A stretch of DNA of 64,000 bases. It comes from Aliidiomarina sedimenti (GTDB taxonomy: Bacteria; Pseudomonadota; Gammaproteobacteria; Enterobacterales; Alteromonadaceae). Position numbers and translations under genes: made by a program. Every line of letters begins with the position of its first letter. Position 1 is the stretch's first letter. Below are positions 1 through 64,000 of this stretch, one piece after another. The stretch is taken from the NCBI RefSeq assembly GCF_003986955.1, contig NZ_PIPN01000003.1, positions 186,001 through 250,000 of the forward strand, written 5' to 3'. The notes beneath the pieces are model-generated. The model was not told the DNA's origin. It was given only the letters and a program-made list of their open reading frames with translations, and searched no databases.

Positions 1-141
1 TTGCGCTTGCGGTGTCAGCGAAACCGCGTCCTGACGAGGTGCAGACTGAGTAGTCTGGGCTTCTGCCGGACGTGATTGTTGTTCAAATTTAGTGTTCAGT
101 TGAGTGTTGTTGACACTCGAGTTTACGTTATTGATAGCCAT
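1..141 (-). CDS. flgM: Anti-sigma-28 factor FlgM (partial, C-terminus outside window)
   Basis: FlgM binds the flagellar sigma factor FliA (sigma-28) and keeps it inactive until the hook is finished, when FlgM is exported. Only the first 47 codons are present; the gene runs off the left edge. The protein begins MAINNVNSSVNN and contains DAVSLTPQA, typical of the FlgM region after its disordered N-terminus. The start is the ATG at 141 with AGGGG just upstream. It follows flgA on the same strand, and a consensus sigma-28 promoter lies between them, which suggests FliA drives its own anti-sigma factor here. The identification rests on a short N-terminal stretch plus context. Confidence 0.8.
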   Translation of the reverse strand, partial: MAINNVNSSVNNTQLNTKFEQQSRPAEAQTTQSAPRQDAVSLTPQAQ

Positions 142-176
142 AATTTGCCCCTAGTAATATCTAACCTACGCCAACC

Positions 177-203
177 TTATCGGCGTTGCAGTAATAAACT
201 TTA
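177..203 (-). promoter_or_regulatory. Sigma-28 (FliA) promoter of flgM
   Basis: On the minus strand the sequence reads TAAAGTTT, an 11-nt spacer, then GCCGATAA. This is an exact match to the enterobacterial sigma-28 consensus at the expected spacing. It lies 36 nt upstream of the flgM start. Confidence 0.85.
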
Positions 204-214
204 GTCGAATTTGT

Positions 215-919
215 TTAAAAAACGACACGTACTTCATTGCTGCCTGAAACCACTGCCTGGACGTCCCGGTTGGAGCGGCTATTGCGCACGGTGATGCGGT
301 CACCCATCAGGCCATCGCTGCGGGCAACCCCGGTTGCGCGAACTTCCAGCCCATTGGAACCGGAGATGATTGTAACATTCTGACCGCGGCAAACAAAGCA
401 GGTATGACGCGCCTGGATTGCCTGGTTGGTACCAATTCGGCGTTTTATTTGCGCGCCGAGTAACTCGTCGATATTGGTGTGTGCTGAGTCGCGTAACTGG
501 TGAATGTCGACGTGGTTAAATTTTACGTCACTACGGCCGATAACATCCCCAGGAGACAGCGGGCGCGCGGCTACTACAATGGCGCGCATTTGCTGAATAC
601 GTACTGGAATAAACAGCCGCCAGCCTTCGTAATCATGGCACTGAATTAATACGGTGGTCTGGCGGTCGAGGGTTGCGTTGTTGGCCAGGTTGACGTCAAT
701 GGGTTGCTGGCAGGTGCGGATACCCATACGTGGGTCGAGTGAGCCGGCGCTGACTTCAATTCGGTCATCGCTGGATTCACGCGCGATCAATGACTTGACG
801 TGGTCTTCGGCCAGGGTAACCAGCTCGGCTGGGCCATACTGAGTGGCCTCGGTGCTGTGAGCACTGAGGGGGACAGCGACGATGGTCAGAAATAGCGTCA
901 GCATTGTGACAGCTTTCAT
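215..919 (-). CDS. flgA: Flagellar P-ring assembly chaperone FlgA
   Basis: FlgA is a periplasmic chaperone that helps FlgI assemble into the P ring around the rod. The 234-residue protein has a Sec signal peptide (MKAV then a hydrophobic run ending near SAHS, residues 1-22) and a C-terminal SAF-type region: ARPLSPGDVIGRSDV around residues 118-132, and RRIGTNQAIQ followed by VRRGQNV-like sequence (here VCRGQNVTII) towards the end. Length is typical of the family. It is divergent from cheV and followed by flgM, the usual polar-flagellum arrangement. An upstream GAGG can serve as the ribosome binding site. Confidence 0.92.
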   Translation of the reverse strand: MKAVTMLTLFLTIVAVPLSAHSTEATQYGPAELVTLAEDHVKSLIARESSDDRIEVSAGSLDPRMGIRTCQQPIDVNLANNATLDRQTTVLIQCHDYEGWRLFIPVRIQQMRAIVVAARPLSPGDVIGRSDVKFNHVDIHQLRDSAHTNIDELLGAQIKRRIGTNQAIQARHTCFVCRGQNVTIISGSNGLEVRATGVARSDGLMGDRITVRNSRSNRDVQAVVSGSNEVRVVF

Positions 920-1128
920 GCAGAAGGCCTCATGTTTTGTCCAGGTTGCCTGTGTTACATCACGTACATGTACTGGACAGCACTATGCGACACGGGCAAA
1001 AAAAGGTATAACTAGACTAGTGTACGTCAATCTTCCGACGTAACAGGAATTAGCTGGAAAAGCATGCAATACCTGTGCCTGGTAGAGGGTTAGACAAGAA
1101 AACACAGCAACACATCACGGAGAGCAAC

Positions 1129-2085
1129 ATGGCAGGTATTTTAGACTCGGTAAATCAACGCACTCAACTGGTCGGTCAGAACCGTCTTGAGTTATTGTTG
1201 TTCAAGTTGCACGGGCGTCAGCGGTTTGGCATCAACGTGTTCAAAGTTCGTGAAGTTTTGCAGTGCCCGCGGCTTACGGCATTGCCTAAACGCAATGCAT
1301 TTATTCGTGGTGTAGCCCATATTCGTGGCCAGGCTGTGTCGGTTATTGACCTTAGTATGGCCACTGGTGGCAAGCCAATCGACGATATCCATAATCGTTT
1401 TGTGATTATTGCCGAGTACAACCGCACGGTGCAGGGTTTCCTGGTTGAAGGTGTCGAGCGCATTGTAAATATCAACTGGGAAGCGGTGATGCCGCCACCG
1501 AAAGGGGCGGGGCGTTACAGTTACCTGACGGCTGTGACTGAGATTGACAACGAATTGGTTGAGATCTTAGATGTCGAAAAAATCCTTGATGAAATCAGTC
1601 CATTGAGTACCGATGTAAGCGAAAGCGTACGTGAGCAGAGTAATCCGCAAACACTCGAAGACGTGACCATTTTGGTCGCAGATGACTCGACAGTGGCGCG
1701 GAACCAGGTTAAACGAGCATTGAGTTCGCTGGGCGTAAAAATGGAAGTGGTAAAAAACGGACGCGAAGCGCTGGACTGGTTAAAGGCGAAAGCAAAAGAG
1801 GTGGGCGGCGATATTTCGCCTCACGTACCGCTGATGGTTTCGGATATAGAAATGCCGGAGATGGATGGCTACACGCTAACGGCTGAAGTCAAAGCGGACC
1901 CGGATTTGAAAAAAATGCATGTCATTTTACATACGTCGCTCAGCGGTGTGTTTAATCAGGCGATGGTAAAAAAAGTCGGTGCTGATGACTTTATTGCTAA
2001 ATTCCATCCGGATGAGCTGGCGGGTGCGGTGCAGAAATGGTTGAAAACTGATGAACCTGCGGCGCAAGCACAAACGTCGGCATAG
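1129..2085 (+). CDS. cheV: Chemotaxis coupling/response regulator protein CheV
   Basis: CheV links chemoreceptors to CheA and carries a phosphorylatable receiver, so it acts as an adaptation or phosphate-sink adaptor. The protein has an N-terminal CheW-like domain (about residues 18-160, with GVAHIRGQAVSVIDL) and a C-terminal receiver (about 185-310, with VADDST and the phosphoacceptor Asp in VSDIEMPEMDG). A longer reading from a GTG at 1075 exists, but the ATG at 1129 gives the family-typical start MAGILDSVNQRTQLVGQ and has GGAG upstream, so I prefer it (318 residues). cheR follows 90 nt later on the same strand. Confidence 0.95.
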   Translation: MAGILDSVNQRTQLVGQNRLELLLFKLHGRQRFGINVFKVREVLQCPRLTALPKRNAFIRGVAHIRGQAVSVIDLSMATGGKPIDDIHNRFVIIAEYNRTVQGFLVEGVERIVNINWEAVMPPPKGAGRYSYLTAVTEIDNELVEILDVEKILDEISPLSTDVSESVREQSNPQTLEDVTILVADDSTVARNQVKRALSSLGVKMEVVKNGREALDWLKAKAKEVGGDISPHVPLMVSDIEMPEMDGYTLTAEVKADPDLKKMHVILHTSLSGVFNQAMVKKVGADDFIAKFHPDELAGAVQKWLKTDEPAAQAQTSA

Positions 2086-2178
2086 CACTGAACCACCATG
2101 CAAATTGAAAGAAAAGATATAAAGAACGCATGAAGAATGACACGACCAATCATATGAATAACGTAGGGATAGCCATTG

Positions 2179-3012
2179 GTGAATGATCGCGAGCTTGATA
2201 TAGCGGATTATAACCAGTTCAGACAGTTTCTCGAACACCAGTGCGGCATTGTACTGGGCGAGAACAAGATGTACCTGGTTAAAAGCCGGCTAGGTCCCCT
2301 GATGAATAAGTTTAGTATCGATTCATTGTCAGAACTGGTGCGTCGTTCGATGGCGATCAGTGAACGTGCATTGCGCAGTGCAGTGCTGGATGCAATGACC
2401 ACCAACGAAACCTTGTGGTTTCGCGATGTGTACCCGTTTGAATTACTCAAAACGAAACTGTTTCCTGAGTTTGCCAATTTAAAACGGCCGTTAAAAATAT
2501 GGTCGGCTGCATCGTCCAGTGGGCAGGAAGCCTATTCTATTGCTATGAGTTTGCTGGAGTTTAAGCAGAAGAACCCTGGTGCGCTAAGCCATGGCATCCA
2601 GGTGGTGGGGACGGATATATCGAACAAAGTACTGGCTCAGTCGAAAGAAGCAGTCTACGACGGTTTGTCGCTGGCACGTGGGTTAAGTGACGAGCGCAAA
2701 AAACGATTCTTTGAGCCTGCCGACGATAATAAAATGCAGGTGAAAAAAGAAGTCAGTTCGATGGTCTCGTTTCGCCATTTGAACTTGCTGGATAGCTATT
2801 CATTGCTGGGTAAGTTTGACATTATATTTTGCCGCAACGTGCTGATTTACTTTTCACCGGATGTGAAAAAGAAAATTCTCGCTCAGTTTCGTGGCTCTCT
2901 GAACCCGGATGGTTATCTGATTCTGGGTGCATCGGAATCGATTTCTGGCCTTAGCGAAGATTACAGCATGATCCGCTGTAACCCCGGTATTATCTACCAA
3001 CGTAAAAACTAA
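2179..3012 (+). CDS. cheR: Chemotaxis protein methyltransferase CheR
   Basis: CheR methylates glutamates of chemoreceptors using S-adenosylmethionine, for adaptation. The N-terminal helical domain (YNQFRQFLEHQCGI) is followed by the SAM-binding domain: TTNETLWFRD, then IWSAASSSGQEAYSIAM, and FDIIFCRNVLIYF, all diagnostic. There is no ATG; AGGGA at 2165-2169 can serve either the TTG at 2176 or the GTG at 2179, and I chose GTG at 9-nt spacing. Length is about 277 residues, normal. A terminator follows directly. Confidence 0.95.
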   Translation: MNDRELDIADYNQFRQFLEHQCGIVLGENKMYLVKSRLGPLMNKFSIDSLSELVRRSMAISERALRSAVLDAMTTNETLWFRDVYPFELLKTKLFPEFANLKRPLKIWSAASSSGQEAYSIAMSLLEFKQKNPGALSHGIQVVGTDISNKVLAQSKEAVYDGLSLARGLSDERKKRFFEPADDNKMQVKKEVSSMVSFRHLNLLDSYSLLGKFDIIFCRNVLIYFSPDVKKKILAQFRGSLNPDGYLILGASESISGLSEDYSMIRCNPGIIYQRKN

Positions 3013-3019
3013 CTTTTCT

Positions 3020-3046
3020 AAGCGGCAGCCAATTGCCGCTTTTTTT
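3020..3046 (+). terminator. Intrinsic terminator after cheR
   Basis: AAGCGGCA and TGCCGCTT form a stem around a 6-nt loop, followed by a T run. It starts 7 nt after the cheR stop. Confidence 0.85.
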
Positions 3047-3056
3047 ATAACCGTCT

Positions 3057-3149
3057 TTCAACACACCCTGGCGCGGGGCTTGAATATTGAATTGGGTGGC
3101 CTTTGATTGGTCAATTCAATGTTCAAGCCCCGCGCCCGCCCTCGTTGAA
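3057..3149. repeat. REP-like palindromic element, copies in inverted pair
   Basis: Two 25-nt arms at 3070-3094 and 3112-3136 are complementary with one mismatch and contain the GCGCGGGGCTTGAA core found elsewhere in the window (10.1, 28.8, 29.9 and 33.3 kb). Outer TTCAA/TTGAA sequences extend each unit. It lies between the cheR terminator and the flgB promoter. Confidence 0.75.
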
Positions 3150-3187
3150 TGGGGGATTTAGCAGATGTTTGTCTTTGCCGCCACCTT

Positions 3188-3203
3188 TGGCACAGTGCTT
3201 GCT
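3188..3203 (+). promoter_or_regulatory. Sigma-54 promoter of the flgBCDE operon
   Basis: TTGGCACAGTGCTTGCTT contains the -24 GG and -12 GC elements with the required 10-nt separation. It lies 35 nt before flgB, as expected for rod and hook genes in polar flagellar systems run by RpoN with FlrA/FlrC-type activators. The activators are not in this window. Confidence 0.85.
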
Positions 3204-3237
3204 TATGTATTTGCAGTAATGAATAAGCGAGGCTGTT

Positions 3238-3636
3238 ATGGCAATTGGTATTGATAAAGGTTTAGGTATCCACCCGCATGCGCTGCTCGCCCGAGAAGCA
3301 CGTGCCACGGTGCTGGCGAGTAACATCGCGAATGCTGATACTCCCGGCTATAAAGCAAAGGATATTAATTTCCAGGATGCGCTGCAGCGGGTGCAAAGTC
3401 GTTCCGGTTACAGTATGTCCCGAACCCATAGCAAGCATTTTGAACTGGACTTGCAAGCCAATAATCGCGAGCAATATCGCGTTCCAGATCAACCAGATAC
3501 AGGTGATGGCAATACTGTAGATGTACAAGTGGAACGGAATTTGTATATGAGAAACTCTATGGAATACCAGGCAAGTTTACAGTTTCTGAATGACCGTATA
3601 TCAGGCATGAAGAAAGCCATTACCGGAGGCCGTTAA
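3238..3636 (+). CDS. flgB: Flagellar basal-body rod protein FlgB
   Basis: FlgB is a proximal rod subunit, exported by the flagellar type III apparatus. The 132-residue protein carries the axial-protein motif ASNIANADTPGYKAKD (about residues 24-39) and ends in a heptad-rich helix (YQASLQFLNDRISGMKKAI). Length matches the family. It is the first gene of flgBCDE, 35 nt after a sigma-54 promoter; flgC follows after 1 nt. Confidence 0.96.
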   Translation: MAIGIDKGLGIHPHALLAREARATVLASNIANADTPGYKAKDINFQDALQRVQSRSGYSMSRTHSKHFELDLQANNREQYRVPDQPDTGDGNTVDVQVERNLYMRNSMEYQASLQFLNDRISGMKKAITGGR

Positions 3637-3637
3637 A

Positions 3638-4087
3638 ATGAGTTTGTATAATGTTTTTGATGTAGCAGGCAGCGCGATGAGCGCGCAGAACCTGCGTCTG
3701 AATACCACGGCCAGTAACCTGGCAAACGCAAACTCAGTGAGCAGCTCGGCTGGCGAGACCTATCGCGCCCGTCATCCGGTTTTTGCGACTCAACTGCAGC
3801 AAGCTATGCAGGGCCGACCTGGTCGAGAAAGTCTGATGCAGGAAGACTCAGCGGTCGGAGTTAAAGTCATGGGTATTGTGGAAGACGAGACACCTTTGAT
3901 TGTGGAGTACTCGCCGAATCATCCGATGGCGGATGAAGAAGGCTATATCTACAAGCCGAATGTCAATGTAATGGAAGAGATGGCAAACATGATGTCGGCC
4001 TCTCGTTCGTACCAGACCAATGTGCAGATCGCGGACTCAACGAAGCAGTTGCTGAGTCGTACTTTGCGCATGGGCCAGAACCAGTAG
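3638..4087 (+). CDS. flgC: Flagellar basal-body rod protein FlgC
   Basis: FlgC is a proximal rod protein. The 149-residue protein shows the N-terminal axial motif (NTTASNLANANSVS) and the C-terminal flg_bbr motif (NVNVMEEMANMMSASRSYQTNV). GGAGG inside the 3' end of flgB provides its ribosome binding site, so the two are translationally linked. There is nothing unusual in length or order. Confidence 0.96.
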   Translation: MSLYNVFDVAGSAMSAQNLRLNTTASNLANANSVSSSAGETYRARHPVFATQLQQAMQGRPGRESLMQEDSAVGVKVMGIVEDETPLIVEYSPNHPMADEEGYIYKPNVNVMEEMANMMSASRSYQTNVQIADSTKQLLSRTLRMGQNQ

Positions 4088-4102
4088 GTGAGGTAACCAA
4101 GA

Positions 4103-4801
4103 ATGGTTGACAATGTAAACAACAATAGCTCGCCCTTAAAGGATCTGTATTGGACTCCTGAAGAGAGTGCTGAGGCGGCGAAACCGGAAGACGCGCGCTT
4201 AGGTCAGGAGGACTTCTTTAAGCTTCTGACCCAGCAATTAAGCATGCAGGATCCGAGTAAGCCGGTAGAAAACGACCAGATGATCGCCCAGATGACCAGT
4301 TTTACTATGGCTGAGGGAATCACCGGACTGAGTGAAGAATTCAAAGACTTCGCGGAAAGCATGACCTCGAACCAGGCGTTGCAGGCATCCAGTCTGGTTG
4401 GCCGGCAAGTGCTGATTCCGTCTGATGTCGGTCACTTCGATGGCAGTAAGCCGGTAGAGGGCATGGTTGCTACCGAACAAACGACTCAGAATACAACGTT
4501 GCGTATCGAGAATGAAGCCGGTCAGGTTGTTCGTACTATCGATATGGGAACCTTACCAGCGGGTCAACACCGTTATAGCTGGGATGGTTTAGACGATAGC
4601 GGCGAAGCTGTGCCGGCTGGCGATTACAAAATTGCCGCCAATGGCCGGGTCGGTGGTAGCAGTGAAGACCTTATGGCGCTGACCTATGCCAATGTTGAAA
4701 GTGTAAGTACAGGTGGTCAACGTGGAATCGTACTAAACCTGGAATCCATCGGACGCATCGACTTTAAAGATGTTATTCAGATTACAAACGGTAACGGCTA
4801 A
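4103..4801 (+). CDS. flgD: Flagellar hook assembly scaffold FlgD
   Basis: FlgD caps the growing hook and is needed for FlgE polymerisation. The 232-residue protein has the N-terminal segment LGQEDFFKLLTQQLSMQDP (about 34-52), diagnostic of FlgD, and a C-terminal FlgD Ig-like/TUDOR region with AGQHRYSWDGLDDSGEAVPAG. It sits between flgC and flgE, as usual. Confidence 0.96.
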   Translation: MVDNVNNNSSPLKDLYWTPEESAEAAKPEDARLGQEDFFKLLTQQLSMQDPSKPVENDQMIAQMTSFTMAEGITGLSEEFKDFAESMTSNQALQASSLVGRQVLIPSDVGHFDGSKPVEGMVATEQTTQNTTLRIENEAGQVVRTIDMGTLPAGQHRYSWDGLDDSGEAVPAGDYKIAANGRVGGSSEDLMALTYANVESVSTGGQRGIVLNLESIGRIDFKDVIQITNGNG

Positions 4802-4835
4802 TTAGCTGAGCCCATAAAAAATAACGAGGTGACGT

Positions 4836-6167
4836 ATGTCATACTTTATCGCTCTAAGTGGTTTATCTGCATCGCAACGCGATTTGGATACCAGTTCAAA
4901 TAATGTTGCTAACGTAAATACCACGGGCTTCAAAGGCTCACGGGCTGAGTTTGGTGATGTGTATGCATCATCGATCTTTACCAACAGCCGAACTAAAGTC
5001 GGTGACGGTGTGCAAATTCAGCGCGTAGCCCAACAGTTCAGTCAGGGTACCCTGGACTTTACGGAAAACTCACTGGACATGGCCATTAAAGGTGGCGGGT
5101 TCTTCGTGACTGCGCCAGAGCAAGGGTCGCAAGACTACAGCTACACCCGTTCAGGTGCGTTTAAAATGGACCGCGATAATTACATCGTGGATAACTCCGG
5201 CGATTATCTGCAAGCTTATCCAGTTAATCGTGAAACAGGCGCAAACTCTTCAACTGCGTTGAGTACCACAGGTCCGGTCGAAATTCCGACTACCGCCGGT
5301 TCTCCGCAAGCCACTGACGAGTTGTATCAGTCAGTCAACCTGGATTCACGTGAGGACGCCATTCTGGATCCATTCGATCCGACGGATGATGCCACCTATA
5401 GCCATTCAACGTCTGCTACTGTGTATGACTCACTGGGTGAAGCGCACACTGTTACCACTTACTATGCACGTCGTGATGATGCCGCCACGGGTGAGACGCA
5501 GTGGGATGTGTACAAAACCGTGAATGGCGACATGCAGGATTTTGCGGCACCAGGCGGAACACTGACTGCAGATGCAACCTCGGGTGGTAATACGGGTGTT
5601 CGCATTCAGTTTGATGCAAGTGGCCGTCCTGCAGGACCTGACTTAACCGCAGACGGATATTTCGAACCGGGTGAATTCACGTATACACCGACCAGTGGCG
5701 CGGATCCTCTAGATATCGTTTTCAATTTCCGTAGTGAAGGTGGTAGCGCGACGCCGACTCAGTTCGCTTCAGCGTTTGAGTTACAGGCTTTGAAACAAAA
5801 CGGCACCACCGTTGGTCGATTGACCAATGTCGAGATTGACGAGAATGGTCTTATCGCTGCTGAGTACTCCAATGGTTCAACTCAGTACCTGGGCCAGGTG
5901 GCTTTGGTGCAGTTTAATAATGACCAAGGACTGGAGCAGGTTGGTGGTACCAAGTGGCGTCAAACCAATAACTCGGGTGAGGCAATCACTGGTAAAGCGG
6001 GTATTGGTACCTTTGGTGCTATTGAGTCATCGGCGCTGGAAAACTCCAACGTGAACCTGACTGAAGAACTGGTCGATATTATAGTGGCGCAGCGTAACTA
6101 CCAGGCGAACTCGCGTTCACTGGAAGTGAACAGCACCTTGCAGCAGACTATTCTGCAGATCCGTTAA
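4836..6167 (+). CDS. flgE: Flagellar hook protein FlgE
   Basis: FlgE polymerises into the hook. The 443-residue protein has the N-terminal axial motif (SSNNVANVNTTGFKGSRAEF, about 21-40) and the C-terminal motif ENSNVNLTEELVDIIVAQRN. The central region (about 150-360) is the variable surface-exposed part. ATG at 4836 with GAGG upstream. A strong terminator follows, closing the flgBCDE unit. Confidence 0.97.
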   Translation: MSYFIALSGLSASQRDLDTSSNNVANVNTTGFKGSRAEFGDVYASSIFTNSRTKVGDGVQIQRVAQQFSQGTLDFTENSLDMAIKGGGFFVTAPEQGSQDYSYTRSGAFKMDRDNYIVDNSGDYLQAYPVNRETGANSSTALSTTGPVEIPTTAGSPQATDELYQSVNLDSREDAILDPFDPTDDATYSHSTSATVYDSLGEAHTVTTYYARRDDAATGETQWDVYKTVNGDMQDFAAPGGTLTADATSGGNTGVRIQFDASGRPAGPDLTADGYFEPGEFTYTPTSGADPLDIVFNFRSEGGSATPTQFASAFELQALKQNGTTVGRLTNVEIDENGLIAAEYSNGSTQYLGQVALVQFNNDQGLEQVGGTKWRQTNNSGEAITGKAGIGTFGAIESSALENSNVNLTEELVDIIVAQRNYQANSRSLEVNSTLQQTILQIR

Positions 6168-6187
6168 TAACGGCAACACGTTGAAGA

Positions 6188-6212
6188 AACGGGCGCTATG
6201 GCGCCCGTTTTT
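6188..6212 (+). terminator. Intrinsic terminator after flgE
   Basis: AACGGGCGC and GCGCCCGTT form a stem with a 3-nt loop followed by T residues. Confidence 0.85.
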
Positions 6213-6282
6213 GTTTCTGCTCTACCTTTCTTACTCCCCCCATCAAAAACTTTCTGTATTAACGTCCGTCCATCTCCAAAGT

Positions 6283-6298
6283 TGGCACAGCTCGTGCA
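6283..6298 (+). promoter_or_regulatory. Sigma-54 promoter of flgFGH
   Basis: TTGGCACAGCTCGTGCATT has GG and GC separated by 10 nt. It lies 48 nt upstream of flgF. The minus-strand promoter at 19303-19318 is nearly the same sequence. Confidence 0.8.
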
Positions 6299-6346
6299 TT
6301 AATCACTACATAGACTGAACAAGTATTCGCAAAGCTGAGGCTTACA

Positions 6347-7093
6347 ATGGATAACATGCTCTACATTGCCATGAGTGGCGCCAAAGAAGACATGAACGCG
6401 GTTGCGGTGCGGGCTAATAACCTGGCCAACGTGAATACCACCGCGTTTAAAGCCGATTTGGCTCAAGCCCGTGCCATGCAAGCGTATGGCGAAGGCCATC
6501 CGAGCCGGGTGTTTTCACTGACCGAGCGTGCCGGGCAAAACTTTGCCGCAGGTGCACTAAGAACGACCGGTCGTGACCTCGATGTTGCCGTAGTAGGCCA
6601 GGGCTGGCTGCATATTCTCGATGAGAATGGTGAAGAAGCTATGACCCGCAACGGTAATCTGGAAATTAGCCAGGGCGGCATGTTGCAGACCTCCAGTGGT
6701 GAGCCGGTTATGGGCAATGCAGGTCCCATCTTTATTCCATTGCCGATCACGGACATTACGATCGGCAAAGACGGCACGATTTCCGTGCAGCCTCAGGGCG
6801 CTCCATCTCAGGTACGTGAAGAAATTGACCGTATCAGTGTGGTAAACCCGCCAAATGGCAACGTTGAAAAAGGTACCGATGGCCTGTTCAGAATGAAAAA
6901 TGGCGAAGAATTGCCGTTGCCGGAATTTGATGCCCAGCTTGAAGTTGGTGCACTCGAAGGCAGTAACGTGAATGCCATCGAAGAAATGACTCAGATGATT
7001 GCGCTGCATCGTAACTACGAGCTCAGCGTGAAAATGATGAAGGCTGCTGAAGAAAACGACGAGCGGCAAGAACAACTCTTACGTATTTATTAA
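6347..7093 (+). CDS. flgF: Flagellar basal-body rod protein FlgF
   Basis: FlgF is a proximal rod protein. The start MDNMLYIAMSGAKEDM is the FlgF signature, followed by NNLANVNTTAFKAD (about 28-41) and a C-terminal GSNVNAIEEMTQMIALHRNY. At 248 residues the length is normal. It opens a second transcription unit (flgFGH) behind a sigma-54 promoter; flgG follows after 22 nt. Confidence 0.96.
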   Translation: MDNMLYIAMSGAKEDMNAVAVRANNLANVNTTAFKADLAQARAMQAYGEGHPSRVFSLTERAGQNFAAGALRTTGRDLDVAVVGQGWLHILDENGEEAMTRNGNLEISQGGMLQTSSGEPVMGNAGPIFIPLPITDITIGKDGTISVQPQGAPSQVREEIDRISVVNPPNGNVEKGTDGLFRMKNGEELPLPEFDAQLEVGALEGSNVNAIEEMTQMIALHRNYELSVKMMKAAEENDERQEQLLRIY

Positions 7094-7118
7094 TATTTCC
7101 CCTTAGCGGAGGTGGATG

Positions 7119-7907
7119 ATGCATCCAGCACTGTGGATTAGTAAAACTGGTTTAGACGCGCAACAACGCGATATTTCAATTACATCAAACAACCTGGCTA
7201 ACGCCAGTACGATCGGCTTTAAGAAAGACCGGGCCGTCTTTGAAGATTTGTTGTACCAGAACATTAACCAGCCGGGTGGCCAGTCGACAGCTGACACTGA
7301 GTTGCCTTCAGGTTTGATGTTAGGTGCGGGTTCGAAAGTAGTCGCGACGCAGAAGAATTTCTCGCAGGGCAACATGCAGACTACTGACAACTCACTGGAT
7401 ATCATGATCAATGGTCCGGGCTTCTTCGAAATTCTGATGCCGGACGGGACTATTTCCTATACCCGTAATGGCCAGTTCACGCTGAATAATGAAGGCGATC
7501 TGGTAACCCCGGGTGCCGGTCATCCATTGCAGCCAGGGATTAATATTCCAGATGACGCGCAGTCTGTGACCATTGCTCAGGATGGCGAAGTGTCAGTGAA
7601 ACTTGCCGGTGAAGCGCAGAATCAGGTGGTCGGGCAAATTAACGTGGCCAACTTTATCAATCCGGCCGGCCTCGAGCCACGGGGTGAGAACCTCTACGTT
7701 GAGACCGCCGCCAGTGGTCAGCCACAGGTTAATGTTCCAGGTTTGGACGGTAGTGGTTCGTTGGTGCAGGGTTCACTTGAAACATCCAACGTCAACGTGA
7801 CCGAAGAGTTGGTGAATCTGATTGAGAGCCAGCGTGTATATGAAATGAACTCAAAAGTAATTTCGTCGGTTGACCAGATGCTTGGCTTCGCGACGCAACA
7901 AATGTAA
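7119..7907 (+). CDS. flgG: Flagellar distal rod protein FlgG
   Basis: FlgG builds the distal rod. The protein shows LWISKTGLDAQQRD at the start, TSNNLANASTIGFKKDRAVF and the C-terminal ETSNVNVTEELVNLIESQRV. Two ATG codons are in tandem (7116 and 7119); the second has better spacing from GGAGG (7108-7112) and gives 262 residues starting MHPALW, which aligns with known FlgG starts. Length is family-typical. Confidence 0.97.
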   Translation: MHPALWISKTGLDAQQRDISITSNNLANASTIGFKKDRAVFEDLLYQNINQPGGQSTADTELPSGLMLGAGSKVVATQKNFSQGNMQTTDNSLDIMINGPGFFEILMPDGTISYTRNGQFTLNNEGDLVTPGAGHPLQPGINIPDDAQSVTIAQDGEVSVKLAGEAQNQVVGQINVANFINPAGLEPRGENLYVETAASGQPQVNVPGLDGSGSLVQGSLETSNVNVTEELVNLIESQRVYEMNSKVISSVDQMLGFATQQM

Positions 7908-7923
7908 ATGTAGGGTGATGCTT

Positions 7924-8613
7924 ATGTTCCTGCGTAATTTAAAACGGCTAACGGGCCTGATGGCCCTCTCTCTGGCGGCATGTACGTCGGTTCCCGAACC
8001 GACGCCTATGCCTGATGACCCATACTACGCGCCAGTGATGCCAGAAGAACAGATTGACCCGCCGGTGGCGAACGGTTCACTGTTCCGTGGTCAGAATGTC
8101 AACGGGCTGTATTCCGACATTAAAGCGCGCAATTTAGGTGACATCATTACGGTGCAGCTGCAGGAACAAACGAGCGCCTCGAAATCAGCGAGCACAGGTA
8201 CTTCACGTAATACCAACGTGGATCTGCCAACGCCAACCTTGTTTGGCCGTGACGTAACTGTATCTGGCAACCCGATTTCAGCGGGTGTTAACGGTGGATC
8301 TGAATTTAGCGGTGACTCATCCGCGGATCAGAGCAATCAGTTGCAAGGTGAAATCACCGTGGCGGTTATCCGTGTATTACCGAACGGCAATTTGATTGTA
8401 CGCGGTGAAAAGTGGCTAACTCTGAATAACGGCGAGGAATACGTTCGCCTGACCGGAATTATCCGTCCTCAGGACGTGCGCTCAAACAACACCATCGAGT
8501 CGAACCGCGTTGCCAATGCGCGCATTGAATACTCGGGCACCGGCAGCCTTGCCAGCGCTCAGCGTGAAGGCTGGTTAACCCGCTTCTTTAACGGCCCTAT
8601 CTGGCCTTTCTAA
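7924..8613 (+). CDS. flgH: Flagellar L-ring lipoprotein FlgH
   Basis: FlgH forms the L ring in the outer membrane. The ATG at 7924 gives a lipoprotein signal with lipobox LAAC (Cys at about residue 20), then GSLFRGQNVNGLYSDIKARN-like sequence and the conserved LPNGNLIVRGEKWLTLN and RLTGIIRPQDV. An alternative ATG at 7918 would add two residues; AGGG at 7912-7915 spaces better to 7924. 229 residues, close to the usual length. A terminator follows. Confidence 0.96.
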   Translation: MFLRNLKRLTGLMALSLAACTSVPEPTPMPDDPYYAPVMPEEQIDPPVANGSLFRGQNVNGLYSDIKARNLGDIITVQLQEQTSASKSASTGTSRNTNVDLPTPTLFGRDVTVSGNPISAGVNGGSEFSGDSSADQSNQLQGEITVAVIRVLPNGNLIVRGEKWLTLNNGEEYVRLTGIIRPQDVRSNNTIESNRVANARIEYSGTGSLASAQREGWLTRFFNGPIWPF

Positions 8614-8631
8614 ACGCTATCAACCTGTTGC

Positions 8632-8657
8632 TAAAAGCCCGCTCTGCGGGCTTTTTT
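8632..8657 (+). terminator. Intrinsic terminator after flgH
   Basis: AAAAGCCCGC and GCGGGCTTTT with a 3-nt loop and six T. It ends the flgFGH unit. Confidence 0.9.
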
Positions 8658-8758
8658 GTACCTGACGGGCAAAGGCAAGGGCTTGGGCTTGGGCGCAGTC
8701 GCCCGCTTTCCGGCCGGGTTGGGGTTCTGTTTTGAGGGACGCCGCAAGTACATCTGTG

Positions 8759-8907
8759 GGCTCAGTTAAGATTGGCGTGGGGGATAAGGCGGTGTGCTTT
8801 GCTGGGCGTCTCGCGCATGGATGCGCGAGCCGAGCCTACAGGGAAGTATTTACGGCGTCCCAGCAAACACACGCCTTCTCCCCCATACAGCCAATCTTAA
8901 CTGAGCC
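8759..8907. repeat. Long imperfect palindrome, family P copy 1
   Basis: The arms are about 48 nt each: the left begins GGCTCAGTTAAGATTGGC and the right ends GCCAATCTTAACTGAGCC. They enclose a small perfect hairpin, CTCGCGCAT-GG-ATGCGCGAG (8810-8829), and a segment ending TACGGCGTCCCAGCAAAC. The inner part is nearly identical to the copy at 49.25-49.40 kb. A fragment GAGGGACGCCGC at about 8734 looks like part of another unit. With the flgH terminator and the flgI promoter this fills the 369-bp gap before flgI; I see no gene in it. Confidence 0.8.
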
Positions 8908-8919
8908 TCCCTACCACCT

Positions 8920-8935
8920 TGGCACGGAATGTGTA
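8920..8935 (+). promoter_or_regulatory. Possible sigma-54 promoter of flgI
   Basis: TTGGCACGGAATGTGTAT matches the -24 half perfectly, but the -12 element is GT instead of GC. It lies 48 nt before flgI, the same distance as the flgF promoter from its gene, which supports it despite the weak -12. Confidence 0.45.
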
Positions 8936-8982
8936 TGAATGGTTGGAGAATGAACGATCCGTTGGGGTTAGGGGATTAGAAT

Positions 8983-10104
8983 ATGTGGTATTTAAAAGCG
9001 AAATTTTGGCATGTAGTGGGACTGTCGGCTTTGTTGCTGGCGACCAGTACGTTGTCGCAGGTAGCGCAGGCACAGCGTATTAAAGATGTGTCGCAGGTGG
9101 CGGGTGTGCGTTCGAACCAGCTGATGGGTTATGGCCTGGTGGTGGGTTTGCCGGGGACCGGTGAACGAACGCCGTTTACTGACCAGACGTTCCGCACCAT
9201 GCTTGGCAATTTCGGCATTAACTTGCCGGAGGGACAGCGCCCGCAGATTAATAACGTTGCCGCTGTTGCCGTGCATGCGGAAATTCCAGCCTTCGCCAAA
9301 CCAGGTCAGCAAATTGATGTGACAGTGTCGTCGGTGGGTGATGCCGAGAGCCTGGTCGGCGGCACGTTGTTGCAGACTTTCCTGAAAGGCGCTGACGGTG
9401 AAGTATATGCTGTCGCTCAAGGCAACATGGTGGTAGGTGGTCTTGGTGCTGAAGGCCTTGACGGTTCCAGTGTGGTGATTAATACCCCGACGGTTGGCCG
9501 TATTCCTAATGGTGCTATGGTTGAGCGTGAAATCGAAACCGGTTTTGCGCAAAGCGAATTTATTACCTTTAACCTGAATCGTGCTGATTTCACGACGGCT
9601 AAGCGCATGGCTCAGGCCATTAACGATTTAGTTGGGCCTGGTAGCGCGACGCCAGTGGATGCTGCATCGGTGCGTGTTATAGCACCGCAGGACATTAGCC
9701 AGCGGGTCAGTTACCTGTCGACGCTGGAAAATATTCATATCACTCAGGGTGAGGCCCCGGCGCGTATTGTGGTTAACAGCAGAACCGGCACCATCGTGGT
9801 CGGTAACAATGTGCGCCTGCACCGCGCCGCTGTCGCGCACGGTAATATGCAGGTCAATATTATGGAGAACCTGAATGTGACTCAGCCTGGCGCGTTTGCG
9901 CAGGGTGAGACTGTGGTGACTCCGAATACGACCATCGAGATCCAGCAGGAAGACGCGCGTATGTTCCTGTTTGACCCGGGCGTTTCACTGAATGATTTAA
10001 TTAGTGCCATCAACCAGATCGGGGCGGCGCCAAGCGATGTTATCGCTGTGCTGGAAGCACTGAAACAGGCGGGTGCCATCGACGGCGAGCTGGTCGTCAT
10101 CTAA
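8983..10104 (+). CDS. flgI: Flagellar P-ring protein FlgI
   Basis: FlgI forms the periplasmic P ring. The 373-residue protein has a signal peptide (residues 1 to about 30, ending near AQAQ), then [20 protein letters not shown] and [13 protein letters not shown], highly conserved in FlgI, and the C-terminal [23 protein letters not shown] 8983. It is separated from flgH by a terminator and palindrome, so it probably starts its own unit with flgJ. Confidence 0.97.
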
Positions 10105-10143
10105 TTGGCCTTAAATTTGCATTACTCACAACATAATTGGTAA

Positions 10144-10221
10144 TTCAACGATCGAGCGCGGGGCTTGAATGTTGAATTGGTAAGACCATTCAATGATCAA
10201 GCCCCGCGCTCGATCATTGAA
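10144..10221. repeat. REP-like palindromic element between flgI and flgJ
   Basis: Inverted pair of the GAGCGCGGGGCTTGA core with flanking TTCAA/TTGAA sequences; the outer arms are about 37 nt each. It extends close to the flgJ ribosome binding site and could fold in the intercistronic mRNA. Confidence 0.75.
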
Positions 10222-10242
10222 TCTTCGGCAGAGAGCAGGGTT

Positions 10243-11250
10243 ATGATGGACAGCTTCAGTAGTAATCATTTAGAGCAAGCTCGCAGCAATTCGGTTTACG
10301 ATTTGCAGCAGCTAGATGATTTGCGTCAGCGCGGCCTGAACAACGACGAGAGCGCGTTGCGGGCTGCGGCTGAGCAGTTTGAAGCATTGTTCATGAACAT
10401 GCTGATGAAAGGGATGCGGGCGGCCAATAAAGTCTTTGAAGACGGCGAAAACCCGTTTAGTAGCCGTGACGTCGAGTTCTTTCAGGACATGCATGATAAC
10501 CAGTTAACCAGTGAGCTTTCGCAGCAAGGTACATTAGGACTGGCAGAACTGATGGTGCAGCAGCTGAGCCCGACAGGAACAGCGGACCATACTCCGTCAG
10601 ATTTGCTTCCAGCGCAGCGTTTTAATGGCAGCTCACATCAAACGGCACATAGCCAGAGCGATGAGGCAGTGCCTTACCAGGATGCACGCGGCACTCAGGA
10701 CGAGCTGGCAGCGGCAAATAACCGCCGCAGTGACAACATGGTGCTTGCCGATCGCGCCGACTGGCGCCCTGGCAACCCGATTGAGTTTCTCGAAACGCTG
10801 GCGCCCTATGCTAAGCAAGTCAGCGAAGAAGCGGGTATTGCACCTGAATCTGTGCTGGCTCAGGCCGCACTTGAGACCGGCTGGGGCCGTCATGTGGTGG
10901 CTGATGATAACGGTAGCAGTAATAACTTATTTAATATTAAAGCGGACAACCGTTGGGATGGTGATCGGGCACAAACCATGACCACCGAGTATTACAACGG
11001 TCAGCCACAACGAGAAAGCGCATTTTTCCGTTCTTACCAAAGTGTTGCGGACAGCTTTCATGATTACGTGGACTTCCTGCAAACCAACCCGCGCTATCAG
11101 CGTGCGTTGGAAGTAGGGCAGGACGCTGGTCAGTTTGTTGAAGAGCTGCAACAGGCGGGTTATGCAACCGATCCGTCGTACGCTCGCAAGCTGCAAACCA
11201 TCATGCAAAGTGATGTGATGCAAAATGTACGCGAGAAATTTGGTTTCTAG
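10243..11250 (+). CDS. flgJ: Flagellar peptidoglycan hydrolase / rod cap FlgJ
   Basis: FlgJ caps the growing rod and opens the peptidoglycan. The N-terminal rod-binding domain (AAAEQFEALFMNMLMKGMR, about residues 43-61) is followed by a linker and a C-terminal glucosaminidase domain (about 178-330) with the catalytic-type Glu in AALETGWGRH and FNIKAD. An upstream reading to 10165 only runs through the repeat, so I start at ATG 10243 (or 10246), behind GAGAGCAGGG. 336 residues, usual size. It is the bifunctional form found in gammaproteobacteria. Confidence 0.95.
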   Translation: MMDSFSSNHLEQARSNSVYDLQQLDDLRQRGLNNDESALRAAAEQFEALFMNMLMKGMRAANKVFEDGENPFSSRDVEFFQDMHDNQLTSELSQQGTLGLAELMVQQLSPTGTADHTPSDLLPAQRFNGSSHQTAHSQSDEAVPYQDARGTQDELAAANNRRSDNMVLADRADWRPGNPIEFLETLAPYAKQVSEEAGIAPESVLAQAALETGWGRHVVADDNGSSNNLFNIKADNRWDGDRAQTMTTEYYNGQPQRESAFFRSYQSVADSFHDYVDFLQTNPRYQRALEVGQDAGQFVEELQQAGYATDPSYARKLQTIMQSDVMQNVREKFGF

Positions 11251-11298
11251 CCGATATAGAAAGCGCTCGGTATAAAAACTCTTGAAAGGAGAGAGTGA

Positions 11299-13386
11299 AT
11301 GTCTTTTGACTTATTGAACCTGGGTAGGAATGCAACGCTGGCGCATCAGCGCTCGCTGCAGATTACCGGTAACAACATTGCCAATGTAAACACGGCCGGT
11401 TATATCCGTGAACGTCCTGTTTACAATGAGTCAAGCATTGGCTACGGCCTTGACCGCTTAGAAGTCGAGCGCATGGTTGATCAATTTACCCAGCGACAAG
11501 TGCGGGTTGATACCTCGCGTGCTGCCTTCACTGATACTTATCTGGATCAGGCGACTCGCATCGATACCGTGCTTGGGCGGGATGAAGGGTCTGTAGCCAC
11601 GGCGATTGAGAAATTTTTCGACCTGATGCAGGACACCAATAATGATCCTGGGTCGCTCACCTACCGTGAATTGCTACTGACCGAAGGCGAAGGGGTCGCT
11701 GCCCGGATGCGGGAAATGGGCGAGTTTTTGGAGAACCAGTACGATCAGTTTAATGATCGCCTGGACCTGGAAGTTGACCGTGCAAATAATCTGATTGAGA
11801 GTATTTCCGAACTGAATAAGGAAATCTCAAGCTATACCAGTACCAAGAAAGAAAAACAGGGCGCACTCAATACATTGCTGAACGATCGCGATGAGAAACT
11901 GCGTGAGTTGTCCGAATATGCTGACATTCGCGTCACCGACTTTTCGAATGGCCGCCAGAATATCACCCTGGCCACCGGTCAAAGCCTGGTAATGGAAGAT
12001 GGCACCTTTAACCTGATTGCTCTAAAGGGTGATCCGAACCCGTTACGTCCGGAACTGACCACGCAAACCCGAAGTGACGGCAAGCTGGTCGATGTACCGG
12101 TCGATGTGACCCGTATGGGTGGCACCATCGGTGGCATGGTGGCTTACCGTGATGAGGTGCTGGAGCCGACTCAATTTAAACTAGGCCAGATGGCAATGGG
12201 CTTTGCCGATGCTCTAAACGAGCAGAATCGTTTAGGGATGGATTTGGACAATGAGCTGGGCGGTGTGTTTTTTGATTTGAGCAACACCGAAACGACGGCG
12301 TTACCACATACTGATACGAATACCGGCACCAATCAGCGGATTGACGTTCGCCTTGAGGCAGGAAAGGCGGCTGAGCTGACTGCCCACCGTTACGAAGTAC
12401 GTATCCAGCCGTCTGGGACTGAGTTTCAGGTAGTCGCACTCGACACCAATGGTCGTATGATTGGTGACGAAACGGATTATCCGGTTGGTACCATAGGTGC
12501 GGCGGGCGACTGGGAAGGCGATCTGGGCATTGGCATGGAGTTCAATTTCGCAGATGGCACCTTTGATCCAGGCGATCGCTTTGAAGTGAACTTCACTCAG
12601 AATGCCGCGTTGAATATCGATGTGGGCATCACACGTCCGGAAGATATTGCACTGGCTGCTCCGGTTCGGGTTGGCGAAAATCCAGAGAACTCTGGCGGTG
12701 GTGAGATCAGCTTCGAAGGTATGGACTCAGTTGATAACTTCTTCGACGGCACCAATAACGAATTGCTTAACGATGCACCGGTGCAGATCCGCTACGAAGG
12801 TCGTGTCGGGAGTACTCATCAGTTGAGTATTATTGACAATGACGGCAATACGGTTGGTTACTTTGAGGGAACCAACATGGACAACATTCTGGATAATGCA
12901 GTGGAATGGAACGGCACAGGTGCCTTCCCGGATATGACCACGACTCCGACACTGTATGATTTTACCCCAGACTATGACGTTAGCCTGAGCGGCAACCCGG
13001 ATGCGGGTGACAGCTTTGATATTGAATACAATAGCAACGGCTTTGCAGATAACAGCAACAGCCTCGCGATGAGTGAGTTACAGCGGGAAAAAACCTTGCG
13101 CCGTAACCCCATTGTAGAGGGTGAAAAGAACATGATGAGCTTTAATGAAGGCTATGGCCGGATGGTTTCCGACGTGGGTAATAAAGTCTCCCAGGCGCGG
13201 ACCTCCGATGAAGCCTCTAAGTCTTTGCTTGAGCAGTCGACCAGCTTTTTCGAATCAGTATCCGGGGTTAACCTGGATGAAGAAGCATCGAACCTGCTCA
13301 AATACGAACAATCGTACAACGCAGCAGCTCGCATTATTACGGTGTCACAAACGATATTCGACACTTTGCTAAGCTCAACGCGTTAA
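11299..13386 (+). CDS. flgK: Flagellar hook-filament junction protein FlgK (HAP1)
   Basis: FlgK is the first hook-associated protein, joining hook and filament. The 695-residue protein starts MSFDLLNLGRNATLAHQRSL with the axial motif NNIANVNTAGYIRERP (about 28-43) and ends with the expected helical region (EEASNLLKYEQSYNAAARII). Its central region is longer than in enteric FlgK, as is common in marine polar flagella. The ribosome binding site AAAGGAG (11285-11291) is strong. flgL follows after 16 nt. Confidence 0.96.
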   Translation: MSFDLLNLGRNATLAHQRSLQITGNNIANVNTAGYIRERPVYNESSIGYGLDRLEVERMVDQFTQRQVRVDTSRAAFTDTYLDQATRIDTVLGRDEGSVATAIEKFFDLMQDTNNDPGSLTYRELLLTEGEGVAARMREMGEFLENQYDQFNDRLDLEVDRANNLIESISELNKEISSYTSTKKEKQGALNTLLNDRDEKLRELSEYADIRVTDFSNGRQNITLATGQSLVMEDGTFNLIALKGDPNPLRPELTTQTRSDGKLVDVPVDVTRMGGTIGGMVAYRDEVLEPTQFKLGQMAMGFADALNEQNRLGMDLDNELGGVFFDLSNTETTALPHTDTNTGTNQRIDVRLEAGKAAELTAHRYEVRIQPSGTEFQVVALDTNGRMIGDETDYPVGTIGAAGDWEGDLGIGMEFNFADGTFDPGDRFEVNFTQNAALNIDVGITRPEDIALAAPVRVGENPENSGGGEISFEGMDSVDNFFDGTNNELLNDAPVQIRYEGRVGSTHQLSIIDNDGNTVGYFEGTNMDNILDNAVEWNGTGAFPDMTTTPTLYDFTPDYDVSLSGNPDAGDSFDIEYNSNGFADNSNSLAMSELQREKTLRRNPIVEGEKNMMSFNEGYGRMVSDVGNKVSQARTSDEASKSLLEQSTSFFESVSGVNLDEEASNLLKYEQSYNAAARIITVSQTIFDTLLSSTR

Positions 13387-13402
13387 CGGAAGGAGCTAAG
13401 AT

Positions 13403-14623
13403 ATGCGTATATCGACAAGCATGATGTACGACCGTGGTTTAAACTCGGTCACTGACCGCACATCGAAACTGCTGAAAGTGCAGGATCAAATTGCGCGTGA
13501 AACTAAAATTCTGACGCCTGCCGATGACCCCGCCGGAAAAGCGCAGGCACTGTCGCTGACCGAGCGTATCGCACAGAACGACCAGTTTCGGAAAAACTCT
13601 GAATTGTTGCTAAACGACTTGCAGCGTCAGGAATCGGTGATGTCGAACGTGACCGACTCACTGCACCGGGCTAAAGAGTTGTTCGTGCAGGCAGGTAATG
13701 GTGCATTGAGCCCGCAGGATCGCAAGTCGGTAGCGCTGGAACTTGAGGTTCTGCGCGACAACGTGCTGGATATGATGAACGCACAGAATGAAAACGGTGA
13801 CTACCTGTTTTCCGGCAGTCAGTCTGAAGTGCGTCCCTTTACTCTAGATGCCCTCACCGGTACTTATGAATACAATGGTGATTCAAGCGACCGCAAGGTT
13901 CAGGTCACCGCGAATCAGCAATTGCAGTCGACATCATCCGGCGCTGAAGTATTTCAGCAGTCGCCAATGGAGTTGATGGCACGGGTTGGTAATTACACCG
14001 GTGCTATTACGGGTGGTAATACCTTTATTGCTGATCGGGGAGCCTGGGATACGTTCCACCAGGCCAACTATGACAAAGACAATGCAGCCAATAACGTCTA
14101 TCGGGTTGAGTTTAACGGCGGTACCTACGACGTATTGGATGCAGCGAATAACGTACTGGATACCGGAGCCTATACACCAGGCGACCCGGTGGTCTTTAAT
14201 GGCATGGAAATGCGGGTGCAGGGTACTCCGGCGGCTGGTGATGAGATTGAATTTCGGTTAAGTCAGCCAAAACAGAACGCCGCCACCATGCTGAACGACA
14301 TGATTACTCTGTTGAATGACCCTAATGCGCTGCAGGATGAACTGGGGCAGGGGATTGAATTCTCGATCGCCAACCTTGATTCAGTCGAAACGTCGCTGGG
14401 GACAGCTCGGGCGAGAACCGGTAGCCGGATGAACAGTGCTGAGACCGCCGTTTTGACCAACACTGATTTTTCAATTGCGAATAAAGATACCCGGGCCAAA
14501 ATCCAGGATGTGGATTACGCTGAAGCGATGACTGAACTGACTAAGCAGGATACAGCGCTGCAGGCAGCTCAGGCGACCTTTACCCGAATTACCCGCTTAA
14601 GCTTATTTGACTATCTACGGTAA
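13403..14623 (+). CDS. flgL: Flagellar hook-associated protein FlgL (HAP3)
   Basis: FlgL is the second junction protein between FlgK and flagellin. The 406-residue protein starts MRISTSMMYDRGLNSVTDRT, has the flagellin-like N-terminal helix (TPADDPAGKAQALSLTERI) and the C-terminal flagellin-type end (DYAEAMTELTKQDTALQAAQ). GGAGC precedes the ATG. It is the last gene of the hook-junction unit, ended by a strong terminator. Confidence 0.96.
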   Translation: MRISTSMMYDRGLNSVTDRTSKLLKVQDQIARETKILTPADDPAGKAQALSLTERIAQNDQFRKNSELLLNDLQRQESVMSNVTDSLHRAKELFVQAGNGALSPQDRKSVALELEVLRDNVLDMMNAQNENGDYLFSGSQSEVRPFTLDALTGTYEYNGDSSDRKVQVTANQQLQSTSSGAEVFQQSPMELMARVGNYTGAITGGNTFIADRGAWDTFHQANYDKDNAANNVYRVEFNGGTYDVLDAANNVLDTGAYTPGDPVVFNGMEMRVQGTPAAGDEIEFRLSQPKQNAATMLNDMITLLNDPNALQDELGQGIEFSIANLDSVETSLGTARARTGSRMNSAETAVLTNTDFSIANKDTRAKIQDVDYAEAMTELTKQDTALQAAQATFTRITRLSLFDYLR

Positions 14624-14667
14624 TTGACTGACACAGTGAGCCGCCATTAACGCCGCTCGTGCAAACA

Positions 14668-14710
14668 AAAAAGCCTGATATCGGCACTTGGCCGTTATCA
14701 GGCTTTTTTT
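14668..14710 (+). terminator. Intrinsic terminator after flgL
   Basis: AAAAGCCTGATA and TATCAGGCTTTT-type arms around a 14-nt loop, then seven T. It separates flgL from the flagellin cluster and also has an A run on the left, so it may work in both directions. Confidence 0.85.
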
Positions 14711-14767
14711 ATGGCCGCAGAATGACGGGAATTTAGCCACTGACGAATAAATAGATGAATAAATAGT

Positions 14768-14794
14768 TAAAGTTTTATCAAAGTCGACCGTTAC
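14768..14794 (+). promoter_or_regulatory. Sigma-28 promoter of flagellin gene 1
   Basis: TAAAGTTT, 11-nt spacer, ACCGTTAC; compare the consensus TAAA and GCCGATAA. It lies 66 nt before the start codon. Confidence 0.75.
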
Positions 14795-14859
14795 ATAAGT
14801 CAAGCAAGGCGACTTGCGTTTATTAACTAGATTGCCGAGGTTCGGCGAGGAGAAATACC

Positions 14860-15684
14860 ATGTCACTATATGTAAACACTAACGTATCATCGTTGAATGC
14901 TCAGCGTCAGTTAATGACTTCAGGTAACGGTCTTGACACTGCATTTGAGCGTCTTTCATCTGGCTACCGTATCAACAGCGCTGCTGACGATGCTGCCGGT
15001 CTGCAAATCACTAACCGCATGACGTCGCAAATCAACGGCCTGAACATGGCTGTGCGTAACGCCAATGACGGTATCTCAGTAGCACAAACTGCTGAAGGTG
15101 CGTTGCAGGAAACTACCAACATGCTACAACGTATGCGTGAGCTGGTGGTTCAGGCTGATAACGGTATCAACAACGCAGAAGACCTGGCTGCAATCCAGCA
15201 GGAAATCGGTGAGTTGAACGACGAAATCGACCGTATCGCGGACACTACTCAGTTCTCAGGTCGTAACATTCTGGACGGTACTTTTGCCGGGGTTGATTTC
15301 CTGGTTGGTTCACAAGGTCTGGCTGAAGAGAAAGTAACTATCGATATCCCGGCTCGTATGGGTGCGGCTGAATTAACCTCAGCGACAGTCGATGTTGCAG
15401 CAAACGACTCAGACGTAGATTTAGCGTCTATTGACGCTGCGATTGAAAGCGTTGGCACACTTCGCTCTGAATTGGGTGCTAGCCAAAACCGTTTCCAGTC
15501 AACCATTTCTAACCTGAGCAATATTTCTGAGAACGTTTCAGCAGCTCGCTCACGTATCATGGATACTGACTTCGCAGCAGAAACTGCACAGCTGACTAAG
15601 TTCCAGATCACTCAGCAAGCCAGTACCAGCATCCTGGGACAAGCGAATCAGCGTCCTCAGGCAGCGTTGTCACTGCTGGGTTAA
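14860..15684 (+). CDS. fliC: Flagellin 1
   Basis: Filament subunit, exported by the flagellar apparatus. The 274-residue protein has the conserved D0/D1 N-terminus (NTNVSSLNAQRQLMTSGNGL; RINSAADDAAGLQITNRM; NDGISVAQTAEGALQE), a very short central region (about residues 160-200) and the conserved C-terminus (SRIMDTDFAAETAQLTKFQI, then QQASTSILGQANQRPQAALS). The short centre means a filament with little D2/D3. It is the first of five tandem flagellin genes; own sigma-28 promoter and terminator, ribosome binding site GAGGAG. Confidence 0.97.
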   Translation: MSLYVNTNVSSLNAQRQLMTSGNGLDTAFERLSSGYRINSAADDAAGLQITNRMTSQINGLNMAVRNANDGISVAQTAEGALQETTNMLQRMRELVVQADNGINNAEDLAAIQQEIGELNDEIDRIADTTQFSGRNILDGTFAGVDFLVGSQGLAEEKVTIDIPARMGAAELTSATVDVAANDSDVDLASIDAAIESVGTLRSELGASQNRFQSTISNLSNISENVSAARSRIMDTDFAAETAQLTKFQITQQASTSILGQANQRPQAALSLLG

Positions 15685-15699
15685 TTCCCTCCGAACGCT

Positions 15700-15727
15700 T
15701 AAAAAGCCGGGCTTGCCCGGCTTTTTT
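15700..15727 (+). terminator. Intrinsic terminator after flagellin gene 1
   Basis: AAAAAGCCGGGC and GCCCGGCTTTTTT with a 2-nt spacer; strong hairpin and T run. Confidence 0.9.
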
Positions 15728-15815
15728 GTGTCTGTTGCAAAAAAAATTAAAACGCTATAGCGCACGCATGCCAGGGGTTATAGCAATTTGCTAAAGAAAA
15801 ATAGCAACGCAGCGT

Positions 15816-15842
15816 TAAAGTCTGCTGCCAGATCGCCGTTAG
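15816..15842 (+). promoter_or_regulatory. Sigma-28 promoter of flagellin gene 2
   Basis: TAAAGTCT, 11-nt spacer, GCCGTTAG; 61 nt before the ATG at 15903. Confidence 0.8.
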
Positions 15843-15902
15843 CAGGGGTAAGCATGGTGCGATGCGCCATTTAAAAAAGCGACAGCAAGCAGGAGTTTGA
15901 TT

Positions 15903-16727
15903 ATGTCTTTATATGTAAATACCAATGTTTCGTCACTGAACGCTCAGCGTCAGTTAATGACATCAGGCAACGGCCTGGACACCGCGTTTGAGCGTCTGTC
16001 TTCTGGCTCTCGCATTAACAGTGCAGCCGACGATGCCGCCGGTTTGCAGATCACCAACCGGATGACCTCGCAGGTAAACGGTCTGAATATGGCAGTGCGT
16101 AATGCCAATGATGGTATCTCAGTTGCACAGACCGCTGAAGGTGCATTGCAGGAAACCACGAACATGCTACAGCGTATGCGTGAGCTGGTGGTTCAGGCTG
16201 ACAACGGGGTTAATAACGCGGAAGATCTGACAGCGATCCAACAGGAAATTGGCGAGCTCAACGATGAAATCGACCGTATCGCCGATACTACCCAGTTCTC
16301 TGGCCGCAACATTCTCGATGGAAGCTTTACTGCTGTTGACTTTTTGGTTGGTAGCCAGGGTCTGGCAGACGAAAAAGTAACGATCGATATTGCCACTCGT
16401 ATGGGCGCTGCAGAACTTACTTCTGGGACTGTGGATGTAACCGCGAACGATTCTGAAACGGATCTGGGTGCGATTGATACAGCAATTGAAACTGTGGGCA
16501 CCACACGTTCAGAGCTAGGTGCTTCACAGAACCGTTTTCAGTCAACCATTTCTAACCTGAGCAACATCTCTGAAAACGTATCAGCAGCTCGTTCACGGAT
16601 TATGGATACAGACTATGCTGCCGAAACAGCACAGCTGACTAAGTTCCAGATCACTCAGCAGGCCAGTACCAGCATTTTGGGTCAGGCAAACCAACGTCCT
16701 CAGGCAGCGTTGTCACTGTTGGGTTAA
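15903..16727 (+). CDS. fliC: Flagellin 2
   Basis: Filament subunit, 274 residues from the ATG at 15903 (AGGAG 7 nt upstream; an upstream TTG would add only two residues). Nearly identical to flagellin 1 over the first 150 and last 80 residues, with small changes (SSGSRINSA instead of SSGYRINSA; SQVNGLN instead of SQINGLN) and most differences in the central 160-200 region. It has its own sigma-28 promoter. The high similarity argues for recent tandem duplication or continuing gene conversion. Confidence 0.97.
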   Translation: MSLYVNTNVSSLNAQRQLMTSGNGLDTAFERLSSGSRINSAADDAAGLQITNRMTSQVNGLNMAVRNANDGISVAQTAEGALQETTNMLQRMRELVVQADNGVNNAEDLTAIQQEIGELNDEIDRIADTTQFSGRNILDGSFTAVDFLVGSQGLADEKVTIDIATRMGAAELTSGTVDVTANDSETDLGAIDTAIETVGTTRSELGASQNRFQSTISNLSNISENVSAARSRIMDTDYAAETAQLTKFQITQQASTSILGQANQRPQAALSLLG

Positions 16728-16739
16728 GTACCCGGCTTC

Positions 16740-16780
16740 AACAACGGTTGGCCCGGAGGGGCGCTGGGCCGGCTGTTGTT
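16740..16780 (+). other. 15-bp hairpin in 3' region of flagellin gene 2
   Basis: Arms at 16740-16754 and 16766-16780 pair over 15 positions with three G-U pairs when read on the plus strand; the 11-nt loop is GGAGGGGCGCT. It sits between the stop codon and the terminator, so it should be in the mRNA 3' UTR. Arm length equals that of the hairpins at 17.9 and 19.2 kb, but the loop is only loosely similar. Confidence 0.5.
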
Positions 16781-16786
16781 ACTCTG

Positions 16787-16814
16787 CAAAACCAGGCGAA
16801 AGCCTGGTTTTCTT
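16787..16814 (+). terminator. Intrinsic terminator after flagellin gene 2
   Basis: AAACCAGGC, GAAA tetraloop, GCCTGGTTT then TTC. The stem is nearly the same as in the terminator of flagellin gene 3. Confidence 0.85.
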
Positions 16815-16864
16815 GTATCTGGGCGGCGTTATCAGGCGAAAGCAATAAAAATAGCAATTTCTAC

Positions 16865-16891
16865 TAAAGAAAAAAATCATTCCACCGATAA
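16865..16891 (+). promoter_or_regulatory. Sigma-28 promoter of flagellin gene 3
   Basis: TAAAGAAA, 11-nt spacer, ACCGATAA; 96 nt before the start, giving a longer leader than genes 1 and 2. Confidence 0.8.
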
Positions 16892-16986
16892 CTTAAGTAA
16901 CCAAGGCGCACTGCAGACAAGGCATTGACGCTTTAACTAACAATGAACAAGCGGCTAGATTGAGTCGACTATAAAGGAGACGCCCC

Positions 16987-17814
16987 ATGTCTTTATATGT
17001 AAACACCAACGTATCATCTTTAAATGCTCAGCGTCAGTTAATGACGTCAGGCAACGGCCTGGACACTGCCTTTGAGCGTCTGTCTTCTGGCTACCGTATT
17101 AACAGTGCGGCGGATGATGCTGCTGGTCTGCAAATCACTAACCGCATGACCTCGCAAATCAATGGCCTGAACATGGCTGTGCGTAACGCCAATGACGGCA
17201 TTTCTGTAGCTCAGACCGCCGAAGGTGCGTTGCAGGAAAGTACCAACATGATGCAGCGGATGCGCGAACTGGTTATCCAGGCAGATAACGGTATTAACAA
17301 CGATGAAGATCTCGCTGCTATTAACCAGGAATTGGTTGAGTTGCAGGATGAAATCGACCGTATCGCGGATACTACGCAGTTTTCTGGCCGCAACATTCTT
17401 GATGGTTCTTTTACTGCAGTAGATTTCCTGGTTGGTAGCCAGGGCTTAGCGGAAGAAAAGGTTACCATCGATATTCCTGACCGCATGGGCTCAGCAGAGT
17501 TGTTTGGTGGCGCGGTAGCTGTTGCAGCAGGATTCGACGCTGAAACGGTATTAGGCCAAATTGATGACGGTATCGAAAGCGTGGGCGAATTGCGTTCAGA
17601 ACTGGGTGCTTCGCAAAACCGTTTTCAGTCAACCATTTCTAACCTGAGCAATATCTCTGAAAACGTGTCAGCAGCTCGCTCACGTATTATGGATACTGAC
17701 TTTGCAGCGGAAACAGCTCAACTGACTAAGTTCCAGATTACGCAACAGGCCAGCACCAGTATTCTTGGACAGGCGAACCAGCGTCCTCAAGCGGCACTCT
17801 CGCTACTGGGCTAA
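16987..17814 (+). CDS. fliC: Flagellin 3
   Basis: Filament subunit of 275 residues with the same conserved N- and C-terminal helices as flagellins 1 and 2. It differs at ESTNMMQRMRELVIQ (about 89-103), INQELVELQDEIDR and the central stretch (SAELFGGAVAVAAGFDAETV). The leader carries a strong AAAGGAG (16973-16979), complementary to the loop of the putative minus-strand sRNA at 19.2 kb. Own promoter and terminator. Confidence 0.97.
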   Translation: MSLYVNTNVSSLNAQRQLMTSGNGLDTAFERLSSGYRINSAADDAAGLQITNRMTSQINGLNMAVRNANDGISVAQTAEGALQESTNMMQRMRELVIQADNGINNDEDLAAINQELVELQDEIDRIADTTQFSGRNILDGSFTAVDFLVGSQGLAEEKVTIDIPDRMGSAELFGGAVAVAAGFDAETVLGQIDDGIESVGELRSELGASQNRFQSTISNLSNISENVSAARSRIMDTDFAAETAQLTKFQITQQASTSILGQANQRPQAALSLLG

Positions 17815-17860
17815 TCCAACTTCCAGCGCTCCTGGCTTTGCCAGCTGCGCGGGGGAAAGA

Positions 17861-17908
17861 GCCAGCCACTCAGGGAAAGGGGAATTTGGGGCACCCTGTT
17901 TGGCTGGC
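17861..17908. other. Hairpin related to the 19.2-kb sRNA hairpins, 3' of flagellin gene 3
   Basis: Two 15-nt arms (17861-17875 and 17894-17908) pair as 8 + 5 bp around a 2x2 internal mismatch and enclose the 18-nt loop AAAGGGGAATTTGGGGCA. The 19.2-kb loops start AAAGG and end GGGGCA too, and GGCAGAC just after the right arm is shared. Here the hairpin lies between the flagellin 3 stop and its terminator, so it should be transcribed on the plus strand as 3' UTR. With the terminator and promoter it accounts for this 376-bp spacer; I see no gene. Confidence 0.55.
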
Positions 17909-17917
17909 AGACCTCAT

Positions 17918-17946
17918 CAAAAACCAGGCGTTTGCCTGGTTTTTTC
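17918..17946 (+). terminator. Intrinsic terminator after flagellin gene 3
   Basis: AAAAACCAGGC, GTTT loop, GCCTGGTTTTTT. It is A-rich on the left, so probably bidirectional. Confidence 0.88.
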
Positions 17947-18073
17947 TTATCTGGATTTTCATTTTTTCGTTATCCCTGGCTTTTTCTGACCTTTCTTATC
18001 CTTCTGTAAGCCCCGTGCGCTATGGGGCTTTAAAGGAAAATACGTTTTTTTCAAAAAAAACGTAAAATAATCC

Positions 18074-18100
18074 TAAAGGTTCTTTCTCTTAGGCCGAAAC
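18074..18100 (+). promoter_or_regulatory. Sigma-28 promoter of flagellin gene 4
   Basis: TAAAGGTT, 11-nt spacer, GCCGAAAC; 91 nt before the start. Confidence 0.75.
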
Positions 18101-18190
18101 CCTTGATGTAGGGGAAGGTTTTGTCACTTGTGGTTGGGTGGCATAACACAATAACTAGGCAACAGGTGTAAACCTGTAAAGGAGAATAGT

Positions 18191-19015
18191 ATGTCACTAT
18201 ACGTGAATACGAACGTGTCGTCTTTGAACGCACAACGTCAACTTATGACTTCAGGCAGCGGCCTGGATACCGCTTTCGAGCGTCTTTCATCTGGCTTCCG
18301 TATCAACAGCGCTGCTGATGACGCGGCAGGTCTGCAAATCACTAACCGTATGACCTCGCAAATCAATGGCCTGAACATGGCTGTTCGTAACGCGAACGAC
18401 GGTATCTCTGTTGCACAAACCGCTGAAGGCGCCATGCAGGAATCTTCAAACATGCTGCAACGTATGCGTGAACTGGTTGTTCAGGCAGACAACGGTATCA
18501 ACAACGACGAAGATCTGGCAGCTATCAACCAGGAAATTGGTGAGCTGGTTGATGAAATCGATCGTATCGCTGGTACTACTCAGTTTTCTGGTCAGAACCT
18601 GTTAGACGGTAACTTTGACGCTGACTTCCTGGTTGGTTCACAAGGTTTAGCTGACGAGAAAGTAGGTATCGCGATTGGTAACATGGACGCGGCTACTCTG
18701 GGTGTTGACGCTGCAACTATTACCGTAGCAGCTGGTTTCGACTCAGAAACTTTCTTAACTGCCATTGATGGCGCTATCGAAACTGTAGGTACTGCACGTT
18801 CTGAACTGGGTGCTACTCAGAACCGTTTCCAGTCTACTATTTCTAACTTAAGCAACATCTCTGAAAACGTTTCTGGTGCTCGTTCACGCATCATGGACAC
18901 TGACTTTGCTGCAGAAACTGCGAACTTAACTAAGTTCCAGATCACCCAGCAAGCAAGTACTGCTATCTTGGGTCAAGCGAACGCTCGTCCTCAAGCGGCA
19001 TTGTCACTGCTGTAA
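18191..19015 (+). CDS. fliC: Flagellin 4
   Basis: Filament subunit of 274 residues. The conserved N- and C-terminal regions match flagellins 1-3, but it ends ALSLL without the final Gly, has SGSGL and SSGFRINSA near the start, and QFSGQNLLDGNFDADFLVG in place of the RNILDG version. Codons look strongly optimised (many GGT, GCT, CGT, AAC, CTG), suggesting it may be a major subunit; this is inference. Ribosome binding site AAAGGAG (18178-18184). Confidence 0.97.
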   Translation: MSLYVNTNVSSLNAQRQLMTSGSGLDTAFERLSSGFRINSAADDAAGLQITNRMTSQINGLNMAVRNANDGISVAQTAEGAMQESSNMLQRMRELVVQADNGINNDEDLAAINQEIGELVDEIDRIAGTTQFSGQNLLDGNFDADFLVGSQGLADEKVGIAIGNMDAATLGVDAATITVAAGFDSETFLTAIDGAIETVGTARSELGATQNRFQSTISNLSNISENVSGARSRIMDTDFAAETANLTKFQITQQASTAILGQANARPQAALSLL

Positions 19016-19047
19016 TTCCATACCCCTACTTACAGCCAGTAACGCAG

Positions 19048-19071
19048 AAGCCAGGCATATGCCTGGCTTTT
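19048..19071 (+). terminator. Intrinsic terminator after flagellin gene 4
   Basis: AAGCCAGGC, short AT centre, GCCTGGCTT then TT. The hairpins at 19.15-19.27 kb lie beyond it, so they should not be part of the flagellin 4 transcript. Confidence 0.8.
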
Positions 19072-19136
19072 GTTATTTCTGGGGCTGAATAATTTGACTG
19101 AGCTGGAAGCCAGTTAAGAGAAATTGGTAAACGCTG

Positions 19137-19292
19137 GGCAAAAAAGAGTCGACTGAACTGGAAAAGGAGGTTGTAGGGGGGCATCCAGTTCAGCCGACAG
19201 ACAGTCATTGTGAAAGAACCGGCCGAGTTGGAAAAGGAGGTTGTAGGGGGGCATCCAACTCAGCCGGCAGACAGTCGTTAAACCGTTTCACG
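19137..19292 (-). ncRNA. Putative flagellar small RNA with two anti-Shine-Dalgarno hairpin loops
   Basis: Read on the minus strand. Hairpin A uses 19267-19254 with 19232-19219 (14 bp) and hairpin B uses 19198-19184 with 19162-19148 (15 bp). Both expose the same 21-nt loop, which starts UGCCCCCCUACAA and ends CCUCCUUU, so it contains the anti-Shine-Dalgarno core. The stems differ at three paired positions changed on both sides, and each has one further G-U pair that would be an A-C mismatch on the plus strand. Hairpin B is followed by TCTTTTTTG, an intrinsic terminator. A sigma-54-type promoter at 19303-19318 predicts a start near 19292 and an RNA of about 155 nt. I know no named family for it; CCUCC-loop sRNAs of alphaproteobacteria are an analogy only. 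Confidence 0.65.
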
Positions 19293-19302
19293 ATTAGGGT
19301 AA

Positions 19303-19318
19303 TGCAGAGCTTGTGCCA
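19303..19318 (-). promoter_or_regulatory. Sigma-54-type promoter driving the putative sRNA
   Basis: The minus strand reads TTGGCACAAGCTCTGCATT: -24 GG and -12 GC exactly 10 nt apart. Compare TTGGCACAGCTCGTGCATT before flgF. It points leftwards into the tandem hairpins and there is no coding gene for it to drive. Confidence 0.65.
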
Positions 19319-19321
19319 ACT

Positions 19322-19594
19322 TTTTTAAAATACCGATAAATAATGCAGAAAGTTAAAAAAGTGGCCGCTCAGCCAGTTTTATTCACCAGCCTGCCCCGGT
19401 TAGTAAACGCGTTAACGACTAAAAGACCCCTGATTATTTCGGCAAAGCACTGGCTCTGGAATTGCCCAAAGGAATGAATTCGCCTGAAAGCGGCGACTTC
19501 TAGCCAGAGCGGCGAACTTTGCCGCTTTGTGGCAGCGCATGTGCTTCAATTCGTATAGTTTAGAATAAATTAATGTAGAAAGCACAAAAATCAC
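19322..19594. other. Flagellin 4-5 spacer, remaining part without recognised gene
   Basis: No credible coding region. It holds a weak plus-strand sigma-54-like sequence TGGCTCTGGAATTGCC (19451-19466, GG and GC 10 nt apart, one mismatch in the -24 box) and, downstream, repeated GCGGC/GCCGC words (about 19492-19536) that can fold. Neither is strong enough to call. Confidence 0.3.
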
Positions 19595-19621
19595 TCAAGC
19601 TTCATTTAGTTTGGCCGATAA
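19595..19621 (+). promoter_or_regulatory. Sigma-28 promoter of flagellin gene 5
   Basis: TCAAGCTT, 11-nt spacer, then a perfect GCCGATAA. The -35 half is weaker (TCAA for TAAA). 85 nt before the start. Confidence 0.75.
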
Positions 19622-19705
19622 GTAACTGAGGTGGGGTAGTCCGTGTCAGGTTTCGCGGGCTAAACAGGTTGTGAATCGGGCTCTGCCCGTTTATCGAGGT
19701 GTCGT

Positions 19706-20548
19706 ATGGCACTCTATGTAAATACTAACATTGCGTCATTGACTGCGCAGCGTCAGCTAATGACGTCGTCGTTTGGGTTAAACCAGACGTTCCAGCGTTT
19801 GTCATCGGGCTTTCGGATCAATAGTGCGGCCGATGACGCAGCCGGATTGCAGATAAGCACCCGGATGACGTCGCAGATAACCGGTCTGAACCAGGCAGTT
19901 CGCAATGCCAATGACGGTATTTCGGTGGCGCAGGTAGCAGAAGGCGCGATGCAGGAAGTCGGCAACATGCTACAACGCATGCGCGAACTGGTTATTCAGT
20001 CAGACAATGGCATCAACGCCGCGGAAGACAAAGTAGCGATTCAGCGTGAGATTACGGCCTTGCAGACAGAAGTCGATCGCATCGCAGAGACCACTGCGTT
20101 TTCCGGACGAAAACTGCTGGATGGCAGTCTTGCCACCGACGGGCTGAACTTTTTAGTCGGCTCAACTGGGCATGCGGCCGAGCGGATTAGCCTGACTATT
20201 GCGGGCGCAAGCACCACGGATCTGGCTATTACCCAGGCTGAAGTTGACGTGCGCGAAGGGTCGGGACTGTCGGCTGAGGATATGCTGCAGTCACTGGATA
20301 ACGCCATTCGCGATCTTGGCCGCTCACGTTCTGGTCTTGGGGCGAAACAGAACCGGATGCAGTCGACAGTTGCGAACTTAAGCAATGTAGCAGAGAACGT
20401 CAGTGCTGCCCGGTCGCGGATTATGGATACCGACTTTGCCGCAGAAACGGCAAAACTTGTCCGCTTTCAGATCATGCAACAGGCAACTATTGCCATCCTG
20501 GGGCAGGCAAATCAAAGTCCATCGCTGGTTTTGTCACTTTTAGGGTAG
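19706..20548 (+). CDS. Flagellin 5 (divergent paralogue)
   Basis: A flagellin of 280 residues with the same architecture but clearly diverged from the other four: it begins MALYVNTNIASLTAQRQLM, has SSFGLNQTFQRLSSGF, ISTRMTSQITGLNQ and KVAIQREITALQTEVDR, and ends QANQSPSLVLSLLG instead of QANQRPQAALSLLG. Codon use is more GC-rich and less biased than in gene 4, which suggests lower expression. It could be a minor filament subunit with a positional or stage-specific role, like distinct flagellins in Vibrio or Shewanella; that is inference. Its start has the weaker site GAGGTG. Confidence 0.93.
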   Translation: MALYVNTNIASLTAQRQLMTSSFGLNQTFQRLSSGFRINSAADDAAGLQISTRMTSQITGLNQAVRNANDGISVAQVAEGAMQEVGNMLQRMRELVIQSDNGINAAEDKVAIQREITALQTEVDRIAETTAFSGRKLLDGSLATDGLNFLVGSTGHAAERISLTIAGASTTDLAITQAEVDVREGSGLSAEDMLQSLDNAIRDLGRSRSGLGAKQNRMQSTVANLSNVAENVSAARSRIMDTDFAAETAKLVRFQIMQQATIAILGQANQSPSLVLSLLG

Positions 20549-20590
20549 TGTGGTTGCAACACTAGCTGGCGAAAAAATAGACTTTAGGGT

Positions 20591-20618
20591 TAAAGTAAAA
20601 CGGTGAACTGGCCGATAG
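20591..20618 (+). promoter_or_regulatory. Possible sigma-28 promoter of flaG
   Basis: TAAAGTAA, 12-nt spacer, GCCGATAG; one base longer than the optimum spacing. 65 nt before flaG. Confidence 0.6.
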
Positions 20619-20683
20619 TTATATAGGGGCATACCTGAATCAGCTGTACAGGTAGCAAAAAAAGGTAGGTTGGAGAGTAGGTT

Positions 20684-21133
20684 ATGAGTATAGAATCGAT
20701 GAATTCAGACTCACTGCCACGTATAGACAGCAGTGAGCAAAACCGGACTCAGGCGCAGCAGACACAGGCGCAGGAATCGAACGAATTGAATCCGCGTACG
20801 ATAGACAGCGTACGCGAGGCCATTCGGGAGCAGCGCACAGAGAATTCAGAGCAGCGCGAAATGAGCCAGGACGAATTGTCAAAAACGGCAGAACAATTTG
20901 TCGAAGTGGCGCAAACTTTGAATAGAGAACTGCAGTTTTCGGTGAACAAAGACATTGACGAAACCGTGATTACGGTGATTGACCGCAATACGGGTGAAAC
21001 CGTAAGGCAGATACCGTCGGAAGAAATTGTGCGCTTAGCAGAGCGGGTGCGGGAACTGAGTGCCAGTCAAGGGCAAAGTACCCAACCTGAAATTGACAGC
21101 GCGACAGGCTTTCTAGTCGATAGCCTGGTTTAA
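20684..21133 (+). CDS. flaG: FlaG family flagellar protein
   Basis: FlaG proteins influence filament length in polar flagella; the mechanism is not settled. The 149-residue protein has a low-complexity Gln/Glu/Ser-rich first half and the conserved FlaG core in the second: LQFSVNKDIDETVITVIDRN followed by GETVRQIPSEEIVRLAERV (about residues 85-125). It stands between flagellin 5 and fliD, the normal polar-flagellum position. A possible sigma-28 promoter precedes it. Confidence 0.93.
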   Translation: MSIESMNSDSLPRIDSSEQNRTQAQQTQAQESNELNPRTIDSVREAIREQRTENSEQREMSQDELSKTAEQFVEVAQTLNRELQFSVNKDIDETVITVIDRNTGETVRQIPSEEIVRLAERVRELSASQGQSTQPEIDSATGFLVDSLV

Positions 21134-21164
21134 TGTATTTGAACTATAAAAGGGAGATTTTCCC

Positions 21165-22547
21165 ATGGCAATGACATCATTAGGTGTAGGTTCAGGGATT
21201 GACCTGGACGGCATGGTTCGTCAGTTAGTGCAGTTAGAGCGTCAGGGCAAGGAATCGCGCCTGGTGGAACGTACCAGAGACGCAGAAAGTAATATTTCTG
21301 CAGTGGGTAAGCTGAAAAGCTCAATGACCGAACTGGTTGATGCGTTAGATAGCTTAAGTCGTGAGCGCGACTTAAACGCACGCTCTGCCACGATCGCCGG
21401 TCAGGATGAAGACAACCCGTTCTTTACCGCGAATGCGAACCAACGTGCTGCGACCAGTAACTACAATATTCAGATAAACCAGGTGGCCTCGGGGTCACGG
21501 ATGCAATCAGCATCGTTTGCTAATTCGACGGATCCACAGGCAACGGGCGCGGGCTCGCTGACCTTCAGTGCCGGTGGCGATAACACCTTTGATGTCGATG
21601 TTGAAGACGGCGCTAGCCTGAGTGATATCGCGGATGCGATCAATCGTTCAGACAGTAATTTTGGCGTGACTGCCAGTGTTATTAATACAGGCACCGAAAG
21701 CTTTTTGGTGTTTGATTCTACTGTCACTGGCGATGGCAATGATTTGTCGATTACGGCCAACGGCGTCGGCGGCCTGGATGGTTTAACCGATGCCAATCTG
21801 ACTGAGCGTAAGGCGGCGCAGGGCGCTATCATGACCGTTGATGGCATTGAAGTGCGCAGCGACTCGAATACCTTTGATAACGCCATTGAAGGGGTCTCTA
21901 TTACCGCGGAGCGTGAAACCGGTGTGGATGATGAACCCAAGCTTACGGTAGAGGTCGACGAGGAAAGCGTTCGTGGCATGGTGGATGATTTCGTATCGGC
22001 GTATAACGGTCTGGTCGATGAAATTGCCAAGCTGACTGAATATGTGCCTGAGGGCAAGAGTGGCCCATTGATTGGTGACTCTATGGTGCGCTCGATTCGT
22101 AGCCGTATGGCGTCGATTATCTCCACCCCGATAGAGGGCGGCGGTGATTTCAATAGCCTTTATCAGATGGGTATTGTAACTGACAACGATGGTAAGATTG
22201 AGTTTGACCCGCGCAATATTGGCGGTGGTACCGGTACTCAGCGTTTCGATCAATCATTGGCGCAGAACTTTGACGGCATGGTAGAGCTGCTGTCCGGGGA
22301 AAACGGTATTGCTACTCAGTTGCGTGACGTCACTCGTGAATATACCCAGTCGCAAGGCTTACTCGATGGTCGTACAAATGTTTACGAAAGTCAGAAGCAG
22401 ATGGTCGACAATGAACGAGAGCAGTTTGAGCGCTATATGGAGCAGTATGAATCCAACCTGCGCCAGCGTTTTGGCTCGCTTGATCAGAACATTGCACGGA
22501 TGTCCTCCAGTCTGAACTTTCTGACCCAGTGGGGCGGTGGCGGCTAA
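21165..22547 (+). CDS. fliD: Flagellar filament cap protein FliD (HAP2)
   Basis: FliD caps the filament tip and folds exported flagellin. The 460-residue protein starts with the FliD signature (SLGVGSGIDLDGMVRQLVQL), has the middle D2/D3 region with NYNIQINQVASG, and ends with the helical C-terminus (FERYMEQYESNLRQRFGSLD). GGGAG precedes the ATG. It follows flaG after 31 nt and leads into fliS. Confidence 0.96.
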   Translation: MAMTSLGVGSGIDLDGMVRQLVQLERQGKESRLVERTRDAESNISAVGKLKSSMTELVDALDSLSRERDLNARSATIAGQDEDNPFFTANANQRAATSNYNIQINQVASGSRMQSASFANSTDPQATGAGSLTFSAGGDNTFDVDVEDGASLSDIADAINRSDSNFGVTASVINTGTESFLVFDSTVTGDGNDLSITANGVGGLDGLTDANLTERKAAQGAIMTVDGIEVRSDSNTFDNAIEGVSITAERETGVDDEPKLTVEVDEESVRGMVDDFVSAYNGLVDEIAKLTEYVPEGKSGPLIGDSMVRSIRSRMASIISTPIEGGGDFNSLYQMGIVTDNDGKIEFDPRNIGGGTGTQRFDQSLAQNFDGMVELLSGENGIATQLRDVTREYTQSQGLLDGRTNVYESQKQMVDNEREQFERYMEQYESNLRQRFGSLDQNIARMSSSLNFLTQWGGGG

Positions 22548-22559
22548 ATAGCGATAAAG

Positions 22560-22582
22560 TATCGGCGCCTGGCGCCGATACG
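22560..22582 (+). other. Perfect 11-bp inverted repeat between fliD and fliS
   Basis: GTATCGGCGCC, one T, then GGCGCCGATAC. Too little T follows for a normal intrinsic terminator. It may stabilise fliD mRNA or attenuate expression of fliS; this is inference. Confidence 0.6.
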
Positions 22583-22618
22583 TTGAGTAACAGATAGTAA
22601 AACCGAAAAGGTATTGTT

Positions 22619-23047
22619 ATGTATAAGAAAGGTGTGAATGCGTATCAAAGCGTTGGTGGTCGCGATCAGGCGACAACAGCGGACCCGTATCAACTGATTC
22701 AGATGTTGATGAATGGGGCGTTGCAAAAGCTCGCTATCAGCAAAGGCGCAATGGAGCGGAAAGACCTTGAGACCAAATCGGAAAACCTGACCAAGGCGCT
22801 TTCAATTGTAAGTGCCCTGCAGGAAGGTCTGGATATGACCGTTGACAGTGAAGTAGTCAACAATATGTTTGATTTGTATGACTATATGAAGCGGCAGATT
22901 GTTGAGGCGATGGCCGAGAACAAGCTTGAGGCTGTGGATAACTGTCTGTTAGTGATGCGTAACCTGAAAGAAGGCTGGGATGCTATTCCGGTTGAGGCCC
23001 GCAATCAGGCCTTTGCCCAGCGTGATCAGATGGCTGTGGGTGGATAA
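22619..23047 (+). CDS. fliS: Flagellar export chaperone FliS
   Basis: FliS binds the C-terminus of flagellin in the cytoplasm and delivers it to the export gate. The 142-residue helical protein has the N-terminal YKKGVNAYQSV and the DPYQLIQMLMNGALQKL segment (about 22-38), both typical. It follows fliD and overlaps the fliT-like gene, matching the fliDST order. Confidence 0.95.
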   Translation: MYKKGVNAYQSVGGRDQATTADPYQLIQMLMNGALQKLAISKGAMERKDLETKSENLTKALSIVSALQEGLDMTVDSEVVNNMFDLYDYMKRQIVEAMAENKLEAVDNCLLVMRNLKEGWDAIPVEARNQAFAQRDQMAVGG

Positions 23048-23369
23048 CTTGACCGATAGTTTGCCGGAACCAATCGACTTACTGGCTCAGGCGGAAGCGT
23101 TGGAAGCAGAGTTAAAGCAACTTGCCGATGCTGAAGAGCTGGATGATGATGCCTTAAGTGCGGTACTGGAAAAGCGCGAAACGCTGCATCAGAAAATGGG
23201 TGCCGCAATAGATAATGACAAGGTTGCGCTGGATGTCTATCAACCGTATTTTCGTCAGGCCTACCACAACACCAAGGCGTTGTTACAGCGGTGTCAGGCC
23301 GAACAAAGTGACGTCAAAGAGCGTTTAATCACCCTGAACACATCAAAAAAAGCGCGCAAAGCTTACTAG
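23040..23369 (+). CDS. fliT: FliT-like flagellar chaperone
   Basis: FliT proteins chaperone FliD and modulate flagellar gene expression. The protein (about 109 residues from a GTG at 23040, overlapping the fliS stop by 8 nt) is acidic and helical throughout, with QAEALEAELKQLADAEELDD and a C-terminal NTSKKARKAY ending like FliT proteins (a basic stretch and final Tyr). Sequence conservation in FliT is low, so the call rests largely on position after fliS, size and helix content. TTG at 23049 is an alternative start. Confidence 0.7.
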   Translation: MDNLTDSLPEPIDLLAQAEALEAELKQLADAEELDDDALSAVLEKRETLHQKMGAAIDNDKVALDVYQPYFRQAYHNTKALLQRCQAEQSDVKERLITLNTSKKARKAY

Positions 23370-23383
23370 CCTGCGCGCTTTTT
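23347..23383 (+). terminator. Intrinsic terminator overlapping the fliT stop
   Basis: AAAAAGCGCGCA and TGCGCGCTTTTT arms around a 13-nt loop. The left arm and loop include the last codons of fliT. It ends the flagellin/fliDST region. Confidence 0.8.
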
Positions 23384-23555
23384 GATCGAACCACTTCTAA
23401 CACAGCCTGAAGACCCGTAAACAATCTGAAAACTGAAGCGGCTGGCTATGTACCTGGCCATTGCAAACAGGTAGTATTTCGTTACTAGTGTTTGCGCTAG
23501 CAAGCTACGTAAAACGATCAACGGATAAGGCCCAGCGCCAGGATTAGCGGATACC

Positions 23556-24776
23556 ATGAGCACCTTATTAGGCTACCTTTCTCAGTTTACCGACTCTAAG
23601 CAACCGCGGGTCCATAATTACGGTCCCAACGTCCAAAGCACCCAGACTTTCAAGGCTGTGGCGAAACAGGCCAAAGCCTTGCGCAATCAGTATGCCGCAG
23701 TCGCAGGCTCACGTCTGGCACTCACCCTGACTGCGTCGGCAGATGCATTGGTGCACATGGTGGCTCTGGATGGGTTCGTCGCTGAATTGATTTTGCTGCC
23801 GGTGGATCACGCGGTTCCGAAAGGCTGTCATTTCCATATTTCTGAGCGTGGTCAGCTGCGCGATCTCAACGACTATAGCAGCGACAATCTGCCAGTGGTG
23901 ACCCAGTGGGGACTGCTGGATGAGCACGGGGACGTGATTAGCTATTCGCTGGATGAACTGGCGAACAATGACCTGGTACAGAAAGATTCCATAGAGCACC
24001 CCCTGCGCTGGGGCGTCATGCAGGAACCGGCTGAACTGGCTGGGCTTCTGGTGTGGTTACGCGCGCTCAGGCATGGCGAAGACATCGTGCTGGCACAAGC
24101 GGACACGTTAAATGCGCTGGCTGATATGTTTATCCATGCTGAAGTCAATGCAATTGCGGCACCGCCTCGCTTATGGCGAAACCTGACCGCGTCGGAAGAA
24201 ATCACCCGCCTGGCGCTGCACCTTGCCTTAGTCAATGGTGGTATCGTTGATGCGGCCACGTTGCAGCGGCTGGAAAACTTATTCCCGGACGCCATGCTGG
24301 CGCACAGCTTCTCCAACACCGGGGCCGGGGTGAGCTGGCTGATTGATGACCGTGAACCCGGACTACCGGTCTCACTTTTTGCTGCCAACGACGATGGCCT
24401 TAAGCTGGAAATCAATGATGCCCAGCTGGATATTCGCTTTACCGGCAGCGGCGCTACTATCCATACCGGCTACCTCGCGGTTAAGCAGGATCAACGGGTA
24501 TTTTTACTGGGCCATCAGGACAACCAACTCATGGTAGGCGGCCGCGGCGTGCAGCCGGAAGTGGTTGAGCAGGCGTTATTGCAGGTGGTCGGCGTGGCTG
24601 ACGTACAGGCATCGAGTATGCCTAACCCGGTACTCGGTGAACTGGTGCGGGTGGATGTGCTGGCGCCATCACAACGGACTGTCGCGGAACGTAAGCTATT
24701 TAAACGGACGTTGCAGGAACATTGCCGGGAATGTCTTGAACCCTGGCAGCGGCCGGCACGTTACTATTTCCATTAA
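23556..24776 (+). CDS. Degenerate ANL-superfamily (AMP-binding-like) protein
   Basis: A 406-residue protein that follows the fold order of adenylate-forming enzymes without their catalytic motifs. LTLTASADALVHMVALDGF (about 50-68) resembles the N-terminal core; LALVNGGIVDAATLQRLENL and FSNTGAGVSWL (about 225-265) occupy the place of the conserved YGxTE motif; GYLAVKQDQRVFLLGHQDN and VGGRGVQPEVVEQALL (about 308-342) match the hinge and C-terminal subdomain. No Ser/Thr/Gly-rich P-loop is present, the motif Glu is Gly, and the C-terminal catalytic Lys segment is missing. At about 400 residues it is shorter than the usual 500 or more. It may bind a ligand or protein without adenylating it. No function assigned. 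Confidence 0.6.
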   Translation: MSTLLGYLSQFTDSKQPRVHNYGPNVQSTQTFKAVAKQAKALRNQYAAVAGSRLALTLTASADALVHMVALDGFVAELILLPVDHAVPKGCHFHISERGQLRDLNDYSSDNLPVVTQWGLLDEHGDVISYSLDELANNDLVQKDSIEHPLRWGVMQEPAELAGLLVWLRALRHGEDIVLAQADTLNALADMFIHAEVNAIAAPPRLWRNLTASEEITRLALHLALVNGGIVDAATLQRLENLFPDAMLAHSFSNTGAGVSWLIDDREPGLPVSLFAANDDGLKLEINDAQLDIRFTGSGATIHTGYLAVKQDQRVFLLGHQDNQLMVGGRGVQPEVVEQALLQVVGVADVQASSMPNPVLGELVRVDVLAPSQRTVAERKLFKRTLQEHCRECLEPWQRPARYYFH

Positions 24777-24828
24777 GCGTTAATTTTTCTTAAACTATCA
24801 GCTTTCCATTAATCCCGGAGTGTCCTTA

Positions 24829-26079
24829 ATGTCCCACAGTACGGCGCAGCTGCTTGAGCGTTTTTCACAACTGGCAGAGCCGGATACTTTCGATAGCCAT
24901 CAATTGCCCGATTATCAGCTTGGCTCTGAGGACACTGACGCGGCGGTGGAGCTGATCGGGACCGATTATTTTATCCTGCATCCTCTGGCGGCGACTCATG
25001 CACTGCTGGCGTTGCTGCAATGTCACGATGATAGTTTGTTCGCCCGGGCGCTAGGGGCTGCGGATGAAGGCTTATTGCATGCGCAACAAGAGTACATCGT
25101 CAGTTATGCGCTGCCGTACTGTGACGCCCCGTTAATTGGCTTGCTTGATGCGCTGATGGGGAATAGCGAGCACCGCGATGAGCGGCGTGTCTTTGCCGCC
25201 TGGTTGTTGCAGCAGTATGCAGCGTTGCATCCGGAATACTATGGTCGCGTGGCCAAAGTGGTCGGTGCCCGGCTGCAGGACTTTACGGCTAACCCGGCAG
25301 CGGTGAATGGGGTGCTGGTTGAAACCTGTGTCAGTATGCAGGCCGAAGAGCTACTTCCGCTTATTCAACGTGCTTATCAGCAAGAGTTGGTGACAAGTGC
25401 TGAATACACCAGCGCCGCCGCCGTTGAAGAGGCGTTGCTAACGCCGGAAACGGCGTTTGAAGCTGGCCTCGAACAGTTTATGCATACCAAAGAACTGGAT
25501 GAGATCCGGCAGGCACTGGAAACGAAGTTTCAGCGACGCCAGGGGAGCGGTTTACGCACCATGGCGGAACTCGATGGATTGCTTTATGCGCTGGCACTGA
25601 GCCCAACGCCAGTCGCCCGCTCGTTATGGCTGGCCCTGTTGCAGGACGAAACGCTGGCAGATATCAGCGAGGACATCTGCGAAGAGAGCGTTGACCAGCT
25701 GACCACCTACTATTCGGAAGTAAAAGACTCGCTGCTAGCTGGCGAAGCTGCCCCTTATTATGAATCCGTTGCGGTCGAGAACCTCAACAGTTTAGTGCCG
25801 TGGGCGGGTGGTTTCCTGTCTGGCTTTAGCTTGTGGACGGAAAGTGACCGCCTGAGCACGGAAAAGGCAGATGCGACTCAGGAACTGCTTGAGTTCCTGC
25901 ATGCGATTGTCGCCGACAAGCCTCTGCCGGAGCAGTACCAGGCCCTGGCGCACAGTGATTACCATATGATTATGCAGCTAATGTTGCAGCGCGCCTTCGA
26001 GGAAACTCAACAGAGCAGTGACGAGCTGACCCTGGATGACGATTCGTTGCAGGACTTTTTTGAGGGGTTTGACCGTTGA
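24829..26079 (+). CDS. UPF0149 (YecA/YgfB)-like protein with N-terminal helical region
   Basis: A 416-residue acidic protein. The ATG at 24829 has CGGAG 8 nt upstream (a GTG at 24820 is less likely). The C-terminal half resembles UPF0149: TMAELDGLLYALALSPTPVA (about 244-263) and VPWAGGFLSGFSLWTE (about 323-338), then an acidic tail (LTLDDDSLQDFFEGFDR). The N-terminal 230 residues look like helical repeats (HEAT-like; DUF1186 is possible). No catalytic or metal-binding motif was seen; the Cys/His-rich SEC-C tail of YecA is absent. The next gene overlaps its stop, so they form an operon. Function unknown. Confidence 0.55.
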   Translation: MSHSTAQLLERFSQLAEPDTFDSHQLPDYQLGSEDTDAAVELIGTDYFILHPLAATHALLALLQCHDDSLFARALGAADEGLLHAQQEYIVSYALPYCDAPLIGLLDALMGNSEHRDERRVFAAWLLQQYAALHPEYYGRVAKVVGARLQDFTANPAAVNGVLVETCVSMQAEELLPLIQRAYQQELVTSAEYTSAAAVEEALLTPETAFEAGLEQFMHTKELDEIRQALETKFQRRQGSGLRTMAELDGLLYALALSPTPVARSLWLALLQDETLADISEDICEESVDQLTTYYSEVKDSLLAGEAAPYYESVAVENLNSLVPWAGGFLSGFSLWTESDRLSTEKADATQELLEFLHAIVADKPLPEQYQALAHSDYHMIMQLMLQRAFEETQQSSDELTLDDDSLQDFFEGFDR

Positions 26080-26498
26080 CCTATTCAGAGTTAGAACTTG
26101 CCTACATGCTGGTGTCAGCGAAAGGCTCGGGGCTGGATGTGAATGCCTTTGTAGAACGTGACAATGGAGCTATTCATATTGATAATATAGAGCTGAATGA
26201 TGGCGACGAGATCCCTGCGGATCTGGATGATGCGTCTAAATACGTACGCGTGCCGGCACAGGATGACTTACTCAATGAATTTGAGCTGATGGGGTTGTTG
26301 GTCGAGCGTCAACTGAGTGAGCAGGAGCAGGCTGAATTCGCTCAGACTACGCAGGACTGTACAGCGGAAGCGGCGGTCCGGGCTGGCATCCACTACCTGA
26401 ATTCAATTGGTAAACTGGCTGCCTGGCGGCAACTGGTGACGACAGCGCAGGAACGCGCATTGCGCAACTGGGCGGAAAAAGAAGGGCTTGGTTTGTAG
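26076..26498 (+). CDS. Small acidic protein of unknown function
   Basis: 140 residues from a TTG at 26076 that overlaps the preceding stop codon by 4 nt, so translation is coupled. The protein is acidic in its first half (NIELNDGDEIPADLDDASKY), helical in its second, and ends RALRNWAEKEGLGL. VPAQDDLLNEFELMGLLVER is slightly reminiscent of UPF0158-type proteins, but I would not assign it. No signal peptide or membrane segment. Its constant pairing with the UPF0149-like gene would be the best clue to its role. Confidence 0.7.
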   Translation: MTYSELELAYMLVSAKGSGLDVNAFVERDNGAIHIDNIELNDGDEIPADLDDASKYVRVPAQDDLLNEFELMGLLVERQLSEQEQAEFAQTTQDCTAEAAVRAGIHYLNSIGKLAAWRQLVTTAQERALRNWAEKEGLGL

Positions 26499-26512
26499 GG
26501 CTCACTTGGTCG

Positions 26513-26552
26513 AGCAGACGCCAAGTAGACGTCAAGTAGACGCCAAATAGAC
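26513..26552. repeat. Three tandem 11-bp repeats
   Basis: GACGCCAAGTA, GACGTCAAGTA, GACGCCAAATA and a following GAC. It lies just after the stop of the small acidic protein gene and before the bidirectional terminator. Probably a replication-slippage tract. Confidence 0.7.
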
Positions 26553-26564
26553 AATAATCAGATA

Positions 26565-26593
26565 CAAAAAAACCGGCTAGTAGCCGGTTTTTT
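26565..26593. terminator. Bidirectional terminator between the acidic-protein operon and rpsT
   Basis: AAAAAAACCGGCTA, GT, AGCCGGTTTTTT. It has an A run on the left and a T run on the right between convergent genes, so it should serve both strands. Confidence 0.9.
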
Positions 26594-26630
26594 GATCTGC
26601 GCGTGGCGCAATTCACTTCAACAACACAAA

Positions 26631-26894
26631 TTAAGCTAATGCTTTAATTTGTGTGTTCAGGCGGCTCTTATGGCGAGACGCTTTGTTTTTGTGAATCAGG
26701 CCTTTGCTCGCGTAACGATCAAGGATTGGCGTCAATTCTGCGTATGCGTTTGATGCTTTTTCCTGGTCGCCAGCAGCAATAGCTGCGTTAACTTTTTTCA
26801 TGTACGTGCGCATCATTGAACGACGGCTCGCGTTGTGCTGACGACGTTTCTCGGATTGTACCGCACGTTTCTTAGCAGACTTGATGTTAGCCAA
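26631..26894 (-). CDS. rpsT: 30S ribosomal protein S20
   Basis: S20 is a small basic protein binding 16S rRNA early in 30S assembly. The 87-residue sequence begins [20 protein letters not shown] and contains [17 protein letters not shown] and [17 protein letters not shown], unmistakable for S20. It is divergent from murJ, the conserved neighbour in gammaproteobacteria. A sigma-70 promoter and a bidirectional terminator flank it. Confidence 0.98.
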
Positions 26895-26956
26895 GGTAAA
26901 CTCCTAAATTCTGTAAGCTGTGTCTGACATTGCTGTCTTAACGTTTAAGGCCGCGG

Positions 26957-26986
26957 ACTATACCCGAATTCGGACCTAAAAGTCAA
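26957..26986 (-). promoter_or_regulatory. Sigma-70 promoter of rpsT
   Basis: Minus strand TTGACT (26986-26981), 18-nt spacer, TATAGT (26962-26957). It lies 63 nt upstream of the rpsT start. Confidence 0.7.
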
Positions 26987-27161
26987 TCCATTGTGCATGA
27001 CATTGATAAAATTTGTGCGCGTATTCTACCGGCCTGCTGGCCTGAGGGCAACAGTTATTTGGTTAGTATCTGAACGTGGCTTTTGCGTTTTAGGGTCTAT
27101 GCCTGCGTTTTGCTATCCCGTACTATAGCCTGTATTCGGATTAACAGCGCAGGACGTTGCC

Positions 27162-28787
27162 TTGAGCACAACTGAACCCTCACCGTCGACCCCGTCTGAA
27201 CCTCAGGGGCAGGCAGATATTCCAAAGCAGTCACCCCGGTTGGTTCGTTCCGGGCTGGTGGTCAGCGCGATGACCCTTATTTCACGGGTTCTCGGCCTGG
27301 TACGCGATATTGTGATTGCGGCTCTGATAGGGGCTGGTCAGGCGGCGGACGTATTTTTCTTTGCCAATAAAATTCCCAATTTTTTGCGCCGCCTGTTCGC
27401 CGAAGGCGCCTTCGCGCAGGCGTTTGTACCGGTCTTAACCGAATATCACCGCGGTAGAACGCTGGATGAAACGCGGCTGCTGATCGCCCGGGTCGCAGGC
27501 ACCCTTGGTACCATTATTACGGTTGTGACCATACTGGCGGTGATCGGCTCGCCAGTGGTGGCTGCGATGTTTGGCTTCGGCTGGTTTCTTGATTACTGGC
27601 AGGGCGGGCCGCACGCTGAAAAGTTTGAGCTTGCCAGCCTGTTGTTAAAAATCACCTTTCCTTATTTGTGGTTTATTACCTTCACCGCGTTGGCCGGTGC
27701 GATCCTGAATACCATTGGTAAGTTTGCGGTGGCGGCCTTTACCCCGGTCTTTCTCAACGTGGCTATTATCGCCGCGGCCTGGTGGCTGGCTCCGAACCTG
27801 GCCCAGCCGGAGATTGGGTTAGCCATTGGTGTCTTCGCCGGTGGTCTGGTGCAGTTTTTGTTTCAACTGCCGTTTTTAAAGCGCGCCGGTTTCCTGGTCC
27901 GCCCACGCTGGGGCTGGAACGACCCCGGGGTCAAACGTATTCGGCTGTTGATGCTACCCGCTATTTTTGGGGTGTCGGTCAGTCAGATCAACCTGCTCTT
28001 TGATACCCTGATTGCCTCCTTCCTGATGACCGGCTCGATCAGCTGGCTCTATTATGCCGACCGTTTACTTGAGTTCCCCCTTGGGCTGTTTGGCATCGCC
28101 ATCGCCACGGTTATTTTACCGGCATTGTCAGCGCGGCACGTAGACCAGTCACTAGCGCATTTTCGCGAAACTCTGGACTGGGGCGTGCGCGCGGTCAGTA
28201 TGCTGGGTTTACCGGCGATGGCAGGACTCATTGTGCTGGCTCAACCGATGCTGATGGTGCTTTTTATGCGCGGTGAATTTAGCGTCGATGATTCGCGGAT
28301 GGCCTCGTACAGTCTGATGGCATACGGTGCAGGTTTGCTTAGCTTTATGTTGGTTAAAGTACTGGCAACCGGGTTCTTTTCGCGCCAGGACACCAAACGG
28401 CCGGTGAAGTACGGCATTATCGCCATGGCAGCGAACATGGTATTCAACGTGATTTTTGCGATTCCTTTTGGTTACGTTGGCCTGGCGATCGCCACCGCGT
28501 TGTCAGGAACTGTGAATGCCTTGTTGCTGGCGAGCGTTTTGTATCGCGAAGGCGTGCTGGCGTTACCGCGGGCCACCTTAGTGTTTTTTGCCCGAATCAT
28601 CGCTGCGACACTGGCCATGGTGGCCATGATCCTGCTCTTGTCGCCGCCCATTACAAGCTGGCTGGCACAGGGTAATCTGATCCGCAGCCTCTGGCTTGGT
28701 GGCCTGATCGGCGCTGGTGGCCTGGTCTACGGCGCCAGTTTCCTGCTCCTCGGAGGCCGCCTGCGCCACCTGCGCACCCCCCACTAA
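27162..28787 (+). CDS. murJ: Lipid II flippase MurJ
   Basis: MurJ flips lipid II across the inner membrane for peptidoglycan synthesis. The 541-residue protein has a short hydrophilic N-terminus and about 14 hydrophobic segments, with the MurJ signatures LISRVLGLVRDIVIAALIGA (about 40-59), FFANKIPNFLRRLFAEGAF and FFSRQDTKRPVKYG. The start is TTG at 27162 with AGGA upstream; no nearer ATG precedes the first membrane segment. It heads the conserved block murJ-ribF-ileS-lspA. Confidence 0.96.
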   Translation: MSTTEPSPSTPSEPQGQADIPKQSPRLVRSGLVVSAMTLISRVLGLVRDIVIAALIGAGQAADVFFFANKIPNFLRRLFAEGAFAQAFVPVLTEYHRGRTLDETRLLIARVAGTLGTIITVVTILAVIGSPVVAAMFGFGWFLDYWQGGPHAEKFELASLLLKITFPYLWFITFTALAGAILNTIGKFAVAAFTPVFLNVAIIAAAWWLAPNLAQPEIGLAIGVFAGGLVQFLFQLPFLKRAGFLVRPRWGWNDPGVKRIRLLMLPAIFGVSVSQINLLFDTLIASFLMTGSISWLYYADRLLEFPLGLFGIAIATVILPALSARHVDQSLAHFRETLDWGVRAVSMLGLPAMAGLIVLAQPMLMVLFMRGEFSVDDSRMASYSLMAYGAGLLSFMLVKVLATGFFSRQDTKRPVKYGIIAMAANMVFNVIFAIPFGYVGLAIATALSGTVNALLLASVLYREGVLALPRATLVFFARIIAATLAMVAMILLLSPPITSWLAQGNLIRSLWLGGLIGAGGLVYGASFLLLGGRLRHLRTPH

Positions 28788-28790
28788 CGA

Positions 28791-28930
28791 TTCAACAAAC
28801 GAGCGCGGGGCTTGATCATTGAATTTGCCGCATTTGCTGTACGCAATGAGTCCAATTCAACGTTCAAGCCCCGCGCTCGAACGTTGAATTGCGTCAATTC
28901 AATGATCAAGCCCCGCGCCTGAACGTTGAA
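28791..28930. repeat. Cluster of three REP-like units between murJ and ribF
   Basis: One unit on the plus and two on the minus orientation. The middle unit (28856-28888) is perfect: TTCAACGTTC, core AAGCCCCGCGCTC, GAACGTTGAA. The left and middle cores face each other as a large palindrome. The cluster fills the spacer up to the ribF promoter region. Confidence 0.85.
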
Positions 28931-28960
28931 TTGTGGGTGAAACCTGGGCGGGGTTTGGGG

Positions 28961-28966
28961 TATAAT
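28961..28966 (+). promoter_or_regulatory. Possible -10 element of ribF
   Basis: TATAAT preceded by GGGG, 10 nt upstream of the ribF ATG at 28976; this would give a very short leader. No convincing -35 is seen at 17 nt. Confidence 0.35.
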
Positions 28967-28975
28967 CCAGCGCTT

Positions 28976-29899
28976 ATGGAACTTATTCGCGGTTTACACA
29001 CAATTACTCCGTCCCATCGCCACTGTGTTCTCACCATTGGTAATTTTGACGGCGTTCACCTCGGGCATCAGGCGGTGCTGCAGCGGGTGCGAGCCCGCGC
29101 GGCTGAATTACAGCTACCGGCGGTGGTGATGACCTTTGAGCCACAGCCGCTTGAATTTTTTCGTCCGGAAATTGCTCCGGCACGGCTGACCACCTGGCGC
29201 GAGAAGTATCAATTACTGAAAAGTCAGGGTATCCAGCGCATGCTGTGTACACCATTCAATCAAAAATTTGCCAGCCAGGCGGCAGAAACCTTTGTAAAAA
29301 CCACGCTGGTCGATAAACTCGGCGTTAAGCTGGTTGTAGTGGGTGATGATTTTCGTTTTGGTAAAGACCGCGCTGGCGATTTCGCGCTGTTGCAAGCAAT
29401 GGGTGAGCAGTATAACTTTGCGGTGGTTGACACCCAAAGCTATCGCCACGATACCCAACGTGTTTCCTCGACGTTAATCCGTGAAGCACTGGAGCAGGGC
29501 CATTTTGCCGATGCCGAGGAGATGCTTGGCCGACCTTTTACTCTGTGCGGTAAAGTTAGCCATGGCGCAAAGAAAGGGCGTACCATTGGCTTTCCGACCG
29601 CGAATGTTCCACTGAAGCGGTTGCGTTCACCCTTGCAGGGGGTGTTTGTGGTTCAGGTTGAGGTGGCCGGCAAACGCTACAACGGGGTCGCCAATATTGG
29701 CCGGCGGCCTACGGTCAATGGCCAGGGTGTCCAGCTTGAGGCGCACCTGTTTAACTTCGCCGGTGACTTGTATGGTGAAGAGATGGTCGTCACCCCTTTG
29801 CATAAAATTCGCGACGAAGTGAAATTCGCTTCGCTGGAAGAACTAAAACAACAAATTCACCTGGATGTAATGCAGGCTCAGGCCTACGCAAACCGCTAG
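28976..29899 (+). CDS. ribF: Bifunctional riboflavin kinase / FAD synthetase RibF
   Basis: RibF phosphorylates riboflavin to FMN and adenylates FMN to FAD. The protein (307 residues from the ATG at 28976) has the nucleotidyltransferase motif TIGNFDGVHLGHQAVL (about 19-34) and VGDDFRFGKDRAGD, then the kinase domain with HGAKKGRTIGFPTANV (about 197-212) and GVANIGRRPTV. A longer in-frame reading upstream only passes through REP-like repeats, so I reject it. Standard location before ileS. Confidence 0.97.
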   Translation: MELIRGLHTITPSHRHCVLTIGNFDGVHLGHQAVLQRVRARAAELQLPAVVMTFEPQPLEFFRPEIAPARLTTWREKYQLLKSQGIQRMLCTPFNQKFASQAAETFVKTTLVDKLGVKLVVVGDDFRFGKDRAGDFALLQAMGEQYNFAVVDTQSYRHDTQRVSSTLIREALEQGHFADAEEMLGRPFTLCGKVSHGAKKGRTIGFPTANVPLKRLRSPLQGVFVVQVEVAGKRYNGVANIGRRPTVNGQGVQLEAHLFNFAGDLYGEEMVVTPLHKIRDEVKFASLEELKQQIHLDVMQAQAYANR

Positions 29900-29910
29900 G
29901 TCAGTCATGA

Positions 29911-29945
29911 ATTCAAGATTCGAGCGCGGGGCTTGAATCTTGAAT
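29911..29945. repeat. REP-like unit between ribF and ileS
   Basis: ATTCAAGATTC, core GAGCGCGGGGCTT, GAATCTTGAAT: a perfect 11-bp stem. Relative to the copy at 28856, stem bases differ in a compensatory way. Confidence 0.8.
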
Positions 29946-29984
29946 TCGGGTAATAATTCATAAAGCGACGGAAATTAGAAAGGC

Positions 29985-32828
29985 ATGAGCGACTATAAGC
30001 ACACGTTAAACTTACCTGAAACGCCGTTTCCTATGCGCGGCAACCTGGCGCAACGCGAACCGAAAATGCTTGAGCAATGGTACGCCGCCGATCTGTATGG
30101 CGAGATCCGCAATGCGCGTGCAGGTCGCGACAAGTTTATTCTGCACGACGGCCCTCCGTACGCTAACGGCCAGATCCACATTGGCCATGCGGTCAATAAA
30201 ATCCTTAAAGATGTGGTGGTGAAATCGAAGACCTTAAGTGGCTTTGACGCTCCTTACGTTCCAGGCTGGGACTGTCATGGTTTACCGATTGAGCTGGTCG
30301 TTGAGAAAAAGCACGGCAAGCCGGGTGCTAAACTAACCGATGCCGAGTTTCGTGAGAAATGCCGTGAGTTTGCCCTCAGCCAGATCCAGGGCCAGCGTGA
30401 AGACTTCAAACGATTAGGTGTACTCGGTCAGTGGGACCAGCCCTATATGACGATGGCTTTCGAACAGGAAGCCAATACCGTTCGCGCGTTAGGTAAAGTT
30501 ATTGAGCGTGGCCATTTGCAACAAGGCTTTAAGCCGGTGCACTGGTGTACCGACTGTGGTTCGGCGCTGGCTGAAGCTGAGGTCGAGTACAAAGACAAGA
30601 CCTCACCGGCGATTGATGTTAAATACCCGGCCCAGAACGAGGCTGAACTGGTGGCGGCTTTTGAACACCCGGAAGGGCACGAAGGCAGCGGCCCGGTGAG
30701 CGTGGTCATCTGGACCACCACCCCGTGGACAATCCCGGCCTCGCAGGCGATTACCTTAGCCGGTGATCTGGAGTACGCACTGGTTCAGGTTGAAGCAGGG
30801 AATGATGATAAGCCGGTCGAACGTCTGATCATGGCGTCTGATCTGGTGAGCGATGCGATGGCTCGATATGGTATCGATAAATATCATAAACTTGGCTTCT
30901 GCAAGGGTGCGGCGCTGGAAAAAATGACAGTGAATCACCCGCTGTTTGAGCGTGATATTTTACTGATCCTGGGCGATCACGTTACCACCGAATCAGGCAC
31001 CGGTTGTGTACACACAGCCCCCGGGCACGGTGTCGATGACTTTCTGGTTGGTAAGCAATATGGTCTTGAAGTGTACAACCCGGTTAATGACCGTGGTGTG
31101 TATAAAGACGACACCCCGATGTTTGCAGGTCAGCACGTATTTAAAGCCAATGATGTGATTACCGAAGCGATTAAAGAGGCGGGAAATCTGGCGCACCACG
31201 AAGCTTATCCGCACAGCTACCCGCATTGCTGGCGGCATAAAACTCCAATTATCTTCCGTGCTACACCGCAATGGTTTATCAGCATGGAAAAAGAAAACTT
31301 GCGCCGCGATGCGCTGGAACAGATCAAAGAGGTTCGCTGGGTCCCTGAGTGGGGCGAAAACCGTATCGCCAGCATGGTAGAAGGGCGTCCGGACTGGTGT
31401 ATTTCGCGTCAGCGTACCTGGGGCACACCGCTTACTTTATTTGTTCATCGCGAAACTGACGAATTGCACCCGCGCACGCTTGAGTTGCTGGAGCAGGTGG
31501 CAGGCAAAATTGAACAGGCCGGTATTCAGGCGTGGTTTGATTTGGATGCCGCAGAACTACTGGGCGATGAAGCAGAGCAGTATCGCAAACTGACCGACAC
31601 CATGGATGTCTGGTTTGATTCCGGGGTCACTCACTATTGCGTGCTTGATCAGCAGGAACAGCTGGCGTGGCCGGCGGATCTGTACCTGGAAGGCTCGGAT
31701 CAACACCGTGGCTGGTTCCAGTCGTCGCTGATGACGGGTGTTGCGACCAAAGGAAAAGCCCCGTACCGCCATGTACTGACCCACGGCTTTACCGTTGATC
31801 AGGATGGACGCAAAATGTCCAAGTCGTTGGGCAACGTGGTTTCACCCCAGGAAGTAATGAACAAACTGGGTGGTGACATTCTGCGTTTGTGGGTTGCTTC
31901 AACGGACTATACCGCTGAAATGACAGTGTCAGACGAAATCCTTAAGCGGTCAGCCGATGCTTATCGTCGTATTCGTAATACCGCGCGTTTTCTGCTTTCT
32001 AACCTGAATGGCTTCGTCCCGGCAGAGCATGCGGTAGCGACTGAAGATATGGTTGAGCTGGATCGCTGGATTGTCGGCCGGGCGCGGACACTGCAAAGTG
32101 AGATTATCGATGCGTACGACAACTACCAGTTCCTGAGCGTGACCCAGAAACTGATGCACTTCTGCTCGATTGAGCTTGGTAGTTTCTATCTGGATATTAT
32201 TAAAGACCGTCAGTACACGGCGAAGCAAGACAGTGTTGCGCAACGCTCGTGTCAGACCGCGCTGTGGCATATTGTCGAAGCGCTGGTGCGTTGGATGGCG
32301 CCTATTACCAGTTTCACCGCACAGGAAATCTGGGAGCTGATGCCTGAAGTCGAGGGTCGTCAGACTTATGTATTTACGGCGGAGTGGTATCAGGCATGGC
32401 CACAGCTGGATGTTGAGAGTCAGCTTAGTGACAGCGACTGGCAACAACTACTGGTGGTGCGCGGCGAAGTAAACCGGGCTCTTGAGCAGGCACGCCGTGA
32501 CGATCGTATTGGTGGCTCGCTGCAAGCTAACGTTATGCTGTATGTCAGCGACGAGTTGGAAGCGCTGCTGGCTAAACTTAAAGACGAGCTGCGGTTTGTG
32601 TTGCTGACCTCGCACGCTGACACGGCGCCGTTGAGTCAGATCCCAGATGATGCCATTGCCACTGACGTCGAGGGGCTTAAAGTAGTGGTCCTGAAGTCAC
32701 CGCATAGCAAATGTGCTCGCTGCTGGCATCACCGCGAAGAGGTTGGCACTATCAACGAGCATCCTGAGCTATGTCAGCGCTGTGTCACCAATGTGGATGG
32801 CGACGGTGAGCAACGGAGTTTCGCCTGA
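29985..32828 (+). CDS. ileS: Isoleucyl-tRNA synthetase
   Basis: Charges tRNA-Ile in the cytoplasm. The 947-residue class I synthetase has the HIGH motif in [11 protein letters not shown] (about 62-72), the editing domain ([13 protein letters not shown]), KMSKS in [13 protein letters not shown] (about 605) and a C-terminal zinc site ([10 protein letters not shown] and CQRC). Length is typical of bacterial IleS type 1. Its stop overlaps the lspA start (ATGA), as in many gammaproteobacteria. Confidence 0.98.
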
Positions 32829-33331
32829 TGACAGCACAACGACCAGCGCGTTGGCAGGACAGTGGCTGGCGCCTGATGTGGGTGCCATTGCTGATTATTG
32901 TCCTTGATCAGCTTACCAAACAGGCGATTCTGGCGACCTTGAGTCTGTATGAACGAATTAACGTGCTGCCGTTTTTTGATATTGTGCATGCACAAAATTT
33001 TGGTGCCGCGTTTAGCTTTTTAAGTGATGCCGGTGGCTGGCAGCGTTGGTTTTTTACCTTGCTGGCGGTCGTTATATCGGCGGTGCTGGTTTTCTGGATG
33101 CGCCGTCAGTCGCGTCGGGAATGGCGCTTAAACTGGGCATTTGGGCTGGTTATTGGCGGCGCGCTGGGTAACGTGCTGGACCGACTGCAGCATGGTTACG
33201 TGGTAGATTTCCTTGATCTTTATATTCGTCTCGGTGACAGCAGCCATCATTGGCCAGCATTTAACGTAGCCGACAGCGCCATTGTCATTGGCGCTGGCCT
33301 GATGATCTGGGACGGCTTTCGAAATCGATAA
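32828..33331 (+). CDS. lspA: Lipoprotein signal peptidase LspA
   Basis: LspA cleaves prolipoprotein signal peptides in the inner membrane. The 167-residue protein has four hydrophobic segments and the two catalytic aspartate motifs, GNVLDRLQHGYVVDFLD and FNVADSAIVIG, as well as LDQLTKQAI near the N-terminus. It overlaps ileS by 1 nt. Its substrates here include FlgH and MlaA. REP-like repeat follows. Confidence 0.97.
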   Translation: MTAQRPARWQDSGWRLMWVPLLIIVLDQLTKQAILATLSLYERINVLPFFDIVHAQNFGAAFSFLSDAGGWQRWFFTLLAVVISAVLVFWMRRQSRREWRLNWAFGLVIGGALGNVLDRLQHGYVVDFLDLYIRLGDSSHHWPAFNVADSAIVIGAGLMIWDGFRNR

Positions 33332-33336
33332 GTGAA

Positions 33337-33368
33337 TTCAATGATCAGGCCCCGGCTCGATGGTTGAA
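33337..33368. repeat. REP-like unit between lspA and fkpB (degenerate)
   Basis: TTCAATGATC, core AGGCCCCGGCTC, GATGGTTGAA. The core is one base shorter and the stem is imperfect compared with the other copies. Confidence 0.65.
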
Positions 33369-33383
33369 AGTGAAGAGGTAGAT

Positions 33384-33830
33384 ATGAGTGAGTTAGCGGT
33401 CATCGGTGAGAATAGCCGGGTGGTGATGCATTTTTCGATTAAGCTGGAAGACGGCAGTGCGGCGGATAGTTCGAAAGTGCACGGAAAGCCCGCGCGCTTT
33501 CGGGTCGGCGACGGCAATCTGACCCCAAATTTTGAGAAACACCTGTTGGGGTTAAAGGCTGGTGACGAGCGCGAATTCACTTTAGCACCTGAAGAAGCCT
33601 TCGGTGTGCCGATCGATGAGAACATTTACCATCTTGATAAGTCTAAGTTCAGTGATGATGCGCCGGCGGAAGTGGGCTCTATTATTGCCTTTAACCAGCC
33701 TGACGGGCGAGAAGTCCCCGGCATAGTGCGTAACGTCGAAGGTAATACCGTGACCATCGATTTTAATCATCCACTGGCCGGTCAGCGCATTATCTTCGCG
33801 GTTGAAATTTTGAGTGTGGAGGACGCATGA
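33384..33830 (+). CDS. fkpB: FKBP-type peptidyl-prolyl cis-trans isomerase FkpB (SlpA)
   Basis: Cytoplasmic FKBP-type prolyl isomerase of the SlyD-like group. The protein (148 residues from the ATG at 33384, AGAGG upstream) has [35 protein letters not shown] and [16 protein letters not shown], matching the FKBP core with an insert-in-flap domain. The upstream in-frame extension enters the REP-like unit and is rejected. It overlaps ispH by 4 nt. Confidence 0.95.
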
Positions 33831-34771
33831 ACGTAATCCTGGCTAACCCGCGCGGCTTTTGTGCCGGTGTTGACCGTGCGATCACCATTGTCGAACAGGC
33901 ATTGGCGATGTTTTCGCCGCCTATTTATGTGCGCCATGAAGTGGTCCACAACAAATATGTGGTGGACGGATTGCGGGACCGTGGGGCCGTGTTTGTTGAA
34001 GAACTGGATCAGGTACCGGACGACAGTATTGTTATCTTTTCTGCCCACGGGGTCTCAAAGGCGGTCCGCCAGGCGGCTCAGAACCGGGGTTTGAAAGTCT
34101 TTGATGCAACCTGCCCGCTGGTCACCAAAGTGCATATGGAAGTGACCCGCGCCAGTCGCAGAGGTCATGAGTGTGTGCTGATTGGGCACGCCGGACACCC
34201 TGAAGTAGAAGGGACCATGGGCCAGTATCTGAACGACGAAGGCGGTATTTACCTGGTGGAATCGGTCGACGATGTGGCCGAACTTGACGTCAAGGACCCG
34301 GAAAACCTGCATTACATGAGCCAGACTACACTGTCGGTGGATGATACTGCTGATGTGATTGATGCATTGCGCTCTCGTTTTCCATCGATTAACGGGCCAC
34401 GTAAAGACGACATCTGCTATGCCACCCAGAATCGGCAGGATGCGGTTCGCGAGATGGCGGACGAAGTGGATGTGATGCTGGTGGTCGGTGCGCGCAACAG
34501 TTCCAACTCGAATCGTTTGCGCGAACTGGCTGAGAAAATGGGTACCCCGGCGTATCTGATTGATGACGAACATTGCCTGCAGCAAGACTGGTTTACCAAT
34601 GTGCGCAATGTGGGCGTCACCGCAGGTGCATCTGCTCCGGATATTCTGGTTCATAACGTGGTGAAACGTTTGCAGCTGTGGGGTGGTGGAGACGTCGAGG
34701 AACGCAGCGGTCGCGAAGAGAATGTGACCTTCTCAATTCCCCCCGAATTAAGGGTTACCCAGGTCTCCTGA
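33827..34771 (+). CDS. ispH: 4-hydroxy-3-methylbut-2-enyl diphosphate reductase IspH
   Basis: The last step of the MEP isoprenoid pathway, producing IPP and DMAPP; it carries a 4Fe-4S cluster. The 314-residue protein has three conserved cysteines in [12 protein letters not shown] (Cys12), [11 protein letters not shown] (about 96) and [11 protein letters not shown] (about 197), plus [13 protein letters not shown] and [14 protein letters not shown]. Its start overlaps the fkpB stop (ATGA). A strong terminator follows. Confidence 0.97.
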
Positions 34772-34786
34772 TTTCAGTATGTAGTT

Positions 34787-34826
34787 AAAAGCCCGCCGTG
34801 TATTTGCGTACACGGCGGGCTTTTTT
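34787..34826 (+). terminator. Intrinsic terminator after ispH
   Basis: AAAGCCCGCCGTGTA and TACACGGCGGGCTTT form a 15-bp stem around a 6-nt loop, with T residues after. It closes the murJ/ribF to ispH block and separates it from the pilin-like genes. Confidence 0.93.
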
Positions 34827-34896
34827 GTGCGTGATTGCGCAACTGGCGAGCAAAAAAGCGGCCTAGGTTCATACTCTCGGTATTGCGGGTGGGGGA

Positions 34897-35400
34897 ATGG
34901 CTATGGCTATAGAGATGCACGGCAAACAATGCGGGTTCAGCTTACTTGAACTGATGCTGGTGGTTTCGTTGCTGAGCCTCTTGGGGGCGGTGACGGTTCC
35001 GCAGATACAGCAAAGCTTTAATACACTGATGCTGCGACGATTGCATGGAATCTTGCTGATGCAGATAAGTGAAACCCGCGAACAGGCTATTGCGCAGCAA
35101 CGCACCAGCCATATTCACTTTGAAAATAACCAGTGGTGTGCCTGGTTTGAAGGTGATCACAAAAGCGACTGTGCACTGGCAAAAGGAACGCTGCGCCAGG
35201 GATTTACGTTCAGAGCGACACAATACAACCCGCGCATCTTCAGTTTTAGTGCAGGACGTGGGTTTAGCAGTGTAAACGGGGGCACGCTGAGACTTCGTGC
35301 GGGCAGGCAGGATCAGGAAATATCAATAGTAGTAAGTGCGCTGGGCCGGATCAGAGGTTGCTCGTCGCCGGCCATGAGCGGAATACCCGCCTGTGTTTAA
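34897..35400 (+). CDS. Type IV pilin-like protein, FimT/GspH type
   Basis: A minor pilin-like protein of 167 residues. After a short leader (MAMAIEMHGKQCG) comes the prepilin peptidase site G/F with FSLLELMLVVSLLSLLGAVT, the Glu at mature position 5 and a single hydrophobic helix; the rest is a GspH-like domain with two Cys pairs near the end (GCSSPAMSGIPACV). ATG 34897 follows GGTGGGGG. In Pseudomonas, minor pilin genes also adjoin ispH, supporting a type IV pilus role such as priming pilus assembly. The next gene overlaps it by 8 nt. Confidence 0.85.
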   Translation: MAMAIEMHGKQCGFSLLELMLVVSLLSLLGAVTVPQIQQSFNTLMLRRLHGILLMQISETREQAIAQQRTSHIHFENNQWCAWFEGDHKSDCALAKGTLRQGFTFRATQYNPRIFSFSAGRGFSSVNGGTLRLRAGRQDQEISIVVSALGRIRGCSSPAMSGIPACV

Positions 35401-35899
35401 GCCGCGCAGACAGCAACGGGGAGTAAGTTTACTCGAATTGAGCCTGGTAATGCTGATTAGCGCCATCTTTATGCTGGTCTGGGTGCCGGTGTTCAGCCGG
35501 CCGCTGATCGAACTCGATCAGCGGCTCACCCATGCCCGACGTGTTCAGCATTTCTATCAGCTGGCCGGGTGGCTGGATGGCGAGTTGCGACGCACTGTCG
35601 ACGCGGGGCAAATAAACTGGCAGTGGAGTGCAGCGACCCAATGTCTTCTGCTGGGTGATGAACTTGGCCTTCGTTTACGTGACGGGCATCTGCAATGGCG
35701 GGGTGGAAATAGGAGTTGCAGTGATGGCTACTGGTCGAATCTAAATGAATCCGCTCATGCTTATATTGAATCCTTTGTCTTTACGCTGAATACCACGGAG
35801 CCAACCCCCCAGGCATTTGTATCAATCGCGGGGCGGGTCGGTGATGACTTACTTAACTGGCGGGTGCGAATAGATGGTCAGCTATCGGTTTCCTACTGA
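35393..35899 (+). CDS. Type IV pilin-like protein, PilW/GspJ-like
   Basis: 168 residues from GTG 35393, overlapping the previous gene. The leader MFKPRRQQRG is followed by VSLLELSLVMLISAIFMLVW, a prepilin-type helix with the conserved Glu. Much shorter than normal PilW (about 250-350 residues), so GspJ-like or a reduced PilW. Two Cys (QCLLLG and RSCSDG) could form a disulfide. Part of a four-gene overlapping cluster. Confidence 0.75.
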   Translation: MFKPRRQQRGVSLLELSLVMLISAIFMLVWVPVFSRPLIELDQRLTHARRVQHFYQLAGWLDGELRRTVDAGQINWQWSAATQCLLLGDELGLRLRDGHLQWRGGNRSCSDGYWSNLNESAHAYIESFVFTLNTTEPTPQAFVSIAGRVGDDLLNWRVRIDGQLSVSY

Positions 35900-36392
35900 G
35901 CGGGGTGTCGCGCTACTCCTGTTCGTACTCGCGTTATTAAGCTTCTCGCTGGCCGCGATGGCGCTGAGTAGTCAGCAGATGATGGGGCAGTTTATGCACC
36001 TTCATCTGCAACAGACCGGTATCGCTCGTCAGCAGGAGGTTGAGGCCTTATTCAGTCAGCTTGCACTGCAACTAAATGAGGGGCAGAGCGGGTCGTCGCC
36101 TGGCAGTTTCGAAACCGACAGTTATAACAATAGTGAGCTGGACGGGGCGGTGATGCCTGACGAGTGTCCTCACCCTTATCCAACCACAACCCAGTGTTGG
36201 TCGGTGCGGGTTACAGACCGACGGAACAACGTGGAACGTGAGCGCTTACTACTGGTGCCGGCGCAAAGTTGTAGCCAACCCTACTGGTATGCGAGCGCTT
36301 CAAGCCTGGCGCTGGACAGCACAATCCCGCCGCCGAATGAGGAGTTCCCTGATGACCCTGTATTTCCCCGGACGCGGCCGGGCCTGCGCTAG
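35874..36392 (+). CDS. Type IV pilus-associated protein, PilX-like
   Basis: 172 residues. The N-terminus MVSYRFPTERG then VALLLFVLALLSFSLAAMA resembles PilX/GspK-type proteins, which have a prepilin-like helix and lack the Glu at position 5, as here. Cys residues occur in DECPHPYPTTTQCWSVRV and QSCSQPYW. It overlaps the gene before by 26 nt and the gene after by 41 nt. Exact family uncertain. Confidence 0.65.
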   Translation: MVSYRFPTERGVALLLFVLALLSFSLAAMALSSQQMMGQFMHLHLQQTGIARQQEVEALFSQLALQLNEGQSGSSPGSFETDSYNNSELDGAVMPDECPHPYPTTTQCWSVRVTDRRNNVERERLLLVPAQSCSQPYWYASASSLALDSTIPPPNEEFPDDPVFPRTRPGLR

Positions 36393-36633
36393 AGCGGACG
36401 ACGGCAGCAGCCTGCTCGAGGTGCTGATTGCAAGCAGTATAGCAGGCGTCGGAACTTTGGCAGTTTTTACATTATTTTTGCATTGGTACCCACAGCTGGA
36501 TGATCTGACTGATCGCTATCAGACTCTCAATCAACGCCAGTTAGATCAACCTATGCCTTATTACACAAGGCGCGTGGACTTATTTCAATGTGAAAAGGAG
36601 GTCCCTGATCAAGCTGGCCTGATAATTGAATAG
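36352..36633 (+). CDS. Short type IV pilin-like protein, PilV-like
   Basis: 93 residues from the ATG at 36352 (AGGAG upstream), overlapping the 3' end of the previous gene by 41 nt. The leader MTLYFPGRGRACARADDG precedes SSLLEVLIASSIAGVGTLAV, a prepilin-type helix with Glu5. Only about 65 residues follow the cleavage site, shorter than usual PilV (about 130-180), so it may be truncated. No pilY1 or pilE follows; instead flhA starts 103 nt later, suggesting a rearrangement boundary. Confidence 0.65.
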   Translation: MTLYFPGRGRACARADDGSSLLEVLIASSIAGVGTLAVFTLFLHWYPQLDDLTDRYQTLNQRQLDQPMPYYTRRVDLFQCEKEVPDQAGLIIE

Positions 36634-36736
36634 TAGTTAGATAGGATGGGGGACGTTGACACTTTCTTGACACTTCCTGAAGTTTCAACTTGTTGACTGA
36701 GCTGCTCAGTCATGCAGTTTTGAGGTTGCTAATCGA

Positions 36737-38836
36737 ATGCAGCAGTTTGGTGCGCTGAAAAGCTTTTATCAGAATAATTCACAGCACGTTAAAGGAGTAG
36801 GCACACCGCTCTTTGTCCTCGCCGTTTTGGCGATGGTCATTTTGCCAATGCACCCTTTTCTGCTGGATACCCTGTTTTCGTTCAATATCACATTGTCGAT
36901 GATCGTACTGCTGGTCGCAGTTTACACCAAGCGCCCGCTCGATTTTGCCATGTTTCCCACGATTTTGCTGATTGCAACGCTGTTGCGACTGGCATTAAAC
37001 ATCGCCTCGACGCGGGTGGTTTTGCTGCATGGACATGAAGGTGCGGATGCCGCCGGTAACGTGATTGAAGCCTTTGGTAGCGTGGTAATTGGCGGTAACT
37101 ACACGGTTGGTTTAGTAGTCTTCGCGATCCTTATCATCATCAACTTTGTTGTTATTACTAAGGGTGCCGGGCGTATTTCCGAAGTGACCGCTCGCTTTAC
37201 CCTGGATGCAATGCCCGGTAAACAAATGGCGATTGACGCCGATCTCAACTCCGGCTTAATCACCCAGGAAGATGCCAAGCAGCGCCGGCAGGATGTTACC
37301 CGCGAGGCCGACTTCTACGGTTCGATGGATGGTGCCAGTAAATTTGTTAAAGGTGATGCGGTTGCCGGTATTCTGATCCTGATGATCAACCTGATCGGCG
37401 GCTTTATCATTGGTATGGCGCAGCATGGTTTAAGTTTCGGCGATGCGGTAGAGGTCTACACCCTGCTAAGTATCGGTGATGGCCTGGTGGCTCAGATACC
37501 TGCGCTATTGCTGTCCGTGGCCACTGCGATCGTAATTACCCGGGAAAATGATTCCAAAGATATGAGCGAGCAGGTGAGCCTGCAGCTTATTTCGAACCCG
37601 CGGATCCTGATTATTTCTGCCGGCATTCTCTTTGTTATGGGCGTGGTGCCCGGGATGCCGCATATCGCATTCTTAAGCATGGCATTAATGCTCGCCTCGA
37701 TGGCCTATTTCCGTATTCGTACGATGAAAGAAGAAGCCTCCGGCGAACTGGTTGCGCAACAAAAGCAGCTGACTGACTCGACCCCGCATGAACAAAAAGA
37801 GATTGGCTGGGATGACGTGCATCAGGTTGACACCATTGGTCTGGAAGTGGGTTATCGACTGATCCCGATGGTTGACAAGAGCCAGGGTGGCGAGCTTTTA
37901 GCGCGGATTAAAGGAGTGCGGAAAAAGCTCTCGCAGGAACTCGGATTTCTGGTGCCAGCAGTCCATATTCGCGACAACCTCGACCTGGGGCCGAACCAAT
38001 ACCGGATTACCTTAATGGGTGTTACCTTCGGTGAAGCTGAGATCCGCCCTGAATGGGAGATGGCGATCAACCCAGGCCAGGTCTTCGGCGAAGTAAAAGG
38101 TGAGAAAACCATTGACCCTGCGTTTGGTCTGGAAGCGATTTGGATCCGACGGGAAGACCGTGAGCACGCGCAGACACTGGGTTATACCGTAGTCGATTCG
38201 GCAACCGTGATTGCAACCCATTTGAGCCAGATCCTGACCAACAATGCATCGCAGCTGCTAGGCCATGAAGAAGGGCAACAGCTGCTGGATATGCTGGGTA
38301 AACAGACACCGAAGCTGTCAGAAGCCCTGGTGCCGGATACGCTGAACCTGGCTGCGGTAGTTAAAGTGCTGCAGAACCTGTTAAGTGAAGGGGTCCCGGT
38401 ACGGGATTTCCGCACCATCGCCCAGACCATGGTGGAGTATGGCGCTAAGAGTCAGGATACCGATGTATTGACCGCGGCGGTGCGCATAGCGCTACGCCGC
38501 TTGATTGTGCAGGAAGCGGCTGGTGGTATTGAAGAACTGCCTGTCATTACCCTGGCGCCTGAGCTGGAACAGATGTTGCATCAGTCCATGCAGGCCGCCG
38601 GCAACGAAGGTGCCGGTATCGAGCCGGGGATGGCAGAGAAGATTCAGCAGTCATTGCAAGAGGCGCATCAGCGTCAGGAAATGAACGGCCAGCCGTCGGT
38701 GTTATTAACATCCGGCGTGTTGCGAAACACGTTGTCGCGTTTTGTGCGCAACACCATCCCGGGCATGCATGTGTTGTCGTACCAGGAAGTCCCGGACGAC
38801 AAGCAAATTCGCATCATGAGCTCGATCGGCCAGTAG
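36737..38836 (+). CDS. flhA: Flagellar biosynthesis protein FlhA
   Basis: FlhA is the main export-gate component of the flagellar type III apparatus. The 699-residue protein has about eight membrane segments in the first 330 residues, the FHIPEP-type region (FPTILLIATLLRLALNIAST, and AMPGKQMAIDADLNSGLI), and the cytoplasmic domain binding chaperone-substrate complexes. It begins the flhA-flhF-fleN-fliA transcription unit. The usual upstream fliE-to-flhB genes are absent; pilin-like genes stand there. Confidence 0.97.
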   Translation: MQQFGALKSFYQNNSQHVKGVGTPLFVLAVLAMVILPMHPFLLDTLFSFNITLSMIVLLVAVYTKRPLDFAMFPTILLIATLLRLALNIASTRVVLLHGHEGADAAGNVIEAFGSVVIGGNYTVGLVVFAILIIINFVVITKGAGRISEVTARFTLDAMPGKQMAIDADLNSGLITQEDAKQRRQDVTREADFYGSMDGASKFVKGDAVAGILILMINLIGGFIIGMAQHGLSFGDAVEVYTLLSIGDGLVAQIPALLLSVATAIVITRENDSKDMSEQVSLQLISNPRILIISAGILFVMGVVPGMPHIAFLSMALMLASMAYFRIRTMKEEASGELVAQQKQLTDSTPHEQKEIGWDDVHQVDTIGLEVGYRLIPMVDKSQGGELLARIKGVRKKLSQELGFLVPAVHIRDNLDLGPNQYRITLMGVTFGEAEIRPEWEMAINPGQVFGEVKGEKTIDPAFGLEAIWIRREDREHAQTLGYTVVDSATVIATHLSQILTNNASQLLGHEEGQQLLDMLGKQTPKLSEALVPDTLNLAAVVKVLQNLLSEGVPVRDFRTIAQTMVEYGAKSQDTDVLTAAVRIALRRLIVQEAAGGIEELPVITLAPELEQMLHQSMQAAGNEGAGIEPGMAEKIQQSLQEAHQRQEMNGQPSVLLTSGVLRNTLSRFVRNTIPGMHVLSYQEVPDDKQIRIMSSIGQ

Positions 38837-38854
38837 TGGATTGGGGGTAGTTAA

Positions 38855-40186
38855 GTGAAGATTAAACGTTTTTTTGGCAAGGATATGCGTTCAGCGCTGG
38901 CAGAGGTGAAAGACACCTTAGGGCCGGATGCTGTCATCATGTCGAACAAACGCGTCAATGGTGGCGTTGAAATTATGGCGGCCTTTGACCAGGAACCTGA
39001 TCCCAAGGCGAAAAATGGCAACGCGGCACGAGGCAAAGCGATAAGAGGCGGCGAGGAAAAGAAAGAGGCGATTGCCAATTCACTCGAAGCATTGCTGGCG
39101 CGCCAGGAAGAAGGCGCGAAGGCGGCTGGTGAAGAAACGAATGACGAGACAAACCGGGCCGAGCCGTCAGCAGCAAATGGTCAGCAGCGTGCCAACGGAA
39201 GCAGTTCAGGCAAACATGCTGAGGCCTCGACTGATTTCAAAATGAGACCGTTGGAAGACCACGATGCCACCATTAGTGCGATGAAATCGGACATGTCAGC
39301 AATCCGGCAAATGCTGGAGCAACAGGTCTCTGGCCTGATGTGGCAAGAGATCGAGCGCAACGAACCAACCCGCGCAATGCTGATTAAAAAGTTGATGCGA
39401 CTTGGGTTTACGGAGCAGGTTGCAGACCAGATTAGCTGTTTCATTCCTGAGGGCCTCAATGATGAGCAAGCCTGGGAGCAAACGCTGGATCTGATTGAAG
39501 GACAGATAGGCACGACCAAAAATGACATTTTAAGTCAGGGTGGCGTGGTCGCGCTGGTAGGCCCTACAGGGGTCGGCAAAACGACCACCATTGCCAAGCT
39601 GGCGGCGCGCTATGCACAGATGCACAGTCCCGACGACGTGGCGCTGGTCACCACGGATACCTTCCGTATAGCAGCCAGTGAGCAGCTACAGACGTACGCT
39701 CGGATCATTGGTTGCCCGATTAAAGTAGCCAAAGATGCAGACGAGTTAAATGCGGTTCTGTTGCAGTTCCGGCAACGCAAGTTAGTGCTGATTGATACCG
39801 CCGGCATGGGACAGCGAGATTTGCGCCTGAGTGAGCAACTGGCGACATTGATGGACAATACGCGGCTTAAAATCCGGCCTTACCTGGTGCTGTCATCGAC
39901 TGCGCAGGCACCAGTACAAAACGAGATTGTGCGTCAGTTCAAGAAGATCCCGCTATGCGGATGTATCTTTACCAAGCTTGATGAATCACTGAGCCTGGGC
40001 GAGGTACTTAGTACAGCGATTAACAACGGCTTACCAATTAGCTACCTGACCGATGGTCAACAAGTGCCTGAGGATATTCACATTGCAGACGCGAAAACGC
40101 TGGTGCGTAAGGCTGCAGAGAATATGACCACTAACGCCGAAGCAGCGCCTTTTGTCCCCCAGGCCAACGCGTCGCAGCAGCTATAA
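38855..40186 (+). CDS. flhF: Flagellar SRP-like GTPase FlhF
   Basis: FlhF places the flagellum at the cell pole. The 443-residue protein has an N-terminal basic B domain (MKIKRFFGKDMRSALAEVKD) with a long low-complexity linker (about 45-130), then the N-G GTPase: GPTGVGKTTTIAKLAARY (about 234-251), TTDTFRIAASEQLQTY, LIDTAGMGQRD and TKLDES. The start is GTG 38855 behind GGGGGTAG. It is co-transcribed between flhA and fleN, the standard polar arrangement. Confidence 0.96.
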   Translation: MKIKRFFGKDMRSALAEVKDTLGPDAVIMSNKRVNGGVEIMAAFDQEPDPKAKNGNAARGKAIRGGEEKKEAIANSLEALLARQEEGAKAAGEETNDETNRAEPSAANGQQRANGSSSGKHAEASTDFKMRPLEDHDATISAMKSDMSAIRQMLEQQVSGLMWQEIERNEPTRAMLIKKLMRLGFTEQVADQISCFIPEGLNDEQAWEQTLDLIEGQIGTTKNDILSQGGVVALVGPTGVGKTTTIAKLAARYAQMHSPDDVALVTTDTFRIAASEQLQTYARIIGCPIKVAKDADELNAVLLQFRQRKLVLIDTAGMGQRDLRLSEQLATLMDNTRLKIRPYLVLSSTAQAPVQNEIVRQFKKIPLCGCIFTKLDESLSLGEVLSTAINNGLPISYLTDGQQVPEDIHIADAKTLVRKAAENMTTNAEAAPFVPQANASQQL

Positions 40187-40198
40187 GAGAAGAATGTG

Positions 40199-41068
40199 AT
40201 GGATCAAGCAAGCGGTTTACGCAAAATGATGAAACAGAGCATGGTCAAAGTAATTGCTGTGACAGGTGGCAAGGGCGGTGTGGGTAAAACCAATGTGTCA
40301 CTGAATATGGCGGTAGCGATGGCTGAACAGGGCCAGCGCGTGCTGGTGCTGGATGCCGACTTAGGCCTTGCCAATGTGGACGTCATGCTTGGCCTGCGGG
40401 TGCGGAAAAATATTTCTCACGTACTTGCCGGTGAATGTGACCTGGAAGATATTCTGGTCGAGGGCCCTGCTGGAATTAAAATTGTGCCGGCAACCTCGGG
40501 GTCGCGCAACATGGTGGAACTGTCTGCCGCTGAACATGCCGGGCTGATTCGCGCATTCAGTACCTTGCAGGATGACTTCGATGTATTGATTGTGGATACC
40601 GCCGCGGGTATCTCAGAGATGGTTCTGAGCTTTTCCCGCGCTGCGCAGGATGTGGTACTGGTGGTCTGTGACGAGCCGACTTCAATCACCGATGCTTATG
40701 CGCTGGTCAAGGTTCTTAGCCGTGAGCACAATGTATTCCGCTTTAAAGTGATAGCAAATATGGTTCGCACCATGCGCGAAGGGCAGGTGCTGTTTAACAA
40801 ACTGACCAAGGTGACCGATCGGTTTCTTGATGTAGCGTTGGAGCTGGCGGCGATTGTGCCGTACGATGAGAATCTGCGTAAATGTGTACGCCGCCAACAG
40901 TTAATTGTTCAGGCCGCGCCGAAGTCACCGTCGTCATTAGCATTTAAAGCGCTGGCACACCGAGCCGCGCGCTGGCCGGTGCAGGCTCAGGCGAGCGGTC
41001 ATTTAGAATTTTTCATTGAACAACTGGTTCAGAAACCCAGCATGTACAAAGGGGTGGCCAATGAATAA
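40199..41068 (+). CDS. fleN: Flagellar number regulator FleN (FlhG)
   Basis: FleN/FlhG is a MinD-like ATPase that limits flagellar number by restraining the master regulator FleQ/FlrA and FlhF. The protein (289 residues from ATG 40199; GTG 40196 also possible) has the deviant Walker A TGGKGGVGKTNVSLNMAV (about 23-40), DADLGLANVDVMLGL and VDTAAGIS, and the C-terminal amphipathic region. It overlaps fliA by 8 nt. Confidence 0.96.
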   Translation: MDQASGLRKMMKQSMVKVIAVTGGKGGVGKTNVSLNMAVAMAEQGQRVLVLDADLGLANVDVMLGLRVRKNISHVLAGECDLEDILVEGPAGIKIVPATSGSRNMVELSAAEHAGLIRAFSTLQDDFDVLIVDTAAGISEMVLSFSRAAQDVVLVVCDEPTSITDAYALVKVLSREHNVFRFKVIANMVRTMREGQVLFNKLTKVTDRFLDVALELAAIVPYDENLRKCVRRQQLIVQAAPKSPSSLAFKALAHRAARWPVQAQASGHLEFFIEQLVQKPSMYKGVANE

Positions 41069-41786
41069 AGCGACAGGCTACGCTACAACCGTCGATAATC
41101 GCACACAAATCGTTGAGCAGCATAGTAATCTGGTGAAGCGCATTGCTCACCATATGGTGGCGCGGTTGCCAGCCAGCGTGCAAGTAGATGACTTGATCCA
41201 GGCCGGCATGATTGGGCTGTTGGAAGCGGCGGGTAACTTCGATCACGGTAAAGGCGCTAGTTTTGAAACCTTTGCTGGTATCCGGATACGCGGTGCCATG
41301 CTGGATGAAATTCGGCGTGGTGACTGGGCCCCGCGCTCGGTTCACCGCAACGGACGTCTGATTGCCGATGCGATCCGCGAAGTAGAGTCTGAAACCGGGC
41401 GCGATGCGCGCGACGTAGATGTGGCGAAAAGACTGGATATGGGGCTTGAAGAGTATCATTCAATTTTGAATGATGTCCGCTCTGGTCGTATGATTGGCAT
41501 CGAAGATCTGGGGGTCACCGACGACGTGCTGTTGTCAGATAAACAGGACGCTTCGTTTGACGGCCCTTTCAATGATATTGAGCAGGATGCATTCCAAAAT
41601 GCGCTGTCCTCGACAATTCGGACTTTGCCTGAACGCGAAGCACTGGTATTGTCACTGTATTATGACGAAGAACTGAACCTGAAAGAAATTGGTGAAGTAC
41701 TGAGTGTCAGTGAGTCCCGGGTCAGCCAGATCCATAGTCAGGCAATGATGCGGCTGAAGTCACGGATGCAGGATTGGACGTCGTAA
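41061..41786 (+). CDS. fliA: Flagellar sigma factor FliA (sigma-28)
   Basis: FliA transcribes late flagellar genes; the sigma-28-type promoters found upstream of flgM and all five flagellin genes are its expected targets. The 241-residue protein has region 2 (VDDLIQAGMIGLLEA), region 3 (GRDARDVDVAKRLDM) and region 4 (LPEREALVLSLYYDEELNLK, SESRVSQIHSQAM). The ATG at 41061 has GGGGTGG upstream and overlaps the end of fleN. Confidence 0.97.
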   Translation: MNKATGYATTVDNRTQIVEQHSNLVKRIAHHMVARLPASVQVDDLIQAGMIGLLEAAGNFDHGKGASFETFAGIRIRGAMLDEIRRGDWAPRSVHRNGRLIADAIREVESETGRDARDVDVAKRLDMGLEEYHSILNDVRSGRMIGIEDLGVTDDVLLSDKQDASFDGPFNDIEQDAFQNALSSTIRTLPEREALVLSLYYDEELNLKEIGEVLSVSESRVSQIHSQAMMRLKSRMQDWTS

Positions 41787-41890
41787 GGCTGCCACGCAAC
41801 CTTGCAAACGATTCAAATAAAGGTGCGGGTGTGTCATGATGACGTATCCGAAAAATAACATTAATTACAAATGCCTCAGTGGAGGGTACT

Positions 41891-42274
41891 TTGGATAAAG
41901 GTATGAAGATCTTGGTCGTGGACGATTTCTCCACGATGCGTCGCATTATAAAAAACCTGTTGCGTGACCTTGGGTTCACCAACATTGAAGAGGCTGACGA
42001 CGGTACCACCGCGTTGCCGATGCTACAGTCCGGTGACTTCGATTTCGTGGTCACTGACTGGAACATGCCGGGCATGCAGGGTATTGATCTGTTACGCGCA
42101 ATTCGCGCCGATGACGGATTGAAAGAAATCCCGGTGCTGATGGTAACGGCAGAAGCTAAACGTGAACAAATCATTGAGGCAGCTCAAGCCGGCGTCAATG
42201 GATATATAGTAAAACCTTTTACTGCAGCAACACTGAAAGAAAAGCTGGATAAAGTTTTCGAGCGGTTGGGTTAA
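41891..42274 (+). CDS. cheY: Chemotaxis response regulator CheY
   Basis: CheY-P binds the flagellar switch and changes rotation. A single receiver domain with the acidic pair in [12 protein letters not shown] (Asp11/12), phosphoacceptor Asp56 in TDWNMPG, and the Lys in YIVKPF. The start is probably TTG 41891 behind GGAGGG (127 residues); an upstream GTG at 41879 lies before that site, and ATG 41903 is the shorter option. It begins the chemotaxis cluster. Confidence 0.96.
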
Positions 42275-42280
42275 GCGGCG

Positions 42281-43045
42281 ATGGGGGATACAACGCAGGC
42301 TCAAACTCCAGCAATCACACTCGAACAGGCGCAGGAGCTGGTCACTTTACTTGAAAGTGGTCAGCAAGCGCAGGCCGACCAGATGTTCATGCGCTTGAAA
42401 GACAAGTCAAGTGAAGGACTTTTCAATTCGGTTGGTAAGCTGACGCGTCAATTGCATGACTCCTTGTCCGACTTTCAGCTTGATCCACGTATCGAACAGA
42501 TGACTGCTGATGATCTTCCTGATGCTAAGAACCGTTTACATTACGTGATGCAGCGCACTGAAGATGCTGCAAACCGAACGATGGATGCGGTCGAAGCCAG
42601 TTTACCGTTAGCGGATAAGCTGGCCACAGAGACAGCATCGATTGAGCCGGCCTGGGATAAACTGATGGGCCGTGATATCGAGCTAAGCGAATTTAAAGCT
42701 CTCTGTCATCAGGTCGATAAGTTTATTAAGCAAGCCAGAGGCGACTCTGCACATCTGCAAGGCCTGTTAACTGAAGTGTTAATGGCTCAGGATTTTCAGG
42801 ACTTGACCGGGCAGGTTATCCGCCGGGTTATCGAGTTGGTGCATGAAGTAGAAGTCAGTCTGATAGAGCTGTTACGAGTGTTTGGCGATCAGGAACGCGC
42901 CAGAGCAGAGCGAAGCAACACAGACAATAAGAAAAAAGCTGATCCTATCGGAGCTGAAGGCCCGGTGATAAACCCTGATGAACGCCAGGATGTGGTGCAA
43001 GGGCAGGATGAAGTTGATGATTTGTTGTCCAGTTTAGGATTCTAG
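42281..43045 (+). CDS. cheZ: CheY-P phosphatase CheZ
   Basis: CheZ dephosphorylates CheY-P. The 254-residue helical protein has the catalytic region LMAQDFQDLTGQVIRRVIEL (about 168-187), including the Gln in DFQDLTGQ, and the C-terminal CheY-binding end (DEVDDLLSSLGF). It lies 6 nt after cheY. Confidence 0.96.
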   Translation: MGDTTQAQTPAITLEQAQELVTLLESGQQAQADQMFMRLKDKSSEGLFNSVGKLTRQLHDSLSDFQLDPRIEQMTADDLPDAKNRLHYVMQRTEDAANRTMDAVEASLPLADKLATETASIEPAWDKLMGRDIELSEFKALCHQVDKFIKQARGDSAHLQGLLTEVLMAQDFQDLTGQVIRRVIELVHEVEVSLIELLRVFGDQERARAERSNTDNKKKADPIGAEGPVINPDERQDVVQGQDEVDDLLSSLGF

Positions 43046-43058
43046 GAGCACCGAGCGC

Positions 43059-45110
43059 ATGAGCTTTGATGTAGATGAAGATATTCTACAGGACTTTTTG
43101 ATTGAAGCGGGGGAGATCCTTGAGCTGTTGTCCGAACAATTGGTGCAGCTTGAAAACGACCCTGAAAATCGCGATCTGCTGAATGCAATTTTCCGCGGAT
43201 TCCATACTGTTAAAGGCGGTGCCGGATTTTTGTCGCTAACTGAGTTAGTTGACACCTGCCACGGTGCCGAGAATGTCTTTGATACCCTACGCAATGGTCA
43301 GCGCTCTGTTTCTGCAGAACTTATGGATGTTATTCTGCAGTCACTCGACACCATCAATGCCCAGTTTGCTCAGGTCCAGGCACGTGAAGAACCGATCCCT
43401 GCGACGCCGGAGTTACTGCAGACGTTAACTGCCCTGAGTCGTCCGGAAAGCGAGGATGAGGCACCAATAGCGGCGCCGGCAGCAGCTGAAACAAGCACTA
43501 AGGTCGAAGGTGACGGCGGTGTTGACGAAATAACCGAAGACGAATTTGAATCGCTACTGGACGAACTGCACGGCAATAAAAAAGCCACTGCAGCGCCAGC
43601 ACCGAAGCCAGCGGCATCGGATGACGACATTACCGACGATGAATTTGAAGCACTGTTGGATGAAATCCACGGTGGTGGCAAAGCGCCGGAAAAGGCCCCG
43701 GAAAAGGCTCAGCAAGAAGCGCCCAAGGCACCTGCTAAGCCTGCTGCGTCCGGTAATGACAACGCTAAAGGCGATGAAATCAGCGATGATGAATTCGAAT
43801 CCTTGCTCGATGATTTGCACGGCAAAGGTAAGTTTGAAGCCAAACAGCCAGCACCGGAGCAAACCGCTGCTGCAAAAGCGCCAGCGCCTGCCGCGAGCAG
43901 TACTGGAAAAGCCCCGGCGAAGCCGACTGCACCAGCTGCTGAGACGACGGTGCGGGTGGATACCAAGCGCTTAGACGACATCATGAATATGGTCGGAGAG
44001 CTGGTATTGGTACGTAACCGCCTGCTGAGTCTGGATAGTAAGCAGGATATTGACGATGAAGAGCTAAGCAAAACCATCGCCAACCTGGATGTCGTGACTG
44101 GTGATCTGCAAGGTGCAGTGATGAAGACCCGCATGCAGCCGGTGAAGAAAGTGTTCGGACGCTTCCCGCGCGTGGTTCGTGACCTTGCACGTACATTGAA
44201 AAAAGAAATCAGCCTCGAACTTGAAGGCGAAGAAACTGATCTGGATAAAAACCTGGTTGAAGCACTGGCGGACCCCTTGGTGCATTTGGTTCGCAATGCG
44301 GTTGACCACGGTATTGAAACCCCTGATGTGCGGGAGAAAAACGGTAAGCCACGGGTAGGTAACGTTAAGCTTGCTGCCTCACAGGAAGGGGATCATATTC
44401 TGCTTACCATCACCGATGATGGTGCTGGTATGGATGCAGAAAAGCTCAAGAGCATAGCGATTAGCAAAGGCATCCTGGATGAAGACTCCGCCGCTCGAAT
44501 GAGCGACGAAGAGGCTTACAATCTTATCTTTGCAGCCGGTTTCTCGACCAAGGTGGAGATCTCAGACGTCTCCGGCCGTGGTGTGGGCATGGATGTGGTG
44601 AAAACCAAAATCAACCAGCTCAATGGCTCGGTTAAGATTGACTCTGAATTAGGCCGCGGCACCATATTGCAGATTAAACTGCCATTGACCCTGGCCATTC
44701 TGCCAACCCTGATGGTGCTGGTAGCGAAGCAAACCTTTGCGCTGCCACTGGCTCAGGTTAGCGAAATTATCGGCCTTGATCAGGAGCTGATTAATACCGT
44801 CGATGGCCAGCGTACGATGATAGTGCGTGAGAAAGCGATTCCATTGTTCTACCTTGAGCACTGGTTAAGACGCGGTGCTGACCGCAAACAGCGGCCTACG
44901 GTAGGGCATGTGGTCGTGGTTCAGTTAGGCACGCAACAGGTAGGTTTTGTTGTTGATGGTCTGATAGGTCAGGAAGAAGTGGTGATTAAGCCGCTTGACC
45001 GCCTGCTACAAGGTACACCAGGCATGGCCGGTGCGACTATTACCAGCGATGGGGGTATTGCCTTGATTCTGGATACACCAAATCTGCTGAAACATTACGC
45101 AAGACGGTAA
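43059..45110 (+). CDS. cheA: Chemotaxis histidine kinase CheA
   Basis: CheA autophosphorylates in receptor arrays and passes phosphate to CheY and CheB. Domains: P1 with His49 in [13 protein letters not shown]; a long Ala/Pro/Lys-rich linker (about 130-300) holding three near-identical motifs of the form [17 protein letters not shown] (about 156-172, 188-204 and 239-255); P3 dimerisation from about 305; P4 kinase with [20 protein letters not shown] and GRGVGMDVV; and P5 CheW-like. 683 residues. In Vibrio the CheA linker includes the ParC/ParP interaction region, so the repeats may be docking sites. Confidence 0.97.
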
Positions 45111-45118
45111 GGCTGCGC

Positions 45119-46288
45119 ATGACGGTTCGTGTTTTAGTTGTAGACGACTCCAGCTTTTTTCGTCGCCGGGTCAGTGAAATTCTCAATGCTGATGACAATA
45201 TTGAAGTCATAGGCACCGCCGCAGATGGCGCAGCAGCCGTGCGTGAAGCCAGGTCGTTGAAACCCGACGTGATTACCATGGATATCGAAATGCCGGTACT
45301 CGATGGTATTAGTGCTGTGCGTCAAATCATGGCCGAATCACCGACCGCGATTTTGATGTTCAGCTCGCTGACCCATGAAGGTGCCAAAGCGACCCTGGAT
45401 GCACTTGAGGCTGGTGCGGTTGATTTCTTACCGAAAAAATTCGAAGATATAGCACGCAACCGTGATGATGCGGTTGCTGTGTTGCAGCAGCGGGTACGTG
45501 AGATTGCTCGCAAACCTGGGATGCGCCGGCCAGCAAGCACGCCTGTAAGACGGCCCGAAAAATCGGCGACGTCGTTGCGTGAGCGAAGCAGTACAGTCAG
45601 TGTACCACCGGCGTCTCGTCCTCAGCGGCCTGTGCTGAGCCCTGCCGCCAAAGCTTCAACCGGCAGTGCTGATGAGGGCTTGCCTGGAAATCAGCTGCAA
45701 ACAAACTCGCGATACAAATTATTTGCCATAGGCACCTCGACAGGGGGACCTGTCGCGCTGCAAAAAATTCTGACCAGTATTCCAGCGAACTTTCCGTATC
45801 CGATAGTGCTCGTTCAGCATATGCCTGCCTCATTTACTAAAGCCTTCGCCCAACGTTTAGACGGTCTGTGCAAGATTACCGTGAAAGAGGCTGAAGACGG
45901 CGATGTGTTGCGGCCTGGTACCGCCTACCTGGCACCCGGCGGCATGCAAATGCTGGCCGATGGTCGCGCCGGTCAGGCCCGGTTGCGTATTCGTGCTGAT
46001 GACAGCGAACGCATCACCTATCGACCCAGCGTGGACTTGACCTTTGCCTCGTTGAGCAAGGTGTTCGGCGGTGAGGTATTCGGCGTGATCCTGACCGGGA
46101 TGGGCGCTGATGGACGCGAGGGGTGCCGGATGCTGAAAGACCAAGGTGCGACTATCTGGGCGCAGGATCAGGAATCCTGTGTCGTCTATGGTATGCCGCA
46201 AGCAGTGACCGCGGCCGGTATTGCTACACAAAGTTATTCACTGGACCAGATGGCCGGTAAGATTCTGCGTGAAGTCGGATATACATAG
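45119..46288 (+). CDS. cheB: Chemoreceptor glutamate methylesterase CheB
   Basis: CheB removes methyl groups from chemoreceptors once phosphorylated. Receiver domain at residues 1-125 ([11 protein letters not shown], Asp55 in [11 protein letters not shown]), a linker of about 60 residues, then the esterase domain with the catalytic Ser in [11 protein letters not shown], His in [10 protein letters not shown] and Asp in GMGADGREG. 389 residues. It lies 8 nt after cheA. Confidence 0.97.
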
Positions 46289-46297
46289 GAGCGTCAC

Positions 46298-47077
46298 TTG
46301 ATAGTATGGGCAATAGCAAACCAGAAAGGCGGTGTGGGTAAAACAACCACCACGGTCAGTTTAGGCGGCATGCTGGCAGAAAAAGGTAAGCGAGTGCTAC
46401 TTATCGACACCGACCCGCATGCGTCGCTAACCTATTATTTCGATATAGACGGCGAGGATGGCAGTGCCACCCTCTATGACCTGTTCATGCACGGTAAAGA
46501 AGTGGATAAAGAGCAGGTAACCAATGTTATACAGCCGACCCGGTTTGAAAATTTATCAGTCATGCCAGCGAGTATGGCATTGGCTACTTTAGACCGTAAA
46601 CTCGGTCCGCAAAGCGGAATGGGTTTGTTATTGCGTCGCGTGCGTAAATTGCTTGAAGATGATTTCGACTTTATTTTAATCGACGTTCCGCCGGTACTGG
46701 GCGTCCTTATGATCAACGCACTGGCGGCTGCAAACCGGGTTATCGTACCAGTGCAGACCGAGTTCCTGGCGCTGAAAGGCCTTGACCGAATGATGGGAAC
46801 GCTGGACATGGTGCAGGATTCAAAGGGCCTGACCCATGACATCACCATAGTACCGACCATGTATGACCGACGTACCAAGGCATCTCTGGAAGCCTATCAG
46901 GAACTGCGACGCAAGCATGGCAAGTTAGTATGGAACGGCATGATCCCGATCGACACCAAGTTCCGCGACGCCAGTACCGCACAGACCCCGATATCGATGT
47001 ATGCAAAAGGCAGTCGGGGGGCGTTTGCGTATAAAGGCTTGTTGCAGGTCTTGCTAAGTCAGGAGGCCTCCGCATGA
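46298..47077 (+). CDS. parC: ParA-like ATPase for chemotaxis array positioning (ParC)
   Basis: A ParA/MinD-type ATPase that in Vibrio recruits the chemotaxis array to the flagellated pole. The 259-residue protein has the Walker A ANQKGGVGKTTTTVSLGG (about 6-23), LIDTDPHASLTYYF and DVPPVLGVL. The start is TTG 46298 with AGGAG upstream; no ATG fits. The position between cheB and the ParP-like gene, overlapping the latter by 4 nt, supports ParC rather than a plasmid partition protein. Not related to topoisomerase ParC. Confidence 0.9.
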   Translation: MIVWAIANQKGGVGKTTTTVSLGGMLAEKGKRVLLIDTDPHASLTYYFDIDGEDGSATLYDLFMHGKEVDKEQVTNVIQPTRFENLSVMPASMALATLDRKLGPQSGMGLLLRRVRKLLEDDFDFILIDVPPVLGVLMINALAAANRVIVPVQTEFLALKGLDRMMGTLDMVQDSKGLTHDITIVPTMYDRRTKASLEAYQELRRKHGKLVWNGMIPIDTKFRDASTAQTPISMYAKGSRGAFAYKGLLQVLLSQEASA

Positions 47078-47898
47078 GCCGCGACCAGAAGTTAGCAATG
47101 CATGAATACCTTGACGCTTTGCTGTTTGACGAAAAAACGCCAGCCAGCCAGCCCGAATCGGCCCCGGTAGCAGAGAAGAATACAGCCGAGCTTGAACGGC
47201 TACTGGCCCAGGCCACCTTGCGCGAGCATGAGCAGGCGGAGGCCCAGGCGGAAACCGAGACGCAGGCCAGGGTACAGGCTGAACAGGCCGCAGTTGCGAA
47301 AAAGCAGGCTGAACAGCAGCGACTGCTTGAACTGGAACGTCAGCAAGAGGCCGAAATGGCAGCGCAGCTTGAAAAACAGGCTGAGCAAGCGCAGGGCGAA
47401 GCATTGATAGATGTACCGCCGCCTCCGGTTAGCAACATGGAAAACTATAAACAGGGCGATTTTCAGGCGCTGTTTTTTAGTGTCGCCGGGCTCAAGCTGG
47501 CAGTACCACTGAAAAGTCTGGGTGGTATTCACCAGTGGAAAGAAGCGAATACAATTTTTGGCAAGCCGGACTGGTACCTTGGTATCATGACCAACCGCGA
47601 TGAGAAGCTCAATGTAGTCGACACCGCGCGTTGGGTCATGCCAGAGAAATATACACCAGAGTTAGCAGAATCAATTAATTATCAGTACCTTATTATGCTT
47701 GGCGAAAGCCAGTGGGGGCTAGCATGTGAAACCCTGGTGACGACAGAGTCGTTGTCACCGGAAGACGTTCAGTGGCGAAAAGGCGAAGGCTCTAAACGCC
47801 CCTGGCTGGCGGGTGTGGTGCGCGAAAAAATGTGCGCCATTCTCGACGTCGATGCTATGGTAGACATGCTGGAAAAAGGTTTAAACAGTCAGGACTAA
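47074..47898 (+). CDS. parP: ParP-like CheW-domain protein
   Basis: In Vibrio, ParP links ParC to CheA and stabilises polar arrays. The 274-residue protein has a short N-terminal motif (LAMHEYLDALLFDE), a long Ala/Gln/Glu-rich stretch likely to be a coiled coil (about 30-110), and a C-terminal CheW-like domain (about 125-270; LFFSVAGLKLAVPLKSLGG). It overlaps parC (ATGA), and cheW follows. The assignment is by architecture and gene order. Confidence 0.85.
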   Translation: MSRDQKLAMHEYLDALLFDEKTPASQPESAPVAEKNTAELERLLAQATLREHEQAEAQAETETQARVQAEQAAVAKKQAEQQRLLELERQQEAEMAAQLEKQAEQAQGEALIDVPPPPVSNMENYKQGDFQALFFSVAGLKLAVPLKSLGGIHQWKEANTIFGKPDWYLGIMTNRDEKLNVVDTARWVMPEKYTPELAESINYQYLIMLGESQWGLACETLVTTESLSPEDVQWRKGEGSKRPWLAGVVREKMCAILDVDAMVDMLEKGLNSQD

Positions 47899-47921
47899 GC
47901 GCCTGACTCAATGGAGTAACG

Positions 47922-48437
47922 GTGAGCACTATGAGCGACAAATACGATAATCGCAGTCTTAAGAACCAGACCGCCAAAGAAGGCGACGACCAGATCCTGC
48001 AATGGGTGACTTTTCGTTTAGAAGAGGAAACCTACGGCATTAATGTAATGCAGGTCCAGGAAGTGCTTCGCTATAGCGAGATTGCGCCAGTTCCGGGCGC
48101 ACCTGACTACGTGCTGGGAATAATTAATCTGCGTGGTAACGTGGTAACCGTCATCGACACCCGCACCCGTTTTGGCCTGCCAACTCACGAAGTGACCGAA
48201 AATAGCCGTGTGGTTATTATCGAAGCAGAACAACAGGTTATCGGCATCCTGGTCGACAGCGTTGCCGAAGTAGTGTACCTGCGTACCTCAGAGATCGACA
48301 GTGCACCGAATGTTGGCACCGAAGAAAGCGCTAAGTTTATTCAGGGCGTAAGTAATCGCGATGGCGAGCTATTAATTCTGGTCGACCTCAATAAGCTACT
48401 TACTGACGAAGAGTGGGATGAGATCTCGCGTATTTAA
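47922..48437 (+). CDS. cheW: Chemotaxis coupling protein CheW
   Basis: CheW couples receptors to CheA. The 171-residue protein has an N-terminal extension and the CheW core: WVTFRLEEETYGINVMQVQE (about 27-46), VPGAPDYVLGIINLRGNVVT and DGELLILVDLNKLL. The start is GTG 47922 with GGAG at good spacing; the internal ATG at 47931 is too far from it. Last gene of the chemotaxis run before the DUF2802 gene. Confidence 0.96.
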   Translation: MSTMSDKYDNRSLKNQTAKEGDDQILQWVTFRLEEETYGINVMQVQEVLRYSEIAPVPGAPDYVLGIINLRGNVVTVIDTRTRFGLPTHEVTENSRVVIIEAEQQVIGILVDSVAEVVYLRTSEIDSAPNVGTEESAKFIQGVSNRDGELLILVDLNKLLTDEEWDEISRI

Positions 48438-48463
48438 TCGCGACCCCGCAAGCACAGGACATC

Positions 48464-49006
48464 ATGCACTTGTTATTTGCTAATTGGTTGAGTATGAGCA
48501 TTGCGCTGGCCGCGTTGGCCGGCGTTATAGTTGTGGTTATAGCGCTGGTCAGACAGCGCCAGGATATGGTGCGCGCCGCCCAGGCAATTACCGATGCTGC
48601 CCAGGTATCGGCGAAAGCCGTTGCCGAAACAGCCGCCGAGAAAGCGGCCAAAACCGCAGCCAGAAAAGAAACGCAAACCGCTACAGAGCCCGTTATTGCA
48701 ACCCAGCAAAAACTGGACGAGCAGTTTAGTGCACTGGAGAAAACTCAGCAGGCATTAGAACAAAGCTTCGCTGAGTTACGCCAACAGCAGGAAGCACTGC
48801 AAGCGCAACAAAAATCGCTGCAGGATATGCAAAACGCGTTGGAAGAACGCCAGGCCGAAGTCGAAGAACAAACCCCAGAAAGCCGTTTCTACCAACGCGC
48901 TGCCAAATTGGTCGAAAAAGGCGCCAGTGTCGAAGACCTGATGAAAGACTGCGAAATCCCCCGCAACGAAGCCGAACTACTGATTTCCCTCCACCGCCGC
49001 GACTAA
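48464..49006 (+). CDS. DUF2802 family membrane-anchored coiled-coil protein
   Basis: 180 residues. One N-terminal membrane segment (SIALAALAGVIVVVIALV, about 10-28), then a long Ala/Gln/Glu-rich coiled coil (about 35-135) and a conserved C-terminal DUF2802-type motif (FYQRAAKLVEKGASVEDLMK, then CEIPRNEAELLISLH). It often follows cheW in polar-flagellated gammaproteobacteria. The role is unknown; a helix-turn-helix-like C-terminus has been suggested by its appearance only. Confidence 0.75.
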   Translation: MHLLFANWLSMSIALAALAGVIVVVIALVRQRQDMVRAAQAITDAAQVSAKAVAETAAEKAAKTAARKETQTATEPVIATQQKLDEQFSALEKTQQALEQSFAELRQQQEALQAQQKSLQDMQNALEERQAEVEEQTPESRFYQRAAKLVEKGASVEDLMKDCEIPRNEAELLISLHRRD

Positions 49007-49026
49007 CCCCGCACGCGGGTCCGCAC

Positions 49027-49175
49027 GGCTCAGGAACATTTGGCTGTGCGGGGGAGAAGGTGAGTGTTTCCCGGGACGCCGTAAACCCGTCCCTGGGGGC
49101 TTGACGGCCGCATCCCTGCGGCCGACACCCGGCAAAGCACATCACCTTCTCCCCCGCGCCAAACGTCCCTGAGCC
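49027..49175. repeat. Long imperfect palindrome, family P copy 2
   Basis: The left arm begins GGCTCAGGAACATTTGGC and the right ends GCCAAACGTCCCTGAGCC, enclosing CGGCCGCATCCCTGCGGCCG and GGGACGCCGTAAACCCGTCC. Same layout as copies 1 and 3, but with a different inner hairpin. It lies in the convergent gap after the DUF2802 gene. No gene is seen in the 466-bp gap 49007-49472. Confidence 0.8.
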
Positions 49176-49245
49176 TTAGCGCTTAGCGGGTTGTCCCCTG
49201 CAATCCTCGAGTATGAAGTGTTCTAGGGGTACCAGGATGCGAGTA

Positions 49246-49404
49246 GGAATGGGCATGGTCAGGTTGGCGCGGAGTATCAGACGATGTGCTTTGCTGGGCG
49301 TCTCGCGCAGGGATGCGCGAGCCGAGCCCCCAGGGAAGGGTTTACGGCGTCCCAGCAAACACATGTCTGATGCTCCGCAAAGCCAACCTGGCCAGGCCCA
49401 TTCC
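49246..49404. repeat. Long imperfect palindrome, family P copy 3
   Basis: The outer arms begin GGAATGGGCATGGTCAGG and end CCTGGCCAGGCCCATTCC. The interior (GCTTTGCTGGGCGTCTCGCG to TTTACGGCGTCCCAGCAAAC) is nearly identical to copy 1 at 8.8 kb. It stands in tandem with copy 2 between convergent genes, where it may also end transcription on both strands. Confidence 0.8.
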
Positions 49405-49472
49405 TCCCCCGCGCCAAATGTCCCGGAGCCCCTATGCACAAGCCGACGCCAACCTCCTCCGAAGCTGGGTGG

Positions 49473-49760
49473 TCAGGCTTTGAGGTCGAGCCAGGTGGCG
49501 AAGGCGATGAGTTCGGCGATGATGACGTAGAGTTCGCGCGGGATTTCGTCGCCGACGTCGAGGCGGGAGAGGAAGTTGGCGAGTTCGGGATCTTCGTGGA
49601 CGAGGACGTTGTGCTCTTTGGCGAGGCGGATGATCTCGTCGGCGAGCTCGTTGAAGCCTTTGGCGATGACGGTGGGGGCGGCGCTGGGATCATGGTTAGC
49701 TGACCCTTTGTTGCCTGAGTAGTAGAGTCCTATGGCGCGCCTTTCTGGTTTATCTGCCAT
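49473..49760 (-). CDS. FlhB C-terminal-domain homologue (EscU/YscU/HrcU-like switch protein)
   Basis: 95 residues corresponding only to the cytoplasmic C-terminal domain of FlhB, with no membrane segments. APTVIAKGFNELADEIIRLA (about 28-47) matches the region just after the FlhB autocleavage site, followed by VLVHEDPELANFLSRLDVGD and IPRELYVIIAELIAF. The NPTH cleavage motif itself is replaced by SAAPT. Such small FlhB-like proteins are known beside a FliK-like gene and may take part in export specificity switching. The start ATG is 1 nt after the fliK-like stop. Confidence 0.9.
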   Translation of the reverse strand: MADKPERRAIGLYYSGNKGSANHDPSAAPTVIAKGFNELADEIIRLAKEHNVLVHEDPELANFLSRLDVGDEIPRELYVIIAELIAFATWLDLKA

Positions 49761-49761
49761 C

Positions 49762-50844
49762 TTAGCCTCTCACTTTTACGAGTTCGTGGGGTTGAGGGGC
49801 GAGGGTGTCCGGTACCCGGCCGACGTGGACTTCGCTGTCGAGGTGTTGAATGCCGGCTGCTTTGAGTTTGCTGTCGAGGCGCTTGAGGTGTTGCTGTACG
49901 GTCTCTCGTTGTGCTTCTCCCTGGGTGTAGAGGCGCAGCTGGGCGCTTGGCGCCTGCTCGTCGTTCTGTTGCTGCTGGTAACGGCCTTTGGCCAGAATAG
50001 GGCCGGCACTGCTGGTTTCAAAACGCATGCTGAACAGCCAGTAGGTTTGCTGTTGCTGGTTGTGTTGGCGCGAGCGTTTACGTAGCAGGAGCTCGAGATG
50101 TCTGGGGTGTTGCTGTAACTGATAGGGTAGCACCAGGTAGTAGTCGGGTTGTTGGTTTGCACTGCTGTCGGCAAGCAGGACCTGACTGAGTCGAATGTCA
50201 TTGAGACTGCCTTGCAGTTGATTGCTTAATCCGCTGTTGCTAAGCAGGTTGGCTAGCGGGCTGTGCGCTGGGGTAGCGCCTGCTTGTGCGGTAGTCGCAG
50301 GAGCGGGTTGTTGCCCGAATAGCTGGTTCAGCAGCTGGCGTACGGGGCCGTCGGGCAGCCGTTGTAACAACGTCAGGAGTAACATGGGTGAAAGACTTTG
50401 CAGCCAACTGGCGGAGCTGGCGATTGGGGCGCTACTTAACGCCTGCGCCGGGTTGGTTGAGAACCACTGACTGACCAATGTTTTGAGTGCCTCTGGCGTT
50501 AATGACTGAGGGTTAGTTGCAAGCTGGCTGGCAAATACCTGAACCAGGCGCATGGCGGGGTTGTCTCCACCAGTGGTTGAGGCTACTGCGCTGTTCTGGA
50601 TAGTTGGCAGCAGGTGGTGTACCTGCTGATGCTGAGCAAATAACTGACGCAGGGTCGGGGGCAAAGTGATACGGGTCTGGTTGGCGGCCACGGCGTCGCC
50701 GCGTGCGGCCCCCGGCATCTCGGTTAAGGCACTGAGTCTGGCTGCCTGTTTTGCCGCGGTGACGTTCTCGGCGCTGTTACCCTGGGCATTGCGCAGCAGG
50801 TGTTGCAGCAGGCTTTGCTTCAGGTTGCTAAGGGATGTGTCCAT
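49762..50844 (-). CDS. FliK-like flagellar hook-length control protein
   Basis: 360 residues, Gln/Leu-rich through the middle, with a C-terminal domain resembling FliK (YWLFSMRFETSSAGPILAKG, and RLDSKLKAAGIQHLDSEVHV). The N-terminal two thirds are low-complexity, as in hook-length rulers. AAAGGAG precedes the ATG. It is on the strand opposite the chemotaxis and ccm genes, paired with the FlhB-like gene. A canonical fliK probably lies in the missing fliE-flhB block, so this may be a second, accessory FliK. Confidence 0.8.
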   Translation of the reverse strand: MDTSLSNLKQSLLQHLLRNAQGNSAENVTAAKQAARLSALTEMPGAARGDAVAANQTRITLPPTLRQLFAQHQQVHHLLPTIQNSAVASTTGGDNPAMRLVQVFASQLATNPQSLTPEALKTLVSQWFSTNPAQALSSAPIASSASWLQSLSPMLLLTLLQRLPDGPVRQLLNQLFGQQPAPATTAQAGATPAHSPLANLLSNSGLSNQLQGSLNDIRLSQVLLADSSANQQPDYYLVLPYQLQQHPRHLELLLRKRSRQHNQQQQTYWLFSMRFETSSAGPILAKGRYQQQQNDEQAPSAQLRLYTQGEAQRETVQQHLKRLDSKLKAAGIQHLDSEVHVGRVPDTLAPQPHELVKVRG

Positions 50845-50914
50845 GGTTTGCTCCTTTCATTGCATAGTGCCGCGATCAACGACCCCTGTAAAGTCGCGAA
50901 ATTGTCTGTAGTTA

Positions 50915-50923
50915 TGGTAAAAT
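50915..50923 (+). promoter_or_regulatory. Possible extended -10 promoter of the ccm operon
   Basis: TGGTAAAAT has the TGn extension and a TAAAAT box, about 40 nt before the ccmA start. No good -35 is seen. Confidence 0.35.
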
Positions 50924-50961
50924 GCCGGCCATTTAGCGATGGCAAATGGGACAACAGCCGT

Positions 50962-51600
50962 ATGGCGCAAAGTGCTGCGTTACTCGAAGCTCGACAAGTT
51001 ACCTCGGTACGCGGTGAGCGGACCCTGTTCGAGGATTTAAACCTTGCTGTGCATCCCGGGCATCTGTATCAGATTGAAGGGCCCAATGGGGCAGGCAAAT
51101 CGAGTCTGCTGCGGATCATTGCCGGGCTTTTGCAGCCTCTGTCAGGTGACATCCTGTACAAAGGTGAGCTACGTCAACACGTGCGTCGCGAGTTTCTGCA
51201 AGACTTGCTGTTTATCGGTCATAAAGCAGCGGTTAAGCCGGAGCTGACTGCGCTGGAAAATCTTGAGTTTTTTGCCGCGACGCAGGGGCAACCCTGCGCA
51301 GAACCACCCTTTGAGTTGCTTGCTCAACTGGGCCTGGTCGGGCTGGAAGATGTTCCGGCGGCAAATTTATCCGCCGGCCAGCAACGCCGTATTGCACTGG
51401 CGCGGCTGTGGGTTTCCGGCGCGGCGCTGTGGATTCTGGATGAACCTTTTACATCGCTGGATGTGGCGGGGATCGCCTTGTTGCACCGCCGTTTCGATGC
51501 GCATCTGCAGGCAGGTGGAGCGATTATTTTGACCTCACATCAGCCGCTGGACTGGGCTGGACGTTCGTTGGTCCGTTTGCAACTGGAGTACAGTTGGTGA
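50962..51600 (+). CDS. ccmA: Heme exporter ATPase CcmA
   Basis: The ATPase subunit of the CcmABCD complex that releases holo-CcmE. 212 residues from ATG 50962 (the longer reading upstream overlaps the divergent fliK-like gene). Walker A GPNGAGKSSLLRIIAGL (about 38-54), signature LSAGQQRRIALARL and Walker B LWILDEP are all intact. It is the first of the complete ccmABCDEFGHI operon, overlapping ccmB by 1 nt. Confidence 0.96.
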   Translation: MAQSAALLEARQVTSVRGERTLFEDLNLAVHPGHLYQIEGPNGAGKSSLLRIIAGLLQPLSGDILYKGELRQHVRREFLQDLLFIGHKAAVKPELTALENLEFFAATQGQPCAEPPFELLAQLGLVGLEDVPAANLSAGQQRRIALARLWVSGAALWILDEPFTSLDVAGIALLHRRFDAHLQAGGAIILTSHQPLDWAGRSLVRLQLEYSW

Positions 51601-52283
51601 TGGCACGAGTCTCAAATACAGCGCTATTGCAGCAGCTTATTCGTCGCGACCTGCGGGTGGCGCTGCGCCAGCGCAGTGAGTTTTTGAATCCCATTATATT
51701 TTTGCTGGTGGTGATAACTTTATTTCCGTTGGCGGTTGGCCCATCTGCTGATACGTTAGCGCGCATTGCCCCGGGGGTTATTTGGGTCAGCGCATTGCTG
51801 TCTGCGATGCTCGGTCTGGAACGCATGTTTCGCGATGATTTCCGTGATGGTGCCCTGGAGCACATGTTGCTACTTCCCTGTCCGGTCGAACTGGCCGTAT
51901 TGGGTAAAGTCATTGTGCACTGGCTGCTGACAGCACTGCCGTTGCTGCTGATATCGCCGCTGCTGGCGTTGTTGCTAAGTCTGCCAATGCAGGCACTGCC
52001 GATACTGATAGTGACCCTGTTGCTGGGTACGCCCGTACTAAGTGCTGTCGGAGCCATTGGCGTGGCACTCACGGTGAGCCTGAATCGCGGTGGTGCTTTA
52101 TTGAGTTTATTACTGTTGCCGCTGTTAATTCCGCTGCTGATTTTTGCAACGGCAGCCCTGGAAGCGGCGACCTACAACCTGTCAGCCGCTGGCCCTTTAG
52201 CAATGATGGCGGCGTTTCTGGTGCTGGCGTTGGGTTTATCGCCGCTGGCAGTGAAAGCGGCCTTACAAGTGAGTGTGAATTAA
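51600..52283 (+). CDS. ccmB: Heme exporter membrane protein CcmB
   Basis: Membrane partner of CcmA. 227 residues with six hydrophobic segments, starting ARVSNTALLQQLIRRDLRVA and containing LGLERMFRDDFRDGALEHML (about 80-99), a CcmB hallmark. The ATG at 51600 overlaps the ccmA stop. ccmC follows after 1 nt. Confidence 0.96.
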   Translation: MARVSNTALLQQLIRRDLRVALRQRSEFLNPIIFLLVVITLFPLAVGPSADTLARIAPGVIWVSALLSAMLGLERMFRDDFRDGALEHMLLLPCPVELAVLGKVIVHWLLTALPLLLISPLLALLLSLPMQALPILIVTLLLGTPVLSAVGAIGVALTVSLNRGGALLSLLLLPLLIPLLIFATAALEAATYNLSAAGPLAMMAAFLVLALGLSPLAVKAALQVSVN

Positions 52284-52284
52284 T

Positions 52285-53037
52285 ATGTGGCGTTGGTTAC
52301 ACCCCTATGCAAAACCTGAGGCGACCTATCGTCTGAACAAAAAACTGCTGCCGTGGTTTGCCTGGCCGGGCGTTGTTCTGCTAGCGGTGGGGCTGGTCTG
52401 GGGGCTGGTATTTGCCCCTGCCGACTATCAGCAGGGCGACAGTTACCGGATTATTTTCATTCACGTGCCAAGCGCGATGTGGGCGATGGGCTTTTATGTC
52501 GGCATGGCTGTGGCGGCTTTGATTGCTGTGGTATGGCAGATCCGCACCGCCGAATGGGCGCTGATGGCGATTGCCCCGGTGGGCGCGGTGCTGACCTTCA
52601 TATCGCTGTTCACCGGTGCTATCTGGGGCCACCCGATGTGGGGGACCTGGTGGATTTGGGATGCGCGACTGACTTCGCAACTGATTCTGCTGTTTTTGTA
52701 TCTTGGGGTGATGGCGTTGTACGTGGCATTCGAAGATCAGCGTACCGGCGCTAAGGCGGCCGGTATTCTTGCGATGGTCGGGGTGATTAATATTCCCATC
52801 ATCCACTACTCCGTATACTGGTGGAATACGCTGCACCAGGGGTCGACGATTACCCAGATGGTGACCCGGCTGGAAGCCCCTACTATGCCAGCGGAGATGC
52901 TGTGGCCGCTGTTGGTGAACCTGTTTGGGTTCCTCGGTGTCTGTGCAGCGCTGGTTATCATGCGCCTGAATAATGAAATTCTACGCCGCGAAGTACGGCG
53001 GCCATGGGCTATCGCTATTCTCAAAGGAGGTCAGTAA
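52285..53037 (+). CDS. ccmC: Heme exporter protein CcmC
   Basis: CcmC loads heme onto CcmE on the periplasmic side. The 250-residue protein has six membrane segments, the tryptophan-rich WWD motif WGTWWIWDARLTSQLILL (about 114-131), and flanking heme-ligand histidines in FIHVPSAMWAMGF and IIHYSVYWWNTLHQG. It is adjacent to ccmB and ccmD. Confidence 0.97.
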   Translation: MWRWLHPYAKPEATYRLNKKLLPWFAWPGVVLLAVGLVWGLVFAPADYQQGDSYRIIFIHVPSAMWAMGFYVGMAVAALIAVVWQIRTAEWALMAIAPVGAVLTFISLFTGAIWGHPMWGTWWIWDARLTSQLILLFLYLGVMALYVAFEDQRTGAKAAGILAMVGVINIPIIHYSVYWWNTLHQGSTITQMVTRLEAPTMPAEMLWPLLVNLFGFLGVCAALVIMRLNNEILRREVRRPWAIAILKGGQ

Positions 53038-53262
53038 ATGGGACACTTTGACAGCTTCGCCGAATTTTTGGCTATGGGCGGGTACGCCGCGTATGTCTGG
53101 AGTGCCTTCGCTGCAACTTTTTTCTGTCTCGGCATACTAACCTGGCACACCCTCTATGTACGTAAAGCACTGCGTCGCGAAGCACTGAAACAACTGGCAC
53201 GCATTGAACGAATTGAGAAAGCCCGGGCGGCAAAGGCTGCCCGCGCTACCCGTAACGATTAA
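53038..53262 (+). CDS. ccmD: Heme exporter protein CcmD
   Basis: A small membrane protein needed to release holo-CcmE from CcmABC. 74 residues: one membrane helix (AAYVWSAFAATFFCLGILTW, about 18-37) followed by a basic cytoplasmic tail (RKALRREALKQLARIER). FAMGGYAAYVW-type sequence (here FLAMGGYAAYVW) is characteristic. The start directly follows the ccmC stop. Confidence 0.95.
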   Translation: MGHFDSFAEFLAMGGYAAYVWSAFAATFFCLGILTWHTLYVRKALRREALKQLARIERIEKARAAKAARATRND

Positions 53263-53286
53263 ATTTAGCCACTGAAGATGTAGCAT

Positions 53287-53793
53287 ATGAACCCAAGACG
53301 TAAACGCCGCCTGACTATGGTCAGTATCATTCTGGTGACACTGGCCGCAGCGACCGGGCTGGTGCTCTATGCACTGTCACAGAACATCGATTTATTTTAT
53401 ACCCCGACCGAGCTGGTGGAAGGCAAAGGTGCGGCTCAGGTTAAACCTGAGGTTGGCCAGCGCCTGCGCGTCGGCGGGCTGGTGGTGCCGGGCAGTGTAG
53501 AACGGATTGATGACGGTTTGACGATTGCCTTTGATCTGATTGACGAAGGGCCGGCGCAGATTACGGTGGAATACACCGGTATTCTGCCGGACCTGTTTCG
53601 CGAAGGGCAGGGGATTGTTGCGCAGGGCGAGTTGATTTCATCAACCCGGATCCGTGCCAGCGAGGTGTTAGCCAAACACGACGAGGAGTATATGCCGCCG
53701 GAACTTGCTAAAGCACTGAAAGGTATTGAGCACGTGCCGCCAGCAAATCAACAGCAGGAAGAGAGCGACAATGGCTCAGGGGGATACGAATGA
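53287..53793 (+). CDS. ccmE: Periplasmic heme chaperone CcmE
   Basis: CcmE carries heme covalently on a histidine from CcmC to CcmF. 168 residues: an N-terminal anchor ([20 protein letters not shown]), then the OB-fold domain with [20 protein letters not shown] and [17 protein letters not shown], and the heme-binding His in [13 protein letters not shown] (about residue 128). It overlaps ccmF by 4 nt. Confidence 0.97.
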
Positions 53794-55769
53794 TCGCTGA
53801 AATTGGACATTTTTCACTGGTCATTGCCTGTGCGTTCTCGCTCTTGCTGACTGTGGTGCCCCTGACTGGAGTTGCACGCAGTCACGGCGGGCAAATGGCA
53901 ATGGCGCGGCCACTTACCTATGGTATGTTCCTCTTCACTCTGATTTCGTTTATTGCCCTGTGCTGGGGCTTCCTGGTCAGCGATTTCAGTATTCTTAATG
54001 TGGCACAAAACTCCAATACCCAGCTACCTGCGATTTACAAACTAACCGCAGTGTGGGGCTCTCATGAAGGCTCGTTCCTGCTGTGGATGTTGATTCAGGC
54101 CGGCTGGGCGGCTGCACTGGCATTGTTCTCCAAACGTTTGCCGCTGGTTTTTGCCGCCCGGGTACTGGCGGTAATGGGGATGATAGGGGTCGGCTTCTAC
54201 TTCTTTATGCTGCTGACCTCGAATCCGTTTGACCGCACCATTCCAATGATCCCAGTGGATGGCCACGACCTTAATCCGCTGTTGCAGGACCCCGGCATGA
54301 TCATTCATCCGCCGTTGCTGTACATGGGCTATGTCGGATTTTCCGTGGCCTTCGCTTTTGCTATCGCCGCGCTGTTAGGCGGACGACTGGATGCGTCCTG
54401 GGCGCGCTGGTCACGTCCGTGGACCATTGCGGCCTGGATATTTCTGACCGTGGGCATCGCCCTGGGTAGCTGGTGGGCGTATTACGAACTCGGCTGGGGT
54501 GGCTGGTGGTTCTGGGATCCGGTAGAAAACGCGTCCTTCATGCCGTGGCTGGCCGGTACCGCATTGATGCATTCGCTGGCGGTTTCGGAAAAACGCGGTA
54601 GTTTTAAATCCTGGACCGTGTTGCTGGCGATTGCTGCGTTTAGTTTAAGTTTACTCGGCACCTTTCTGGTCCGCTCCGGGGTCTTGGTGTCGGTGCATGC
54701 GTTTGCTACTGATCCGGCCCGGGGTACCTTTTTGCTCGGGTTCCTTGGTGTGGTCATTGGCGGCTCGTTGCTGCTGTATGCGTTACGCGCCTCGAAAGTG
54801 GTCAGTTACTCGCGTTACGAATTATTTTCCCGCGAGGTGATGCTACTGGGTAACAATGTGCTGCTGGTGGTAGCGACCATGGTGGTTCTGCTCGGCACCT
54901 TACTACCTCTGGTGCATCAGGAATTGGGTTTAGGCTCAATATCAATCGGCGAACCCTTCTTTGACCAGGTCTTTATGTGGCTGACGATACCCTTCGCTCT
55001 TATGGTCGGCCTTGGGCCGCTGGTGCGCTGGCGGCGACAAAAGTGGGCCGATATTCAAAAATCGGTGTTGCTGGCCTTTACGCTCGCGGTACTGTTGGGA
55101 TGGGCTCTGCCGGCTATCTTTGCAGAACGGGTTAGCGGACTGGCGGTATTAGGTCTGTTGCTGGCATTGTGGATTGTGTTTGCCTCTGTCGCTGAAATCA
55201 AAATGCGCATCGCGCAGCGGGATAACATTCTGAGCAGCCTGGTTAAACTGGGTCCGAGTCACTGGGGTATGGTGCTTGGCCATTTGGGCTTCGCGGTGAC
55301 GCTGATCGGCATAACCATGGTGCAAAACTATGAAGTGGAGCGCGACGTGCGCCTGTCTCCGGGACAAAGTTATAGCGAACATGGCTATACCTTCCACTTC
55401 GAGGAGTTACGGGCCATCGAGGGGCCGAATTATCATAGCGATAAAGCGGTAATCCACATTACCCGTAATGAACGCGACGTTGAAACCCTGTTTACCGAGA
55501 AACGCTTTTACAATGTGCGCCGCCAGGTAATGACTCAAACCGGGCTCCAGGTTGGCTTTTTCCGTGACCTCTACATTGCCCTTGGCGATGAGCTTGGCGA
55601 TGGCAGCTACGCATTTCGTATTCACTATAAACCCTTCGTACGTTGGATCTGGGCGGGTGCTTTAATTATGGCGCTCGGTGGTGCCTTGTCGATTTCTGAT
55701 AAGCGCTATCGACTAAAAAGGCAGTCGGCACGGGTTATGGGACAAACATCGAAAGGGACGCCGCTATGA
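53790..55769 (+). CDS. ccmF: Cytochrome c heme lyase subunit CcmF
   Basis: CcmF, with CcmH, attaches heme to apocytochrome c. The 659-residue protein has about 15 membrane segments, the tryptophan-rich motif [19 protein letters not shown] (about 236-254), [20 protein letters not shown] and [11 protein letters not shown]. Length is typical. It overlaps both neighbours by 4 nt. Confidence 0.97.
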
Positions 55770-56380
55770 ACCAGAAACTTAAAACGCTGATTTTTCTGTT
55801 ACCGCTGTTGGCGTTTCTTGGCCTGGCGGGCTTCCTGTACAGTGGCCTGTTCTCGGATCCGAGCAAGCTGGAGTCTGTATTAGTCGGGCGCGAAGTGCCG
55901 CCTTTTGAATTACCGGATTTGTATAATCCGGACCAGACTCATGACCAGAGTATTCTGGGTGGTGAGCCCATGCTGCTAAACGTGTGGGCGACCTGGTGCC
56001 CGACCTGCTATGCCGAGCATACCTTTTTGAATACGTTGCGCGAAGAGGGGGTCTATATTATCGGTCTGAATTACAAAGATGACTCCCGTGCCGCCGCAGT
56101 CAACTGGTTACAGGAACTGGATGATCCTTATCAAATCAATCTGTTTGACCAAACCGGCATGCTGGCGTTGGATCTTGGCGTCTATGGCGCGCCGGAAACC
56201 TATGTGATTGACGCCGATGGCATTATCTTACACCGCCATGTGGGTGATATGAACGAGCGGGTCTGGCAGCAAACGGTCGCGCCAATATTCTACCGCGCGC
56301 GCTTACAGGCCGGTCTCAGCGTGCCTGAAGCGTACCGTCATTTAGCTCGCGACAGTGAGCAGGGAGGCATTGATGAGTAA
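55766..56380 (+). CDS. ccmG: Thiol:disulfide interchange protein CcmG (DsbE)
   Basis: A membrane-anchored thioredoxin-like protein that keeps apocytochrome c cysteines reduced. 204 residues: an N-terminal anchor (about 7-27), then the thioredoxin fold with the active site WATWCPTCYAEHTFL (CxxC about 76-79), ELDDPYQINLFDQTG and GVYGAPETYVID with the cis-Pro. Spacing and overlap with ccmF and ccmH fit the operon. Confidence 0.97.
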   Translation: MNQKLKTLIFLLPLLAFLGLAGFLYSGLFSDPSKLESVLVGREVPPFELPDLYNPDQTHDQSILGGEPMLLNVWATWCPTCYAEHTFLNTLREEGVYIIGLNYKDDSRAAAVNWLQELDDPYQINLFDQTGMLALDLGVYGAPETYVIDADGIILHRHVGDMNERVWQQTVAPIFYRARLQAGLSVPEAYRHLARDSEQGGIDE

Positions 56381-56873
56381 AGCACTATCATGGTTGAGCC
56401 TGCTTGCCTTGCTAAGCTGGACCTTGTTCGCTGTATCCGCGGCAAGCGCCAGTGGTGAAACCTATACTTTCGAAACCGACGCCCAGGAGCGTCAGTATCG
56501 CCAGCTAATTAACGAGCTGCGCTGCCCTAAATGTCAGAATCAGACGATTGCTGATTCCGATGCGCCGCTGGCTCAGGACCTTCGCGAACGGGTTTATCAG
56601 ATGACGATGGAAGGGCAGAGCCGCGGCGAGATTATCGAGTTTATGCGCGTGCGCTACGGTGATTTTGTGCATTATAAGCCGCCGCTGAATGCCAGTACGC
56701 TGGTGCTTTGGCTCGGTCCGGCGGCGGTTTTGATTATCGGGGTGCTAACCATTGTGGTGATGGCGAAGCGGCAAAAGAAAGCACTGAACCTGTCGGTGCA
56801 GGAACAGCAGCGGTTGGATGCATTGCTGAAAGAAGAGCAAAGCGACGAGCAATCTGAGGAGCAACGCCGATGA
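56373..56873 (+). CDS. ccmH: Cytochrome c-type biogenesis protein CcmH
   Basis: The thiol-active subunit of the heme ligation complex. 166 residues from ATG 56373 (GGGAGG upstream): signal peptide, redox motif LRCPKCQNQTIADSDAPLAQ (about 49-68) and a C-terminal membrane helix (LVLWLGPAAVLIIGVLTIVV). It overlaps ccmG by 8 nt and ccmI by 4 nt. It is the short CcmH; the TPR part is the separate ccmI gene. Confidence 0.96.
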   Translation: MSKALSWLSLLALLSWTLFAVSAASASGETYTFETDAQERQYRQLINELRCPKCQNQTIADSDAPLAQDLRERVYQMTMEGQSRGEIIEFMRVRYGDFVHYKPPLNASTLVLWLGPAAVLIIGVLTIVVMAKRQKKALNLSVQEQQRLDALLKEEQSDEQSEEQRR

Positions 56874-58072
56874 TGTGGTATGCAATATTAGCGGCGCTAT
56901 TAATGGTCGCAGTTTTGATCCTGGTGTGGGTGCGACGTCAGCAGAGCGCCGCCTATAGTATTCAGGCGTCAAACCGAACCCTGTACGAAGCCCGTCGGCG
57001 TGAACTTGAGAGCGAGCGTAATGAAGGCACTCTGAGCGAGAGCGATTATGACCATGCGTTGCTCGAGTTGCAGAAGAGCTTTGTTGCGGAGAACGACGAT
57101 GACGAGAAGCCGGTGCGCGAAGAAGCCGCCAATATGTGGTTGCCAGCAGGTTTACTGGTGGCGCTGGTACTGGTGTTGTACTTCGTGGTTGGCGACAGCT
57201 GGAAACTGCAACGCCAGGCGGACGACGCCATGCTGGCACTACCTGAATTAAGCGAGCGTATTCTTGGTAACGGCAGCGAACAGCCGAGTATGGAAGAAGT
57301 CGAAACCTTCGCCTTGGGGCTGCGCCAACGGCTTGACCAACAGCCGGACGCAGGCGCCTGGCTGTTGTACGGACGGGTGATGATGCAGATGCGGGAAATT
57401 GAGCAGGCTATCGAAGCCTATGAGCGCTCATTGCTACTTGATCCAAATCGCACTGCAACTCTTATTACCCATGCGCAGGCCCTGATTATGATGGGCAGTG
57501 ACAATGATCTGGCGCGTGCGGCTGGCAATATCCGTCAGGTCCTTGACGAGGACGCGATGAATGCAGAAGCGCTCGGTTTATTAGGCGTGGTCGCCTTTGA
57601 ACGTGGTGACTACGCCCAGGCCAGGCAAGCCTGGGAGATCACGCTGCAGTTGCTGGATAGTAATGACCCGCGCTATGCCGCCATTGAGGCTTCCCTGGAT
57701 CAGGTCGAAACACGACTGTCCGGCGATTTGGTGTATCTGACCGTTACCGTCGATATTAGTGAAACCTTGCGCAATGAAATGCCACCCCAGGCCAACCTGT
57801 TCGTGTTTGTTCGCGACCCGGACGGTAGCAGGGCCCCGGCAGCGGTTATTCGGCAGCCAGTTAGTGACTTTCCGGTCACTTTGACATTAACTGAAAATGA
57901 CGCCATGGTAGACGGCCACACACTGGTAACCATCGAAAGTTGGCTGGTTAGTGCGCGTCTGACGACAGCGGAAACCATCGAAATTGGTCCTGGCGTTATG
58001 GAAGCACGCCCACGTTTATTGGAAACTGAGTCAGGTCAGCAAGTTAACCTGACGATTACTGAGATGCATTAA
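56870..58072 (+). CDS. ccmI: Cytochrome c biogenesis TPR protein CcmI
   Basis: CcmI captures the C-terminus of apocytochrome c. 400 residues: two N-terminal membrane helices (about 3-20 and 88-104), a leucine-rich loop between them, a TPR region (about 130-270; LLYGRVMMQMREIEQAIEAY, ALGLLGVVAFERGDYAQARQ) and a C-terminal beta domain. Its stop overlaps the mlaA start (TAATG). Confidence 0.94.
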   Translation: MMWYAILAALLMVAVLILVWVRRQQSAAYSIQASNRTLYEARRRELESERNEGTLSESDYDHALLELQKSFVAENDDDEKPVREEAANMWLPAGLLVALVLVLYFVVGDSWKLQRQADDAMLALPELSERILGNGSEQPSMEEVETFALGLRQRLDQQPDAGAWLLYGRVMMQMREIEQAIEAYERSLLLDPNRTATLITHAQALIMMGSDNDLARAAGNIRQVLDEDAMNAEALGLLGVVAFERGDYAQARQAWEITLQLLDSNDPRYAAIEASLDQVETRLSGDLVYLTVTVDISETLRNEMPPQANLFVFVRDPDGSRAPAAVIRQPVSDFPVTLTLTENDAMVDGHTLVTIESWLVSARLTTAETIEIGPGVMEARPRLLETESGQQVNLTITEMH

Positions 58073-58989
58073 TGAAACACAAGACGTTCTGGTCTTTTTG
58101 GCTGGTACCTGCACTGGTTCTGACCCTTTCTGCCTGCTCTGGCACGCCCACTGAGGAGGCTGCTGACAACGCAGTAACTGCCGACAGCACTGAAGAGGAC
58201 ACCCCGCAACCAGATGATGCTGGTGAACCGGAGTTTGACTTCAGCGATGATCGCGACCCCTGGGAAGAGTTCAACCGCAGGATGTGGAGTTTCAATCGCA
58301 ATATTCTTGACCCATTTTTTGTGACTCCAGCGGCAACGGGCTGGTCCTATATTCCTAAGCCGGTGCGCAGCGGTCTGTATAACATGACCGAAAACCTGAC
58401 AGAACCTGGCTCAGTGGTGAATAACGTGCTGCAGGGTAAAGGCAAGTCATCGGCAGTGAGTGTAGGACGTTTCGTTCTTAATAGCACTATTGGTCTGCTT
58501 GGCTTCTTTGATGTCGCCACCCCGATGGGACTTGAGCAGGATAAAGAAAGCTTTGGCGAAACCCTGGCCGTTTGGGGTAGCCCGGATGGGCCCTATATTA
58601 TGTTGCCGGGCATCGGGCCCACCGTGGTGGTCGATCGTGGTGGTGACTTTGTCGATGACCTGTACTCGCCAACCAATTATTTTAACTTCTACGTAAGCCT
58701 GGCGCGCTATGCTATCCGGGGCCTGGAGCAGCGTCTGGAAGTCAGAGAACTGGAACCTATGCTGGAAAGCTCACTGGACGAATACGCGTTTGTACGTGAC
58801 GTCTATTTTTCCTACTGGCGGGACAAAGTCTATGATGGTGAACCGCCGCGTGAAGATCGCTGGGACCAGGATCTGGACGACTGGGATAACTGGGAAGACG
58901 AAAGCTGGGCAGAGCATTCGGAGAGTGACGCAAGCTGGTCAGATCGGGAAGACGAGCAGGCCTGGCAAACGATTAAACGTGCAAACTGA
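58072..58989 (+). CDS. mlaA: Outer-membrane phospholipid retrograde transport lipoprotein MlaA (VacJ)
   Basis: MlaA removes phospholipids from the outer leaflet of the outer membrane with porin partners and MlaC. 305 residues: lipoprotein signal with lipobox LSAC (Cys about 22), an acidic linker, then DPWEEFNRRMWSFNRNILDP, GFFDVATPMGL, ETLAVWG and GPYIMLPGIGP, all MlaA hallmarks. The C-terminus is unusually acidic and Trp-rich. It starts within the ccmI stop codon, so it is translationally coupled to the ccm operon. Confidence 0.95.
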   Translation: MKHKTFWSFWLVPALVLTLSACSGTPTEEAADNAVTADSTEEDTPQPDDAGEPEFDFSDDRDPWEEFNRRMWSFNRNILDPFFVTPAATGWSYIPKPVRSGLYNMTENLTEPGSVVNNVLQGKGKSSAVSVGRFVLNSTIGLLGFFDVATPMGLEQDKESFGETLAVWGSPDGPYIMLPGIGPTVVVDRGGDFVDDLYSPTNYFNFYVSLARYAIRGLEQRLEVRELEPMLESSLDEYAFVRDVYFSYWRDKVYDGEPPREDRWDQDLDDWDNWEDESWAEHSESDASWSDREDEQAWQTIKRAN

Positions 58990-59072
58990 CAACAGGTGCA
59001 AATAGTTGTATTGACGAATAGGCAATGCTGAATAATCATTAACCCTAAAGTATGAGCAAAGCGGAGGCGTAG

Positions 59073-60074
59073 ATGCTCAATACACGGGTACTTTTGATTG
59101 AAGATGATCTGATTTTTCAGCAGCTCGTCGAGCGTTTTCTTGAACAGCGCGGATATCAGGTCACCTGTGCAGATGACGGTGAGCAGGGCTGGAACTTAGT
59201 ACAACAAGGCGAGTTCGATATTGTGCTGTGCGATCTGAATCTGCCGGGGCTTGGTGGGCTTGAGGTTCTTGAGCGCCTGTTACACAGCTATGCGCAGTTG
59301 CCGGTGATCGTTATATCAGCGTCGGAACGGATGTCGGACATCCGCGAGGCAGTGCGCCTGGGCGCCTGGGACTATCTGGTGAAGCCAGTTGAACATCTGG
59401 AAACCCTGGATGTAGCGATTCAGAACTGCCTGCATCGTAACTCGCTGGAAGCGAGCTGGGAGCATGAGCGCTGGGAGCTCGATGACCATATCGATGTGCT
59501 CTTTGACAGCGATAAAATGTCGCAGCAATTGTCCGACGATCTGACTCCGCACGAACCTTTGCACATCGGACCGTTCGAAATAACTCACCATTTAGATGAT
59601 CAGGATAGCGATGCAGTCTGGGTCGACTACCATCGTTTACCCGATAACAAAGCAATTGCGGTGATGGCCAATGCCCAGGCGTTGGCCGGTCAAAGTCTGC
59701 TATCGTTACTGGTACTTAAAACGATCTTTAACCCAATTGTCCGCGCCGCGACCACCAACCACCCGGAAATGCTGGCCAACCCCCATAAAATCTTAGAACG
59801 ACTGAATGCTGAACTGTGCCATTCGAAAATGAAATCTGCTTTCGACATGGTCCTGCTCTGGCTCGACGGTGACAGTGGGGCAATTCACTGGGGCCACGCC
59901 GGTGACAGTCTGCGCATCAGTATGGACAGTAAACCAGACCTGGCATTAGGGATCTGGGCTCACGCGAGCTTCAAGGCTCACCATGGGCAGGTTGCCGATG
60001 AGGGCAAACTAAGCATCGGCAATGACCGCACCATGCTATCGATTATGCGCCCGGCGGCGGTGTCGGCGGCTTAG
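59073..60074 (+). CDS. rssB: Two-component response regulator, RssB-like
   Basis: RssB delivers sigma-S to ClpXP for degradation. 333 residues: receiver domain (LLIEDDLIFQQLVERFL; phosphoacceptor Asp54 in LCDLNLPGLGG; LVKPVEHL) and a C-terminal PP2C/SpoIIE-like domain lacking several metal-binding acidic residues (VLLWLDGDSGAIHWGHAGDS, about 265-284), like the degenerate domain of RssB. galU lies close downstream, as in E. coli, which supports this call over a generic receiver-phosphatase. The 3' end overlaps the convergent gene. Confidence 0.85.
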   Translation: MLNTRVLLIEDDLIFQQLVERFLEQRGYQVTCADDGEQGWNLVQQGEFDIVLCDLNLPGLGGLEVLERLLHSYAQLPVIVISASERMSDIREAVRLGAWDYLVKPVEHLETLDVAIQNCLHRNSLEASWEHERWELDDHIDVLFDSDKMSQQLSDDLTPHEPLHIGPFEITHHLDDQDSDAVWVDYHRLPDNKAIAVMANAQALAGQSLLSLLVLKTIFNPIVRAATTNHPEMLANPHKILERLNAELCHSKMKSAFDMVLLWLDGDSGAIHWGHAGDSLRISMDSKPDLALGIWAHASFKAHHGQVADEGKLSIGNDRTMLSIMRPAAVSAA

Positions 60075-60405
60075 TGTCATCGTCCTCTCCAGTCGCAGCT
60101 GCCTGCTGTTGAAATTGCTCTGCTGCGTCCTTCAGATAAGGGCGTGCCAGGTTGAGCGTTAACGGGTGTAACAGCAGCGGATAGAACAAGCCAGCGGCGA
60201 GTAAGGCAAGAATGCGCAAGCCCCAGCCCTCTACTGTGACCAGCTGCCAGAACAGGGCCGCCAATACCAGCAGCTTCAGGAAGTTAGTCAGATAGCGTCG
60301 AGGGAGTGGCATAGTGCGTGCTGCTAACTGAATAATCTGCGCACGCCCGGTAGCCCGAAACGGAGCCAGCTCTGGGATTTTTCGGGCACTCCAGTACAAT
60401 TTCAT
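60043..60405 (-). CDS. Small membrane protein of unknown function
   Basis: 120 residues from an ATG at 60405 with AAGG upstream (an ATG at 60441 has no ribosome binding site). A basic N-terminal part (MKLYWSARKIPELAPFRATG, RTMPLPRRYL), two hydrophobic segments (about 40-58 and 62-80), and a hydrophilic tail ending in a Pro run (TKPPTPPPGA). It overlaps the 3' end of rssB by 32 nt. I do not recognise the family with confidence; similar small proteins occur in Alteromonadales. No function assigned. Confidence 0.7.
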   Translation of the reverse strand: MKLYWSARKIPELAPFRATGRAQIIQLAARTMPLPRRYLTNFLKLLVLAALFWQLVTVEGWGLRILALLAAGLFYPLLLHPLTLNLARPYLKDAAEQFQQQAAATGEDDDTKPPTPPPGA

Positions 60406-60507
60406 AATGACCTTGAGGTTGGCGAAGTTTGGCCTGATCATATCATTTTCGTCGCTGACAATGGTAAACTCTGACGCAGTGTATTATGACATTAAGGACA
60501 ACGAAGC

Positions 60508-61416
60508 ATGACGAAGACGTCAACCAATAAAGGCCAGAAAGTCAGTAAGGTCATCATTCCGGTAGCCGGACTTGGGACACGCATGCTACCCGCGACCAAA
60601 GCGATCCCAAAAGAGATGCTGCCGCTGGTTGATAAACCGCTTATTCAATACATAGTTAACGAATGCGCGGCGGCGGGTTTGACGGAAATTATCCTGGTCA
60701 CCCATTCCAGTAAAAACTCGATAGAAAACCACTTTGATACCAGTTTCGAGCTGGAAGCGACCCTGGAAAGCCGCGTCAAGCGCCAGTTACTTGATGAAGT
60801 CCAGAGCATTTGCCCACCGGGCGTGACAATTATGCATGTCCGTCAGGGCGTGGCGAAAGGCCTTGGTCATGCGATTCTGACTGCTCGTCCTCTGGTTGGT
60901 GATGAACCTTTTGCGGTGGTCTTGCCGGACGTGCTGTTAGATGAGTCGACGGCCGATCTTAGCAAAGACAACATGGCCGAAATGGTGCAGAGCTTTGCTA
61001 AGCAGGGAGTAAGCCAGGTGATGGTGGAAAAGGTTCCGGCAGAACTGGTCAGCAACTATGGGGTTGCTGATATTGGTGGCGCGACGCTGCAGGCGGGTGA
61101 ACAGGCGCCAATCAGTCAATTGGTAGAAAAGCCACCGGTTGATTCTGCGCCTTCAGATCTGGCTGTGGTCGGGCGTTATGTATTCACCCGCGAACTGTGG
61201 CCGTTATTGGCCGTGACGCCAGTTGGAGCCGGTGACGAAATTCAGTTAACGGATGCGATTGCGATGCTGTTAAATAAGCAGCAGGTTAATGCCTATTACA
61301 TGAAGGGCAAAAGCCATGACTGTGGCAACAAGTTAGGCTACGCAATGGCATTTGTGGAGTATGCCAAACGCCATTCTGAACTCGGCGACGAGTTTAATGC
61401 ATGGTTACAAGGGTAG
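60508..61416 (+). CDS. galU: UTP-glucose-1-phosphate uridylyltransferase GalU
   Basis: Makes UDP-glucose for surface polysaccharides and trehalose-type pathways. The 302-residue protein has the nucleotidyltransferase motif [20 protein letters not shown] (about 17-36), [23 protein letters not shown] and the sugar-binding LVEKPP and [16 protein letters not shown] 60508 with AAGGA nearby. It faces the LysR gene across a strong bidirectional terminator. Confidence 0.97.
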
Positions 61417-61445
61417 CCTTAGCAGAAACTCAGGTCAGGCAAACC

Positions 61446-61486
61446 AACGTAAGAAGGGCAGGTTATTAACCTGCCCTTCTTACGTT
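61446..61486. terminator. Perfect 41-bp inverted repeat, bidirectional terminator
   Basis: Two perfectly complementary 20-nt arms (61446-61465 and 61467-61486) around a single T. It lies between convergent galU and the LysR gene. T tracts are short, but position and stability make a two-way terminator likely. Confidence 0.8.
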
Positions 61487-61505
61487 CTGAGGCCGGGAAA
61501 CTAGT

Positions 61506-62435
61506 CTACGACAGTGACCCGGCCAGCACTTCAGGGGATAGATTCGAACTGCGGCTTTCGAGGAGTTTATCCGCTAACAGCTTGGCACAGGGGCCGGTTT
61601 TTTCGCCTTTTGGCAGAACCAGATACAGTAAGCCACTGCGATGTGAACTACCGTCAATGGTGAGTCGGGTTAACTCGCCACGACTGACCGATTCTTCGGA
61701 CATATAGGTTGGCAACCAGCAAAAGCCCAGACCACTTTTAATCAGGCGCAGCGCCTCGTCAAAATGACTGACTGTCCAGCGCTGCTCCGCTTTCAGCCAG
61801 CCTGAGGTTTCGCTCGGTTTGCTGGCGGTGTCGCGAATGACAACCTGCAAATGATTGAGTAAATCGGACTGTTTAATTGGCTGAGGTAATTTGGCCAGTT
61901 CGTGTTGTGGGTGACATACCAGCTCCATGCGAAACTCAGCAAAGGGTTCGCCGAGTACACCTTTGGGAAGGTGGTGGGTAATCACCACATCCGCGCTCTG
62001 CTCGACAATTTGTTCCAGCGTACCGGTCAGCACTGTATCATCAATGATCAGGCGGCTGCCGCGGCTTTCACGGTTAAAGTCAGCGAAAATAGGGAGTAAT
62101 GGTGAGCGGTTACAGACCATTTCGACGGCCAGGCGAACCTCGGGTTCCCAGCCAAAATGAAGATTGTCAGCAAGCTGTTCGAGCTCGGTGACGGTTTGGG
62201 TAAGCTGGCGCGAACGGCGCAACATCACTTCCCCAATTTCGGTAAGGTAGGCCTTTCGACCCCGCACTTCGAGTAGTTGAACTCCAAGCACCTGCTGTAG
62301 CTTAGCCACCGCGTGATTTAATGATGACTGGCTTTTATTTAGCTGTTCCGCTGCATGAGCATAGCCGCCAAAATCGACAACGGCTTGCAATATGCGCCAC
62401 TGCTCTACTGTGGTTTTGGGTCTGTAAATGCTCAC
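61506..62435 (-). CDS. LysR family transcriptional regulator
   Basis: 309 residues from a GTG at 62435 (AAGGA upstream; an ATG at 62453 adds six residues). N-terminal winged helix-turn-helix (about 6-65; AVVDFGGYAHAAEQLNKSQS, SLNHAVAKLQQVLGVQLLEV) and a substrate-binding domain (about 90-295). It regulates an unknown target; the divergent neighbour is not within the window and cmoB lies upstream in the same direction. No further specificity can be read from the sequence. Confidence 0.9.
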   Translation of the reverse strand: MSIYRPKTTVEQWRILQAVVDFGGYAHAAEQLNKSQSSLNHAVAKLQQVLGVQLLEVRGRKAYLTEIGEVMLRRSRQLTQTVTELEQLADNLHFGWEPEVRLAVEMVCNRSPLLPIFADFNRESRGSRLIIDDTVLTGTLEQIVEQSADVVITHHLPKGVLGEPFAEFRMELVCHPQHELAKLPQPIKQSDLLNHLQVVIRDTASKPSETSGWLKAEQRWTVSHFDEALRLIKSGLGFCWLPTYMSEESVSRGELTRLTIDGSSHRSGLLYLVLPKGEKTGPCAKLLADKLLESRSSNLSPEVLAGSLS

Positions 62436-62493
62436 TATAAAATCCTTACACATCCTGAATCGGAGGCTTTAACACAGCCCACAGAGATGGAAT

Positions 62494-63471
62494 TTAGATT
62501 CTGCGAGCTGTAATGACCGCACGCAATGGTGCGGGGTAACCTTCAATAGTCTTAGAACGGTCATTTGGATCAAGAAAATCGCAAAGAGATTGGTTTTCCA
62601 TCCACTCCGTTGGCCGTTGTTCCTCGGTTGTTGTGGTATTTAAATCGACCACCTCGATGTCCTTAAAACCGCTCCGACGCAACCATAAACACAGTGCGTC
62701 AGTGCTTGGCAGAAACCAGACATTGCGCATCTGCGCGTAGCGATTCTCGGGCATCAGGACGGTGTATTTGTCACCTTCTACAACCAGGGTTTCCAGTACT
62801 AGCTGACCTCCCGGGCGTAGTTGTTGCCAACATTGCTTAAGGAAATCGACAGGAGAGCGACGATGGTACAAGACGCCCATAGTAAAAACTGTATCAAAAA
62901 CTTGTAATGTTGGTAGCTCATCCACCCCTAAAGGTAGCAGTTCCACGTCATTTGCGAGATTAATTGGCGCATATTTTTGGATCGCTTTGAATTGCATCAG
63001 AAAAAGTTGACTCGGATCGATCCCGATTGCCATTTTCGCGCCCGCCTGTTTCATGCGCCACAGATGGTATCCGCTGCCGCAACCAATATCCAGCACGTAG
63101 CGTCCGGCTAAATCGTCAAGGTGAGGAAGTACTCGCTGCCACTTGAGGTCAGAGCGCCATTCGGTATCGATATTTAATCCGAATAAATCGAAAGGACCTT
63201 TGCGCCAGGGTTTAAATTGCTTCAGCAATGCTTCCAGTTTGGCGCGTTGTCCGCTGCTCAGATCGTCGGGTTCGCCAAAGCGTATGACAGCGTCCAGAGA
63301 GACACTGGACGCCGTGGCATCAGGCAGGGTATTCAGGGTCTTAAGCCATTTAGCGAAGTCACCATGCAATTGTTCTGTTTGCCAACGATGAACCTCAGCC
63401 GGCAGCGTACGCAGCCACGGAGCCAGAGGACTGGTCGCGAGACGTGCGTAAAACGGGCCGTAATCAATCAT
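62494..63471 (-). CDS. cmoB: tRNA U34 carboxymethyltransferase CmoB
   Basis: CmoB transfers a carboxymethyl group from carboxy-SAM to 5-hydroxyuridine at tRNA position 34, making cmo5U. 325 residues from ATG 63471 (MIDYGPFYARL). Diagnostic stretches: KPWRKGPFDLFGLNIDTEWR, LDIGCGSGYHLWRMKQAGA, GIDPSQLFLMQFKAI, MGVLYHRRSP and TTEEQRPTEWM. A longer upstream reading overlaps cmoA and is rejected; the 8-nt overlap with cmoA indicates coupling. Confidence 0.97.
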   Translation of the reverse strand: MIDYGPFYARLATSPLAPWLRTLPAEVHRWQTEQLHGDFAKWLKTLNTLPDATASSVSLDAVIRFGEPDDLSSGQRAKLEALLKQFKPWRKGPFDLFGLNIDTEWRSDLKWQRVLPHLDDLAGRYVLDIGCGSGYHLWRMKQAGAKMAIGIDPSQLFLMQFKAIQKYAPINLANDVELLPLGVDELPTLQVFDTVFTMGVLYHRRSPVDFLKQCWQQLRPGGQLVLETLVVEGDKYTVLMPENRYAQMRNVWFLPSTDALCLWLRRSGFKDIEVVDLNTTTTEEQRPTEWMENQSLCDFLDPNDRSKTIEGYPAPLRAVITARRI

Positions 63472-64000
63472 GGGTGTCCTTGGTTGGGTCAGGTTTGATA
63501 GCGAAGATCGAGCAGAAATTGTAGCAACGGTACCATGCCTGAGCGTGACTAAAGCCAACGCGCTGCAAACGATCGAGATGTTCAGACAGGCTATTCAACT
63601 GCATAACGTTCTCAATAGCAGCGCGTTTTTGGCTTATTTCAAGTTCGCTGTAACCATTGTCGCGCTTGAACTCATGATGAAGGTCAATCAGCAGATCGTT
63701 GCAACGGCTGTCTTCGTCGCGCACCTTCTCTGACAGTATTAACACACCGCCCGGTATGAGCGCCTGATAAAGGCGGTTGAGCAACGCTTCGCGTTGCGCG
63801 GGCTGAATAAACTGCAGCGTGAAATTCAGTACCACCACCGAGCATGGCTGATAGTCCTGATTAAGGATATCGCCGAGCCGTATTTCGACCGGTGTCTCAC
63901 CACGAAACGCATCGACGTGCTTGCGACAGCGCTCGACCATGGCCGTGGAGCTGTCGATGCCAACAATCAGGCTATTTGCGGCGGGATTGTTTTGCTTCAT
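63464..64000 (-). CDS. cmoA: Carboxy-S-adenosyl-L-methionine synthase CmoA (partial, N-terminus outside window)
   Basis: CmoA converts SAM and prephenate into carboxy-SAM, used by CmoB. About 178 C-terminal residues are present out of the usual 240-250; the gene continues past the right edge, and the Met encoded at the edge is not its start. Recognisable parts: IVGIDSSTAMVERCRKHVDA, VVLNFTLQFI, GGVLILSEKVRDED and HHEFKRDNGYSELEISQKR. It overlaps the start of cmoB by 8 nt. Confidence 0.95.
   Translation of the reverse strand: MKQNNPAANSLIVGIDSSTAMVERCRKHVDAFRGETPVEIRLGDILNQDYQPCSVVVLNFTLQFIQPAQREALLNRLYQALIPGGVLILSEKVRDEDSRCNDLLIDLHHEFKRDNGYSELEISQKRAAIENVMQLNSLSEHLDRLQRVGFSHAQAWYRCYNFCSIFAIKPDPTKDTHD

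Follow-up and report, generated by a model that had tools for sequence, protein, structure and literature searches.

The Helicobacter sRNA RepG sets a C-rich loop against a G-rich leader, and RNAs of the CopA/CopT type engage one another by loop-loop pairing; for the RNAs described here this is a resemblance only. In Campylobacter, the sRNAs CjNC1 and CjNC4 belong to the sigma-28 class and are predicted to act on sigma-54 5'UTRs (PMC4626219); they would be the same as CJnc10 and CJnc170, the latter named FlmR, as we infer from a second report (PMC11187230). A further Campylobacter sRNA, the RpoN-dependent FlmE (CJnc230), is concerned with flagellar timing; for the most part it arises by processing of the flgE mRNA, and the genes it represses are flgM and Cj1387c (PMC11187230). 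E. coli has the sigma-28-driven flagellar sRNAs UhpU, MotR, FliX and FlgO, which are enriched with Hfq, FliX being derived from the 3'UTR of fliC (PMC10578931), and Campylobacter CJnc190 is aimed at a G-rich ribosome binding site and antagonised by CJnc180, a cis-encoded antisense RNA (PMC8687705).

Here we describe a candidate flagellar sRNA, element I, and a diverged opposite-strand paralog, element II, in a 64,000-nucleotide stretch of the Aliidiomarina sedimenti genome (contig NZ_PIPN01000003.1, positions 186,001 to 250,000; hereafter the window). The model that we favour, and consider reasonably likely, is of a sigma-54-timed sRNA that has sigma-28 flagellin mRNAs as its pairing partners and a sponge in a flagellin 3'UTR to titrate it. 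Like CjNC1 and CjNC4, element I would be a flagellar sRNA under one flagellar sigma factor with predicted targets under the other, but the direction is reversed, with a sigma-54 sRNA on sigma-28 leaders, and a sponge figures in our model only, as far as the cited part of that study extends (PMC4626219). Element I shares with FlmE an RpoN-linked place in flagellar timing, here a predicted one, but differs in having its own sigma-54-type promoter and in lying antisense beside flagellin genes (PMC11187230). The origin of FliX in a flagellin 3'UTR recalls the place of element II, but the E. coli sRNAs are sigma-28-driven and Hfq-enriched, and an opposite-strand paralog, which is a feature of this locus, goes unmentioned in the cited part of that report (PMC10578931). 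The antagonist of CJnc190 is encoded in cis at the same locus, whereas the antagonist predicted here lies apart from the sRNA locus, as a diverged copy within the 3'UTR of a different gene (PMC8687705). These comparisons were made by description, and for sequence by an Rfam scan of the kind that the first-pass annotation of this DNA had proposed: Rfam 15 gives no match in the window at gathering score, and a scan of 17800-19400 at E<=5 returns five chance-level matches, all far below gathering scores. An earlier description of the element I RNA was not found in the literature searched, which covered little of the subscription literature.

By Pfam, the genes at 14860-22547 are five flagellins, FlaG and FliD. 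Element I (19137..19292, minus strand) lies between flagellin genes 4 and 5, is carried by 11 genomes in all, that of the window included, and in the window takes a tandem form. Hairpin A with its short flanks occupies 19212..19278 and hairpin B 19142..19208, after which there is a T-run; the two are 70 nt apart, and each presents the same 21-nt loop, UGCCCCCCUACAACCUCCUUU (19233..19253 in A and 19163..19183 in B), on a 15-bp stem. Re-reading of the sequence bears out the first-pass annotation on the strand, place and spacing of the hairpins and the identity of their loops. They score 92.7 bits (A) and 90.3 bits (B) against R1, a covariance model built from nine hairpins of eight genomes, these two among them and G010 excluded. 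Comparison of the 15 pairs of the two stems recovers the three two-sided changes already claimed (C-G/U-A, G-C/A-U and U-A/C-G) and adds three one-sided changes. The single non-Watson-Crick pair assigned to each stem needs amending, because hairpin A has two, its outermost G-U having been omitted, and hairpin B has one, but all of these are G-U on the minus strand and A-C on the plus strand, as had been stated. Predicted folding energy is -63.4 kcal/mol for the minus strand (z -6.73, none of 200 shuffles as good) and -55.2 kcal/mol for the plus strand (z -1.77, 10 of 200 as good). Both copies of the loop contain ACCUCCUU, which we take to be the letters of the 16S rRNA anti-Shine-Dalgarno tail, so that Shine-Dalgarno sequences in general might be bound too. 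A terminator-like hairpin found by the terminator scan (19044..19073, plus strand) lies between flagellin 4 and the sRNA locus.

Upstream of element I, TTGGCACAAGCTCTGCA (19303..19319 on the minus strand, starting at 19319) has the GG-N10-GC pattern of a sigma-54-type promoter, and the similar site TTGGCACAGCTCGTGCA, at 6282 on the plus strand, precedes an ORF at 6347 that encodes an FlgE/F/G-type rod protein by Pfam; this fits flgF, whose promoter the element I promoter had been said to resemble. The same expression finds nine sites over the whole window. Transcription from sigma-54 promoters starts 12 nt past the GC, which puts the predicted start at about 19292 and, with the end at the T-run, the sRNA at about 155 nt, in agreement with the size proposed earlier. 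The T-run into which hairpin B had been reported to lead is present (CTCTTTTTTG), and single-copy relatives mostly have TTCTTT(T)C at this place; the terminator scan accepts loops of 3-8 nt only, leaving hairpins with 21-nt loops outside its reach. Sites with TTGGCA(C/T) in which a spacer of exactly ten bases separates GG from GC, all of them predictions as are the start positions, stand upstream of each of the 11 element I loci, ten found by script and that of locus L064 (TTGGCACGTGTTTCGC) by eye. In the ten script-found loci the distance from site to stem varies from 17 to 70 nt, which suggests that the hairpin rather than a 5' tail is kept. By eye, no terminator is seen between flagellin and sRNA in G007, G011 and G012, where a flagellin transcript may also extend through the sRNA locus and so be antisense to the sRNA in cis.

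Loss of stem pairing in relatives had been named as evidence that would count against element I. Instead, in 11 hairpins from ten genomes (G010 being left out as near-identical to the window) all 165 of 165 stem cells are paired on the minus strand, kept so by compensatory change, compared with 16-52% in slid-alignment controls. Two-sided change is found at nine of the 15 pairs and the covariation score is reached by none of 500 shuffles, and the non-Watson-Crick pairs on the minus strand comprise 26 G-U and no A-C, although the sequences are related by descent and neither count is a set of independent trials. This G-U pattern identifies the minus strand as the RNA, and nine of nine hairpins also fold better on that strand. 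The loop varies in two genomes only, by an additional C in G013 and by two changes in that of G016. A structured, minus-strand flagellar RNA with a sigma-54-type promoter and an anti-Shine-Dalgarno-like loop is thus strongly supported as a prediction, and element I is very probably a real sRNA. What does not extend beyond the window genome and G010, whose loci are near-identical, is the double hairpin of the original proposal; the nine other carriers have a single one.

The first-pass annotation overlooked both the match of the loop to flagellin leaders and the paralog in a flagellin 3'UTR. Among all 7-mers in a set of 44 leaders, all of flagellins, GTAGGGG ranks first (17 leaders, 10 of 11 carrier genomes), a place it shares with TAGGGGA, which overlaps it; the sigma-28 -10 element CCGATAA ranks lower (13 leaders, nine genomes). 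It is the exact complement of CCCCUAC in the sRNA loop, as AAAGGAG, the flagellin Shine-Dalgarno sequence (14 leaders, nine genomes), is of CUCCUUU, a match expected of any anti-Shine-Dalgarno sequence. Among the 15 heptamers of the loop, these two and CCCUACA, which overlaps the first, stand out; the others match 0-3 leaders. With two flaG leaders added, those of G007 and G016, chosen knowing that the site is present, GTAGGGG reaches 19 of 46 leaders and all 11 genomes; FlaG identity is confirmed in both. In G016 the site is in the flaG leader and in no flagellin leader, and nine of the 11 flaG leaders are without it. In the 11 carrier regions the flagellin-sense strand has GTAGGGG at these 19 leader sites, 13 times in sRNA loci and nowhere else, with four occurrences on the opposite strand.

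In the window the predicted target gene is flagellin 4 (18191..19015, plus strand, by Pfam), which lies between element II and the sRNA. Its sigma-28 -10 element, CCGAAA, and the predicted main target site, GTAGGGG at 18108-18114, together span 18094..18114, the latter at about +2 of the mRNA, and its Shine-Dalgarno sequence, AAAGGAG, is at 18178..18184. The single occurrence of GTAGGGGA in the window, at this leader, equals the chance expectation, and the weight therefore rests on genome comparison. Predicted openness of GTAGGGG within its leader is uneven (0.12-0.83). The start of the flagellin 4 leader, CCCTTGATGTAGGGG (18100-18114), is able to form a small hairpin enclosing the target site; by eye this hairpin is not kept in all leaders.

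On these comparisons the strongest predicted target is the 5'-end GUAGGGG of sigma-28 flagellin mRNAs (in two genomes flaG mRNAs), with the flagellin AAAGGAG second, and pairing of the sRNA with flagellin leaders is likely. This refines the earlier suggestion that the loops can cover ribosome binding sites, which as a general class are not the strongest predicted target. Co-variation between loop and leader cannot be read because the loops are near-invariant, save for a hint in G016, where the loop is one C shorter (ACCUCUU) and flaG has AAGAGGU about 20 nt before its start codon, a single possible compensatory case.

The outcome of such pairing could be repression or activation. We lean slightly towards repression of flagellin. 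Activation, in which pairing at the 5' end would shield the mRNA from decay or bridge the 5' end and the ribosome binding site into a translatable form, is unlikely, though an appreciable chance attaches to it: the most conserved complementarity is off the ribosome binding site, 65-86 nt before the start codon (offsets below 60, including one of 59 nt in G013, are based on wrong start codons and are excluded), but the complementarity of CUCCUUU to the AAAGGAG Shine-Dalgarno sequence in nine of 11 genomes is better suited to repression.

GTAGGGG could also be a feature of the sigma-28 promoter at the DNA level, or of the initial transcript, in which case its match to the loop would be due to chance and the sRNA would have other targets or pair with element II alone. 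The site starts 14-15 nt past the CCGA (or TCGATA) of the -10 element in 16 of its 19 occurrences, and 14 nt from a diverged -10, by eye, in the other three; with the usual sigma-28 geometry this is about +2 of the transcript, and so fixed a spacing is what a promoter feature would have. Chance matches are moreover not negligible for a C-rich loop, dinucleotide shuffles of which contain CCCCTAC in 6% of cases, CTCCTTT in 1.1% and both in 0.06%. We nonetheless regard this explanation as rather improbable, because the site is present where the sRNA is, and is absent from the flagellin-sense strand of seven genus non-carrier regions and from the flagellin leaders of six outgroup regions. A genome-wide search for the -10 element followed by GTAGGGG gives 13 matches in nine of nine carriers searched, all within the flagellin cluster, and one match, outside the flagellin cluster, in seven non-carriers; a backward-control pattern gives four matches in 16 genomes. 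Family-wide, 111 of 395 genomes have some match, and backward-control matches look about as common, which is an uncounted impression.

The comparison covered seven of the eight genus non-carriers, in which both the hairpin elements and the site are lacking. They are weak controls since their flagellar cluster is a different one, FlhA (Pfam FHIPEP) being 53-55% identical to that of the window in the seven searched and 78-100% identical in carriers. A better control is provided by the six outgroup flagellin regions, whose flagellins are 62-69% identical: none has element I or II above noise or a GTAGGGG leader, and the sole GTAGGGG in them is inside a flagellin gene.

Element II was first found by R1 as a diverged hairpin at 17917-17855 on the minus strand, and in other genomes. 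In the window (17855..17915) it scores 41.4 bits with R1 on the minus strand and 78.4 bits on the plus strand with R2, a model built with this copy. It follows flagellin 3 (16987..17814, plus strand, by Pfam, with a sigma-28-like promoter TAAAG...CCGATAA by eye), and an intrinsic-terminator-like hairpin at 17919..17944, found on the plus strand by the terminator scan, places it between stop codon and terminator, where the flagellin 3 mRNA would carry it in its 3'UTR. Nine of the 11 carriers have it, with none detected in G005 and G016, and all nine copies lie in the same context, with a flagellin stop codon on the 5' side and a hairpin and T-run on the 3' side (by scan in the window, by eye in the others). 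At L078, L077, L064, L069 and L075, further small hairpins seem by eye to flank element II, GGGGAAACCCC-like before it and CTCTCTCGTCAGAGA-like after it.

A second minus-strand sRNA was considered for element II and is overturned by its G-U pattern, which is that of the plus strand: the non-standard pairs in eight distinct copies (the duplicate in G010 dropped) comprise 19 G-U, no A-C and four others. All nine copies fold better on the plus strand, the margin being just 0.4 kcal/mol in G000 and G010, and in the window the strands fold almost equally (-25.1 vs -24.7). On the plus strand 96.7% of 120 cells are paired, with two-sided change at eight of the 15 pairs. Out of 500 shuffles none attains the covariation score, but 238 attain the number of further pair types, which is therefore no higher than in shuffled sequence. 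One ancestral DNA hairpin thus appears to have been selected as an antisense RNA in element I and as a sense 3'UTR structure in element II.

In most copies the element II loop reads AAAGG(A/G)G...GGGGCR and complements both ends of the sRNA loop. Complementary runs of 7-9 nt with the 3' part of the sRNA loop are present in all eight distinct copies, and at the other end runs of 6-7 nt in seven of eight and of 5 nt in G007 (by eye). Shared ancestry of the two elements means that this complementarity is partly inherited; eight of eight distinct loops keep it. Unconstrained duplex energies of element II with the sRNA loop are -17.9 to -29.3 kcal/mol. In G011, G012, A. celeris, B3213 and G007, GGAG or GAG is predicted to pair inside the element II loop, which would compete with pairing to the sRNA. 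Gene order follows the same arrangement in most carriers: in eight of the nine genomes with element II the next flagellin on its 3' side has a GTAGGGG leader, and in those eight the sRNA lies antisense beyond that flagellin or its tandem copies. The next flagellin in G011, a partial match at L078 (G011:C1:128216-128575) that adjoins the sRNA, is broken by two in-frame TAG codons. That element II, a predicted sponge or target of the sRNA loop, acts on the sRNA is somewhat better than an even guess.

It is improbable that the system is instead of the Csr type, with the GGGGA leader or the loop of element II serving as a CsrA binding site and the sRNA merely countering that binding. Csr/Rsm sRNAs carry several GGA motifs in hairpin loops, and GGA is present in the element II loop of seven of the eight distinct copies and in GUAGGGGA leaders, but the element I loop has none, and the G013 element II loop (AAAGGGGGUC...) is without GGA and yet keeps its complementarity to the sRNA loop.

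In our favoured model of an sRNA and its sponge, RNA polymerase with sigma-54 would make element I as a trans-acting sRNA in the hook and basal-body stage. Through CCCCUAC(A) its loop would pair with the (U)GUAGGGG that sits right at the 5' end of sigma-28 flagellin mRNAs (in two genomes flaG mRNAs), and through CUCCUUU it could pair with the AAAGGAG Shine-Dalgarno sequence of many of these mRNAs. The effect, we think, would most likely be to delay flagellin translation until the late stage of expression takes over. The upstream flagellin mRNA carries element II in its 3'UTR, with a loop complementary to the sRNA loop at both ends, so that as its level increases with sigma-28 transcription it would titrate the sRNA away by loop-loop pairing. 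Structures, strands, promoter pattern, complementarities and occurrence come from sequence comparison, and from these we infer transcription, pairing in the cell, repression and sponge action. More tentatively, and with somewhat less than even confidence, we propose a timing circuit in which one DNA element is read on both strands, the antisense sigma-54 copy giving a trans-acting sRNA with a bipartite loop, for the 5' end and the Shine-Dalgarno sequence, and the sense 3'UTR copy giving a kissing-loop sponge, such that the earliest of the late flagellin messages would free those that follow. If true, the two flagellar sigma-factor stages would be linked by RNA in the direction opposite to the Campylobacter case, a tandem-duplicated gene cluster could yield an sRNA plus its own sponge through strand switching, and a single short RNA with its two mapped sites would give direct experimental access to the post-transcriptional timing of early and late flagellar stages.

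A DNA search of 17 genus genomes matches element I in nine, the window genome included, and R1, a covariance-model search of the sort first proposed for these hairpins, has strong matches in the same nine. Across 196 family and 394 order genomes, with 26 and 13 candidates per genome scored, so that weak distant relatives could be missed, R1 gives strong matches in Aliidiomarina only. With laxer filters over 38 relatives, ten genomes have matches at E<=0.1, namely the nine carriers and G219 (0.084). Weak R1 matches in G003, G004 and G000:C5 were rejected as noise, there being no full loop in the 500 nt read at each; further weak matches are three to R1 in G006 and two to R2, in G006 and G015. 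All strong matches are at flagellin genes, and elsewhere in the genus genomes matches are at noise level. A reading of the two elements as repeated extragenic hairpins with no regulatory role, which their common ancestry and the tandem copy in two genomes might suggest, is therefore very doubtful, and the near-invariant loop, strand-specific stems and conserved sigma-54 site speak against it as well. A small protein encoded on the minus strand is most improbable, for although ORFs of 22, 28, 46 and 60 codons on that strand overlap the locus, the loop is longer by one in G013 and shorter by one in G016, and variation in the stems is compensatory.

A scan for the loop pattern in the contigs of 84,980 species returns seven stretches, with titles naming Aliidiomarina (five) or an 'Idiomarina sp.' bin (two), and adds Aliidiomarina sp. 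B3213 (L064) and A. celeris (L069) as carriers, for a total of 11. Past the flagellin cluster of the window, two genes at 23556-26079 have weak or uncharacterised Pfam matches only (AMP-binding_C below cut-off; UPF0149). In seven of 16 genus genomes searched, FlhA is 53-55% and the flagellins are about 50% identical to those of the window, a pattern that replacement of the entire flagellar cluster would give (L125-L131 vs L116-L124; L079-L085).
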